Source: Cheiracanthium punctorium
Taxonomy: Eukaryota > Arthropoda > Arachnida > Araneae > Cheiracanthiidae
Length of the DNA stretch: 64,000 nucleotides
Assembly (NCBI GenBank): GCA_038373885.1
Contig: JAWZYV010019608.1
Span: 310,001-374,000 of the forward strand
Direction: 5' to 3'
The notes beneath the pieces were generated by a model. It was not told where the DNA came from, did not search any database, and was given only the letters and a program-made list of their open reading frames with translations. Each line of letters opens with the position of its first letter. Position 1 is the stretch's first letter. Shown piece after piece: positions 1 through 64,000 of the stretch. The position numbers and the translations under genes are program-made.

Positions 1-1084
1 GTCAATTTTTTTGCATTAAATTCAAACAAATATTTTCAAGGTTTTAATTACAGATAAGCTGAGTCTAAACATAGGATTCATATTTGCTACACTTTAAAGC
101 AATAATTTTGTATAGTAATATATATATATTTTATGGCCACCTTGTACAGATGAGACATGCTCGGGCTCTGTAATTCAAGATTGTGTTCGGTCTCGGGAGA
201 AATTTCTCCTGTACTGAACATACTCCTTGTAAACAGATTTTAAAATATTTATTCATGGAAGAAATAAACTTATTATTTGATAAACTTGGATATAAAGAAT
301 TAAAAAGTGTATTAAGAGTTTACCATTATATTTGTCTTTAATTTACACAGACTGCAAAATTTATGATATTCTAGCAATGATTTTTATTTATCTATTAGCT
401 GAAATTTTGGGCTCTACCTTAAATAATATAACTCGGGCTCAGGATTTAAAAAAATGAGCCCAAACTCATTTCTACCACCTTGCTCCTTTTTTTATGTTTA
501 TGCTCCTTAAAATTAAGAATTTCAGAGCATCTTGAACTTAATTTTTAGTTATTCAAGAATGTTGAAAAGTGCTTTGCCATTTTGCTGCATAGACAAAAAT
601 CCTTGTCAGAAATTAATAGCACTCAAGTGCTAAAACAAACTTTATAATACTGCCATCTAGTTTGCATAAAAATAAATGAAAGTGTTTGAAATGATTAAAA
701 GCACATACAGAATAATTAGGTAAAGACTGTGTATACAGTAAAAATTTTTCTGCTGCCCAAGCTACACTCGGAATAAGCCAGGATAATGCATTTCACCTGA
801 CTGAGCTGAGTTCAGGCAAAGCCAACAATTTTTTTTTATTTTTAATGCAGTTCATGGTTGCATTTAATCTTTTTTTTTTTTCCACAACATAAAGTAGCTT
901 AATAATGTTTTTTAACAGCTATTCACACCCAAAAGATTGATTTAAGTAACTTCAAGACAAAATGCACTGTATTAACCTTTGGACAGCATCAATTTTCACA
1001 AGTTATTCATGTAGTCAAATGAAGCTTTCACAAACTTAGTTTGATAAAGTGTACTAATAATGCTTCATTGTTCCTTCCTTTCAG
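1..1084 (+). other. PUM3 intron, 3' portion
   Basis: AT-rich sequence upstream of the first recognisable exon. I looked for another PUM3 exon ending in a donor site and found none. Homopolymer T runs and degenerate text only. Confidence 0.6.
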
Positions 1085-1151
1085 ATGATATCATTTCCTT
1101 GTCCAAATCTAAGTACGCAAAATTTTTGGTTATGAAGATATTAAAATATGG
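1085..1151 (+). CDS. PUM3: PUM3 exon a (first in window)
   Basis: Preceded by TTTCAG and followed by GTAAGA. The first two bases complete a codon started in an exon upstream of the window. It encodes DIISLSKSKYAKFLVMKILKY and ends in phase 2. The SKSKYA segment is the typical PUF-helix motif of PUM3. Confidence 0.9.
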
Positions 1152-4100
1152 GTAAGATTTTTTCCCCCCTTCTTTTTTAAAACCTCAACTATTGCTGTAA
1201 TAGTCTTATTCAATCTTTCAAATATCTTAAGTGTAAACCTCTTTATTGTGAAACATAGATAAAGCTTCTTTTAATGGTATAATTGGAAAAAGCCATATGA
1301 TTTTCGTACATAAATACAAATCGACTAATTACATCATGCACTTCAAAATTTTTAGAGTGCACCTTTACAAGCTGTACAGCTTAGAAAAAATCATCCTGAA
1401 GTTTTTTGAACCCCTGGTGAAATTAGCTTATTTTAATTTATGTACTTAGACTGTGAGGAAGACTTTATTTCTTCGAACTACACCATTAAGGAAACTAGAG
1501 ATTAACTATTGGTTTTGTTAATAATCAATTTATTTTTTGAGTATTTTTCATGCTGACAGTTGTTCCAGTAGAAAGCATTTTTGACTTTCTATTATAAAAT
1601 CAATTCATTAGAGCTGTTTTGAACTAAAATTATTATGCTTTGAAGTATTTTATTTTGCTGCATAATTTTCATAAGGAAAAACAAAAATGTAATTTCTTTT
1701 AAAAATGAAAAGAAAATGCTACTGCATATAAAAATAGGCCCTAGTTAAATTGTACTAATTTTCATACTGAAAAAGTTGATAGCCTTGCAAATATTGAATT
1801 ATATTGCACAGTGTAGGGGTATTTTTTTTTTTTTAAAGTTCTAAAAGTAATTGATTACTTTACAACTTTGCTTGTAGAGACTTGAATAAATAAACAGGAT
1901 TATAAGTAGTAACAATTATTACAATACAGTTGTACACTATAATAAAAGTTACATATTTATCTTCCATTGTAATTTATTTTCAGTTAAAGTTTTTATCATA
2001 TAGTTGTACAATTTTGCTTTGAAGCAGTGTTCATTTCATATTGTATAGCTTTTACTTCTAAGTGTGAACATTTAATTCAATTTTTGTTATTGTAATTTAT
2101 GTACTATTCTAAGATGGGAAGATAATATTAAATTTATACCATATCAAAACAATTTTTTTCACTTTAAGTTTATTTGAAAATTTTTATCTGTAAAAAGTTT
2201 ATGCATTGTGCATAATTTTTACACTAGACATTATTAATTTTCTCATGGGTTGCGAGATAATAATCTTAAAAAAGCTAAAAACTTTTAGCAATCTCTGCTC
2301 TGTTCCTTGACTTTTTCTTTCTTTTCAACTAATATTTTTTTATGTGATTACCATCACTGTAATTGACAATTTAACATTCACACGATGCTTATCATCTAAA
2401 ATAATTTACTATCTATCATGTATATAATTAGTGCATATGCATCTATATTTTAATTTTATTTACAGTACTAAAAAGCAAAAAGAAGCTGTTATGAAGTCAT
2501 TCCATGGTTCTGTAACTAAACTCATGAAACACACAGTAAGTAATTTTTTGTATTATTGTAATTCCAAAACTTTTTTATTTTGTTATTAATTACATGAGTG
2601 TATCTGGTAGTATCGGTTTTGAGGTGCTTTTCCGTAATCTAAACTCTGTTTTTTTTTGGGGGGGGGGATCATTAAATAGGAACATTTTTTTTAGGCGAGG
2701 GCTTAATTACACGTGAAAAATTTTTTTGGCAAGTTTATTTATTCACCAATCATCTGCAAGGATTTTTCCTGCTATACCCAATGCATTCAGCATTTTCTAT
2801 ACCCTGAAAACATAAATAGAACTGTTCGTGAATTTTCAAACCAATTACCACTTCGAATTCCAGCATTACACCTGCAGAATCTAATAATTCCACTATCAAA
2901 AATATACAATTTCATTTCATATCACATAAAACGAAACGTGTGGAGGTAAAATTTCATATTTCTGGAAAAAAAAAAAAAAAAAAACTTGCCAGAAGATGAA
3001 GAAAAAAAAAAAAAAAACTTACATAGTCTTGCTCAGTCTCAAGCAATCAAGTAAGCATGTTTATGTTTAGTATAGGTGAATCAAGTAATCATGTCAATCA
3101 AGTAAGCATGATTATGTTCAGTATAGGTGAATTGCTCCTTTTCCCATGTCCAGCTAAATTGCCTGGAGCATTATTTAGCCATTACAGCTTGACATCACTC
3201 TTTGCGACATAGCCGGCACTTGTTTTTTCAGAATCATAGTGTTTTGTAAGATAAGCACTCATTTTTTACAAAATCCTTCTTTCACCAAACTCTTCCTAGA
3301 CAAAACTTTATTGAATCTTCCTCATTCATTGGCATTTCCTGTAAATTCATAATTATTTTAAAAAATCTGGAGTGACTCCACTCGACTTTCCTAACACTTA
3401 CGATTAATATCATTACCAAGCACTTAAATAAATTTTAATCGATGAAAAATTCAAACACATATACCAAATTGAAACTCAATCGAATGCACCGTTTAAACGC
3501 TTGCGCACTTTCAAGAATTTCTCCCCATATGCCATTATGCCATAACATAAAAGAAAGTTTTGTCGTAGCCCTTTAGGAGAACTATAAGTCCTATACACAC
3601 CAAAATCAATACCGGTCTTAGGATGGTGGTTTATAACATGTATACCGAATTTCAGCTCAATCGAATGTATCGTTTAAACGCTAGCGCACTTTCAAGAAAT
3701 TCCCCCCATAGGCCATAATGTAAAAGAAATCTTTGTCGTAGCCCTGTAGAAAAACTATAAGTCCTATACACACCAAAATCAATACCGGTCTTGCGACGGT
3801 GGTTTATGACATATATATCCAATTTGAGCTCAATCGAATGCTCCGTTCAGGAGCTATCGTGTTCACTCACATACACACAAACACACACACACACACACAC
3901 ATACATACATACATCTCGTAAAAATAGCATAAATGGATTCAGAAGCCCTCAAAACGTGTAAAAACACCAAAATCTCGAAGTCGAATTTTTTCATGATTAC
4001 AATACTTTCCTTACATGGTACATGTTCGGAAAGTAAAAATGAACAAATACTCATCAAATTTTTGTTATATGTATTAAAATAAACAATACATTAAAACTAA

Positions 4101-7100
4101 AGCTACTGTAATTAAAATTATAGCACACACACACAAAAAAATAAATATTAATTAAAAACCACCATTTCAAATAAAAAGAAATTTACAGAAAACCAGCAAA
4201 TAAAATCCACAGACAAAAAAAAAAAAAAAGAAAAAAATTAACCACTCATATCCCAAGGATCAGAATCTATGAACTCCACGAAAAACAAAACTAAAATAAA
4301 TATAACTATGGATGTTAAACTTTGCCTTATACAAAACAGACATAGTACGCTTTCATTCCACACAAATGCTCAGCCCTACGCATCAACAGGCAAGGGTTGC
4401 CAGAAAAAAAAGGTCTCCAAGCTTCGCTCTGCACTGCTGGAGAAATATCGCCAAGTTTTCATGGTGTTTATTTAACGGAAAAGTACCCATTTTGATACTA
4501 GATATCAAATTTTGATTTCTTTCTCATTCTGTGTGTAAGCATATACGAACTCTGTTCAAAAGATTCAGTGAAATACATATTTTGCAAAAGGCATTCACAC
4601 ACTATGGCAAACAAAACTCATTGTCTTTCAAAGTATTTACCATCTCTTGTTATCTGCATATGACAGTCTTTTTCTGAAATGCGGAAACTATGTAAGAAAG
4701 GCTATATAGGAATGTACTCAGTTTGGAGGTCACATTTTGTTTGATCTCCTCATTCATTAAAAATATTTTGCATTTTCAAGAATATCTTTGATGCTGAAAG
4801 TAAACTAACTGCGAATGCTAAATCAGGAGAGAGAGTGTGTGTGTGAGGGGGGGGGGAGGAGCAAGTAACACAGTGTTACAGCCAGGGTTCGTTGATATAT
4901 ATCAGATACTTATTTTATAATAAATATCATGATATTTTTAATATTTTCAGACAAAGTGTGTGAAACTGATAAAGATCAGTCTAGAGTTTTGGTTGGTTTT
5001 CTCCAGATGTAAAGTGAATACATGTTATAACCTCTTAAAAAGTCCTTCAACCAAAGCTACACCCCCCATCATTTACAAACAGCCTTTGTGTAGCTTTGTC
5101 ATAATACAACATGAAAAAAAATAATTTAATCTTGTAATAGTTTTATTAATTTACGTTCTTAAACTGCAACAATTAACATGAATTGAAAATTTTGTTTTTG
5201 TTGAACATTTTTTATTCTAAAATTAATTAATTAAATGACATTTTCTTCATTAGGAAGCTGCAGATGTTGTTGAAACTGCCTTCAATGAATGTGCCAATGC
5301 TTTGCAGAGATTTGAAATGGTACAAGAATTTTATGGTGCTAGCTTTCGACATTTCAAAGTAAGGTTTTTTTTTTTCCTCTCTACTGCAAATTAATCTGTT
5401 TTCTGTCACACTGGTTATTAACTTTCATTTTATTGTTTATTTATCTTTTAAAGGAATCCAACATTCACAATTTAACAGAATTACTTGAGAAGAAGCCTGA
5501 AACTAAAGAATCGGTTATTAGAAACATGAAAGAAGAGCTTATGAAAGTTCTTGGAAAGTAAGAAATAGACTTAACTCACCTTGTAGTTTAAGGGAAGCAG
5601 ATTCAGGGTTGCTACGCGACCGGGAGAACCTGGAAAACTGGGAAAACTCAGGGAATTTAGAAATCGCTAAAAAAACCGGTAAAACTCAGGGAATTTAGAA
5701 ATCGCTAAAAAAACCGGTAAAACTCAGGGAAAATGAAGAATTTTCATGAAAACCGGGAAAATACAGGGAAAAATATATTTGCAGCGAAAAATTCATTTAT
5801 ATTTTTTAATTAATACAAATTTTAAATTTTTGTTTGGGAAAGATTATGCCTGTATTTCGTATTTCAGTAGAAAGTGAGATCGCGAACCATAACCTGCGCC
5901 TTGTTTATTGAAAAGCCGGAGTCACGCCCGTCGAAGCGATTGATTGGCGCCAGTGGTATGCCTATGCATCTAAGAGAGCTGGCTAGAGAAAGGGTATTCC
6001 CCTTTTTCCCTCTCAGCTCCGCTCTGTCGTATAATCTCTCTACGGAACGTTCCTTTAGAAAGGGCGATATTCACTTTTGCGCTTCCTCCTGGTGGATTTT
6101 CCCCTTCTAGTTCTTCCCCATCTGCTTGTATGTGGGCACTGCTAGACACACATCGCATGTTTGTTTTTATGGTTTTTACTCTTTCTCGCTGTTTAGTCTT
6201 GCTGTCACTTCGTGTGTACTCTTTTTTTTTTTTTTTTTTTTTTTTTCAAAATCTGCAAGGAGTTTATACCATGATGCCTTGCAGAGAAAGAAAGATGCTC
6301 AACAAAAGTTGCAAGATGAAGGAAGAAATAAACGAAAAGTTTCTGAGCAGATCAAAATATTACAAAAGAAAATACAGAAAATTATGGAGGAACAATCTGC
6401 TGGATTGTCTAACATCAACCAACAGATTTTGGAATTAAAAAAAAATAATAATAAATCTTTAGATTTACTAGTGAAAGTGTTTATTTTATTAAAAATTTGC
6501 TTTTTTTCCCCAATGAGCAGGCACTTATTCATCAATCATTTTGCCATTACTAAGGACCAAACTGCTGGTAATAAGTAATAATTTTAATTTACAGGGATAA
6601 AAATCTTCCACGGAATTCTGCATTTTAATTATTTTTATTCTAAAAAAAATATGTAGATGATATAATCACGGCAGAATTCCGAATCTCGTATCTGCCAACT
6701 CAAGTTCAATCTTTTTGGTAAATGAGTATTTCCTTTTCAGTATTTCTTTATAAACATTTCTAATGCAACTACAAAATACGTGAATGCTTATTTAAATTTA
6801 TGTTTATAAATTTCTTGAATTTTAAATGCTTCTGAAAGTTTGAATGTTAAGCTAAAAAATCATGACAGAGATTTAAATAAGACATTGATTTGCATAGATT
6901 GACTATGAGAAAAAGAACTGCTTTTCTTTTAAGTAAAGGTAAATGCAGTTTTTAATATTTATTTTTTAACACTTTTTGTCAATGCAACTAATTACACTGC
7001 AATATAATTTTTACACTATTTCTGATGGAAGTTTTGCAAAAAAAAAAAAAGTAAATAATAATAATATTAAACCTTCCAAATCAGCCTTTTTATGTTATTT

Positions 7101-9822
7101 TATTTGTACATAAAGACATTGTCTGAAATCTATTCATGAAATTATTTACCTTGACCTTAGATTTATGGGGAATTTGCTTAAAATCCTCTTTTTAAATAAT
7201 GATAGCCTGTTTTTCTATTGAACACTCTCTATCTAAAATTGATTATTAAATACTTATTTATGCATGAGTACTGGGAATTATTTTAATCAAGATAAAAATA
7301 ATTAATTTGGTTTGCGATTGATATTTTATGGAAAACAGTGTATGATGCTTGTCAAAATATTTTAACGGTTAAATTCAAGCTTACACACTTTTTCTCTTCA
7401 TGCATTCTCATCCCTAAATTTAGCTTAACTAAATTAAGTTGATAATTTTAATTTAGTTAAGCTAATAATCAATGTGATATTATTAAAGATGCACAACTAT
7501 TTAAAATATTAGGAGATGATACTACATTGCGTTATATGCCGTTATTGCGCTATGTCGTGTTTGTCCCCTTTTTGATCATGAAAAGGACAGGGAAAATACA
7601 GGGAATTTCATTTCAGGATTTGAGTAGCAACCCTGAGATTACAGTGCATTCTGTTTATTTGAAACAAAGCAGTTTGGTTCAATAAAGCAGCTCCCCAATT
7701 ATCAAAAATTTAAATGAAGTAGGTTGTTGACAGTTGAATTACTGAAGGTTTTGTGAGGATTATTTAAATTGACAGTAAACACATGATGTATTAATAAATA
7801 GTAAAAGCAGTCATGATAACTGGCTCTTTATTAACCAAATAAACTATCCATTATGTATCAGAAATTAACTCTTTTTTCCACAATAAAATGACACTAAATT
7901 TTTTTTCAATTTTATTTATGAAGAAAGTTATGCAATGTCATTTGCTTCATTTTTTTTGTCATTGACTTAAAAGTAATTAACTCAGTTCACATGTTTCATG
8001 ATAAAAAAATAGGCTTTCATCATTGCCTTCTTGCATATAACGTGTTAATGCAATTTCTACCATTTTTCCGGGTATTTTTTTTTTTCAGCACTTTAACCTG
8101 TTGCTTGTGGAATATATTTGAGAAAAACTTACCAAATATAAGGGGAAAAAAATTCACTTTAATTTTGTTATCACCGGCAAGAGGTTAATGCTTTTTAGGA
8201 CTACAGTAAGTTTTCGTTGTATGTACAGGACAAATTCATTGAATCAACAATGGAAGAGACAGATTTAAAAAAAAAAAAAAAAAAAAATCCGCAAGTTGAA
8301 GTTACAGATCAGCTAATGAATTACTCTTCAGGTGTAAAAGAATATAAAAATAAAGGAGAATAAGACATAACCCCCCCCCCCCCACCCCAAAAAAATAATA
8401 AAAATAAAGGGTAATGATTCATTTAAATTTCGAGAAAAAAAAATATTTCCAATTAATTTTTTTTTTCCCGAATTGGCGAAATCCCGAATAAGTGATATTT
8501 TGTTCCATTTAACCAAATAAAAGTCTGTTATTTTATTGAATTGCATTTGTTTGTAAGCTCTTGTCCCAAATAAATGTCTGTCCCAATTAATCGTTGCTCC
8601 AAATGACCAGAATCTATTGTATATATGTTTTAACTACTTCCATTGCATGCTGTTAAGCAGTTTTAAGAAAAAATAAACTGTGTTATAGACTCAAAAATTG
8701 AAAATATTTTTCACTAACTGTATAAACAATAAACTTGTATATTGTATACAAAGATACACACAGGATTGCTCATATAAGCTGTGTTACCAACTGCCTGTAA
8801 AATGCTGAAGAAAAGTTTTTTTTGAATATCTTTTATAAATCTTTTTCCTCTTTATATTCTTTTAGTTTAAATACCCTTAAATGGCTGTATTCACATAAAA
8901 TCAGGCTGTTCAAGAGTATATTTACTGAATTTTATGTTTATTGATTCCCACCTGCATTTTAGTCTTCTTGTATAGTTTTAAATTGCATATTTATTTTTAC
9001 TATTAACTGTAAGGATGTCATTCTTAAGGCTCGTTTTGAACTACACAAATAGGAAATAAAAGTGATTCTTTGAGTTGTTTATATAAGAAGCTGTGTACTC
9101 AATTGAGAGCATTGAGCTCCTTCGGAGTTACATGCGGAATGTGTGGGGTAATAGTATGTTCTCTTGTTGAAAGTTCATTACTAGTTACATTCATTCGAAT
9201 GACAAAGAAAAATATATAAAACAAAAAAAGATTGTCTAGTTTGGATGACATAGTTTATTTTTTTATGATGTTCAATCAGAAGAAAAAATAAGATTAAATA
9301 GATGCATTATTCTTACCTTTTTTAACAGTTTTGGTAGTTGTAATGAAGCACTTTTAAGATAGTGAGGTTTTGTTTGCAAATAGTTATGCAAATTAATAAT
9401 CCAAATTATGTAAATAGATGTTAAATGGTTAAAGTTTTCAAATAAATAAAAGCCATCTGTTTTTTTTATTTTTTTGCTTTCCCTGACTTTTCAGATCTGT
9501 AAAAACCCTGTTCATACCATTAAAATAAATGTTTGTTTAAAAAAGCTGTTTTAATAACTCTCTGGACTCCTTCCCTATCTATGCCACTGATGGTACAAAC
9601 AGGGTTTTCACAGAGACATGGAATTCAGACACTTAAATAAATGAGTTTCTATTGAGTGAACAACCCTAGGATAAATGTAATCCTCTTCATATGCGATTCA
9701 TTTAAATATCTATTTGAATATTTTATTATTTACTGTAGTTTTTTTTTTTTTTTTTTTTAAAATTGTCAGTAAATTTTGAAGATATTTCCATATAGATTAT
9801 CATAAATGAAAATTGTAATGGT

Positions 9823-9857
<35 letters not shown>

Positions 9858-12800
9858 GCTCATAAAAGGACTATTTTAGCTTGAGCTTTGAAATTTCTTG
9901 TAATATTTCGTAGATTGTTGTAGTTAAATAAATGTGATGAAAGAGAATTACAGAAATTGTAAAGATTTTTTATTTGTTAAAGATGGAGCCTCAATATAGA
10001 AACTCTTTTTAAACCAAGCATAGACCATTGTGTTGCAGTAACAAAACATAAATAATGTATTGAGTCATTTCAGTCACAATCATTCATTAAGAAATCATGA
10101 TTAAGTGGTAGAGAGAAAGGAAAATTGCTGTTCTTTGCCTTTGTTTAATAAGGTTGAAGTTGATAAAGTCACTTGCTGTTCTTTGCCTTTGTTTAATAAG
10201 GTTGAAGTTGATAAAGTCACTTATTTTGTCAAAATCAATTGTAGCTTGAAAAAATTACCTAAGGTTTTTTATGTAAAAGAAACTCTGCTGTTTTTATAAA
10301 TATTAAGTGTTTTACTGAGTGAATTTTTAATTTTGCTAAATACTTTTTTCAGTTAAAAAATAAATGATCTTTTTTTAGTTTTATAATTGAGTTTTTGTTT
10401 TATTAACACCGATTCTTTTCTTTAGGTCTGTTGTTAAGCACAGTTTGATTCACCATGTGTTGTTGCAATTCTTTTTAAACTGTGATTCTGCTTCACGATC
10501 AGAAATTATTGAGTCTCTGAGAGAAGTGGTGCCTGAGATATTGCATACTAAAGATGGATCCAGAGTAGCCATGCAGTGTGTGTGGTATGGTGATCATAAG
10601 GTAAACATCTTTTTTTGAATATAATTTTGTTTTGCATGCAGATATCAGTAAAGAATTTTGACTTTAAATAATCAAAAAATTGTTTGTTGCAATGCGACTT
10701 ATTTTTTTGCCTATGAGTTGTATGTCTTAAGCGAGAATTTTGAACTTTATCAGTGTACCTCTCACATTTAAAATGGTTATTGCAAGGTTATATACTGATG
10801 TGGATTTTATAAATTTTCAAAGAATTAAAGTGATAATTTCACTAATTTAAAAGTTTTGTCTTTTCATCTCTAGACATTGAAATACGGATGAATGCTGAAT
10901 CTATGAGGATTTTTTTTTCAATTGATGGGCACTTGCTTATCAATTATTTTTGTCACTGTTTGGTTGCACTTTCTCTGCAGCCAGAATGAGTTGGTGTGCT
11001 CTAATTGGCTGAGAGGGGATTTCTGGGGCAGGGGGTAAGCAGAGTGCACAGGATTTTCAGTCAGATTCGTGTGGGAGTGATGATGGTCAGATGTCTGTGA
11101 AGAGACAAGAGGAGATTTTTTTTTGTTGTTGTTGTTGGTACCAAACTAGCAGGATGAAATAGCGACGGGGAGGAAATAATAAATTTATGCTCACTTTCGT
11201 AACTACAGTTTATCTTTTTTTGGTGAAACCGCCAACACCTCAAGGCCGCATTCATCAGATCTCCTGCCTTTCATGTAATTGTGGAACTGGAATTCCTGGT
11301 AACAATATGACTTTGGGTCGCCAGTGAGCTAGCTGTCACATGAGGGTACAGAGCCCAACAAGCAGATGCTAGTTTTCTATTTCAGAGGCCGATTTCAACT
11401 AAAGTAAGAGAAATCCTCCTTCAAACCTGGTCATGGTGAGGTGTTCTTTACATTTACCTTGCCTTATTGAAGGAGCCCACAGCAGCGGGTTGCAGCATCT
11501 AAGGGATGGATTTCACATAATTCATTGGTCTTGCTCATCATTTTCTACCTGCTTGTGTTTAAGTATGATTTCTTTTGTAGATGCTGCTATTTTTTTTGAG
11601 CTGATGAATAGTATCTTCTGATCGTTGGCATGCTCGCACGTTTCCACGCCCCTCCCTTTTTCCCCCCCTCTATCCCTTTGTCAAACTAGCTAAGTGTCCC
11701 TTTCTATGCAGTTTATTAGAATTGATTACTAATTTATTTATTTTTACCACATTCTCTCATTATGATTCATTTTATTTATTTGATATCTGCATTGCTTGAC
11801 TAAATTAATTTTTTTAATAGTAAAATTGCTCTATTTAACTCATGAACGAAACACCCCCAATTAACTTTAATCCTTTTTGTTTGTTTTTTTCATATTTTAT
11901 TATTTTTTAAAATTTGCTTTTGTTATGTCCAGCGACTATGTTTGATCAACAAAGTACAAGTAAAAGAAAAAGGGATTTTTTTAAATATAGCATTGTGTAA
12001 TTTTTATCATGAAAGTTTGTGTTATAATTTTTTTTTTTTCTTCTTTCTTGGGTACCCAAATTTTTTCACTTTTAGAATTAAACATGTGTTAGGCTGATTT
12101 AACTGTGTAGCACAGAAGTTCTATTACCTTATTTGCCAGCATATTTATTTTATTCCTTTATTTTGTTGACATCCCTTTTAGTTGTTACGATGATTTGTTC
12201 AGTAAATTGAATTTATTAATAAAATGCATTTTTACAATCCCATTTTTAGTTGTCTTTATTTTGTCATTTACACACACAAGGGCAGTAAGTGAAAATCTGA
12301 GTTTTTTTCTTTTGGAGGCTTTTGTCTAAAAGTCATGTTTGTAGCAACACAACAAAGCTGCACTTTTTCAGCATTAGGCAGTTTATCCAGTCGTCTTCTA
12401 TATTGATGTGAAAATGCTTGTGTTTCCAAGGGTTAAGGAGCTGTTCATTAGACTTGAAAGAATGGCCTGCTCTTTTATATTGATTGTACTACTGTAGTTC
12501 TATATAGTTAATAGTTTCATAAACCTTTATGAGAAAATTGTGCATTAATAAATTTCTGTTTCCACTAGGATCGTAAAAAAATTGTCAAGCACATGAAAAC
12601 TTTTGTAAAGAAAATAGCTATGGAAGAACATGGTCATATGGTTTTGTTAGCATTGTTTGATTGTGTTGATGACACCCTACTTATTGATAAAGTAATAATC
12701 AAAGTAAGTACACCGTGTCTATTAACTGTAAATTCAATGAACTCTTTCAAATTTTTCTGTATGAAACTGCAAAATGAGATTTTGATGTAAGTCAAGAGTC

Positions 12801-15800
12801 AGGCTCATTAAATACAGGCAGGGCTGTCATAAAATCTCTCTTGATGTGGAACTGTGGCTATTCTATTCAGTCAAGATAAGATTTCAGGAAAAGCTTTTCA
12901 GATGTCTGAGCTCAAAATTCTGTCAACAGTAGCAGTTACAAGTACAGAAACTTGAAATTTTCGAATAGCAATGACCATTTTTTCTCAGCACATGCAAAAA
13001 CCCTAAACAGCTTAGGGCCGTATTCACCAAACTTTAAACCCTGGAGTTAACCCAGCAAAGCGAGCTACTTCAAGGGTTAGTGAGAAAATGGTATTCACAA
13101 CTCCAAAATCAGGGGTTACCCCAAGAATTGACCCTGACTCCAGGTGCAGATTCTAACCCCGCAAAATCGGAGGGTTGACTCGGGGTTATAAATGGCGGAT
13201 ACGAGGGTTGTTTTTTATAGGTTTGGAAAATCCCAAATATTTCCTAATACTTGAATATTTTGTGCTTTAACAGATGGAAACTGCTGTGAAAACCACCCAT
13301 CAAGCTATAAAAGCCGCCAAAAGTGATAAAAAATCTTTGTACAATGTTTCCAAAAACTCTCGAGAATGACTGTACTTTTTTTGCCGTAGAGACTGCAGGC
13401 GCCATCTGTCGGACTTATCTTGGTTTGCTTTTCCATTCCCTCTCTTTTCTGATTTGAACGCTTTTTTATTCTTAATTATTTTTTGTGTTGAAAATAAGTA
13501 AGTAAATTCTGATCTTTCCTATTTATTTTCTTGTCTCTATTGTTCCACAGATGAGAGGCGATTTGGCCAGAGCACTGTGGATCTACTACGTCCGCGCTTT
13601 TTTTTTTTTTTTTTGTAAGAAGAGGCGGGATAAAAATATTTACATTGAAGAGATTAATCATTTATGTGTAAAGGATGAAAAAAAAAAGTGTTGTTGAGGG
13701 GTTAAACATTTTTGTCTGATTGTAATGTACTGTACTTGGGAATAGCGAATTAACAATTTTTCACACAAATGTGAGAAAAAAAAACAATATGTTTCAGTAT
13801 CATAGAATTTTTTAAAGACGTACATATTCTATGTATAATATATAAAGTATCTCAAAAAGAAAAACATCAAAACTGCATAAATTAATTTTTGTGTGTTAAA
13901 AAATATGAAAATTCCTAAATTTGAAAAAAGTATAACAGACATGAAATTTTATTTATAAAAAATATTGGATGTAATTTTGTATTAAATGTTTAATCAGTCT
14001 AATGTTTTTTAATTAATTTTCACATTTTAATGCGCAGTTTGCATAAAAACAAATTAAATATCATGAAGGAAGAGTGTGTGGTGGGAGCTGGGTTCGATCT
14101 CCCGAACATTAAACCTAGTTCACCCCCTTCATGGAATCATTACTCTGACCAATCACAGACGAGCTTTCAAAGCTGGCTGAGACAACTCCAGAGTCAAGTA
14201 ACCCTGGGCGGAAATAAGTTTGTGAATACAGTTTCCGAGTTGTCTCCGAGTCAAACCGGCAATGCAGGTTTCCCAACTCTCGGATGATGGCGGGCTACTC
14301 ACAGTTTGGTGAATACGGCCCTTATAGTCCTTTAGTATAGTAACATAGTCCCTTATATACTTATATTTAGTATAGTAACATAGGCCCTTATAGTATAGTA
14401 ACATAGTCCTTTTTTTCTATCATAGTTTGAACATTTTTTCAATTTACGTTGCCAACTTATCTCTAATAGATAAAGAGTCAATGTGTGTTGCCACCTTTTT
14501 GGAACACCCTGTATATAAATTTGAGGGAAATTATTAATATATCAACATTATATTAGTTATAAAATGCTTTTCCTTTGTTTAACAGTATCCTAAACAAGGT
14601 GTCTATTTAAAGCAAACTGATCGGTGCTTTAAATATTTTTGTAACTTACCTTAAGTTTGCTTTTTTCATGAGAATATTTTGTATTTTATTCTTAATAATA
14701 CAGAGACAAAAAGACAAAAACAAAACAACAAAAAAAAACTTTAATTTATTGCATGTATGTAAAGTTGAATGGTGTTTTATAAGATATTTGTGTTTTCCAA
14801 TTGCAGGAACTAACAGAAAACTTACTAGAAGTATCTCAAAATGTTCATGGAAAGAAGGTATTAATTTACCTTCTTAACCCTCGTGATTCTCATTTTTTTC
14901 ACCCAGATGTAATTAATATCTTAAAGACTGGAGATAATAATGAAAATAGGTAATTTCTTTTATCTCAGCTATAAATCTGATGTTTTAAATTTATCCTTAT
15001 TTTGTCAATGATTGTATATGTGAAAATTTTTTCTTATAATTTTAATGTGTTATATCCTACTTTCATACATTTTTTTCAGTATAAAAATCTCGTCTTTTTT
15101 ATGTTAATTTATACATTAATGTTGAAATATTTATTAAAAGAAATTACTTAAGTAGTATGTTAGATAAATAGTTCAGCTTTTAATTTATATCATACATCAG
15201 GTCAGGGCTCGAAGTAAGCTGCGGCAATCGAAATAGGCTGCATGGCAAGTTTAGCTGCGAGTATTTAAAACTTTATTCGAATGTTTCTTTCTATCTTAGA
15301 TACATTTTTAGGATATACAGTAAAACTTGTGTTGAACGACCCCGTATTTAACGACCACCTGGTCTTGTTGACCATGTCTTAGCGGTCCTGAGTACCATAT
15401 AATTATAAATAATGACATATAATTATAAATTATGATTTATTTTCTTTATTGAACGACCACCTGCCTGACGCGACTAACGACAACTATGTATAAGAAACAA
15501 ATTTGTTTAAAATTCTATTTTAACGACCTTGAATTCTTTAAAAAAAATTTATTTTCCCCTAGTTGAGTAAGTTTGTTGTTCGGATGATCAGCAATCACGT
15601 CAGTATGATGAAAATGAAAGTTGACTTTTGTTTAGTTGAGTTGTAACAGAGCTTCCAGTCACTAAATAATCCATGGAGTCACTGAACGCAGTTACTTGTG
15701 TTACTGCTTCTTGGAGGATATTTATTGAAAATAGAATTTTATGCATTTAGACATTACAGTGAATCATTCAGCACAATTTCTTCTTTTAAAACATGTCTTC

Positions 15801-18800
15801 GAAAAATAATTCCATCACAAAATCTGCGCACCATAGGAAAATATTACACCGAGAATGACGTCACTGTTTCAACCAATGATCAATGCTGATACTGGCGAGA
15901 GCTAAGCACGTAAAATTCAACACAGAGCCTGTGTTTATGTTTACAACGTGATTTTTTCTCAGAAACGAAATTACGATAGCTATCACAAGGAATATTATTT
16001 CATATTAATTGCTTTCTTTGTTTTTTATTTTAATTTTTAATAACTATGGAAACCAGTAAACGTTCTCGAAAATTCCTGATATTGAAAGAAAAAAATGAGG
16101 TTATCAGTCTGAATAAGTCAGGAATGAGTGCTTAGTCACTTTCGACTTAAAATTTTGTCAAAATGTATCATATTACCTGAATTCAAAGACCAACCCTCCT
16201 TAAAAACCCCATTTTCTTGGTCCCACTGGTGGTCTTTAAAAACAGGTTTCACTTTCACTGTATATAGAACTGCAGAATATTTGCCCCCCCCCCCCAAAAA
16301 AAAAGTAAAGATTTCTTTTATTCATTTATTTTTTTTGTGCTTAATTGCATTATTAATTCAATTTAAGTAGTTTTTAAAGTAGTTTAATTGTAGTTTTCTA
16401 AGTGAAAAAACTAGAATTGTGTAAATTGTCCGTTGTTAAGAAAACTTAAGATTTTGCCCTGAGCCGGATACATACTGCCAGCCAACTTGCAGCATTTTTT
16501 GCCGCAAGCTTCAAAATTTTATTTCAAGCTCTGGAGGAGGTACTGCCATCTATTGAATGGTAGCATTATTAGAAAGGTACACCTTATTTTGTTTCCAATG
16601 CACTTAGCTCGTGATAATCAGATGACCAGTGTTAAATTTTTCATGTTTTTTAGTGACAGGATATTTTGTGCTTGTGTTGTAAAAATAATGAATGAAAAAT
16701 TTATGAAGATGCTGCAACAGTGACACAGTTGCTAAATATTATTTTTTAAAATGACAGTAAGAAATGTGTGAATGTATTTATCAAATGTTTCAGATATTGT
16801 ATTGATTTTAATGGAATCAGTTTTGAATAAATATTAATTTGAAAATATAATGTAATTGCTTGTTTAAAAAAAAATCAGTTATTTATCTAACATAGTGTGT
16901 GTTGCAATCAAAAATTAAAACCATTCTTATTTCTTTAATTTCATTAGTAAAAAAGACCCAGAAAGACGTCAACAAGAGTTAAAGATGGCCATAGCAAAAC
17001 CTTTAACTAAGCTCATTGTAAATAATATTGCTGATTTGTACAGGATTAATTCATTTTGTCATCTTACAGTATACATATTAAAACACATTTTTGGTAAGTA
17101 ATGACTGTATTTATTTTGTTAAACCTTTTACAGTGGTGTATACTATCTTGGAAAGTACTTAAAATTAATTATTAATTAAATTGCACAGAAAATTATGCTC
17201 TGGCATTCCAGTTTCAATCTTTTTTCATCCTTCATGCGAATGTCATTTTTTTTTTCTTTAGCATTCCTTTGTTTAAATCTCCAATGCGGTAGGCTTAAAA
17301 ATAGACCCCAAATTTTTGAAGTTAAATACCCTAACAATTTTTGAAGTTATGAAGTAATTTATGAAGTTAAATACCCTAACAATTTTTGCAAGTTAAAGCT
17401 GATATATATATATATATAGAGAGAGAGAGAATATAATATAGCAGAACGAAAATTAAGAACTTTGTCAAATAACAAATATAGGTATCTCACATAAATATTA
17501 CATTATTTATGGATACTATTTTTCTCTTTCCTAATGAATTTCCTAAGTTCCTAATGAATTTTAACCTTTAAACACCAGATTTTTGTGTGAGAATTTATTT
17601 GGTGTCATTGATTAAAATTAATCGGAAGTGCTTAAAATGCATATATAATGTTGACAAATCTTTAATGGCAGTTAAAATATACAAGTTTACAAAGTTGTTT
17701 CCCCCAGTCCTCAGATTTAATGCCATGTAATGTTCAGCTTTTTTATGTTAGAGCACTTACATGCCTGAAAATTAAATCTCCTAATTTTCTGACATTTAAG
17801 TGTTACTGATTCAAATATTAATATTTTTCTAGTCAGGAAGAATTTCAGCAATTGGGGTATATTTGGCTCAATAATTAACAGATTTGTACTTTTTAAATTA
17901 CATACTATAAAAATTGGGTGCAAAATCTTTTAATTGGAATGTTTGTCATTGACAGACATAAAAATTAAAACTTTTGTGGATTTTAAGACATCTAAAAATT
18001 TACTATGTAATGGTGGTCCCAAGATCTTGGGTAAGATTTTGAATGTTTGGCCACTGTTCATTTGGTAATGCTTGTATGTATGTAAGGAAATATTGAGATT
18101 TTACATATTTTGTGATTGGCAAAAGCTCAGAAATAATTTGCCAAATTCCAAAAGTAGCATAATTGTGTGGTGTGGTTCCAATTTGGAACACCACAATTAA
18201 ATTTCACAGTTAAAAAAACAAATCAGTAATGCGTTGTTTTGAATGATGAAATAACCCAGGATCTAGCTTGCCGCCCAAGTGTATGTGTTGGCAAAGCAAA
18301 GAGAACTAAAAGATGGGATTGAAACATTTTATTTGACCTATTAGCATATTAAACATAGATAAAAAATTTTAAACACATCATGCAGTACCATGATCTTCTC
18401 CAAACTTTAAGAATGACTCAACAGCATTTTCCCATTTTTCAGTAATGACAAAATAAAGAAATTTTACTCAGAGTTAGGCAGGATTCAAATTAGGTCACAA
18501 AGCAGGCTTTAAATCAATTGCATATGTTTTGGTCAAATCATCACATAATCCGGCAATGTTCAATTAAACAGGACTAGCAATTCATACACATACATTTAAA
18601 AAAAAAAATCAAGATCAAATTTTAACCCCTGGGTACCCATGGTTGCAAACCAAAATTTTAACAATTAGGTCATTAAGGTAAAATTAAACTTTCACATCAA
18701 ATCCAAAGTCATTGAATAGACAGTCATTGCAAAAAGGTAATAAATCGTCATACATATTATATGCAAATTACAGCAGTACGCTTGACACATAATCTCAATC

Positions 18801-21364
18801 CCATTTTAGTAATTTTTTTGACATGATCGACGGACTTAACAATGCATTAAAAAAAGGGGGGGTTGACATATTAAAAGGGTCTAAGAAAGGTAAATGCAAA
18901 AATAAAAAAAAGAATAAAAAGGTGTTACATGACACGCCTCCCAAGAGCTTAATGATCTGCAGCTAAACAAAAGATTTTCTTGGCATTAGATGAGCTTACT
19001 ACGTCGATCCACGAGCCCGGTGACCGAAAATGTCCCTTCGTTGTTGGTAGGGCCTCTCTCACAAACATAGCAAAATGGAAAAATTTATCTCACCAGACGT
19101 TGGAGCAACATCCTTCATGATTCGCATGGGGGGGAGGGGGGGGGGCTCGAATGGCATCTGCAGGCTGGCCTTAAAAGACGTGCTGACAGCAGTAAGTTGC
19201 CGGATCCTCACGCCGAAGTTCCCATATTGCCTCGAGATCCTGCGCTGGGATCGGTGATGAAAGGGAGCACCACTAATTCATGCAGATCAAAGCTGGGTAG
19301 ATGAATCGACGAGGGCGCATTAAAGATAAATTATGTTAAGTACGTCGATCACAGGGCACAATTAGTGCCCACGCCTCTATGCTATCTTAGCATGAGCCGT
19401 TTCACTGCATCGCCATTTTGGTATGGCCGATCAAAAAAGAACAAGCACGAGTTTAACCACCGAACATCTTGAAGTGCCCAGCCTAAACTGAATGAAAAAT
19501 TGCGCACTTGCCTCCATCACCGCACCGGAGCCCCCCCCCCCCCTCAGCCAATCAGAGCCGATAGTGCACCCCAAGTCATTCTGGGATAGTTCGGCCTGGA
19601 CTGCAAACGGGGGAAAAAGAATGTTCTCGAATAATTTCGGAGGAAAAGCGCGGGAAAGATTAGCGTCATCTCCGAGATCTGATGCAACTGGCAGGCCATA
19701 TGATGCAATAGCATGAAATCGTAAGCAAAACTTAAAAGATGAAAAATTATTGAAAATTCACAGGGAGACGCCTAACCAGAGAAATAAAGTAATAAAATAA
19801 GGAAAAAGCAGGATTACGGGAAGTTACGAAAATTAATTTAAAATAAAAAATCCCATCAAAACAACTTTAATGAAAAGGGAGGTATGAAGTATAGCCACTA
19901 TATTTCAAAGTGCTGATTACCCACAGAATGGCAATTAAAAGGTAAACATTAATTTTAAACACCCTGAAGGCGAAAAACGGCTGGTGAAGAGAAAATTTAA
20001 TCACAAAAAAAGTAAACAAAAGAGAAAAGTTTACACTGCCAAAACAAAATAAATAATTAACAGCCCCCCAAAAGTAAGAAATTACACAGTGGTTATTTAA
20101 ATTTTTAACCAGAAAGATCCCAAATTACCAAAACGTCCTGGGCAGAGGTAAATTAAATTAATCATTCACCAAAGAAAAGTGATAATATAGTGACAACACC
20201 ACAATTGTGAATATGTTTTAAAAAGCTCTTTTTAAGTAAGATAATATATATAACTACCTAACGTACTTGGGGAGAAAAAATATGAACAAAAAATTTAATG
20301 TTGTATTTGTGATGTAAACAAGCAATTTTAAAATTGCAATATCCTGTAAGGAAGTTGCCTAGTTTGAAACCAGGTCGCACCTGCCGACCTAACCGTTTGG
20401 AGTTTTCCGTGGTTTCCTCTGAAACTTACCATGAATATGAGTTAGGACCCCTTAAAAAGACCCCGACGGAGGGCACCCCACCGGTAGACCTAGATCCCAC
20501 ATGTAGATAATTGGCCTTCATCCCAGGTCAATTTTCTGGTTTTTCTTTTTCAAATAAAAGTACTTCATATTTTAAGTAATTAATAAATTGTTTTTAAAAT
20601 TAACTTATGTATATTGCTGCATAAAATTGTTTTAAAACACTTTTTTAATTGATTTAGTATTGGGGGAGAAAAAATGTACATTATAATAAGTCTTTGTAAT
20701 TTTATTGGTTAAGCTTGATTCAAGCTTTATTCTTTAAATTGATACAAGTTCAAACTGTAAATGTGCAAAGTATATTCTTGGTCTCAAGTAAATAGTATTG
20801 GTTTAAAGGTAGTTTCCGAGAACATGGCTGTTTGGTGTAGCAGAACAAATTAGCATTTATCTGTGAAGAAAAAATTTTGTGCCTATCGCATTGTTGCCGA
20901 TTTTCAGGCATAGTCACTCAAGGAGGATTCATAATTTTTATTCTAACTTCACTGCACTAAAAAGTCTTTTACTTTAATTTTAAAATAAAGCATTCTATCA
21001 AACAATTAAAATTTTCTTTTATATGCATAGTTTTTAAAATCTGTTTCCATGACATAAGTTGAGATGCAGATGTGAAATTTTTAGGCTAGTTTATTGCTTT
21101 CAGTAGTAATTTTAAACCACTGTCTTAGTTGTAACTTAAAATCATTTGTAGTTTCTCATTGCATCCCCCAAATCTGGTATTATTTTCATTCAGTTAATTA
21201 ATTAGTCTAAGCATATTACCTGTTTTGAGTAATAGTACAACAATATAGGTATTAAAGCAATAAATAGATATATTGTTATTTTGTGAGGACTAAAACAGCA
21301 ATGCTTATTTACTGAGTTTATTAATCTTTGATTTTTTTGTTACTGTAGAATGTTTATTAAACTT

Positions 21365-21411
<47 letters not shown>

Positions 21412-24400
21412 ATATACATGCACACACATCTTGTAGATTGATCTCTTGATGTTTGCATGTTATTGCTCTTGCAGGTGACAAGACAGAAGCTTATGCGTCT
21501 ATTGCTAAATTAGCTTCTGAACCTTATACAACAGAAAACAAGAATGTGCATATCATTGAATATGCAGGCTCGAACTTCATGTTGAAGCAGCTCATCTTGA
21601 ATGATGCTGCACCATTTGCAGGAGGATCGTGTGCAGATTCTGGTAAATACTGTGTGACTTTGTGAGATTAAAACTGTAAAGAATCAAATTAAAAACTAGG
21701 GAATGCAATCCTGGGCTGTTTTTTGTCTTGCGAGATTTCGGGATTGACATTTCATTTAGCTAAGGCTGCATTTCAACATAGAAAAGTTTTTAAAAAAAGT
21801 AAGATTTTAAGCACTATGAAGCTATAATAATAATAATTAATCTTATGAGATAACTTACAGAAATATGAAAATTATAATCATGGTTTTCAGAATGATATAC
21901 TAAATTATGTCTTAAGATATTAGTTATGTTAGTTGCTAAAAATCGGGACTTTACAGAAAAGTACAATTTATAAATACATTCACATACTTACGCTATTTTC
22001 TTAGTTGCTGAAAAAAGAACGTACAAAATTGAACCAATCCAATGAATCATTTCCTAGTCTAGATTTAACTTTAGTAAACTAATTGAAAGTGTGAATTAAA
22101 AATTAAAATGAAAACTTTTATAATTAATTCTTGACTATTCGCTAAGAGATAAATTAGTATAAAATATTTCAGTTCATTTGGGACTGGGAAGTTTGCGAAA
22201 AATTTAGATTATACGATGTTTAGATTTAGATATTTGATCTACACTCTTTTTAGAAGATAATTTAAAAAAAAAATACATTAAATTAAAATTTTTAATTATT
22301 GATTCGCTTATTGTTAGATAAGAGACATGATTATTCAAAAATTTTTGGTCTATTGATTGGGAAAGCGGCGTGAAATTTTAATAAAAAATAATTTATTTCA
22401 CAGTATCAATCCTGCGGGATTAGGATCGTAATCCCGCCGGACTAGTCCCACAAATATTTGTGCGGGATCCCGCAGGATCCTGTTCCCGCGGGATCGGGAT
22501 TGCATTCTCTATTAAAAACCTTTACAGACGTGCCAAGTCTCACGATTTTTCATTCTGTTTTGAGCCTCAGGATTTTTCTTCATTTTCTCGGGCTTTTTAA
22601 GAATTTATTAAAAAGTTGAAACTTTCCTCAATTTTCTTAATCAAGTTTTTGAAATCAGTTATAAAAAATTAGATATTAACACTAAAACTACCATAAGCAG
22701 TCAAATGACCGATTATGAACTTTTGTATAAAAGATGCACATAAAATCTTATCATTTTTGCACATTTGATTTCATCACTTTTTCTATTAATTATATACAGT
22801 TGATATCCTACTATTTTTTTTATTTTGTTGTTTTTTGAGTTATATTTGTCGTATATCGTTATCTACCACAACTGGTCATTTGACCAGTTGTGGTAGAAAT
22901 TTGACCAGTTGCTATGGTAGAAATAGGTATTTATTAAATGTTGGTATGCTTAGTGTTAAAAATTTTATTGTTATAAGTTATTTACATATCATATTTAGGT
23001 ATGACTAGTTTACCCCTGTGTATTTTGATTGATGTTTTGTATTTTTCTTTAGCAGATATTTGAAATTGAATTTATTTAACATAATTTATTTAATATAACT
23101 TAGCACTATCCTATTACTTAAGTTTATATGGGCGTGTATGGCATTTAAAAAAGAAACTACTCTGAAGCACCATTTATGTTTTTCAAGGGACGAGGGAGAA
23201 AACATATAAATGAGAAAAATGTATAAAAGAAATTCTCAAAAGTACATACATTTTTGTAATAACATTAAAAAGCCACATTTAAATCAAAATACTGTATCTT
23301 ATATTACTGCATGAAAATGAAATACACAATAGGTATGTAATACTATAAGTTTTATTCTGAATTTAATGAACAGCTAGTACTTGTATTCATACTCATTCCG
23401 CATATACAAAATATTTTGTGATTTTGGGCTGTATGGGTGTGTGGGAATGCACAGAAAAAAGTTTGTTGTACATAGTTAAAAGTGCCCGTATAACATTATC
23501 ATTTAAATTGCCGGATATTATATTCTTGCATAAAACTAAAACCTGTCAAAGCTTCTTGAAAATTTGTATCACACAGTTTCTCTCCTCTTCGTTTCTAAAA
23601 AAAAAAAAAAAGTATGAATGAAGTTTTCGATTTCAGAAAAACGTATAAATGAAATAATTTCACATTAAAATCCAATGGATTTCGCCGGGACCATTCAGAA
23701 AAGCGTTTAAGTGATAAAAATTTATAAACGGTGTTTCAGTGTATGTCTATCGATTTATACATCCATTTAAACCTGAAAATAGATGCATAAAAGATCTCAA
23801 GCATTTTGATTTTGTAAAGTTGGCACATCTGCCTTTAGAATTCAGTATAAATTGAAAATGTGTTGTTTTAAAGCATTATTGATAATTTAATGTACAACTT
23901 AGCTCTATCCTCTTACTTAAGTTTATATGGATGCACATGACATTTAAAAATGAAACTACAGTGAAGCACCGTTTATACATTTTTTAAGGGACTAGGAGGA
24001 AAAACCTATAAACGAGAAAATGTATAAACTCCTATGTTGAATAAACTCATGTACATGCCAAATTTTGCATTATTAGCTTTAAACGTATAAATGAGAAAAC
24101 TTATAAATGAATATGTTAAATGAACACCTGTGTTAAATAAACTCATGTACATGCCAAATTTTGTGTTATTAGCTTTTGCGGTTTTAGCTAAATGAAATAT
24201 TGACATGAAAAAATAACATTACTTTCTGCTCTTCCTAATATAAGCTATGTCTCTTTAGATCTTTTATAAAAATAAATGCTAAATCAAGTCTTGTTCCTAT
24301 TGTTTAATACAGACAAATCTTGTTAGTGTATCTCTCAGGGCCACTCAAAAATAACTTCTTAAGCAGAGTTTATATTAAATATAAAACGAAATTCTAGTCT

Positions 24401-26604
24401 GCCTATAATTAATTTACATTATAATCTATATAAATCGTAAAATAAGAATTTAAATTAATAAAAGGGATGACAAATTAAGGAAATTATAGCAGCTATATAG
24501 TACTTATAATTCAGCTGTACAATCTGCCATCGCAAGGACGTCAAAATAAAGAATACTCCACTCCTGGATATATTCCTAAAGTTTGTTGATGAGGCAACAA
24601 TCTTTGTAAGGAAAAGTGCTGTGAGGAGTGCTCAACAAAAATTAAGTGCTTTTGTAGATAACCTAGACAAAGAAATGGGACCGTGTTTGTATATTACACG
24701 CTTAAAACTGACATCTTAGCAGAGTGGTTGAAAAAATAGTGATGTAATATGAAGAGTGACGTCTTGTCCAAGTGGTAACTTGGTTTGACTGCATTATTTT
24801 ACTCATTTATGTTTTTGTAACATTCAGTTTAAAATTTAGTCATGTTTAGTCAAATATTTTCTTTTTTTTAGATACCTTTAGTTACGTCCTTGTCCATACA
24901 GTGCCTGATGGCATCATGAAAACTTGGTTTCATTGTAATAGAGGAGCTTTCTTATTAGTTAGGTAAGTCTACTTCACCTTTCCTACCTCACGTTATTTTA
25001 CGATGTCACCTCACCACCCAAGTTATGTTTTCCCACATATGGAAGTTTAAAAATAGATTATTTAAATATAGTGAGTGGGTTTTATAATAATTGCATCTTT
25101 AAAAAAAAAAAATTAGAATGTTTTAAAAATATTTGTTTTTGTGAATACAGTTCCTTCCCGCTTTTACAACACATCATAGTAAAACTCATATGGCCAATTA
25201 AGTGGCTGTCCTTAGTTATCAGAAATTTAAACGAAATAGGTAATACATGGTACTCGACACTTGAGTTACTGACGATGTCTTCATGAGGACTATATAAATT
25301 GACAGTAAACCTAGTATACATTAATAAATATTAAAGCAGTTGTAATAAGTAGCTTTTCATTAACCAAATATACGGTAAAACCTCAGTACAACGATACTTA
25401 AGGAACTGAATAAAATGATCATTCTAGAGGGATCTATCGTTATATCAAATAGAGATTATATTGTATTGGAATTTCGAGGGACTGCAAAATTTTAGCATTA
25501 TTAATGTAACGAATATCATTATAGTGAGGTTTTACTGTACTACATAGTACATACCAGAAGTAACTTTTGCAATACTAAAAGGACACTAAAAATTTTATTT
25601 TTCAGTTTGATTTATCAAGAAAGTTATCTAATGTCCTTTGCTTCATATTTTTTATTGACTTATCCATGGCTGCCTCTGATCTCAAGTAGAGGCTTTCAGA
25701 AAACCAGTTTCTCCTATGGGATTTTGCATACAAGCAAAGTTTCCCTCCTTCGCCACTACAAAACTAGTCTCTGATTCTTCCAAAATTTGATTATACAATG
25801 CTTTTAAAGGAGCGGAGGCTCTTTTAAAAAGGCAAATTAAGATAAATAATATAGAAATTTCAACACTTCTTTATTTTTTAATGTACTATCTCAATCTATA
25901 TTCCAGCTCTCAATATCTGCTGGAAACAATCAGAATATTTTAAGTAATAAAAAGTGACTGTACTGACTTACTAGAGATAGGGGAAGGGGAATTAATGGGT
26001 CCTCAATTTCTATTATTTTGTTTGAGAGGGCAAGTTAACAGTAAATATCTAGGCTAAAATAATAAATAAAAATATCTTGGTTAAATATAGGGTTGTTAGA
26101 TTAGACAGCATTTTACATAACTCACAACCTATAGAAAGATAAGGGGACAAACATTCTTTAATCATGTTATATGTCTAGAAAACTTCCCAAAACTGACGAC
26201 TCGTTAGATCAACAGCCTTGCAAGTAGGCCAGAACACTTGATCTTCACACTTTGCTTGTCTACCATTTTCAATGGTCATGACGCCCCCCCCCCCAAAAAA
26301 AAAAAAGGAGCTTATCGGGCTTCCTCTACCTGAAGAGATGGGGGATCGGAGGCAGCCATTCCATAGTGTTGGGTGACTTTCCTTACCTTTCCATACTAAT
26401 GAACTTAGCACACATATTTAATGATAAAAATGGACTGCCATCATTGCCTTCTTGCATGAAAAATCTTCTCTGTTAATAGAGTTTCCTGCCTCTCTTATGC
26501 ATAGTTTTTCGAGCACTTCAGTGTTTTCAAACACTACAATGAGTTTCCACTGTGTGCACAGGACAAATTCATTGGAAAATAGGGAGAATAGGGGGGGGGG
26601 GGAA

Positions 26605-26641
<37 letters not shown>

Positions 26642-28225
26642 TTATGCTAACTCAAGTTACAGATCATTTGATGAATCACCTAAAAGTGTGTAAGAATGTA
26701 ATAGAAAATCAAATATTGGGGAGTAACAGATGACTCATTTAAAATTTTGGAAATATTTATTTTTGGAAGAAAAAAAAAAAAGGTTGGGTGACTTTTTTTG
26801 CCAATTGGCCTGAATAAGTACATTTTGTCTCAATTAACGGAATAAAAATGCTGTTTTTAAATTTTTTTATTGTATTTGTTTCATTTGCCCCCAATTAACC
26901 ATTGTCTCAAGTAACCAAAATCTACTGCATATCTTAATTTTATAAGAATGTAAATAAAAATTGCTTATAATAGGGTTGTAAATGTTACAAATCATTTCTA
27001 GTTTTTTATTTTACTGGGTGATCTGATAGTATTCTTTCTTGTTTAGTTTGTTGTTGCTTGCCAATTCTGTTATTGGTAAGCAAAATTGCATGGTTGTTCT
27101 ATTTTTATGAGTGCAAAAAATATTGTTTGAAACATGTAACTTTGCAAACCTTTTATAAAGAAAATTGACTATTTTCCATTATTTTTAAAAGTTGTTGTGT
27201 ATGAACTGTATTAATCCTAATTAATTTGGAGAAAATAAATAAATTAAGTGTAACTTAATTACTATATTTTGCAAAAACGTAAATTCAAACTTTGTACTAG
27301 TTTGAACTCCATGTATCAAAGAAGTAGTGTCCACATGCCCACCTACATTATTTAATAATTAGGTAATTAAGGTAATTAAGAGCATAATGTTCATATATAT
27401 TTTGGAAGATCTAGTTCTTTGTTCGCAAAAATTACCTTGAGTTTAATCTCAAAGGTAATAATGAAAACTTCTATATGTCACTGGAATAAGAGATGTACAA
27501 TTTCAGAGGACACATGGTGAAAGTTAGTTTCATTCTCCCAAATAGATTTTTTAGCACTTCTGATGTGTGAAACCTATCTGCAGTAAAGGTATCTGCTAAT
27601 TGTAGTGCATATGTGAATCATTAACCGAAACCAGTTATTTATCACATGTGATTAATGTGGAGCTGAATTCTTCTATTCTGGTTGGCTAAACTGGTTTTAA
27701 ATCATTGATATCCAAGAATTGGATTCAACAAGTTGGTAACTGTCTTTTATTTTGATTGTTAAGCTGTCAATAGATTTAGAGAATATTGAGCTCCAGGTTG
27801 TAGAACCAAATAGATGTAATTTTATTTATGATTTTATTTATTTTTGTGAATCCCGTTCACTTAATGCTGTGCATAAGGATCCACACAGCTTCTTACTTTC
27901 TCTCTCCTATTGATAAATTATGACTTTACCAAAATTTTCCACCAAAACCATGTTGCTGGTAAATATCTTATACACTTTTCCCCTATGTACAGCTTTTTAA
28001 TTCTTTGTGTTTTAATTTTATGTTAAATAATCAATGATTGACTAACATTTTTTAATTCTCATTTTCTTATACAGCCTCTTAGAAACAGAAATTCCTGCTG
28101 TTGTAAATCGAGTCAAAGATGAATTGATGGGTTGTCATAAACAACTAGGTAAATTGACATTTAATGGTGCTGCGTTACTTGTAAAAAAGCTAAAAGCTCT
28201 AACTGTAAATACGATTTCTGAATAA
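1085..28225 (+). CDS. PUM3: PUM3 (Pumilio homologue 3 / Puf-A), 3' part, 11 exons
   Basis: Joined exons: 1085-1151, 2466-2535, 5254-5358, 5454-5557, 10426-10600, 12569-12703, 14807-14949, 16948-17093, 21475-21642, 24872-24962, 28075-28225. They give 450 residues plus a TAA stop, with AG/GT borders and compatible phases at every junction. The protein follows animal PUM3 from the mid PUF repeats through the C-terminal CPL domain. Landmarks in order are SKSKYAKFLVMK (PUF helix), KHSLIHHVLLQFF, DGSRVAMQCVWYG, GHMVLLALFDCVDD, GKKVLIYLLNPRD, SKKDPERRQ (start of the CPL region) and HIIEYAGSNFMLKQLI. Human PUM3 is about 650 residues, so roughly the first 200 (N-terminal basic region and first repeats) are encoded upstream of the window; I found no further exon in 1-1084. 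Known family role: nucleolar, sequence-nonspecific nucleic-acid binding protein needed for 60S pre-rRNA processing. Introns run up to about 4.9 kb and are full of transposons. No frameshift or internal stop is seen, so the gene looks functional. Confidence 0.95.
1297..1400. repeat. Dispersed repeat, copy 1
   Basis: The text from ATGATTTTCGTACATAAA to CTTTACAAGCTGTAC recurs with scattered mismatches at about 43648-43730 inside an SNX3 intron. Family not recognised; no terminal structure visible. Confidence 0.5.
2466..2535 (+). CDS. PUM3: PUM3 exon b
   Basis: Acceptor TTTACAG, donor GTAAGT. It encodes TKKQKEAVMKSFHG..TKLMKHT, matching the KSFKG.V.KMLRH repeat of PUM3. Ends in phase 0. Confidence 0.93.
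3475..3860. repeat. About 175-bp tandem repeat, two and a bit copies
   Basis: The landmark CAATCGAATG occurs with its downstream base at 3481, 3662 and 3835 (spacing 181 and 173). CTATAAGTCCTATACACACC and AAAATCAATACCGGTCTT recur inside each unit. The array runs into a CA-rich microsatellite. The same 'cctgtagaaaaactataa' motif recurs near 41741 and 41908, so this is a dispersed tandem family. Confidence 0.75.
4975..5075 (+). mobile_element. SINE family A fragment
   Basis: Carries GTTTTCTCCAGATGTAA followed by GTGAATACATGTTATAACC, the conserved body of the SINE best seen at 63.43-63.65 kb. The tRNA-like head is missing, so this is a truncated copy. Confidence 0.6.
5254..5358 (+). CDS. PUM3: PUM3 exon c
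   Basis: Acceptor TTCATTAG, donor GTAAGG. 35 codons starting EAADVVETAF and ending YGASFRHFK, the 'EA..ivE.A.n' and 'fYG..F..fK' blocks of the family. Phase 0 at both ends. Confidence 0.94.
5454..5557 (+). CDS. PUM3: PUM3 exon d
   Basis: Acceptor TTTTAAAG, donor GTAAGA. It encodes a linker-like segment (ESNIHNLTELLEKKPE...) and ends after two bases of a lysine codon, completed by the G at 10426. The following 4.9-kb intron carries two large DNA transposons. Confidence 0.92.
5604..7635. mobile_element. hAT-like DNA transposon, 2.03 kb, with coiled-coil ORF remnant
   Basis: Ends are CAGGGTTGCTAC at 5604 and GTAGCAACCCTG ending at 7635, perfect inverted repeats of 12 bp. Further similarity is seen in gggaaa(a)-cagggaatt subterminal motifs on both sides. 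AGATT lies immediately outside each end (5599-5603 and 7636-7640), a 5-bp duplication or a decayed 8-bp one. It sits in the PUM3 intron between exons d and e. The interior includes a GC-richer block (about 5870-6130), a T run and the coiled-coil ORF. Confidence 0.8.
6240..6480 (+). pseudogene. Coiled-coil ORF fragment inside the hAT-like element
   Basis: After a long T run the frame encodes about 80 charged residues, beginning near ARSLYHDALQRKKDAQQKL and continuing EQIKILQKKIQKIMEEQ, with heptad-like hydrophobic spacing. The open frame upstream is translated low-complexity sequence with no clear start. It runs out in Lys/Asn-rich sequence. It lies entirely within the transposon, so I read it as part of a decayed element-encoded protein rather than a PUM3 exon. 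Family not identified. Confidence 0.5.
7642..8619. mobile_element. Tc1/mariner-like MITE, copy 1 (0.98 kb)
   Basis: TA lies on both sides (7640-7641 and 8620-8621). Left end CAGTGCATTCTGTTTATTTG; the reverse complement of the right end reads CAATAGATTCTGGTCATTTG. It abuts the hAT-like element. A second diverged copy is in another PUM3 intron (25.15-26.93 kb), sharing segments such as AATTGACAGTAAAC, CATTGCCTTCTTGCAT and CACAGGACAAATTCATTG. Confidence 0.72.
8097..8184. mobile_element. 88-bp piggyBac-like MITE (TTAA flanks)
   Basis: TTAA at 8093-8096 and 8185-8188. The ends CCTGTTGCTTGTGG and CCTCTTGCCGGTGA (reverse complement) are inverted repeats. The homologous place in the second copy of the host MITE (near 26518-26525) lacks the insert, supporting a true insertion. 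Confidence 0.65.
8622..10425 (+). other. PUM3 intron, unique AT-rich part
   Basis: Long T runs (9740-9758, 9828-9856) and the 48-bp duplication at 10125-10220. No further element or exon recognised. Confidence 0.5.
10125..10220. repeat. Perfect 48-bp tandem duplication
   Basis: Two consecutive identical 48-bp units beginning TTGCTGTTCTTTGCC (10125 and 10173). The frame stays open across both units, but nothing suggests it is coded. Confidence 0.85.
10426..10600 (+). CDS. PUM3: PUM3 exon e
   Basis: Acceptor TTCTTTAG, donor GTAAAC. 58 codons with SVVKHSLIHHVLLQFF and DGSRVAMQCVWYGDHK. The DG(A/S)RVAM.C.W.G motif is the most characteristic PUF repeat of PUM3. Confidence 0.96.
10601..12568 (+). 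other. PUM3 intron with a GC-richer unidentified block
   Basis: Positions about 10980-11680 are clearly less AT-rich than the surroundings and contain no recognised domain or delimited element. The rest is AT-rich intron. Confidence 0.45.
12569..12703 (+). CDS. PUM3: PUM3 exon f
   Basis: Acceptor TCCACTAG, donor GTAAGT, 45 codons. It encodes DRKKIVKHMKTFV and GHMVLLALFDCVDDT, directly continuing the preceding repeat (DRK.IvK.mKtyv.K in other animals). Confidence 0.96.
13015..14321. mobile_element. PIF/Harbinger-type element, 1.3 kb, non-autonomous
   Basis: Perfect 19-bp inverted repeats GGGCCGTATTCACCAAACT at 13015-13033 and, reversed, at 14303-14321. The 3-bp target duplication TTA (13012-13014, 14322-14324) is the Harbinger hallmark. 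Near the left end an ATG (in AAATGGCGGATACGAGGG) opens a short frame, MADTRVVFYRFGKSQIF, that soon stops. No intact transposase. Confidence 0.85.
14331..14412. repeat. Short tandem repeat of TAGTATAGTAACATAG
   Basis: Three imperfect copies of a 16-bp core separated by CCCTTATA-type spacers, immediately after the Harbinger element's right flank. Confidence 0.7.
14807..14949 (+). CDS. PUM3: PUM3 exon g
   Basis: Acceptor TTGCAG, donor GTAATT. Contains HGKKVLIYLLNPRDSHFF, the conserved GrKVLLYLLsPRD block. Ends with AG of a serine codon completed in the next exon. Confidence 0.95.
15203..16533. mobile_element. hAT-like MITE interrupted by a Tigger element
   Basis: Left end CAGGGCTCGAAGTAAGC...GCGGCAA; the reverse of the right end is CAGAGCTTGAAATAAAA...GCGGCAA. 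Flanking 8-mers CATCAGGT and GAGGAGGT match at 5 of 8, so the duplication is decayed or the assignment is imperfect. Confidence 0.5.
15318..16260 (+). mobile_element. Tigger/pogo-like element with truncated transposase start
   Basis: TA on both sides (15316-15317, 16261-16262). Left end CAGTAAAACTTGTGTTGAAC; reverse of right end CAGTGAAAGTGAAACCTG; both carry 'gaccacc' nearby. An ATG at 16046 opens METSKRSRKFLILKEKNEVI..LNKSG, the typical N-terminal DNA-binding helix start of pogo/CENP-B-like transposases. It stops after 28 codons, so only a remnant remains. Confidence 0.75.
16948..17093 (+). CDS. PUM3: PUM3 exon h (start of CPL region)
   Basis: Acceptor TTCATTAG, donor GTAAGT. Begins SKKDPERRQQELKMAIA, corresponding to the SKKD..vRR.EL segment that opens the C-terminal CPL domain. 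Ends in phase 1. Confidence 0.93.
18923..19740. mobile_element. Possible solo LTR or retroelement fragment
   Basis: A purine-rich run (AAAAAAAGAATAAAAAGG) is followed by TGTTACATGACACGCC, the layout of a polypurine tract beside an LTR start. The next 800 bp are much richer in G+C and CpG than the intron. I could not locate a matching CA end, a second LTR or a coding domain, so this is tentative. Confidence 0.3.
20345..20525 (+). mobile_element. tRNA-derived SINE-like segment
   Basis: Contains a degenerate B-box-like segment (TTTGAAACCAGG), then CGCACCTGCCGACCTAACCG and GAGTTTTCCGTGGTTTCC, a combination seen in arthropod tRNA-derived SINEs, followed by a GC-rich tail. Ends not delimited. Confidence 0.5.
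21371..21411. repeat. (TG)n microsatellite
   Basis: About 20 uninterrupted GT/TG dinucleotides, about 60 bp upstream of the acceptor of PUM3 exon i. Confidence 0.9.
21475..21642 (+). CDS. PUM3: PUM3 exon i
   Basis: Acceptor CTTGCAG just after a (TG)n microsatellite, donor GTAAAT. Contains VHIIEYAGSNFMLKQLILND, the counterpart of the HIaE.paGh.vLKwLI motif of CPL domains. Confidence 0.94.
21697..22511. mobile_element. hAT-type element, 815 bp, TAGGGAATGC ends
   Basis: Terminal repeats TAGGGAATGCAATCC (left) and TAGAGAATGCAATCC (reverse of right) with a perfect 8-bp target duplication TTAAAAAC at 21689-21696 and 22512-22519. The right subterminal part is rich in GCGGGATCC-type palindromic motifs. 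No coding frame. Confidence 0.85.
22680..22955. mobile_element. piggyBac-like MITE (TTAA) with central hairpin
   Basis: TTAA at 22676-22679 and 22956-22959; ends begin CACTAAAACTACCA and, reversed, CACTAAGCATACCA. Inside, 22863-22896 is a perfect palindrome with 16-bp arms (CTACCACAACTGGTCA) around a TT loop. GGTCAAATGACC-like motifs recur on the left. Confidence 0.65.
23160..23741. mobile_element. Tc1/mariner-like MITE, 582 bp
   Basis: TA flanks (23158-23159, 23742-23743). Ends CTCTGAAGCACCATTTAT and, reversed, CACTGAAACACCGTTTAT. A second copy of the left end with its flank lies at about 23898-24030. Confidence 0.65.
23898..24180. repeat. Duplicated left half of the 23.2-kb element plus flank
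   Basis: CTTACTTAAGTTTATATGG... and the following 'gaaactac(a/t).tgaagcacc' text repeat the segment beginning near 23103, flank included, about 800 bp downstream. Within it ATAAACTCATGTACATGCCA occurs at 24041 and 24137 (96-bp period). Confidence 0.6.
24872..24962 (+). CDS. PUM3: PUM3 exon j
   Basis: Acceptor CTTTTTTTTAG, donor GTAAGT. It encodes TFSYVLVHTVPDGIMKTW and CNRGAFLLV, matching the 'W...NRGAi.l..LL' block of PUM3. Ends in phase 2. Confidence 0.93.
25373..25537. mobile_element. Tigger-like MITE, 165 bp
   Basis: TA at 25371-25372 and 25538-25539. Ends CGGTAAAACCTCAGTACAAC and, reversed, CAGTAAAACCTCACTATAAT. Confidence 0.8.
26150..26290 (-). mobile_element. SINE family A copy (degenerate)
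   Basis: Shares, in reverse orientation, GTTAGATCAACAGCCTTGCA and the TTCACACTTTGCTTGTCTACC block with the clearer copies at 46.5 and 59.7 kb. Confidence 0.55.
26927..28074 (+). other. Last PUM3 intron, unique part
   Basis: AT-rich intron sequence; no delimited element or exon seen before the acceptor at 28074. Confidence 0.5.
28075..28225 (+). CDS. PUM3: PUM3 terminal exon
   Basis: Acceptor TTATACAG; 49 codons then TAA at 28223-28225. It encodes LLETEIPAVVNRVK and ends KALTVNTISE, corresponding to the 'GieiLleKL' tail of the family. Confidence 0.94.
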
Positions 28226-28269
28226 AAATTTGTTTTAGCTACATTTTTTGTTTTTATGTGTCTAATAAA
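28221..28269 (+). terminator. PUM3 polyadenylation signals
   Basis: AATAAA overlaps the stop codon at 28221-28226 and occurs again at 28264-28269. Either could serve, implying a very short 3' UTR. Inferred from the hexamer only. Confidence 0.45.
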
Positions 28270-28539
28270 ATATTGGATACAAGTGTGGAATATAACTGAA
28301 CTCTTACAGGAATTATTATAATTTCACCAAGTTTGTGCTCTCAGAAAGTTTCTAATAGGTGAGAAAGCATTATAAGCATTTATAAATGTCCTCCAAATAA
28401 AGCTATGTTCATTTGGAGGAGTTTTTAAATGGTAATTAGAATATTTGCAATTATCTAACACTGATTAAGCATTATTTTAGTGTATTATTGCAGAATACTC
28501 CATTTAGTTTTCGGGTTCATAGCTTAAAAGTCAAGTGTA

Positions 28540-29757
28540 CACTATCTGACCAAAAGTATCCGGACACCCAGTGGTATGTACTTTGAGTGTCCTGAGGCAG
28601 ATATTAATATGATGTTAGTCCCCCTTTTGCATCGATGACAGCCTGCACACCTCTGGGAAGACTTTGCACCAGTTTTTGATAGGTGGCCATAAGAATTGAC
28701 TTCCAGGCATCCATCACGGCTGATGTGAGTGCTTGCAGTGAGGATGGTCGATTTGGCTGGCTACGTAATATGCGCTCTAATTCGTCCCAGAGGTGTTCTG
28801 TGGGATTAAGATCGGGGATCTGGGAAGGCCAGTCCAGTTTTTAAACGTCCATTACGTCAAACCACGTCTGTGCAAGTCTCGATGTGTGAATGTAGCAGTT
28901 ATCCTGCTGGAAGAGAAATGGGCCTTCCCCGTAATATTGCCACAGAGTTGGGAGTGCAGCATTGTCCAGAATGTGTACCTACATCGCAGAGTTTACGTTT
29001 CCAACCACAGGAACTAACGGACCCAGACTCAACTACAAGAAACGCCCACCACCATTATACCGCCACCACGAAACTTAACAGTCGACACAAAAAATGTTTT
29101 CCGGGCATCCATCAAACTCAGACGCGTCCCTCCGACAGCCAGACTGTGAAGCGAGATTCATCACTCTAAAAAACAGTTTTCTACACGTCCACAGTCCAAA
29201 GACGGTGATCTCTGCACTATTGCAATCAATGCTTCACATTCTGTGGAGTGATGTTCGGCTTTTCAGCGGCTGCACGACCATGGAATCCCAAGTTGTTTAA
29301 CTCTCGACAAAGAGTCCTGCTGCTAACACTGACGCCTGATGAACTTTGCAACTCCTGAGAAATTTGCATCAACGGGGATTTGCGATTGTTTTCCACTACC
29401 CTTTTCAGAGTTCTGCAGCTCCGTTCACTAAGATTTTTATGCTCTACTACTCCGTTTTTCTGCAGTTTCACTGTCTCGACGTTTCCACTTCACAATTACA
29501 TCACTCACAGTGGATTTAGGCTTCTGTAGAATGTCCGCAATCTCACGAACTGATTTCCCACAAAAGTGGCATTCCACTATACTGCCACGATCGAACTCAC
29601 TAAGCTCCTTTGACTTACTCATTGCTTCACAAATGCATACATACAACTGGACAAACCACTACCAACAGTTTAATAGCTTTCGATTACGCATCAAATTTGC
29701 ATCAGCCGCCAAAACCACTTTTTTAGGGGGTGTCCGGATACTTTTGGCCAGATAGTG
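28540..29757 (-). mobile_element. Tc1-like transposon, 1.2 kb, defective
   Basis: TA target duplication (28538-28539, 29758-29759) and 30-bp inverted repeats with one mismatch, beginning CACTATCTG(A/G)CCAAAAG at 28540-28569 and 29728-29757. Most of the interior is a broken transposase gene on the minus strand. It lies about 300 bp downstream of the PUM3 stop. Confidence 0.93.
28600..29622 (-). pseudogene. Tc1-family transposase pseudogene
   Basis: The start ATG is at 29622 on the minus strand: MSKSKELSEFDRGSIVECH, continuing into the helix-turn-helix segment (SVREIADILQKPKSTVSD). A frameshift near 29440-29470 moves the frame to SPLMQISQELQSSSGVSVSS.RTLCRELNNLGF, the second paired-like DNA-binding half. 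The C-terminal DDE portion is recognisable only in pieces across frames, including the 'NP.EHLWDEL' block read in reverse near 28770-28800. Several frame breaks make it inactive. Confidence 0.85.
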
Positions 29758-30807
29758 TATATGGAAAGTTCTATCAAACAGTCCAGTTGGATGGACAAAA
29801 CACAAATTTAATTTTTTCTAAAAATTAGGCAAACAATCTTCAGTACACAGTTTATAGAAATTAATAATCAATAACATATTTTATAACAGTCAGCTGAACA
29901 CAGAAGCTTCCTCAATTGCTGTTATTTTGCATACAATATCCTTCCATGGGTTAAAATTCAGTGGAAATTCTCAAGGAAAACCTCTCAGCTGCTCCTCTGC
30001 ATACCACAATTAAAAATTCCCAAACAGCCTTCAAAAATAGGCTTTTTAAAACAAGCAAAGAATCACTTGTAAAAGTGTATACAATACAGAGTCTCATAGC
30101 TCTCCAGTGAATGAGCATTCACTCAAAACTCAACTTTGGAATGACCTGCTCTTGTTGTCAAAACTTCAATACTTTCACACTTATGCTCACTAGGGTTATG
30201 ACTAAAAAAATTTTTCAAAATTTTGTATCACCTGAGGTTGCAAATAATAAAGTTTTGGAATCAGATTACTAAGCAACTATTATTGAAGATGGCTCTAAAA
30301 AAAAAACGCCTGCACCAAACCATATTAGTTTCAGGATGTATCACAAGAACCATATAGTGCTCATGATAAAGTATGAAGTGCGACTGATGTTTGACAGGAC
30401 AGATGTATTTTCTGTACTTTCAGATTTTGTAGATCAAGATTAGTATTATAATGGCATACTATAAGTCAAGTGAAGCAATCATCCAACAAAAACACGAGCT
30501 ATATCTAAATTTGAAATACTAAGCCCTTTCATACTTGCTATTTCTGGAAACAGCAAAATATAAGAAAGAATGGGTGAATCTGATAACTGTTGAGCTTAAC
30601 CATTTTCTAGAAAAAAATTAACTTCCCAGTTCTAGCAAAACAAACAGTTATGTCAGCAGTAGTTAAACTGATTACAGAAAATGAAAAAGAAAGAAAGAAA
30701 GAGGGAAGAAATGGCATTCATTTCTATATGATATAGAAAAATATTTGGTATAACAAAAACACACGTACATTGGTTATGCTAAAAAGGTAAAAGAATTATA
30801 CGAGGTA

Positions 30808-31260
30808 CAGTATAGAACCTCTTATCCAGAATGGTTGGGACCGGATGTATTCTGGATAACTGGTTAGGGATTAAAAATAACATCTACTGATTTGATTGGT
30901 AGCATATATGTTACTCTGTATTTTTGATTAGAATTAAACATTAATTGTTAATATACGAGAAAAATAATATAAAAAAACTCTTAATATGATCAAGATAAGT
31001 AATAATCATATTTAGAGAGGAAGTAGTAAATGTATGATAACTTCTTGAAAACTTAGTCACACACTAAAAAAATAAATAAAGTACCTTACTAGATTGCTTA
31101 CATTATCAATTCTAGCTGTAGTACTCAAAATAAAAATAAAAAAACAAGAAATATTAAAAAAACCTCATTTTTTGCTTTTCTTTCCGGAAAAAAATAGGAA
31201 TTTAATCGATTGAAAAATGATTCTGGATAAATGGTTTTCCGGATAAGAGGTTTCCTACTT
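30808..31260. mobile_element. Tigger-like MITE, 453 bp
   Basis: TA flanks (30806-30807, 31261-31262). Left CAGTATAGAACCTCTTATCC; reversed right AAGTAGGAAACCTCTTATCC; both followed by TCTGGATAA-type motifs. No ORF. Confidence 0.75.
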
Positions 31261-31329
31261 TACAATTAAATACAAGATAAACTTAGATAAGTAAAAAGCA
31301 CAATTTCTCAACAATGCCCATTCATCTTT

Positions 31330-32530
31330 CTATGGCAGTATGAAAAATAGTTTCCCAATCGGAAGCAACCGTTCTACCACTGATGAAGATGACATCATCA
31401 GAAGATAGTAAAAAAATCGTTTCCGAAACAACATCCGAATCGGATTAAAGTGAAAATGATAAAAGGAAACAAGTCGCCCGATTTTCAACATTACAAGGAG
31501 CCAGTTGATGACCAAACAATGTGCTTGAACAGTGCCTTTGCTGTAGTTTATGCCAGTGTACCCGAAGATGGAAGGAGTATTCCAATACCGTCACAGTCAG
31601 GTGTTTGTGATAAGAAGATGAAAATCGCAAATTAAAATGTGTTCTGCAAAAAAAGAAACATTTCTGCCTTAAATTCCACAGTAAACAAATTACAAGTATC
31701 AAATAGTAATCTTGAATAATTCACTTAAAGAAATAAAATTAGGTGGAGTAAAATGTGAAAACTGATTATCAGAGAACATTTTCACCGCACTGCAAAATTT
31801 GCTGAATGGAAGAACTTCAAAATGATTGGTGTGGCGCAACAACAGTAAAAACTAGACAAGTCACTAGAATTGTTAAAAATTGCAATGGTTACAGGGGGAT
31901 TTGATCAGTCACATTACACTGGCTGCCAGGATCATATTTTGATAGAATCGTAAAACATATATTAAAGCCCTTTATTCCACCGAGCAAACTTTAAACGAAT
32001 TTGTGGACAAAGTTATAAAACAATACAATGTCCTGCAGCAGTCCTAGAAGGCGGAAGGTGAAATGATAACTGCTCCAAATCCAGATTGGCGAGATGATTT
32101 TCTATATCTGTATGAATTATGTAAAGAATTTCATTTCCTCAAAGAAACTGGTGAGAGCCCTGTAACTAAATGGTGAGGTTTGCTGTCTTTCACACTGGCA
32201 GATGGAATTTGCATACTATATATCCTCTTAGTTCGTACTTCTTCATTCTTAAATATAGAATATCACTGGAAATAGTGTGAGCTTTCATCTCCACAACACA
32301 GCTGGAATCTCTGTTTTCCTGCCATATTTAACACAGAAATTCACTAGAAACTGATGGATGGTATTTCCAAATTAAGTTGCGCTGCAGCCAAGAAATGCTT
32401 TGTAAGTCACCAGATTGCTGATAGATCCATTGTAGGTGTAACACATGCAAATATTTGGCCAAAATGTGATGAGAAAGAGGCAGAAGAACTGTACCAAACA
32501 AATGCAAAACATATAAATATTTTAATCTGA
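31330..32530 (+). pseudogene. Decayed ORF of the 30.2-kb hAT-like element
   Basis: Coding-like stretches survive in shifting frames. One is an open run of 61 codons at 31450-31635 (HYKEPVDDQTMCLNSAFAVV). Further on, GGFDQSHYTGCQDHIL near 31900-31940 looks like conserved protein text. Many stops and shifts follow. Its position within inverted repeats suggests it was the element's transposase. I do not recognise catalytic residues with certainty. Confidence 0.45.
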
Positions 32531-32731
32531 TATTTATTTCAACAAATAAGTTTTGACTGCGCTAAAATTTACTTGAGTTACAACTTTCGCTGTCATTGGT
32601 GCAGAACATTTTTTATGAATTGAACAAAATAATTGTCATTTTCTGAATCTGTATTAAAAAGTTCATCAATATCCCCTACAGGCAATTTTTTTTTTAATAA
32701 TTTTTTTTTTGGTCATAACCCTAATGCTCGT

Positions 32732-33549
32732 AGGATAAAGTCTAGAGCAATTATCAACCAGGGGTGGGGCAATGTAGCAATAGCCCTCTTCTTTTAAATG
32801 GAATTTAACTCTCGATATGAACCCAAGTTTAGCCTTTTTCTCATTGCTGAAGATTCCCCTTCTGTAACCAGTATCAATTTTAGCATGGGTCTTTGTCTAT
32901 TCCAGTAGGATTTTTCCTTGCACTAACTGGAAATTGAGGATATTCGTATCTCATCAATTTCCTTTTGATATTTCATCGAAGACATCCGATTTTGGTGATT
33001 GGCTGAATGATAGCCTCCGATAGCTTTCCTTGAATTCTGATCATCGGCCTCTTTTTAACTGATGGGTTATTGCTACTATTCTATATGGATGTTTTTAAGA
33101 TGTCATATGGGTGCCATACAGTTCCAAAATGATATAAAATGGATAAGGATTGCACTAATTCTTTTTTGAGGGTAGTGGTGATTATATCAGCTTGTCGGTA
33201 TTTATGACTTCTGCACAAGTTTGTGATATCTGTGTAGTAGCAAATTGAGTGTTTGCTGCCCTTTGTAAAACAAACCATATCGACTTAAAATAAGCAGGCA
33301 GTGATTTTTGGCACTCGTCTCCTAACGATTGGCGAGAATTCTCCCGTTAGCTGTGCAAAAGGTGGGCAGTTTTCATTAAAAAGACTTTCCTGTAAGCATT
33401 TATTTCTACATCTTTTGAGCAATGCTTAATTTCCATGGGAACTTACACATATAACACTTATGTAAAGAAAAGTAACTATGTGAATTGATTTTACTAAGAT
33501 TTCTTTTAAAGCAGTCAAAAACATAACATCCTATATTAAAAATAGTATG
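32732..33549. other. Intergenic, nothing recognised
   Basis: AT-rich sequence between the hAT-like element and the non-LTR fragment. No delimited element or gene seen. Confidence 0.4.
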
Positions 33550-34605
33550 AGACTGATTTGAGAAATTTTATGAATATAATATTGATCTGTTTGCTCTTTT
33601 TGTGGACTTCAAATAAGCATTTGATAAGGTGGATAGATAAAAAATAATTGAAATTTTCTGTGAGCTAAAGATACCAATCAAATTAGTTAAACTAATCCAA
33701 ATTACTTTAAAGGAATCTACTGTTCCAATTCGGAATGATTTCACAGAAACTTTTGTTATCAATGCAGGTGTTCAAGAGAGAGATGCATATCACCTCTACT
33801 TTTCAATTTAGATCTCAAATCTATTATTAGAAAACTCAATCTTTGATGTTCAATTATTAATAAAACAACTCAAATTTGTGCATTTTCTGATGACATTGTA
33901 ATACTCAGCAGAGACAGAAAGGCTTTAATTGCAGTAACAAATACATGGAAAAAACTAAATTTAACAGCAACTGCAGTGACTAACAGTCGATAACTTTAAA
34001 TCTGAAACTGTTAACAACTTTACTTATGTAGGATCAATCATAGACACTTCAAATACAATTTCTGAGGAGATCGATTGTAGAATTTTGAAGGGGAACAGAT
34101 GCTGTTTTCTATATCAGCATTTATTAAAGAATAAATTGATCCTGAGAACAATTAAACTAAAAATTTACTTAACTATTATCCGTCCCATGGTGGCTTATGC
34201 CTCAGAGACTCTTACACAAAAGATATAAATAATTTACTAGTTTTAGAGCGAAAAATACTCTGAAAAATTTATGGCCCAATACATTTAAGTGTTAACTGCT
34301 GGAGTATAAGAACTAATGACGAACTAGAGGCTCTCATCAAGCATCAAAATATAGTAAAATTCATTAAGGCACAGAGACTTTCATGGCTTGGACACATTGA
34401 AACATCTCTTGACAACCGAGTGGCAAAAATCGTGGATTAAGAGTCCCATGTGCAATAGGCCAAGAGGTAGACCAAGAAAAGGTGGTTGGATGATGTCTTA
34501 GACAACCTAAAAAACTTTAAGATCTCCAACTGGAAGCTTAAGGTCAAGGACAGAGTTACCTGGAGAGACATTGTGCGGCAGACTAAGGCCCACCCTGGGA
34601 TGTAA
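33550..34605 (+). pseudogene. Non-LTR retrotransposon reverse transcriptase, 3' fragment
   Basis: Conceptual translation across frames gives, in order, YNIDLFALFVDFK*AFDKVDR (RT motif, with a stop), FTETFVINAGVQ, and FSDDIVILSRDRKAL, corresponding to the catalytic YADD-like box. The typical tail follows: IKAQRLSWLGHIE, then WLDDVLDNLK and WRDIVRQTKAHPGM before TAA at 34603-34605. The 5' part (endonuclease and start of RT) is missing, as in 5'-truncated LINE copies. Several stops and shifts make it inactive. No poly(A) tail is seen. Confidence 0.88.
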
Positions 34606-37060
34606 AGCCATTAAGAAAGAAGTGTGAGAATAAGCTTGGACACAATTTATGTCATATTTGTGATATGTGCAATTCTAAATAGCAGGTGGAGCACAGTCCC
34701 CAAAGCACCCTCCCCCCTGGCTACAAGGCGAACTATAATTCACCTTTTTTTTACACAAATATTGATACTTTTATAGACACTAGCATTCCCATTATATAGT
34801 AAGGTTTGGCGCTTTCTTGCTAAAAACAGAAGATACTGCAAAGCTTGGTTCAGCCAAAATGACCAACTTTGGCAAATTTTGACATTTCACTGACAATCCT
34901 TGAAAGTGTTTCACCATTTTTTTTGAGTAGCCAAACATCCGTGTCTGAAATTAATAGCATTCGAATACTAATAAAGCATTTTGACATTATGTTTCAATGA
35001 TGTCATCCGAGTGACAGCTGACTACACACAATTTCTGTGCAGATTCTCCTATTGTATTTAACCCAGTAAAAGGTTATTAGAAACATAAGTTTAACCCATT
35101 TATGCCTAGTGTCCCTTTTTTGGGACAGCATTTTCGCTATTAGTCGAAAACGTTATTTATTTTTCCTAGCCTTTATTCATGAGTATTGAGCCTCAACTTT
35201 ACAAAATATTTTAACATGACCAAGTAGGATGTTGATGTTTCGATTTTTATGCATAATGATTTTAAAAGAAATCATCCCTTGTTCAAGAAGTTGACATCAG
35301 AAACTTATCTATTATTTCTGTTATCAGTGAAAATTGAAGAAAGTCGAAAAAATATCCAGGCACAAATGGGTTAAATTACCCATAATCACTTCAAGATGTA
35401 AAAATGCTGCAGGAGAATCAAAGTTGAAGGTTTGCTTAACCGATTCTATACATTATAATAATCCAAATGCAGCTTGTTGCTTGGAAATGCACCCTGCAAT
35501 TAAGTCCTCTTACTTTGTATAATACATGATTTGGGAGATTTTCCCTTTGAAAAAAATTGAGTAAAACATGTAAATAATCTGGTATTCAATGAAATAAACA
35601 ATGAGAAACTTAACATAGTTTTTTGAATTAAATAATCAACTTTTAATGGGTTTCTTGTACCACCCATCCCCCTTTTTTGTGAAATATAAAGCAAGAAATA
35701 TTCATAGAAACTGTTCTAAGAGCCAAATTGCTGCAGGTTCGAAGATTAACCACCTACTTGAACTTGTTTAATAAATCTATAGGTAGGGGTACACAGTTTT
35801 CATTGTACAGTAAAACCTTTTAATAGCAGACACCCTTGAAAACAATTTATGTCTGCTATCAAGGAGTGCGATAAAGAGAAATCTCATATTTTAGAACTTG
35901 ACATATGATGCATACTTTTCAAAATACAATTGGTGAATATTTCAACATGCATTAAATTGAAGAAATAAACATATTTACCGACCTTATGAAAGAGCATTGC
36001 CTTTTAAAAGAGAAAATTTCTGATTTTCTGATGATTGAAAAGAGTTTTCGGTAAAATGTTTTTCTTTTAAACTTAGATTTGCTGCATTTTCAAAGGAAAT
36101 ACATGAATAATGATTTTATAATAAAAGTAAATTTCTTTAAGAAAATTTAAGATGCCTTTCCTTTCACTACTTTATTCATTTTTTTACCGAAATGCTTCGA
36201 AAAAAGGCATATGAAGAAATATACCCGCTCTCTCGCTAGGAAGAAAAACTCTTATGAAAAGCATTTCAGTTACATTGACAAGCCACACCATCTATTGAAA
36301 AATATTAATACTAAATAGTCTCTTCACAATAATGAAATAGTATACGGGCAAATCAGAAAAGGAAAGGAGAAAATATCGATGCCCGTACGCTGTACGGGCA
36401 AACCAGTTGAGGCCAATTTTGGGTAGCATGTACACTGTACGGGCAAACTTCTTAAGGGGTTAAATTATTTACTCATTTTACTTAGATTAAGGCCATGCCA
36501 AAAAGCAAGTATGCTGAAAATGAAACTTTCCCCATCCCCAATAAAAATGATATGCATGCCCTTCACATGGAATAATCTGAATTTAAAAAACCACAAACAA
36601 AACAAAGAATCTGCCTGCAAAACTACATAAAAATACAAACAGAAAATACCGCTATACTGAAGATCAGCAGGGCGAGACACCAAAACATCAACATGTATTC
36701 TTTTAGTAAGTAACACTTCAACAAATAATAATTAAATCAAATTTCATTTTTGAAAGCCTTTACCATATAAGGGCACCCAAGTTTAAATTTTTTTAAGGTA
36801 AAAGTTAACAAAAATATTTAAAGTGGATGGAATTGCACTTCCATAACTGATTTGCTCTTGCACCCAGCCAAGGTTGCCCTTTAGCGTCATCTTTTGGTGT
36901 TCAGATTTATAGGCCAAAACCGTAGCATGGAGTTTCCCTTCGAACCCATGATACCTCTGTGCTCATCCCCCATATGCCCATTCTAGTTCCTCTCATACCA
37001 ACGAAAGAGAGTTTTATCACACATCCATGTAAAATTTTTTTTAATTCATTATATATCATT
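34606..37060. other. Intergenic with a TTAA MITE and minor repeats
   Basis: Contains the piggyBac-like MITE at 35.1 kb, a Tigger-type left end near 35809 (CAGTAAAACCTTTTAATAGC) without a clear partner, and three GTACGGGCAAA-type motifs at 36342-36450 ending beside a TTAA (GGGGTTAA near 36455-36462). No gene recognised. Confidence 0.45.
35095..35370. mobile_element. piggyBac-like MITE, 276 bp
   Basis: TTAA at 35091-35094 and 35371-35374; ends CCCATTTATGCCTAGTG and, reversed, CCCATTTGTGCCTGGAT. Confidence 0.8.
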
Positions 37061-37685
37061 ATTAGCACTAGGATGCTATTTCGCTCAATCCCAGATTTTT
37101 GTCTATGTGATCTTGCCAACAGGTTTTGAAGTTATGAACTTTTCAAATGTGTTTGCTGCCATAATAACGTAGAAAGAGGGGGGGGGGCATGTTAATAAAA
37201 TGTTGCAAGTCGCAAAAGGTTTGCAATTTTTGATAGTGGATCGCTAAGTTTGGTGCCAAATGCAACAATTTATAATAAAGGGGGGAGTATAGTTAGAAAA
37301 TGCCTGGCGAAGATTGTACAATAGTTTTAGCAGGCGATTTTAATAGATTCCAATTCCAAAGAAGTATTTTAGGGAACAGAGAATACAAATACAGTATACT
37401 CATGGATTATGATGCCCATTCTGAACAGTAAAATGCTAGAGGCTAGTTGGAATATGCTTGGCAAAGGTTGTAACAGTTTTAGTAGCTGATCTTATGATAG
37501 ATTTTGGTTCCAAAGAAGTGTTTTATTTAACAAGAAAGGCAAACACGGCACTCTTAGATTATGATGCCTATTCCAAACAGTATTTAAAATGGTGAAGTAT
37601 AGTTAATATGCTTGGCAAAGACTGTAAAACAGTTTTAGTAGGAGATTTTAAGATGATTTCGATTCCAAAAATGTGTTTTATGGAA

Positions 37686-38082
37686 CAAAGAGTTTATTCC
37701 TATTTTAACACCCCCACTTTTGCCAAGCTAAAAAATAGCCACACTTTAGCAAGCTTTGCAGTCATGGGTCTCTAGGTGTTATTGCACAAGTTTCAACGCT
37801 CCCAAAAGAACATGAAAACTAAAGTGAACAAATTAGTGCTAAACGCACCAGTTAAGGAATTTGAAGACAACTATTAAAACTACATTAATTGGCAACCCTA
37901 AATAAGTAATTAAATCCTGTACTTGCATGTTGTTCCGAATTGCCATTTTAAATCTAAATTACAGTTGCCACATGAATACAAAATATCATTTACAGATGTT
38001 TGTCGCCCCTTTGATAACTACATATGTTTAATTATCACCACCTTGGCGAGAGTCAGGGCATTAAAGTAGGAATCAACCCAAG
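37686..38082. mobile_element. 390-bp inverted-repeat insert within the tandem array
   Basis: Left end GTTTATTCCTATTTTAAC...GCCAAG and right end reversed GTTGATTCCTACTTTAAT...GCCAAG. The same insert lies at the same point of the repeat unit in locus 2 (about 54178-54576). It therefore belongs to the ancestral element, not to two independent events. Confidence 0.7.
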
Positions 38083-38239
38083 AAAGGCAAACACGGCACA
38101 CTCATGGATTATGATACACATTCGAAACAATATTTAAAACAATGAAGTATAGTTGGATTATACTTGGCGAAGATTGTAAAATAGTTTTAGAAAGCGATTT
38201 TAAGAGATTTTGATTCCAAAGATGAGTTTTATAGAGCAA

Positions 38240-38291
38240 GGAAGATAAATACAGCACACTCATGAATCATTATGCGCTGTATTTATCTTCC
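38240..38291. repeat. 16-bp perfect hairpin at edge of locus 1 array
   Basis: GGAAGATAAATACAGC at 38240-38255 is exactly inverted at 38276-38291, around a 20-nt loop containing repeat-unit text. Confidence 0.85.
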
Positions 38292-38330
38292 AACTCTCAC
38301 TTAATAAGGACTTCACTTTCCAATTTACTA

Positions 38331-40597
38331 AGGAAAGAAAATAGGGACGATGCATAAATGATATGCTTTTAATATATAGTATTTTAGTGTGCATTTAAAA
38401 GCTGAAAGTATTTCAGATTTTCTTACTTTTTTTTTTAAGAGTAATCCAAGTATAATAATAATAGCCGCTTAAACTAGAATGAAAATATGCTATGGTTTTA
38501 GGAGAAATTTAGGATAAACAAATTTGCATTCTAGGTAAATGTTGGGCCCTGAACATTTTCTGCACCTATTTTAATTTGTTCATAGTTTTCTCTTTTTACA
38601 CTAAGGTTCAATGCTTTTCTTTAAACAAAAAATGATCTTTAAGTCAAAAATTTCAAAAACAAACTGTCAATGTTTAGTTTACACAGGTCAAAACAACTGT
38701 CTTAAAAATTTTACCAGTAAATGTGTAAGTATCATTGACTTTTTTAATGAAAAGTATTTGATATTGGACATAATTTCAATTTTGTGTGAGTAGATAAAGG
38801 ATTTTTTTTTTAAACCAAGGAAAAAATCTTTCTTCTATCTTGACAGAAGTAAAATACTCATAAAACCAACAAAATGAAAAGTAACACTTGTCATTTAAAA
38901 TTTAAATTTAATTCCTATATATATAGTTACATCTTTAATGATCCTAAGAAAAATGTACAAATAGAGTAGTGGTCAACAAGGAACAGCATTTTCTTTCGTG
39001 AACTCACATATGAGCAATGCAACAAAAGCCAATGCAAGAATTTTGACAAAAGAATGTTCAAGGTTTCAAACATGCGAATACATAACCATTAACAAAGATA
39101 AGCAGCATAAAAAGATGATTATATAATTTTAGAACATTTACTGGAATGCTCTTTTAATGCACAGATAATCACAATTAAGAAAAAAAAAAAAAAAGAAACG
39201 AAAACATACAGTAAAGATTCAGAGATGTTTTAATAAAGAAAAAATATAATATCCATGCAGATAAAAACTTTAACAGATAAATAGTAACAAGGTCTATAAC
39301 TTTAAAATGAGAATGGAAAATACTTTAAAGGACAGAGAATGTTCCCAAAGCTTTTAGATACAAAGTATAAACATTTAAATGAGAGTAATTTTTGCATTGA
39401 TACTTAAAGGTTACATTAAAAGAAAACATTTTTTTAAAAATCTCAACTTTTTCAGTAAGCATTCTCTTAAATATAAAAAGAGCTTGATACTGAAAATCAG
39501 GGTTCCTCAAACTACATTGTAACTAGAGCAGTCCATGTACCATACTAAAACTACTGAACAGGACTTGCATACTTTTGAAATGAAGCTCAAAAGAAATTTA
39601 AAGGCACTCCTTTAAAATTAAAGCTAAACAAACAATTTTCTAATACCTATTATTGTATATTAATGGTGATTTTTCCCAAAACTAATCAATTTTTTAAACA
39701 ACTTGTGCTGAAACAAGCTTTGAAACAACCAGTTTCAGTAACAAAATTACATACACTTACTTTTGCACCTGAATGACATTTCCGATTGCTTAAACCATAA
39801 TTTATTAGCATAAACTTTCGGAAATTAAGTTTAATCTGTTTCGTACCAAAGTTTTGCACAATATGACAATGGCAACCTGTATGCATACAAAAAAGAATTC
39901 AACTAGTTTAGCTTTAATTGTTAATGGAATGAAAGGTGAAATTTTTTTTAAGTACCAATTCAGTTACTTTTAAAGACAAACTCCTCCCCCCCCCCCTTTC
40001 AAAAAATCAAATATTTTTTCAAGCAATTTTACTGACTAAAAATTCTGATAATACTCCAGAGATTAGTCTTGTAGTAATGATCCATAGACAATTAGTAGAT
40101 CATATCGAGTATCAGAAGTTTGAGAAACCCTGCTGTAACAAATTAAAATCTATAAGAGTAAATATTGAAATATACAACTAAATTCATCATAAAACCTGCA
40201 CAGAGACATACTTTACGGCCCCTGAATAAAAAGTATCAAATTCCACAATTTTCACCAGTTTATTTACAAGCACAAAAATAGTAAAATTTTATGGCCTAAA
40301 CAAAAAAACTATTGAAAAAACTCTGGCATGCAAAATTTAGAGATTTTTGCATAGATCCACAACAAGAGAAACTAAAGATAACAAACAAGTTTAACAGCAA
40401 GATGATTTGCAATGCTTTTTTTCCATAATTTATCTGTAGTATATTTCATAAATAAAATTGCATATATTTTTTTTTAGAAACTTTTTTTAAAAAGTAATGT
40501 ACATAAAATTAACACAGCAAACAGCCTCAACTGAACTCAGGACAAAGAACAGTCTGATTCGAGTGACTCTGCTGAAAATTTTGAATGTCACAGAATT
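38331..40597. other. Intergenic and SNX3 3' UTR side
   Basis: AT-rich, no recognised element. An AATAAA on the minus strand (TTTATT at 40259-40264) lies about 340 bp beyond the SNX3 stop and could be its polyadenylation signal. Confidence 0.4.
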
Positions 40598-40703
40598 TCA
40601 TGTGTTCCTAATTTTGCCAGGTACATAATTTTTGTCGATTGTTTGTTCTTGCAGAAACATATGAAGGCAACGTTCATTCTGAGCCAGAGGATGACCAGCA
40701 ACC
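40598..40703 (-). CDS. SNX3: SNX3 exon 4
   Basis: Acceptor AATTGTAG; its first G completes the lysine codon, then [20 protein letters not shown] and [14 protein letters not shown], stop TGA at 40600-40598. Confidence 0.96.
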
Positions 40704-43700
40704 CTACAATTAAAAATAAGTCATTTTGTAATATCATTCAGATATTCAGAATACAATAAGCATACCAAATCATGCCAAATACATCCATTAAGACTTTCTA
40801 ACACAATATTTTTGCACCAAAAAAAAGCTTTATAAATCACTATTAACTTAATTTTGCAAGACCCTGCAAAACAGCTTTAAAATTTCCATCATCTTTTAAC
40901 CAGGGCTGGGAAAAAACCTGGTTTATTTGAAAAAAACCAAAAAACCAGGTTTTTTGGTTTAAACCGGGTTTTTTGGTTTAAACCAGGTTTTTTTTTTTTT
41001 TTTTTTTTTTTTAAATCCCTTTATAATTACCTGTTACATACTTATAAATAAAAGTATTTGTAAAATGTTCAGATAACAATTAATATTCTTTCTGAAAGTA
41101 ATTAAAACAAAGTAAATAAACAATTGTTGCTGTACTTATGGGGACAAATTAAGTCATTCAATTTTAATATTTTATGTAGAGATACTATTTTTTATATTTA
41201 GTATAGAATATAATACAATATTAACTGTTTACTACATTTTACATGGAATCTTGCACTTAGATTCATCAGTAATAATGCTGATAAGTTGTTCAAAATGATA
41301 TTTTTAAGGTTTAAAAATAAGTTGTTAAAGCACAAAACCTCTATTTTAGAAACTAATTAAAAGTGCAGTCTATAATTAAAGTTTAATTAATAATTTTTAA
41401 TAATGATAAAACAATAAGATGTCTATTAGATTGATATAAAAACTTATTGTTGATACTTATAAGGATAATTTTAAAAGATATCAGAACATATTCTATCTGT
41501 AGTATTCGGAATTTTAAATTATTCTTTTAAAAAAACCAATTGGTTTTTCTGAGAAAAAAACCATTTGGTTTAAACCATGATTTAAACTGAGGTTTAAACC
41601 AGTCGGTTTAAACCATGCCAACCCTGCTTTTAACTGAACAGTAAACATTTATAAATATTTATAAAACTATTGTATTAGGCTTAATGAGGATGATGTCTAC
41701 ACAGCCACAGACAGTAATGTATTGAAATACTTTTCAGTATTCCTGTAGAAAAACTATAAATGCTACAGACACTATTTTTGATCAGGATTATTACTTAGTG
41801 ATCCTTAATAACACATGAATTTTGTATTGTTTTGAAATAGAAAAATAAGCCCAAAATATGCTTTGAAAAATGACTAACCATACAATGTGATGCATTCTTT
41901 TCGGTGTTCCTGTAAAGGGACTATAAGTGCTTCATACACTTTTTTCAATTGGTACATGATAGTGCACATGGGAATAACATAAGTTTCATAGTAATTGATG
42001 CATTTTACAGCAGTTAGATGAGGGATTGGTGGACAAACAGACAAACCGAAATCAAACCTTTTACAACCTTGTCGGGAAATTAAAAATGTATAAAAGAAGC
42101 TAAGAGGTAATGCATAAGAATAAGCAATTTTAGTAATATTTTCAAGCTAACCAAAATTACAGTTACAAATATAAACTTTAAGGAGAAAAAAAAGGATACG
42201 TCAATATAATATTCAGACATGAATATTATTAAATATAGCTATAAATTATGTTTAAACCAGCTTTCAAGCAAAAACTCCATTAAAATTAGGCACTATGTTA
42301 CTACATGCAGAGGTTTCAAATTTCATGCATTGGGGAGGGAGGGGAGGGGGTTGATCTTATGCTAACTGAATGGCTGGCTGAATAGATTTTCATTAAACCT
42401 AGCTCGTTTAATTGGGATGGTTCTAAGCTATTTGTAATTCTTAAAAATTGCATTAGAATCTGTCCAAACACAAAGATTTCAAACCCCTCTATTTTCAATC
42501 GGGGTTAAAAACCACTTCTGGTGGAAATGCAATGATTGGCTAATATGGATTGAAGGCAGCTTTTTAAAGCTTTAATAACAGTCATGCAAGTTCATTTGTT
42601 TGGTGGGCATTCATCTAATTACATCTTCTGAAGAAACCATGCCCCTATTTCATTGGCACATGTAATAATTTCTTGATTGAATATTGGAAACTACAAAGGG
42701 TCCTAAAAGTTCTGCACTGACACCATAGGGAAATCATTTGGATATTTATTTAGCTAAACATCTTTCATGTAATTTGCATTCAAAGTATATCACATGGAGC
42801 ACAATTCTCTGTAAGGAATTCATTTCACCATGAAGAACAAAATAGCAGAAATACATTCTCTCACAAGTTCAGCGTGAAAAGAACCAAGCAATAGAAACTA
42901 AAGAATTGATGCAATGAAAAGAAGGCTGTAAAATTTAATATTGAAATAAATAACAGGCTACGAGTATGTTAAGTTGGAGTAAGAACTTTTTTTAGGATAC
43001 ATTGTATAACTAAAAATCTGCTAACCAGAAATCCACACACATATACAAGCATAAACAGTGAAACTTGCAGTTAACTGTGAATGATATTCATCGCCATGGT
43101 GAATTACTTTTATGCTAGCAAATTGTTGATTTTTTCCATACTTTATTTCTTTTTTTTTCTAATAATAAAGAATGGGAATTTTGGTGACAAGGTAGTTAAT
43201 GTATGGCACAATTTGGAGTCATCATTACTCATCAACACTGAAAATGGCGATTATGACTGGTTCAGATTAGGCAGAAAAGGGTAAAGGACAGGGCATGGAA
43301 GTTACTCCTGTATACCAAGGAAAAATTTGAGGGTGAATCACTGATTGAAGACAATTCATCCTCAATGGGGATGAACCTGCCAAATGACAAATCTAGAAAT
43401 AGTTCAGTGTTTAGAAGGTACACTTTTTAAAGTTCAACACATAAAGAAGATTCTGATGCAGAAACTGATAAATTTCTTTTTGAAGGGTTAGAATCGGGGG
43501 AGAAATAATTGAAATTCCTGGCACAACAGAAATATACTACTGACCAGTAAGTTATGGTGTTCTACATTGTTCACAAAAAAAGGCTCTAATTTGAACATCC
43601 TAAGGGTTTTACAAGAAACTATATTAACTGTGTTGTTAAAAAAAATGATTTTGGTACATAAGTACAAATAAACTAATTATGCCAGGCACTTCAAAATTTT

Positions 43701-46700
43701 GAAACTGTCTCTTTACAAGCTGTACTACATACTGAAATAAATGATAAATTTGTATCGGTTGCAAAACTTTTAGGAAAAATTCTTAAAAATCTGAAGTTTT
43801 CACAAAGCGTGTCATTCTTTGAAAAATGTTGCAACTCAGATCCATGTTTAAGAATTTTTTCTAAAAATTTCACAAAAGCCACAGCTTTTTCAGTTATTGC
43901 AGTGTATAAAGCAGCTTATGAAGAACCATCTGGAATTTTTTGGAGACCATGGTGCTATTAGTTTATTTCAATTTGTGTGCCAAGATTAAAAACAATTTTT
44001 TTTTCTTCGACATACACCCATAACCTTTTTGCACCGGTTCACAGTTGAGAGTTTTTGTCCCAGAAAGTGGCAGAATCTAAGATTTCAGTCCCCTACTTCT
44101 CAGCTGAAGGAGCATGCCTTGTCTTGTTAGGTAGGTGGGGACAAATATCACTGACCATGCAAGTCCCCAAACAAAATGCAAATATGTAAGCCCAATCCCA
44201 GTCAACTGACTACCACTTTCTCCCCAGTCTATTATCTACAAATGTGGCAGACTCTTCCACAGTATAAAAAAGAAATTCCCACCTCTAGAAATTCCTTATA
44301 CATGTTTCATGAAGGGTAAATGGATTTCCCGTCAAAAGAGGGAAAAGAAGTCTTGGGTAAGCCACTTTTACCAGCGCTGTTCTTTACTCATATTTATTTT
44401 TTGGTACAACTATTGTACCGCCGGAGTCTGAGGGTTAACACAAATGTTTGCAAATAAATAATTTTAGTGAAAATTTCATTTGTTGCATCATATTTTAAGT
44501 TTTTAGTTTGATTACTCTTAAATAAGTGTTGTTTTATGAAATTTAGAATTTTATGGTAAAAATACTCTAAATTTATCCCCTGAAATTGCAAAATCCTGAA
44601 ATTCGCACAAACCCTTCCCCTTTGCGGTGTGGATTTCTGGAAGTCCACTGTACAATATGTATGCTGGCTTATATATCATCACTTCAGCATACAATCAAAG
44701 CTAAACTTGAGCAAGCTACAGCAGGTTTGCACTGCAAAGCTGCAAAAGCTAATTTAAGCTGCTACAGCATAGCCTCCCTCAGTATCCCTTTGTGTACCCC
44801 TTGCAGTATGTACTCCACTATGGAGATCACCGCTAAGCAAATAGAGAGGGAGGGTCAGTTATTTATATTTGAACTGAAGAGTAAGGTTAAAAGATTTCTT
44901 GGTCCAGACAATGTTAAATACATAAATAAACAAAAGTATCAGAAACATCACAATCAAGTTATCAAGTTCTCCATATTACAATTAACATTTGAAGAGTTAC
45001 AAAGTAATGACAAATACTTATTACAACGAACTCACTTATTAATAAAACTTTCAAGCCCTTTTCTTCTGTCTTCAATAAATTCCTCATCATATATGCCGTC
45101 ATCACCTCGTAAAGGTAGTTGTCGCTTCCAGGCTTTACCAGGGAGTGGAGGGACAACAATCTGAAAACAAAATAAGTACTTAAATTAAAATGCACATTTT
45201 TCCATAGGCTAACCCTCAAAAAGGTATTTAAGGGGCTGGAGCGAATCGTTTATAAATAGGGACTTCTGATGATTTCCAATTAATATTTTGAGATTAAATT
45301 TGGAACACTCCCTGACTTTGTCAAACTGAAATTATTATAGAACAGGGGAAATTATTATAGAACAATAAAATCAGTAAGAAAAGCATAGTTTGTATATTAA
45401 TGAAGCATAGTGTAAAAAGGCAAACAGTTAAGCAGGTTTCCTGATCTCATCTGTTTTTCAATTAATATTTTGTGATTACATTTGGAATATCACGACTTTG
45501 TCAAACTGAAATACCCTGTTTTTCACTTACCATTCTTGACCCTGAATAGCTGTAACTTTTAATGTGTCAAGCAAACGACATAGGCAGCATCAGATCTTTC
45601 ATATAGGACAGTGATGGGTGAAATTGAACAGCTTTCATTTTATTGAGTCCCAGTGGAAGATAACTTAGATTGTGGTATCCTAGTTTTATACCAATTCCAG
45701 ATGAGAGACTGGTACTTGGTGATTGAATGTGATTTATCAGTGCAAGGTCCAGAACAGGACATAAAGCACCAAGCACAAGACAATAGTTAAAATCAGTGAT
45801 AAAAGTATAGTTTGTATTAATCCAGTATAGTGTAAAAAGGCAAACAGAGGTGAAGTTAGGTAAACATGAACCCAAAAAAAATTATTAATACTGCAGTTGA
45901 AATATTGATACGAGACACTGACAGAGCTCACAAACAGGTGTAACCTAGCCCCTTAACAAATGCTAATATGTCAAAAGGCAGTGTCCTATTCTCAAACTTG
46001 TGAGTATTATGTAAGTATGATGCAGTGGAGCAAAAAGTTAAGAACAAATGAATGGTTTTATTTGTCAAACTATTATCAATTTGCAGGTTCCAGTTACCCT
46101 GCCATTTTTGCCACAAGAACTTTCGGATAGCAGGCTTTAAATCAGAAGTAGGGGACAGACTGGATCAACCGAACCACAGTACTTTTAGCAGCCGCATCTA
46201 CATGCTCATTAAGCACTGTTTTTCTTTTTGTACTCATTATTATGGGAACTGAGTGCTAACAGACCAGGAAGAGTTGACAGTAATTAGAGGCAAAAGAAGC
46301 ATTTAACAGATTTGCCAATTGACAGTAAAAAAAAACAAAATTCCTGAGAAACCAAACCTACTAAAACTAGAACGTAGAACTACTGAATGACGATTTTTGA
46401 TAAAATATGCAGGTTAAACTTTTCCTGCATCTAAATCATTGCACTCCTCTTCATCTTCGAGAAACATGGGTAAAATGTTCATGCTTGTGTGATGGCAATG
46501 ATACACATGGACAGACTGCCTACGATGGGGAGTGTTTTGGTCAGAGGACTTCCTAAGGGGGTTTTAATTCATATTCCTGTTACATCTGGAGAAAACTGAC
46601 CAGAACTCCAGACTATTAGATCAACAGCTATGCAACTGGGCCCGAACCAACCTTCATACTTCAGCCATCTACCATTCTGAGTCTTATCCACTCAGCCATG

Positions 46701-49700
46701 ATGAAATGAACACTTATCAGGAATTGATGCAGACAAAAATTGGGTCCATCTTTTTGTGGCCCCTTCAGAAAATTACAATCACTTAAAATGGTCCTTTATT
46801 GGCATTTTATCCTACATTTTAATCTGTTTTGTCAATTACTTAAACAAAAAAAGTCACTTATTAAAAAATGGTATGAAAAATGACAAAATATAAGTGTTGA
46901 AATTCACAACATTATGTATTGTATACAAAAAATCAGCAGCTTTCACAAAAATGGGACCCTGTAAAAAATTTCTGGATCGATCCCTGCTTATTGAAAATTT
47001 TTGTCTCTTGTAAGCAATTTATACAGTAACCTTGATATTGCAAATAAACAGGGTTGTTATGATTTTGCCCAACCCGAAAAAACCCGGGTGGGTTTTTTCA
47101 AAAAAGCCCACTTGAAAAAACCCGAGAAAAAACCCAACTGGGTTTTTTCAAAATTTTAACTTTAATTATGTAGATAATACATCACTTAATATCAGTACAC
47201 CACTTGTAAAGTTTATAAACAGCTCCCTACCTCCCCCCACACCACCACTACCTAAGGGGGGGGAAAAAAAAAAAATCAGACTTTACATAGGCATTAAAAC
47301 TTTCTAGAGTATTCATTTTAATACAGATAGGCATAAAAATTTAAAGATTTTTTAACCATAAAAAAATCGTGTTGTAACTAAGCACTAGTATATCACTTAA
47401 AATTATGACTAATAGTCAATTTATCTAAGAGCAAACCATGATTGGGGTGGTTGTTGTAATTGATTTATACATTTTTTCATGTATGATTAATAATTGTAAT
47501 CGGTTATTACTATTAAATTAACCACTTTTTATTTAATTGATTTTTGTAATCAATTAGTTTGCTTTAAGTTGTATTTAGTAATAAGCAATTTTTTTTCAAA
47601 TATTCTGAAACCCCATCCCTTCTTCTGAAAAAATCCAGATAAAACCCGAAAAAACCCCAAAACCCCTGAAAAAACCCAGTGGGTTGGGATTTCTCTGAAA
47701 AAGCCCAGGTTTTTAACAACCCTGCAAATAAATGTAATTTCCCTTACAAACTGACCCTCTTATTTCATCTTATTACCTCGAATTTTTCCAGTGCCTCTTT
47801 GACTTGGAGATATCGAGGTTATACTGAATAACTAGCAAATAAAGTTCACACAACTGCCGATATAGAATTTTTGTCAGACACTGACATCAGCTGCCATAGA
47901 TATAGATGCCGAGAGTAATAGTGTATTGGGAGTAATTCAGTAAAACATCTGTTAAAACCTTTACTAGCAAGCAGGTTAAAATTCAGTTTTACACTACATG
48001 ATAATAATTTTAGCTTTAAACAAATTTCATAAAAAACATTTTTTCAAAGATAAAATGCAAGTTATTTCATTTCTCAATAACGAGTTTAAAATATCACAAA
48101 AGATTTATAGACAAACGAAAAAATAATTTACATTTCTAATCATTTAATTTTTGAAATCAAACAACATACATCTGTTTTATAACATCAAGCAAAAATAAAT
48201 GGCTAAAATACTCATACACAGTGCAAATACTTCAAGCAGTCAACAAATAAGCTAAAATTTAGAGCAAAACTTACTTTACTGTCTCTTTCTAGTTCATTTC
48301 TTAGCCATTCAAAATCACTGTATCGTCTTCTAACACTGGAATCTTTCAGCTTGAACACAGGCAAATTTGTCTAAAAAAAGGATACATTATCAATTTTTGT
48401 ACATTATTTCTCTAATAATAAGTATAGTAGAAGATAATCAACATTGAAAAATTTTGGGGTATACAGCAAAAATCCGTTTTCCAAGTGATTACCATGAAGT
48501 ACCATCAATACTCTACACCAGTTGACAGTGTTTCCACTCAATTTTTCAATTCAGATTCCCCCTGATTTTCCAGAATTTTTTTTTTTTTTTTTGCAAAATT
48601 CTAGACTACATTGTTATGACATGCACATAATTTGCAAATGCCATACATAGACTGCTCTTTGTGGGGTTGGGGGGAGGGGGCAACTGACCCCTCACTTTAA
48701 AAATTGGGGACAAGGCCCTCTACTTTTGAAACTTCAAAAGTAAAGTTCCATCAAAAAATGGAGAGAAACCCAACATAGTAACCGAAAACAATGAGTACGA
48801 GCTAGTAAGAGTTCGAGAAAAATAATTAGGGAAGGTCACTTAATGACATTAAAATCCAGTAGCATAGCCCAATTTTACAAAACGAAAATCTTTAGCCTCC
48901 CCCTCCACTTTTATAAGGTGCACCCATGCCACCATATCAACACTGATCATTATAAAACCTTAACACCATCATTATTTTCCACTGATCAGTTGCAACCCTG
49001 AGTTTAAACCTTTTCATAAACCATAAGAATTAAATAACATACATCACTAAATTTGAGACTTGTGGGCTACAATGGTCCCAAAAATTCAATCACCAAGCAA
49101 CTGAGATGTATTGCCAAGATGAAGGCTAAGTATAAATTTTAATTAAATATAATGAAACCAGGGGTCAATGAAAATGGGGTCGGTTTTGCTGCCCCTTCAC
49201 AAGATTACAATCAATTAAAACGGCCCCTTCACAAAAATACAATCCATTAAAACGGCCCCTTCACAAAAATACAATCCATTAAAACAACTATTTATTAGCA
49301 TTTTACCCTACATTTCAATCCGTTTCATCAATTATTTAACAAAAAAGTTACTTTTATAAAAAAAAATTGGTAGGTATGAAAATTCACAAAAATAAGTATC
49401 TAAATTCACAAAAACAAGCAATTTTCCCAAAAATGGGACCCCAGAAAAAATCCCTGGATTGACCCTTGAGAAAACTATGGAAAAACAATAGACATTGGCT
49501 CACTCAGATTAAATCACACAGAGTCTAGACTCATCATTTAAACATGTCAAAAGAATGCATTAAATATCCAAGCACAATGCATTGAGTTAAATTTTAAAGA
49601 AAGCTTCATAGCAAATGTAAGGTTGCCTTGGCAATCTTTATCACCTGGGGTAATAACTCACATTGTGTAGAAATTAATGCTGGGCAAAAAATAAGGAATG

Positions 49701-51137
49701 CGGGTACACATGTATGATTTGTTCGTAATTTTTCTAGCGCCACCACAGTTAGAGAAATCCTGGCTACCAGCCAGGATTTCATTAATTGCCAAGTAGGGAT
49801 TGGCAACTTTAATTTTAAGTTTTATATCTAAACCCACTGAAGTTTTTTTTTTTTTTTTTTTAAAGAGACCTTTAAAAATTTAAAATGCAAGATTAAATTC
49901 TCTCAATCAAATACAGCGTTTCTACAGATTTCACATCTTTTGCTTCCCTGACATCTATCACACTCTTCCCTGACTATCTAGCGTGCTTTCTCGAATTTTG
50001 CATTTCTATTTTTAACATTACATCCTTTATTTAATAACTTTTTATATATTTTGCCCCTTTTTTTACAAATAATAAAATTAATATAGCATATAAGAATCTT
50101 ATTTGACATCACTGGATTCAAACAAAAACCATGTTTGATAATTTTGGATAAAATTAAGCATATCTCAACTGCACAAGATATGCTGATAAAAAACACATTT
50201 TAAAATTATTTATAAGGTTAAATGAGAAATGAAAATAAAACAATTTCTATACTTAGGTTCAAACAGCAAGTATTTTCTTGATTTTGCCACAAAATTTAAT
50301 TTTTCTTGCATTTCCCTGACCTTCCTTCAATTTCTGCTAATTTCCCCGATTTTTTCCCAAATCCCTGACCAAAACTCATTTCCCTGACTTTCCACGTCTG
50401 TAGAAATAGCACTAATTTGAAAGTTTAATTTAGATAACATTAAGTAAAAGACTGCTTGAATTTTTAAAATCTTGCTATGAAAGCATGGAAAATTATAAAA
50501 TTAAAATAGGATATCTAGAGATACCGGTGATATCTTCAGAAAAAAATGTTGCTAAGACTGAACTTGATTTAAGAGAGTACGGTGAGATTAACATTCTTTA
50601 TTTGCGCCGAAATATCAAATAATAATTTTCATTGCACGTAAAACACTGAACGATATTTATTGATTAAAATTTTAAAATATGTACAAATAAATTATAAATG
50701 CAATTAGTATCTTAAAAATTGACTTTTATCTGACTGACATACAGTGTTTATTTTACAGGAATAACCAAAGCTTCTTTTTCTCAATAATATAAACCTTAAT
50801 GAAATCTAGTAATTTGCTTATGTGTTGTGTAACAACTTTAATGAAGGAAGAAAAGTTAGGCATTTCGAAACTTAAGTTTCTGCTGAGAAAAAGAGTTATT
50901 GCATACAATACGCCATAGTAATTTGCAGTCTTTTTCAAGTTAAGCATAAAATCTTACCCTTAACCTAACTTCATAATCGGTATAACGTTTACGAGCAACA
51001 CCATGAGTAATAGGATTGAGTACATCAATTTCAAGGAAATTAGCGGGTGCTGCGTAAGCGTCGTCTAAAGTCTGTTTTTTGGGCTGAAGCCTTCGAGTGG
51101 CATCTTGCGGGGGACCTTCAGTTGTTCCATCCATCAT
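40598..51137 (-). CDS. SNX3: Sorting nexin 3 (SNX3/SNX12), complete, 4 exons
   Basis: Exons in coding order on the minus strand: 51137-50958, 48370-48275, 45160-45036, 40703-40598. Together they encode 168 residues (human SNX3 is 162) with intact GT/AG borders and phases. Residues 1-30 are the short N-terminal tail ([27 protein letters not shown]). The PX domain fills most of the rest. [10 protein letters not shown] contains the conserved Arg-Tyr pair, [11 protein letters not shown] the conserved lysine, and [12 protein letters not shown] the second arginine, which together bind phosphatidylinositol 3-phosphate in this family. [18 protein letters not shown] and [10 protein letters not shown] close the protein. 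Known role: recruits the retromer complex to early endosomes for cargo recycling such as Wntless. The start is the first of two adjacent ATGs (51137; the second is at 51134), as in insect SNX3. Introns of 2.6, 3.1 and 4.3 kb carry MITEs. The common 'LPFRGD' is LPLRGD here. Confidence 0.97.
40901..41626. mobile_element. hAT MITE, 726 bp, GGTTTAAACC-rich ends
   Basis: Perfect 8-bp target duplication CTTTTAAC (40893-40900, 41627-41634). Ends CAGGGCTGG and, reversed, CAGGGTTGG. Subterminal regions on both sides are packed with copies of GGTTTAAACC and AACCAGGTTTTTTGGTTT-type palindromic text. Lies in SNX3 intron 3. Confidence 0.92.
41735..42070. repeat. Tandem repeat related to the 3.5-kb array
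   Basis: TCCTGTAGAAAAACTATAAATGC at 41741 recurs degenerately at 41908 (167-bp spacing). The same motif (cctgtagaaaaactataagtcc) lies in the 3.5-kb array near 3746. It ends in GACAAACAGACAAACCG. Confidence 0.55.
43645..43735. repeat. Dispersed repeat, copy 2
   Basis: ATGATTTTGGTACATAAGTA...GCACTTCAAAATTTT...CTTTACAAGCTGTAC is homologous to 1297-1400, in the same orientation. Confidence 0.5.
45036..45160 (-). CDS. SNX3: SNX3 exon 3
   Basis: Acceptor TTTTCAG, donor GTGAGT. It encodes [17 protein letters not shown] then [16 protein letters not shown] and ESFIN. Ends after two bases of a lysine codon. A plus-strand open frame of 192 codons overlaps it antisense and is a shadow. Confidence 0.96.
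46490..46705 (-). mobile_element. SINE family A copy with tRNA Ser/Leu-like head
   Basis: Read on the minus strand from 46705: ATGGCTGAGTGGATAAG (A-box region as in Ser/Leu tRNAs), a B-box-like GGTTCGGGCCC, then GTTTTCTCCAGATGTAACAG and the body ending near CCAAAACACTCCCC. Confidence 0.75.
46718..46986. mobile_element. CAGG(G)-end MITE, copy A (269 bp)
   Basis: Left CAGGAATTGATGCAGA, reversed right CAGGGATCGATCCAGA. CTTAT directly flanks both ends (46713-46717 and 46987-46991). A homologous copy is at 49159-49468. Confidence 0.65.
47049..47724. mobile_element. hAT MITE, 676 bp, AACCCGGGTT-rich ends
   Basis: Perfect 8-bp target duplication CAAATAAA (47041-47048, 47725-47732). Ends CAGGGTTGTTATG and, reversed, CAGGGTTGTTAAA. 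Subterminal 'aaacccgggtgggtttttt' motifs are repeated on both sides. Same architecture as the 40.9-kb MITE but different motif sequence. Confidence 0.92.
48275..48370 (-). CDS. SNX3: SNX3 exon 2
   Basis: 32 codons: [20 protein letters not shown] then [12 protein letters not shown]. Acceptor TTTTTTTAG, donor GTAAGT. Holds the phosphoinositide-binding RRYSDF motif. Phase 0. Confidence 0.97.
49159..49468. mobile_element. CAGG(G)-end MITE, copy B with 34-bp internal tandem
   Basis: Left CAGGGGTCAATG, reversed right CAAGGGTCAATCCAGG. The interior shares GCATTTTACCCTACATTT and AAAAATGGGACCC with copy A. The unit GGCCCCTTCACAAAAATACA is repeated three times near 49185-49285. Target duplication not clear. 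Confidence 0.6.
49914..50413. mobile_element. Candidate hAT-like MITE
   Basis: CAGCGTTTCTACAGA at the left is answered by TCTGTAGAAATAGC at the right. The interior repeats 'ttccctgac' motifs. No clean target duplication. Confidence 0.4.
50958..51137 (-). CDS. SNX3: SNX3 exon 1
   Basis: 60 codons from [10 protein letters not shown] to YTDYEVRLR, donor GTAAGA on the minus strand. Includes [16 protein letters not shown] and the start of the PX domain ([14 protein letters not shown]). Phase 0. Confidence 0.97.
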
Positions 51138-51330
51138 TTTGACAAAATTTGAGTAACTATTAGGACAACACTAAAACAACAGACACTCTGCTAAATTTCC
51201 GTGAATTTGATTGTGGTTTTCTGTTCTGACAGGGGGCGGGTGACAAAATTGTTGTTGCCATTCATCAGATGTCATCGAATCAGTAAAGCTAAGGGTTGGT
51301 TGGTTTGGTAAGTTGCTCCCGTTTTGAGAA
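51138..51330 (-). promoter_or_regulatory. SNX3 5' UTR / promoter candidate
   Basis: The 200 bp upstream of the SNX3 start are less AT-rich than the surroundings and include GGGGGCGGG near 51232-51240, a GC-box-like motif. No TATA box at a convincing place. Position-based inference. Confidence 0.35.
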
Positions 51331-52748
51331 TCTCCTTCCTAAAATGATCAGAGATCAGATTTTTCAATGAAGAATTGGGGACAAACCAACCTGGTGGTCC
51401 CAACTTTTATTTTAAAATTGGGGACATTTTGTATTCAATGCCCTTCCCAAATAAGTTTGTATTTATTCAGTTAAAGCATTATTAACATTCATAAAATAAA
51501 GGAAACATAATTTTTTTATTGGGAAGAAAAAAATATGATAATTACAATTTTGTCCCCGATTTCGGTTTCCTTTCCAATCCTGAACTTAAATATAAGTTAT
51601 TGGATCCAGGATCTGACTAATACATTGAATTTGCAAAGAAAACCTTCCATTTTGATTTTCCTACGGCATATTAAGTTTTTAAAAGTAATTAAAATTGACG
51701 TTTTTAAAACTATTTTCCTGACGTCAGTTAGTTGTCACCAGTGCCGAGCCTTAACTCTGACGCTTGCTTCAACACAGACGAGTAAAGGTCACATGTCCCG
51801 TTTTCCCTAGTGTTGGGCCTAGTTGTCAGTCATATGACGTAAATTAAATGAAACATCTGAAACTGCAATTACTCTAAGAACTTCAAGCTGTTTTGAAAAC
51901 CTTACTGTTTATAATAACAAACATTGGTTCCCAACCGGTAATTCGCGAACCCTCAGGAGCTCGCGTGGTGTATAAAAGGGGAAGGAAAAATAATACACTA
52001 CTATACAATGGCTGCACAGGGGTGCGTGGTACCCCCCCCCCCTGCAAACGTAAAAAAGGCGCTCCTTTTACGCTACAGATCAGCGAGAATCATCGAAATG
52101 GCACCCCTTCGAACACGACGCCCCGATGCGATGCTTACCGTGTCGGGCCGCCCCTGAGAGTACTGGTTTTTCTTATAACCCTTAAATCTGACGGATGTGG
52201 TAACTATTCTAATACTAAAATATAGCTGTTCGAAGCGTGTTTAATGTGGGAGATAATTTCCAAGACTGTTGGATGGTTATATCTTTATTTGTGAGGTAAA
52301 ACAGAAATGGAGACGCGCAAATTTACTAATTATAGATAATTTTATTTTTGAAAAGCATAATTTAATTCAAATTTCTTTCATTATCATTCCATACAGCAAA
52401 TGTTGAAAATGTTCACCACCTTTTTGAATGCAAACGTGAACACGTCGAACCAAGTTTTCTGACAGTCTTCTCAATATTGTTGATGTTTGGCAACATTTCT
52501 ACAACAATAATGAATTCAATCGTGTCCTTTTCAGTTCTAAGTAAATCACAAAAATTGTTAAATTCACAGTGTTTCCACTAGAGCGCGAGAATCTCGTTTT
52601 TTTTATTTTTATTTTTATTTTTTTTTATTTCCTTTTCTAGCATTAAAAAATTATCACCGCGAGAAATTCACGACACACCTTACAAATCGGTTACTCAAAA
52701 AAACAAATAATAAATTAAATTTAAAAAAAACTGAAATTCCTCCAGATT
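51331..52748. other. Intergenic, upstream of SNX3
   Basis: A GC-richer block (about 51930-52210) of repeat-like appearance beginning near GGTTCCCAACC, and CAGTGTTTCCACT at 52568, a typical MITE-like start without an identified partner. No gene recognised. Confidence 0.4.
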
Positions 52749-53069
52749 TTATTTACGCACTTGCGTGCTACCTGCAAACCTTACTTTATCTGCCACTTGC
52801 GCACTGCAGTAACATGAATGGAATGATTTTTTGTAATGTTCCATAAATTTTTCCTTCATAAAGACCATATCCCCTGATGCTTTTCTTCTTCGCAAACCAC
52901 TGCCTAATTTTGAAACTAAAGCGAACCCAGGGATTTGGTAATTAGCGGATGGAATTGCCCAAGTTTCTGCTAAAAGTATTAAATCGCTTTGCATAAAACA
53001 CGGATCGGCTATTAAATTGAAAAGTGACGGCGTGCAAAAATCGTCTCCACAAATAGCGTCGACAAACAT
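52749..53069 (-). pseudogene. Endonuclease-domain fragment (EEP type, transposon derived)
   Basis: A 106-codon minus-strand frame with PSLFNLIADPCFMQSDLILL then AETWAIPSANYQIPGFALVS. The '.aDli.L.ETW......i.gy......' pattern is the first motif of exonuclease-endonuclease-phosphatase domains as found in non-LTR elements and in the C-terminal part of Helentron proteins. After GLRRRKASGDMVFMKE the similarity ends, so only the domain start survives. A Helitron-like hairpin lies nearby at 53401-53416. Confidence 0.5.
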
Positions 53070-53366
53070 CCCGTGATTGAAAGAAAAACACTAAAAGTGA
53101 TCTCACCAAATCCCAAAAACACCCAAAATTTTGCCTAGAATATTAAAAATTTGTCTTGGATAAAAAAAAAAAAATTGAAAAGTGATACACCGTCGATTTC
53201 TCGCGTAGACCAGTTTTGTCCGAAAAATAAAGTAGATTAAAAAAAGAACGTACCAAGGAAAAAACCACGTAAAATGCTAGAATATAGATTGGAAACTAAA
53301 AAAACCCTACACAAGTCCTTAAAAAAAAACATTTAAAAAGTGACGCGACGCGGTAATTGTAGGAAA

Positions 53367-53420
53367 ATCGTGTCTACACAAAAAACGTGATCGAGCGAAA
53401 TAGCACACAAGTGCTAAAAA
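53367..53420 (+). repeat. Helitron-like terminal hairpin, third copy
   Basis: GTGTCTACACAAAAAACGTG...GAGCGAAATAGCACACAAGTGCTAA resembles the ends of the two composite elements. The stem TAGCAC/GTGCTA (53401-53416) is perfect, with a different loop (acaa instead of ccta). Ends in CTAA. Confidence 0.6.
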
Positions 53421-53520
53421 AAAAAAAAAAGAAAAGAAAAGAAAAAAGAATGCACGTTGTTCACAGTATTTCTTTCTTTTTTGGTTTCCGAACAACAGAA
53501 GGAATAGTGAAATGAAATTA

Positions 53521-53556
53521 TAGTATATATATATATATATATAATATATATATAAT
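53521..53556. repeat. (TA)n microsatellite
   Basis: TATATATA tract with one phase break. Confidence 0.9.
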
Positions 53557-55325
53557 AATCCAGGTAAAAAATTACAATAGTACCTGCTTCTTAAATTTTA
53601 TTTTAATGTCTTGATTTCAAAAATCTTCGAAATATTTCGTTCTTAGCTTTAATAGCAAGAACTCTTCAATACCTGTAATGATACTTGCTAACTTTAGAAA
53701 ACTTTTTTAAATGATAGTAAATTATTTGGCAGTAAAATCTACTTTGACAGAATATTCAGAAACAACTTTTTTTTTTTTTTTTCGTTTCACTTATTACTCG
53801 TGAAAACAACTTTCATAAAATTAAATTAACAGGATGACAGTGAAAGATTAAAAAATGTAGCAAAATCTGGAGCACTATCATATTTTAAATGCGCACTAAA
53901 GTACTATATATTATTTAAAAGCGTATCATAATCCATGCGTCCTCCCTATTTTTTTTTCCTTATTCCATTAAGTTGGAAAGTGTATCATTATTCATGAGTG
54001 TGCCGTATTTTTCTACCTTGTTCCATAAAACACATCTTTGGAATCGAAATCTATCTTAAAATCTCCTACTAAAACTGTTCTACAATGTTCGCAAAGCATA
54101 TTCCAATTGTAATTCACCATTTTAAATACTATTTGGAATGTGCATCATAATCCATGAGTGTGCCGTGTTTGTCTTTCTTAGGTTGATTTCTACTTCAACG
54201 CCCCGACTCTCGCCAAGGTGGCGATAATTAAACATATATGCAGTTAACACGACGAGTTTTCGTATTTATGTGGCAGCCGTAATTCTGAAAAAAAAAAAAA
54301 ATGTCTCTTTGAAACAACATGTAAGTACAGCATTCCATTACTTATTAATTTATTTTGGGTTGCCAACTGGTGTTGTTATAGTAATAAAGTGTCTTCAAAT
54401 TCTTTAACTGATGCGTTTAACGCTAATTTGCTCACTTTAGTTTTCATCTAGTTCTTTTGGGAGCGTTGAAGCTTGTGCATAACTCCTAGAGAGACCTAAG
54501 ACTGCAAAGCTTGCCAAAGTACGGCGATTTGTTAGGTTGGTGAGAGTGGGGGCGTTAAAATAGGGATAAACTTTTTCTTGTACCATAAAGCACATCTTTG
54601 GGATTGAAATCTATCTTAAAATCGCCTAATGAAACTGTTTTACAATTTCGCCAAGCAAATTCTAACTATACTCTAAAATTTTAAATACTGTTTGGAAGGG
54701 GCATCATAATCCATGCCTGTGCCGTGTTTGTCTTTTTCCTTTCATAAAACACATCTTTAGAATCGAAATCTATCTTAAAATCGCCTACTGAAACTGTTTT
54801 ACAATCTTCGCCAAGCATATATTCCAACTATACTTAAAATTTTAAATACTGTTTGGAAGGGGCATCATAATACATGAGTGTGCCGTGTTTGTCTTTCTTG
54901 TTCCATAAAACACATATTTGGAATTGAAATCTATAACCTTGTGCGACTTTCAACAATTTCCCTAATAGCACGGAACATCACAATGACGTTGCCATAACGT
55001 CCCTGTGAGTCACATAGGTCGCACTCACACTGGTGATCATAAGTGACGTCAACTGGAAGTCACAATGTAACTTGCCAGTGACAATAACTTGTGACTTCTT
55101 TGTGACGTCGATGTGACGGATCGTTTGTGACGTCTTGCCAGATCTTGCGACTTTTCGCTTTTTTTGCTACTTTCGAAAGCAACATGCGACTCAATTTTAC
55201 GACTTTACGATATTGCTACTTTCTTGCTACTATTTTTATGATTTTTTGAATTTTAAGTAATTTTGCGAATTTCTCAAAAAAAAAGTTTTTTTTTTTTTCA
55301 GTTTTAAATCAGTGGAACATTTAAG

Positions 55326-55490
55326 CAGTGCCGGATCTAGGGGTGGGCAAGCCGGGGCCCCTGCCCCGGGCGATGCTTGCAGAAGGGCGTCAAATCGTCT
55401 ATGAGACAAAGAAAACTTGACAAAAAATAGGATGGAGGGCGCCAAAAAGATATGTTGCCCCGGGCGCCAGTTCTGCGCGATCCGTCAATG
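55326..55490. mobile_element. hAT MITE, 165 bp, CCCCGGGCGCC-rich
   Basis: Perfect 8-bp duplication CATTTAAG (55318-55325, 55491-55498). Ends CAGTGCCGGATC and, reversed, CATTGACGGATC. GC-rich core with GGGGCCCCTGCCCCGGGCG. Nested in the 1.45-kb element. Confidence 0.9.
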
Positions 55491-55514
55491 CATTTAAGGG
55501 GTCAGGTACCTTAG

Positions 55515-56229
55515 AGCGTTGAAAATCTCCACGAAAATTGACCAAAACTGCATTTGTCATAGCTCTACCAGTAACAATTCTGTAAACTTGCAATTTTTAC
55601 CAGTTATTTAGAAATCTTTTATGAATCTTTTACAGCTCTTGGAATAGTTCTACATATTAAATTAAATTTTATATAACTAAAAATATTCGAGCTTATTTTT
55701 TGCTTATTTACAGTCTTGCGCGCAGCATTTCATAAAATATATGTATCACAGTAACTTAAAAATTTCAATACATAAAGAAGAAAAATATCCTTAAATCAAA
55801 ATGACGAAAAAGAATTTTGTTAGGATGCATGCAACGTTATAATTTTTGCATTTATTTGCATAATTATGCAAATGATAGTTATAGAAATTGCAATTATTCT
55901 TTTTTTAACAGGAAAGAAGACTCCCAGCAAAATTCTTTTTCGTCATTTTGATTTAAGGATATTTTTCTTTATGTATTGAAATTTTTAAGCTACTGTGATA
56001 CATATATTTTATGAAATGCTGCACGCAAGAGTGTAAATAAGCAAAAAATAAGCTCGAATATTTTTAATTATACAAAATTTAATTTAATATCTAGAACTAT
56101 TTCAAGAACTGTAAAAGGCTCATAAAAGATTTCTAAATAACTGGTAAAAATTGCAAGTTTACAGAATTGTTACTTGTAGAGCTATGGCAAATGCAGTTTT
56201 GGTCAATTCTCGCGGAGATTTTCAACGTC
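55515..56229. repeat. Inverted repeat with roughly 300-bp arms
   Basis: Left arm 55515-55820 and right arm 55926-56229, roughly 95% identical by eye, around a spacer of about 105 bp. Landmarks such as CTTGCAATTTTTACCAGTTA and AAATCAAAATGACGAAAAAG occur once in each arm, inverted. Confidence 0.9.
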
Positions 56230-56589
56230 GTATTGAAGTCACAACGTCGTGCACAAGTCAGAGTGTGACTTCATGGTGACGTCACATTGTGACGTTGACG
56301 CAGAAGTACATTAGACAGTCAAGGCAACTTATTTGGGACTCATTCGCGACGTCCCGTGACGGTCTTGCACTTCGCAGTGACTTCACATTTAGGTCATGGT
56401 GCTATTGGGGTTATTCTCCCCCACCTCCATGTTATCTGGCAATCACATTTCAAAAGATCTTCACCATGACAGTTCATGTCAACAAAACCTGTCTACAAAT
56501 AGTGTCTACAACTAGGGCGACAAAGTCGCGTAGACAAAAATCTGGGAGCGAACGAAATAGCACCCTAGTGCTAAAAAATTAGAAAATAA

Positions 56590-57540
56590 TGAAAATAGTT
56601 GTTAGTATAACACAGAGTGTAAAAGTGGATTCTAAAGGACTCCTAATTTATTAAAAAAATAAAAAGGGGGGAGGAGGTTCCTGGGGACACGGCTGTTCCC
56701 CAACTTCGTTACTTTTATTGCATATAACTGGGCCTGACTTGGAGTTATCCAGTTACCACGCAATAAAAATAACTAAAAATCCTAAATATCCTGAATTTGG
56801 GTGTTTACTCGAGGCAGAGATAAATACACGTTTATCCTTATCCACTGGGTATTTACCCAACCCAAATCTAGTGAAAAATTTTCACCCATTTTAAAAAAAA
56901 ATCTCACTCAGTTTTGGAGAAAGTGTGAGAAATTCTACTTTTTTTCCCCGTAATGAAAACCCTGATTCATATTTTATAATACGGTACAACGTCTAAAAAG
57001 TTTTCCAATTTGTAGTCTGTTGTTTCCTGTTTCTTTTATATTATTGTAACCAGAGCAAAACATTAAATAATGTAACCATATGATAAAAAACCAGATTGCT
57101 AACTTGGACACATTGACACTGGTGTTATTAAAACGGAAAAGAACTCATTACCAGAACCATGGCACTCATGAACGGAACGGCAGCGCACTGAGCACTAATC
57201 TGAGAAAGCTCGCTTCTACTGTAATTAAGATATATTCAGCTAAGATTGCAAACTGCATATCAAACATATACGTATTTGAGTACTGCTACCATATGCTTAA
57301 AAATAAACTATCTCCGAATTAAGTTTAAAATTGTCTGGTATTGTCATCTGCTGGGTAAAATGAGATATTAAAAAAAATCCGTGCCTAAGAATTGAAATGC
57401 TCTTATCTTTCGGGCGGATAACATTTGAACACTATTGCCGGGAAATATGACGGGCGCGAGAAATAGAGGAAGAAAGCTTAGCCCGTGATTTTGACGATGC
57501 GTCAGCCACTATAGAAGTGTGCTTATACTTTATACTTCAT
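56590..57540. other. Intergenic, nothing recognised
   Basis: AT-rich with a G-rich tract near 56666. No gene or delimited repeat found. Confidence 0.4.
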
Positions 57541-57740
57541 CTCGACTGCTGTGGAACCGTGCACGCTAGTAGGAGCTGGTGCCCGTAAAATCCGTCGTGG
57601 CTCCAATGTCCTCCAAGTTGTTAAACGATACCTTTTGGGGGTGCCGATTACAGAGGGTTCATCCCTCCTCTGGAATGGGTTCAAAACTAGGGGACCACCG
57701 GTCAAAAGTCCAATTTCCTCTCACATAAGAATAACAACAA
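57541..57740 (+). mobile_element. Possible SINE
   Basis: TAGTAGGAGCTGGTGCCCG resembles an A-box, and GGGTTCAAAACTAGGG a B-box, ending in AATAACAACAACAACCC. A single copy in the window, so family status is unproven. Confidence 0.35.
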
Positions 57741-58129
57741 CAACCCTTTTATACTTCATAGGAGTAGCTTCGATTATCGCACTGCTTTTCGATCGGAAAA
57801 CTGACCGTTCAGTTTTTGCACGCTCAAAGAACTTTTCAGAACTGCGATCTAAATAACCTTCGGAAGGTGCCGAAAACCGTCACTAACTCTCGCAGTTTGC
57901 ATAGTTATCAGAAGTCTGTTTCTAAATAAGCCGCCGTAGACAAGATTAGATAAACGGTCTTAAAAAACGGCATATTTTTGTTTCCGTGTGAGGGCCGATC
58001 CTTATCGAAAGTGAAGCTCCATGCCAGACTTGATAAGTCTGACAGTTGCAGTGGCGTAGTGACAGAAAATGAACCCGATAGTATAGTTAACCAGCGCTCG
58101 TGTGGATTGATCTTAACTTGGTTAGGCTT

Positions 58130-58245
58130 TGACCCTTTCCCAATGCTGAAAAAAGGGGGCAACCGTTGCCATCGCTCGATTTAACTACCGCCATCTTTAC
58201 CGCCGCCATTGGGAAACGGTTGCGCTTCAAAGGGTTTGTTTGCCA
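58130..58245. mobile_element. Truncated relative of the TTAA palindrome MITE
   Basis: CCCTTTCCCAATGCTGAAAA...CCGTTGCCATCGCTCGA...TTAACTACC repeats the left arm of the 58.5-kb element and ends GCGCTTCAAAGGG. Confidence 0.55.
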
Positions 58246-58299
58246 GGAGAGGACAGCTCGCGTCACTGAATGTGTCGCTTAGAGCTACATATACGTCCT

Positions 58300-58527
58300 T
58301 CCCGGAATTTCCCGCCACAATTTGGAACCTCATCAGAAGGTGGGGGGACTTCTGAATATTGGCACCCCTCGGAAACTGCTAGCGACCGCTTAGAGGACTT
58401 TCTGAACCCCGGATTTAGCGTGCACGTACACCGAATGTACACGGTGGTCTTTAGTGGTACGCCGGTATCGAACCCACAACCTTCCGGTTACGAGTCCAAC
58501 GCCTTAACCACTGGGCTACCACGGCCC
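58300..58527 (-). mobile_element. tRNA-derived SINE (second family)
   Basis: On the minus strand from 58527: GGGCCGTGGTAGCCCAGTGG (A-box), TTGGACTCGTAACCGGAAGG (anticodon-arm-like), TGTGGGTTCGATACC (B-box). The body runs towards lower coordinates. The anticodon stem pairs poorly, so I call it a SINE head rather than a functional tRNA. Confidence 0.7.
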
Positions 58528-58544
58528 GAAATTCAAAGGGTTAA

Positions 58545-59093
58545 CCCTTTGAGGCGCAACCCTTTCCCAATGCTGAAAATAGGGCAGCCGTTGCCATCGC
58601 TCGACTTAACTACCAGCAAGATGGCGGCCGATCGAAACGTTCATCGCGTACCACAGATCTAGAAACCCTTTTTCGACGACAGCTGGCTGTGCCGCACAGC
58701 CAGCAGACGCTTTTTTGACGCAGCTGGCTGTGCCGCACAGTCAGCTGCATCAAAAAAGGGTCTCTAGATCTGTGGCACGCGATGAACGTTTCGATCTTCC
58801 GCCATCTTGCTGATAGTTAAGTCGACCGATGGCAACGGCTGCCCTTTTTCAAGAATTGGGCAATCTATCCAGCTGTTCTCGCATTTTTCCATTTTCCAAC
58901 AGATGTCAGTGCTGTTAAAAGGAATCGTGACCATTTTTTTACGGGAAATGACGTGCTAAAAAGTAAAGGATTCTCGTGGAGCCATGTCACCCGCAACTAT
59001 TTTTATAGAAATTAAAGCTATTTTTCGTGTCTGGCAACAGCCAAAACGTCAGAGTTTGGTGTTCCCAGAGCAGGAACACTGCGCGTTAAAGGG
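58545..59093. mobile_element. piggyBac-like MITE with long palindrome, 549 bp
   Basis: TTAA at 58541-58544 and 59094-59097. Ends CCCTTTGAGGCGCA and, reversed, CCCTTTAACGCGCA. Within it 58561-58866 is a palindrome with arms of about 145 bp: CAGCCGTTGCCATCG, CAGCAAGATGGCGG and GAAACGTTCATCGCGT occur inverted on each side of a centre made of repeated CAGCTGGCTGTGCCGCACAG. Confidence 0.82.
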
Positions 59094-59446
59094 TTAACAA
59101 GTGTTCGTGACTGACCTTAACTTTGGGAGGCTTTAAACATTGCCTGATTATCTATCACATAAGGCCTATTAATCTATTGTTCTTGTTCCCATGATTTTTA
59201 GGGGAACCCCGACTAATTAAAATGTAGTTTGATAGAGAATTCATCTTCGAAATGATTGTACCTATAATATTGGTCATTAAATAAATAAGAACATTGATGT
59301 CAATCATCAGAAAGAAAGACAAACCACGCTGAACGCCAACGCAACAATTATAAAACACTTTCCAGCAGAACTGATAATTAATAATACAATTATTAATTGT
59401 ATAATGCAGTATCACTTTAGAAAAAAAATCCTGATACTTTTAATTA

Positions 59447-59619
59447 CAGTCATCTCCGGATATAGTGAACCCGGCTGGCTATAGTGAACGCAAACCATTA
59501 GTCCCGATTCACATACTGTATATCTGTTTACCATGGGGACACTTCGGTTTTAGTGAACTTCGGATATAGTGTACGGAATTGGATGGCTCCAAGACGTTCA
59601 CTATAACAGGAGTTGACTG
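59447..59619. mobile_element. Tigger-like MITE, 173 bp
   Basis: TA flanks (59445-59446, 59620-59621). Ends CAGTCATCTCCGGATATAG and, reversed, CAGTCAACTCCTGTTATAG. GTGAAC motifs lie on both arms. Confidence 0.85.
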
Positions 59620-59689
59620 TATGTTTTTGGATAAAATTGCAGAAATATCTGATGCTATCAACTAGCATAATCCATATTGTTGTATTGCA

Positions 59690-59925
59690 TTATGGCAAAG
59701 CTACGCAAGGGCTATCTGCCAAGGATAAGGTGGTGTCTTGGCCGGAGGACTTTATAAGGGGTTCTAATGCGTATTCACCTTACATCTGGAGAAAACCGAC
59801 CCAAACTCCAGACCGTCAGATCGGCAGCCGCGCGACAGGCCGGTACCCTGGACCTCCACACTTCAGCCCTCTACCATTTTGGGCGTCTAATCCGCTCGTC
59901 CGTGGTGAGGGCCATAATCCAAAGA
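59690..59925 (-). mobile_element. SINE family A copy
   Basis: In reverse orientation: the body TTACATCTGGAGAAAACCGAC, CAGATCGGCAGCCGCGCGAC, and the head CACTTCAGCCCTCTACCATTTT. The right end is the degenerate tRNA-like head near 59890-59925. Confidence 0.75.
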
Positions 59926-60759
59926 CCCGAAGACGAAAATTTGGGGTGTTGATGATGGAGTTTATCTTTTTCTCGCCAAAGTAGACTTTGACGACATTAA
60001 TCAGAAGTTTGCTATGACTAAAGCTTTATTAACAAGAAGTTAGTCTTGACTCATGATTGATGATAATGGAAGCATGGATGTTGCCAGAAAACAGCCTAGG
60101 AGCCAGGACCACCCCTGAAATTTTAATTTTTGTTTATAAAATAAGTGAAGCCTTTTAATGTGAAATTTTACCTTTTCCATTTTGTGGTCCTCTTTAAATT
60201 TTTCTTTCTTTCTTTTCTTTACCCCCCCCCCCTTTTCTTTTTTTGTCTGTGCATCTGAGAATGTATATGAACCATCAATGACATTACTTAGATTTCTATT
60301 ACTTATTTACAAAACAGGGGAAATGCCATAAGATGTTATCCTACCAAATACAACATCTCTTGCGTCAGTGGCTGATCCAGAGAAGGGAAAAATAACCTGC
60401 CAGTCACTGTTCGACGATGTGGAACTCTAAAAACACGCACGCACACAAAATAATAACAACAATAATAATTATTAGAGCATGAAATGTTTAAATAAATTAT
60501 ATTACTTTTTAAATTAATGATTTTAATTTTACAACTTATTGAAAAAAATTTTTTTTTAAACGAATAATATAAACGATTAATAATATAAGAATTCAGAATT
60601 AGGTTCTGGATGCCAAAGGACCTCCTAAAGATTTTATCCCCGGGGCTCTAGGCCCTATTTCGCTCTGTGCGATTGGAGTTCTAGCATTTCAGTATTTTCG
60701 GGTATTCCAAGCCTCAGATAAATGATAGAAGTGCTACCATACGAGCGAAGTGTTCAACG

Positions 60760-60913
60760 CAGAGACGTAGACATGGGAGGGGGGCCGTTTCCCCCCTCCC
60801 CCACCGAGCTTTCGGATTTTTGTTAATTGGCTGTCAATAAATCCAAACGTTTTTGTGGGAAATTCTACATTTTTCACCCGAATTTTTTTCTTCTTTTCCT
60901 CGCTATGTTCCTG
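60760..60913. mobile_element. hAT MITE, 154 bp
   Basis: Ends CAGAGACGTAGAC and, reversed, CAGGAACATAGCG. 8-bp flanks GTTCAACG (60752-60759) and GTCCAACG (60914-60921) match at 7 of 8. GC-rich start with GGAGGGGGGCC. Confidence 0.75.
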
Positions 60914-60950
60914 GTCCAACGCACAGTAAACTGCTGAGCAATATATCGAA

Positions 60951-61114
60951 ATATTTATTAGTCGTTAGTAGGCAAGTTGGAGTGTATAGGCTGATTAATT
61001 TTATTTTTCGCATAGTTGGTGAAAAATAAAATTAATCAGCCTATACACTCCAACTTGCCTAATAACTTGAAAGGTTGATGGAATCACTTTCTAAAAATGT
61101 ATATTTATTAGTCG
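60951..61114. repeat. 46-bp-arm hairpin inside a 14-bp direct repeat
   Basis: Arms at 60964-61009 and 61021-61066 are inverted copies with one mismatch, around an 11-nt loop. Direct repeats ATATTTATTAGTCG lie at 60951-60964 and 61101-61114. No other structure or ORF. Confidence 0.9.
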
Positions 61115-62205
61115 ATTTCTTTTCTGTCACTCTGCTGAACTGCGTGGCAGTCGAATGGTTAACAACTTTAGACTTCGGCAAATATAGCGAAGTTTTTTGA
61201 GCATGAAAACCCACATAAGCGGCTCTAAATTGAAGGCTTTCTCCAACTGAGAGACTATGGAAACAAACCAAATCTTATATGACCTAAACAAGAAGGTTTT
61301 CCTTTTGATTGGTAATTTTTCATTGCTTTCGTTATGTTTAGTAACTTGCTTGTTTCACAGGAGTTTCTGCAAATGATCAACACTTTTCCGCGCTTGCATT
61401 TAGTCGAGTTCCATATCATCACACTTTTTACAGATTATATTAGAGTTCTATATCATCACACTTTTTAAAGTTACTTTTTTTAGACAGCGCCTAAACTTGA
61501 CAATAATTGCAATTGATAGGACTCTTTCTATATTTTATTAAAAAAGAAAGAAAAAATGGCAAAGATTGTTGCGTGTATCAATTATGTCATCGATGAAACA
61601 TATTTTCTAAAGTTTGAAATAGTTAAAATTTTAAATGTAGAAATTAATTTAACACAGGTTTCTTTAAAAAAAAAAAGAAAAAAGAAAGAAAAAAAAGAGA
61701 GATTTTAAAAAGCGAAACACAAAATAAATTTTTTGTACAGATTTTACTTATAATTTTTGCACAAATTGATTAATACAGAAATCTTCACAATTTTTTTCCA
61801 TGTTCTTTTTGTTTTTAATGGGTATAAAAGGATATATTTAATTTTTATCTTTAGAGCAAGCAAAAATCTTTGCATTGCAATTTTTCTTTTTCTTTTTCAT
61901 GATGTCGGCAGATGGAGCCACAAAATATTTATTAGAAGGAGCAAGACGAGAATAAAATTACACTGCAAAAAGAGCAATGAATAACGAGTGAAATTAAAAA
62001 CGTCGCTGTAGAACTGCACAAAACAAATACACGGAGATCACTGTACACTCATTAACACATTAAAAATAATAGCAATCAAATATCTTTTTCTAAATCATTA
62101 CCATAAGCTCAAAATCATTACCATAAGCTATGAAATTTTCGAAAGATTTTTTTTTTCTCGATTAATTGGTTTTTAATTCCGTTAAAATTTACGAAGCAAA
62201 CCAGT
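61115..62205. other. Intergenic, nothing recognised
   Basis: AT-rich with A/G runs near 61665-61700. No gene or bounded element found. Confidence 0.4.
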
Positions 62206-62213
62206 ATTTGGGC

Positions 62214-62416
62214 CATGGGCGCCCATAAGTGGGGGGGGAAGGCAGGGCACTTCCCCCCCCCCTGGAGTTTAGCAGATTGCGTTATGATGTAAGCAAACAT
62301 GCATTACAAAGCGAAATCGGAACTCAAATTGTTACAAGTGTGAAATTTGCCCCCTCTAGAAATTTTTTTTAAAGTTTGCCCCCCCCCCCTTGAAAAAATT
62401 TCTATGGGTGCCCATG
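62214..62416. mobile_element. hAT MITE, 203 bp
   Basis: Perfect 8-bp duplication ATTTGGGC (62206-62213, 62417-62424). Ends CATGGGCGCCCATAAG and, reversed, CATGGGCACCCATAGA. Two GGGGGG/CCCCCC tracts in the interior. Confidence 0.9.
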
Positions 62417-62501
62417 ATTTGGGCGTTTTCCAAGTCTCTCTTGCTGATCCATTTGGAAAGCTCAAATGCTGTACATGTATTGACTAAAATTATGAAAAAA
62501 A

Positions 62502-62530
62502 TTCATTCATTCATTCATTCATTCATTCAT
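62502..62530. repeat. (ATTC)n microsatellite
   Basis: About seven tandem ATTC units. Confidence 0.9.
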
Positions 62531-62849
62531 CGATTGCAACGAAATTCATACGTGTTAGTGATACGAAAGGAGAGAGGGTTCCCCCACAAGAGGCATTAAA
62601 ACTGCTTTGTTGAAGCACTATACTGAAATTTTTGTCAATTCCTATAGCTTTTAATATACATAGGCGCCTTCAAATATGAGTTTAATTCACAAGAATGCCC
62701 AGGTAAAAAAAAAAAAAAAAAAAAAAAAAACTGGGGTTAAACAGGGCCATAATCAGGGGGAAAAATTCGGAGGAGGTCCAACCGGTGAAAAAGACAGAAT
62801 TTTTCACGCAAATACTTCATTATTATTATTTGTTTGTTTGTTCTGCTTC

Positions 62850-63065
62850 GTGGCAGGCTTGCCCTAAGGGTATCTGCCTGGGGAGGGGGGGGGTCGTGTC
62901 TTGGTCGTAGGACCTTTTAAGGGGGTTCTAAAGTGTATTCACGTTACATCTGGAGAAAACCGACCAAAACTCCCGACCATTAGAATGATAGGCCCCGACG
63001 TAGAGCCTTCACACTTCAGCCCTCTACTACGTTCAGTTCCTTAACCACTTAAAAATGGTGGGGCC
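62850..63065 (-). mobile_element. SINE family A copy
   Basis: Reverse orientation, with TTACATCTGGAGAAAACCGAC, CTTCACACTTCAGCCCTCTA and head remnants at the right (CCTTAACCACTTAAAAATGG). A G run interrupts the left part. Confidence 0.72.
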
Positions 63066-63160
63066 ATTATTATTATTTTGTTTAACAAAAATCGAAATTT
63101 CGGAAGGGGTCTGGATCCTCTGGACTCCGCCCCTCCCCTTAAATACGTCTTTCGAGTTAA

Positions 63161-63422
63161 CCCTTTGACGGATAACTCTTTTCACCCCAAAAGAATATCT
63201 GAGTATAGTAACCAACTCTAAAAAAAGTACAGCCGTTGGCTTTGGCTCAGTAGCACGCGATGGGCCCTTTTTTGACACAGCCGAACCGCGATGGGCGATT
63301 CGATCGACCACCCTGTTGCTGGTAGTTACCTCGAGAGATGGCAACGGGTGTCCTTTTTCGGATTTGGGCGCTCTATAAAGTTGTTCTATATAGATGTGAA
63401 AACGCTTGCGCGCTTCAAAGGG
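63161..63422. mobile_element. piggyBac-like MITE, 262 bp, same family as 58.5 kb
   Basis: TTAA at 63157-63160 and 63423-63426. Ends CCCTTTGACGGATA and, reversed, CCCTTTGAAGCGCG. Interior GATGGCAACGG.TG and GTAGTTACCTCGA match the longer relative. Confidence 0.8.
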
Positions 63423-63424
63423 TT

Positions 63425-63650
63425 AACGGGCCTCACTATGGCACAGTGGTTGTGTCACTGAAAATGGTAGAGGGCCGAAGTGTGAAGGTCCCGGTTCGGG
63501 TCCCATCGAGCGGCTGTCGGTCTAAAGGGTCGGGAGTTTTGGTAGGTTTTCTCCAGATGTAACGTGAATACGCGCTGGAACCCATCAGAAACTCCTCCTA
63601 CCGAGGCACCCCCCCCCCTTTTCCTTGGCAGATCGCCCTGGCGTAGCGTT
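63425..63650 (+). mobile_element. SINE family A, clearest copy
   Basis: Head: CTATGGCACAGTGGTTGTG (A-box region), AATGGTAGAGGGCCGAAGTG, then a B-box-like GGTTCGGGTCC (63493-63503). The body follows: GTTTTCTCCAGATGTAACGT, GAATACGCGCTGGAACCC and a C run. Begins right after the TTAA of the preceding MITE. Confidence 0.78.
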
Positions 63651-63689
63651 GCCATAATCACACAAACAAACAAAGAATTAACGCAAGGA

Positions 63690-63780
63690 AAATTAACATT
63701 GAGCCTATAGCCCAAAAAATTTGGACCAGAAATAAACGACCTTTGCGAGAGGTGGTCTTTCAGAGAGGTTTCACTGCATA
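63690..63780. mobile_element. Right end of a Tigger-like element
   Basis: GAGAGGTGGTCTTTCAGAG followed by GAGGTTTCACTGCATA resembles the right ends of the Tigger elements at 15.3 and 25.4 kb. No left partner was found. Confidence 0.45.
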
Positions 63781-63968
63781 TGTAAACGTCAAAGATTATG
63801 GAAAGGGGGGGGGGTTGACAGTTGAAATAAATGCTCCGTTAAGTATTTAGCGGAATCATGCCCCGTTCCCATCCTCTGTGGAATAAGCGGGTCGCCAGAG
63901 CATAATTTGTTTCTTTTTACTTTGCGGCCATACTTCACGATCTGTGAGCATCCAGAGACCCGCGGGAA

Positions 63969-63985
63969 ATGTCCGAAACTCGAAG
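63969..63985 (+). CDS. Possible first coding exon of a gene leaving the window
   Basis: ATGTCCGAAACTCGAAG is followed directly by the consensus donor GTGAGT. The preceding 130 bp are less AT-rich and lack obvious repeats. The ATG context (GGGAAATGT) is acceptable. Only MSETR plus a split codon is visible, so the assignment rests on position and splice signal alone. Confidence 0.22.
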
Positions 63986-64000
63986 GTGAGTCATCTCCAT

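Follow-up and report, generated by a model that had tools for sequence, protein, structure and literature searches.

DeMarco et al. (PMC1636069; this and the other papers are cited for the excerpts available) characterized TRC elements by TIRs that start with CCC, 2-bp target site duplications, and a Transposase_21 domain. In their material, the 2-bp duplication was seen in 7 of 14 copies of SmTRC1, and the Tribolium TRC TIR is given as CCCTAGTAGCACCGAATATTTGTAAAA. CCC termini and 2-bp duplications were also the grounds for placing a Hydra element in TRC/CACTA (PMC4298943), while the ends of CACTA-like lineages are CA..TG in most cases (PMC12730594). TTAA is the target duplicated by Kolobok, which has 5'-RR..YY-3' termini (PMC9587614), and by piggyBac, which has 5'-CC..GG-3' ends (PMC10045372). 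PIF/Harbinger elements duplicate TWA, and the first base of their TIR is usually A or G (PMC4482050).

We examined how a 1.45-kb insert in the spider Cheiracanthium punctorium compares with these systems. It lies in a window of 64,000 nucleotides, the whole stretch of DNA that was analyzed. According to the first-pass annotation, the insert is a single foldback transposon with GTGACGTC-rich ends and no obvious superfamily. That description was not borne out: the ends and the interior belong to different families, each of which is found alone elsewhere in the genome. Very probably the unit is a three-layer nest of nonautonomous DNA transposons, in which a TRC-type CACTA/EnSpm MITE contains a hAT-type MITE and a Kolobok-like foldback element (Table 1). 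The three elements are new families of known kinds, and nested MITEs are a known arrangement.

Table 1. Features of the nested insert and related loci (positions in the window unless a locus is named)
Feature	Position	Strand	Basis
Target site duplication on the left, 2 bp (TT)	54958..54959	.	Sequence; 28/43 family loci duplicated
Target site duplication on the right, 2 bp (TT)	56411..56412	.	Sequence; family loci; junction alignment
Empty paralogous site, within a further copy of the composite (161-bp tandem repeats)	37150..37222	-	Local alignment
Outer element, left part, read as TRC-type CACTA/EnSpm MITE; starts with 5' TIR CCCTAATAGCACGG	54960..55325	+	
Left subterminal array of GTGAC / GTGACKTC motifs	54960..55140	+	Motif counts versus shuffles
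Left 8-bp duplication CATTTAAG of the hAT-type piece	55318..55325	.	Sequence
Nested hAT-type MITE, 165 bp, ends CAGTGCCGGATC / GATCCGTCAATG	55326..55490	+	8-bp duplication
Right 8-bp duplication CATTTAAG, holding the foldback's TTAA target (55494-55497)	55491..55498	.	Sequence
Nested Kolobok-like foldback MITE with GGGG..CCCC ends, inserted at TTAA; lacks its final 19 bp and the right-hand TTAA	55498..56227	+	
Foldback left arm, pairing with 55962-56227 (266 bp, 94%)	55517..55782	+	Inverted-repeat comparison
AACG microhomology at the deletion junction, common to foldback and outer element	56224..56227	+	Match ends
Outer element, right part; ends GTGCTATTGGGG (3' TIR)	56224..56410	+	Genome copies; consensus
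TGACGTCA/GTGACGTC motifs in Transposase_21 leaders	L077 400-490; L078 410-500; L080 535-625	L078, L080: reversed strand	

The text that had been described at 54900-56420 and 37150-37222 matches the sequence. The terminal arm of the tandem-repeat composite is broken at 54960 and resumes past 56410 (locus 2), and the same arm is unbroken in the reverse of 37150-37222 (locus 1); the empty-site logic proposed for this pair holds in local alignment. Namely, when the flanks of locus 2 were joined minus one TT and compared with the reverse of locus 1 by blastn, no gap fell at the junction, which reads AACAATTTATT / AACATTTTATT, and the 14 gap positions of the alignment all lay away from it. A global MAFFT alignment left the junction stretches of the two loci unpaired, owing to an additional repeat unit in locus 1 at this place. 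The 12-bp TIRs CCC(T/C)AATAGCAC were found at both ends of the insert, and the tiny target duplication, claimed to be one or two T at most, is 2 bp, TT. The insertion with its TT duplication is real. Its boundaries at 54960/56410 recur in genome copies and agree with the gap-free alignment across the junction, and the empty site and genome copies together uphold a discrete DNA-transposon insertion in a single event.

The genome (2.53 Gb, 15,171 contigs) holds many further copies of the ends. The left part of the insert (54960-55325) matched at least 39 other loci at 87-93% identity, among the best 40 of 828 first-look candidates with the window included, and the right arm (56228-56410) matched at least 39 others at 90-94%, among the best 40 of 620. 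With 6 loci common to both, this gives at least 72 distinct other loci. Taken together, the two parts in the window (54960-55325 and 56224-56410) form a noncoding MITE of ~576 bp with termini CCCTAATAGCAC; the left part is 93% identical to the family consensus, and the right part is 94% identical to consensus positions 390-576. The consensus (576 bp) was built from 24 of 30 fetched left-arm loci, leaving out the window copy, L011 (for its length), and L019, L024, L033, and L035 (no located 3' end). Copies lie at a mean K80 distance of 0.047 from the consensus (range, 0.005-0.062, over the 24 best-scoring loci), and the family is possibly older than these distances imply because the best-scoring copies were measured. 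As the first-pass annotation stated, the insert has no evident coding capacity. The longest stop-free frame of the consensus spans 62 codons, and the two longer stop-to-stop frames touching the insert, one of 82 aa (55239-55484, minus) spanning the hAT-type piece and one of 100 aa (56280-56579, plus) extending into the flank, are taken as chance. Rfam and tRNA scans returned zero matches. One copy, L018, contains a segment of the MITE's right end plus flank twice, the second time 344 bp further on.

Target duplications were scored at 60 loci (56 distinct); both ends were located in 43, and 13 were dropped because an end was missing or altered. The flanking 2 bp are identical in 28 of the 43 loci, against a mean of 5.8 for shuffled right flanks, with 0 of 5000 shuffles reaching 28. 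Identity over 3 bp is not enriched (3/43, versus a shuffled mean of 1.4). The duplicated dinucleotides vary: TT and AA occur 6 times each, TA and AT 5 times each, CA and CT twice each, and GC and CC once each. An exact 2-bp duplication is missing from the other 15 loci; the termini are altered in 10 of these and intact in 5 (L012, L026, L051, L053, and L068). Where the duplication is present, T stands three positions to its right in 22 of 28 cases, and the mirror position to its left carries A in 15 of 28; judged from these raw counts, the outer element perhaps has a palindromic target preference.

The outer element is best read as TRC-type CACTA/EnSpm, since its ends are CCC..GGG and the 2 bp that it duplicates vary in sequence; the assignment is made on termini and duplication length, as the Transposase_21 stretches read yielded no autonomous element sharing this TIR. 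The consensus of 24 loci has a TIR starting with CCC, as do the majority of the 43 loci, though some show single-base departures, and the 2-bp duplication is present in the 28 loci described above. By eye, the Tribolium TRC TIR (CCCTAGTAGCACCG) agrees with the 3' TIR of the outer element (CCCTAATAGCACCG) at 13 of 14 bases and with the 5' TIR (CCCTAATAGCACGG) at 12 of 14 (PMC1636069). Among the three TRC TIRs in that excerpt, and as far as their letters are given there, only that of Tribolium matches beyond CCC; the Aedes TIR, CCCAGTCAAC, is unlike ours past those three bases. The TRC elements of SmTRC1, Tribolium, and Aedes differ from the outer element in size and content, as they carry a Transposase_21 gene and measure about 4.7-9.2 kb (PMC1636069), whereas the outer element is short and noncoding. 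Spongebob shares CCC termini and a 2-bp duplication in its 5.8-kb Hydra form, and other invertebrates have short relatives of it, 433-496 bp long, which by description recall the short outer MITE; its TIR, CCCAGCCAACATTGAC, differs (PMC4298943). CMC-type viral MITEs are also nonautonomous and CACTA-like, with 2-bp duplications, but have CAC..GTG termini, unlike the outer element (PMC6004678). The TIR core of classical (plant) CACTA elements, CACTA, is not that of the consensus, which is CCCTA. Jiang et al. (2016) reportedly described CACTA-derived MITEs in the ant Camponotus floridanus, which resemble the outer element in being nonautonomous and CACTA-like, a likeness by description only.

Might the outer MITE have a different affiliation at the superfamily level, for instance with ISL2EU or some other PHIS group? 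We regard this as unlikely, even though PHIS groups also give duplications of 0-4 bp (PMC10045372), the CA..TG ends of most CACTA-like lineages speak against a simple CACTA label (PMC12730594), and no autonomous partner with the outer TIR appeared in the Transposase_21 stretches read. ISL2EU, as described in PMC4482050, needs an AT duplication within A|AT|T, a pattern unlike the mixed dinucleotides of the 28 loci, where AT accounts for only 5. PIF/Harbinger needs a 3-bp TWA duplication, for which the 3-bp identity reported above gives no sign, and its usual A or G start does not fit the TIR either. The near-match of the Tribolium TRC TIR also argues for the TRC-type reading. On that reading, a TRC-type CACTA/EnSpm transposase of the Transposase_21 family would have cut and pasted the outer MITE in trans via its CCC TIRs.

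The observation that CRE-like GTGACGTC motifs crowd the subterminal zones was confirmed by counts. On either strand, GTGAC occurs 15 times in the subterminal zones of the insert, compared with a mean of 3.3 and a maximum of 10 in 2000 dinucleotide shuffles. In the consensus, the 380 bp of subterminal sequence hold 24 occurrences (mean, 3.9; maximum, 11; 2000 shuffles), and the middle holds one. Same-strand pairs of GTGAC spaced 10-14 bp apart number 8 in the consensus (raw count). In other CACTA elements, subterminal arrays are binding sites of the transposase or of an accessory protein, and the GTGAC arrays may, by analogy, play the same part here. A more ambitious reading, to which we give very little credence, is that the GTGACGTC/TGACGTCA arrays are putative platforms for host bZIP factors (CREB/ATF type), scattering cAMP-response-like enhancers genome-wide and coupling transposition or nearby genes to the cAMP-response pathway. 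If this were true, a MITE family with hundreds of first-look candidates would spread enhancers through a 2.5-Gb genome. Several TGACGTCA/GTGACGTC motifs also occur in the 5' leaders of Transposase_21 loci, in 3 of 6 read, all of one lineage and without TIR similarity; this is in keeping with the bZIP reading.

Between the two outer parts lie two other mobile pieces. The shorter is flanked by 8-bp duplications of the kind expected of hAT elements, at this single locus, and its ends form an inverted repeat at 10 of 12 bases (by eye). The longer is the foldback. Searched with the full 1451-bp query, the genome gave at least 39 other loci at 90-98% identity (among the best 40 of 2073 first-look candidates), which matched only positions of about 530-1268 of the query; this segment is the foldback interior. 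Seven other copies that were read measure 742-757 bp and run GGGGTCAGGTACC...GGTACCTGACCCC with small differences. Six of them have TTAA on both sides, the seventh has TTAA/TTGA, and their arms are about 93-95% alike over 320 bp. In the window, the arms continue at 55778-55825 / 55922-55969 (48 bp, 96%). The inverted repeat with 300-bp arms described by the first-pass annotation is thus highly similar, though not quite near-identical.

The TTAA target and the GGGG..CCCC-type ends of the foldback agree with the 5'-RR..YY-3' termini of Kolobok (PMC9587614); piggyBac was rejected, as its ends are 5'-CC..GG-3' (PMC10045372). The foldback departs from Kolobok in that most of its length is taken up by inverted arms (about 320 bp). 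It would have been moved by a Kolobok-type transposase, and the 165-bp piece by a hAT transposase. The earlier expectation that the arms would yield a long dsRNA if transcribed is supported by a very stable predicted hairpin (-445.5 kcal/mol, versus -134.7 in 20 shuffles), but one that belongs to the passenger foldback family. The dsRNA-forming part is therefore a separate, abundant family (2073 first-look candidates with the full query), and the siRNA question belongs there.

The copies and junctions indicate how the nest was assembled. The ~576-bp MITE with CCCTAATAGCAC TIRs entered the 161-bp tandem-repeat composite, duplicating TT, and both the 165-bp hAT-type MITE and the ~745-bp TTAA foldback entered at CATTTAAG, in the middle of the outer MITE, where the undisturbed consensus reads CATTTAAGTCACAG...TAACGTCG. 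The order of these two arrivals cannot be told, because either order gives the same text. Since two unrelated mini-transposons later jumped into the outer element, the element that made the insertion does not own the big hairpin, which came with a passenger. On the right side, similarity to the foldback runs up to CAACG (56227), and similarity to the outer element begins again with AACGTCG (56224); the two share AACG, and a deletion therefore joined two AACG words. The sequence between those words is missing, namely, the last 19 bp of the foldback, its right TTAA, and ~30 bp of the outer MITE, a loss most simply explained by microhomology deletion.

The idea of a single foldback transposon family, with GTGACGTC-rich ends and spanning all 1.45 kb, draws on the fact that the insert runs uninterrupted from one TIR to the other and is flanked by just one 2-bp duplication. 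Yet in the 43 two-ended copies of the outer element, 42 measure 538-710 bp, and only the window copy reaches 1451 bp. The foldback is present in 0 of 29 other outer-element loci tested (left-arm loci; among a further 29 right-arm loci, those with both ends located were judged by length), as is the 165-bp hAT-type piece, and outer arms are present in 0 of 7 other foldback loci. Both inner pieces also own separate target duplications. Among the loci scored (the best 40 of each candidate list), a single family is refuted, and we assign it next to no probability. A different objection would be that locus 1 is a deletion or excision derivative and not an empty site. The composites are only distantly similar around the junction (61 of 86 positions identical in the blastn alignment), which leaves some room for it; nonetheless, the local alignment crosses the junction with exactly one TT and zero leftover TIR bases, and the 2-bp duplication of the outer family is established independently, which makes such a derivative highly improbable, although a precise excision that restored one TT keeps a small probability. 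The three-layer nest inserted into a composite that is empty at locus 1 is the reading we retain.

The first-pass annotation had also envisaged, besides further copies, an autonomous partner with the same ends; the copies were found, with conserved boundaries, but the partner was not, in the Transposase_21 stretches read. A profile search for Transposase_21 (PF02992) scored 10 loci in the genome and none in 14 control genomes, with open frames of up to 833 aa. One of these proteins, compared with a large protein collection, matched 90 proteins at E values up to 1e-10; those with names include proteins of spiders, fish, ants, and ticks, the best named matches being from Araneus ventricosus (42% and 45%). 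The outer TIR had no match in the 10 loci as first fetched (L073-L082), where the nearest strings differ from the 5' TIR at 2-3 positions; L073 has one such string, and L077, L078, and L080 have one within the transposase frame. No matching outer TIR was present in the downstream flanks of L077-L080 or the upstream flank of L077, and about 2.1-3.8 kb on each side of L074, L075, L077, and L082 gave only strings with 3-4 mismatches. Each of the last four loci has one inverted pair that starts with CC, agrees at 11-12 of 14 bases, and lies between identical dinucleotides; such pairs are unlike the outer TIR and probably due to chance. A DUF1258 (PF06869) profile found nothing in the genome, a null that is uninformative because the control genomes also gave nothing. 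In viral contigs, the outer TIR 16-mer had 4 exact matches, which extend to 16-17 bases only and are judged to be chance, and the foldback TIR had none. TIR strings searched in literature text matched three papers, all with unrelated titles and abstract openings.

An odd-looking unit thus resolves into three element kinds with clear nesting, an example of nested MITEs mistaken for one foldback. The outer family adds to the case for an animal branch of CACTA elements that is recognizable by its CCC termini together with 2-bp duplications.

Other features of the window deserve mention. The composites at 37286-38433 and 53850-54934, each built from tandem units of ~161 bp, lie in inverted orientation to each other and share 76% identity over 1.1 kb. 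In the composite flank, a near-palindrome, AATAGCAYCCTAGTGCTA, is common to 56540-56580 and the reverse of 37055-37100, within a 42/47 match and close to where the similarity of the two composites stops. It resembles words of the outer MITE TIR (AATAGCAC) and of the Tribolium TRC TIR (CCCTAGT), and it may be the composite's own end. A dispersed repeat of ~200 bp, with 71-79% identity, occurs at 46492-46704, 59689-59908, 62825-63049, 63445-63678, and 4978-5126 and is possibly a SINE-like family. From translations read by eye, we take 28607-28840 (-) and 29229-29489 (-) to be fragments resembling a Tc1-type transposase, and the frame at 10391-10615 (+) presumably resembles an exon of a Pumilio-domain protein of the PUM3 type.
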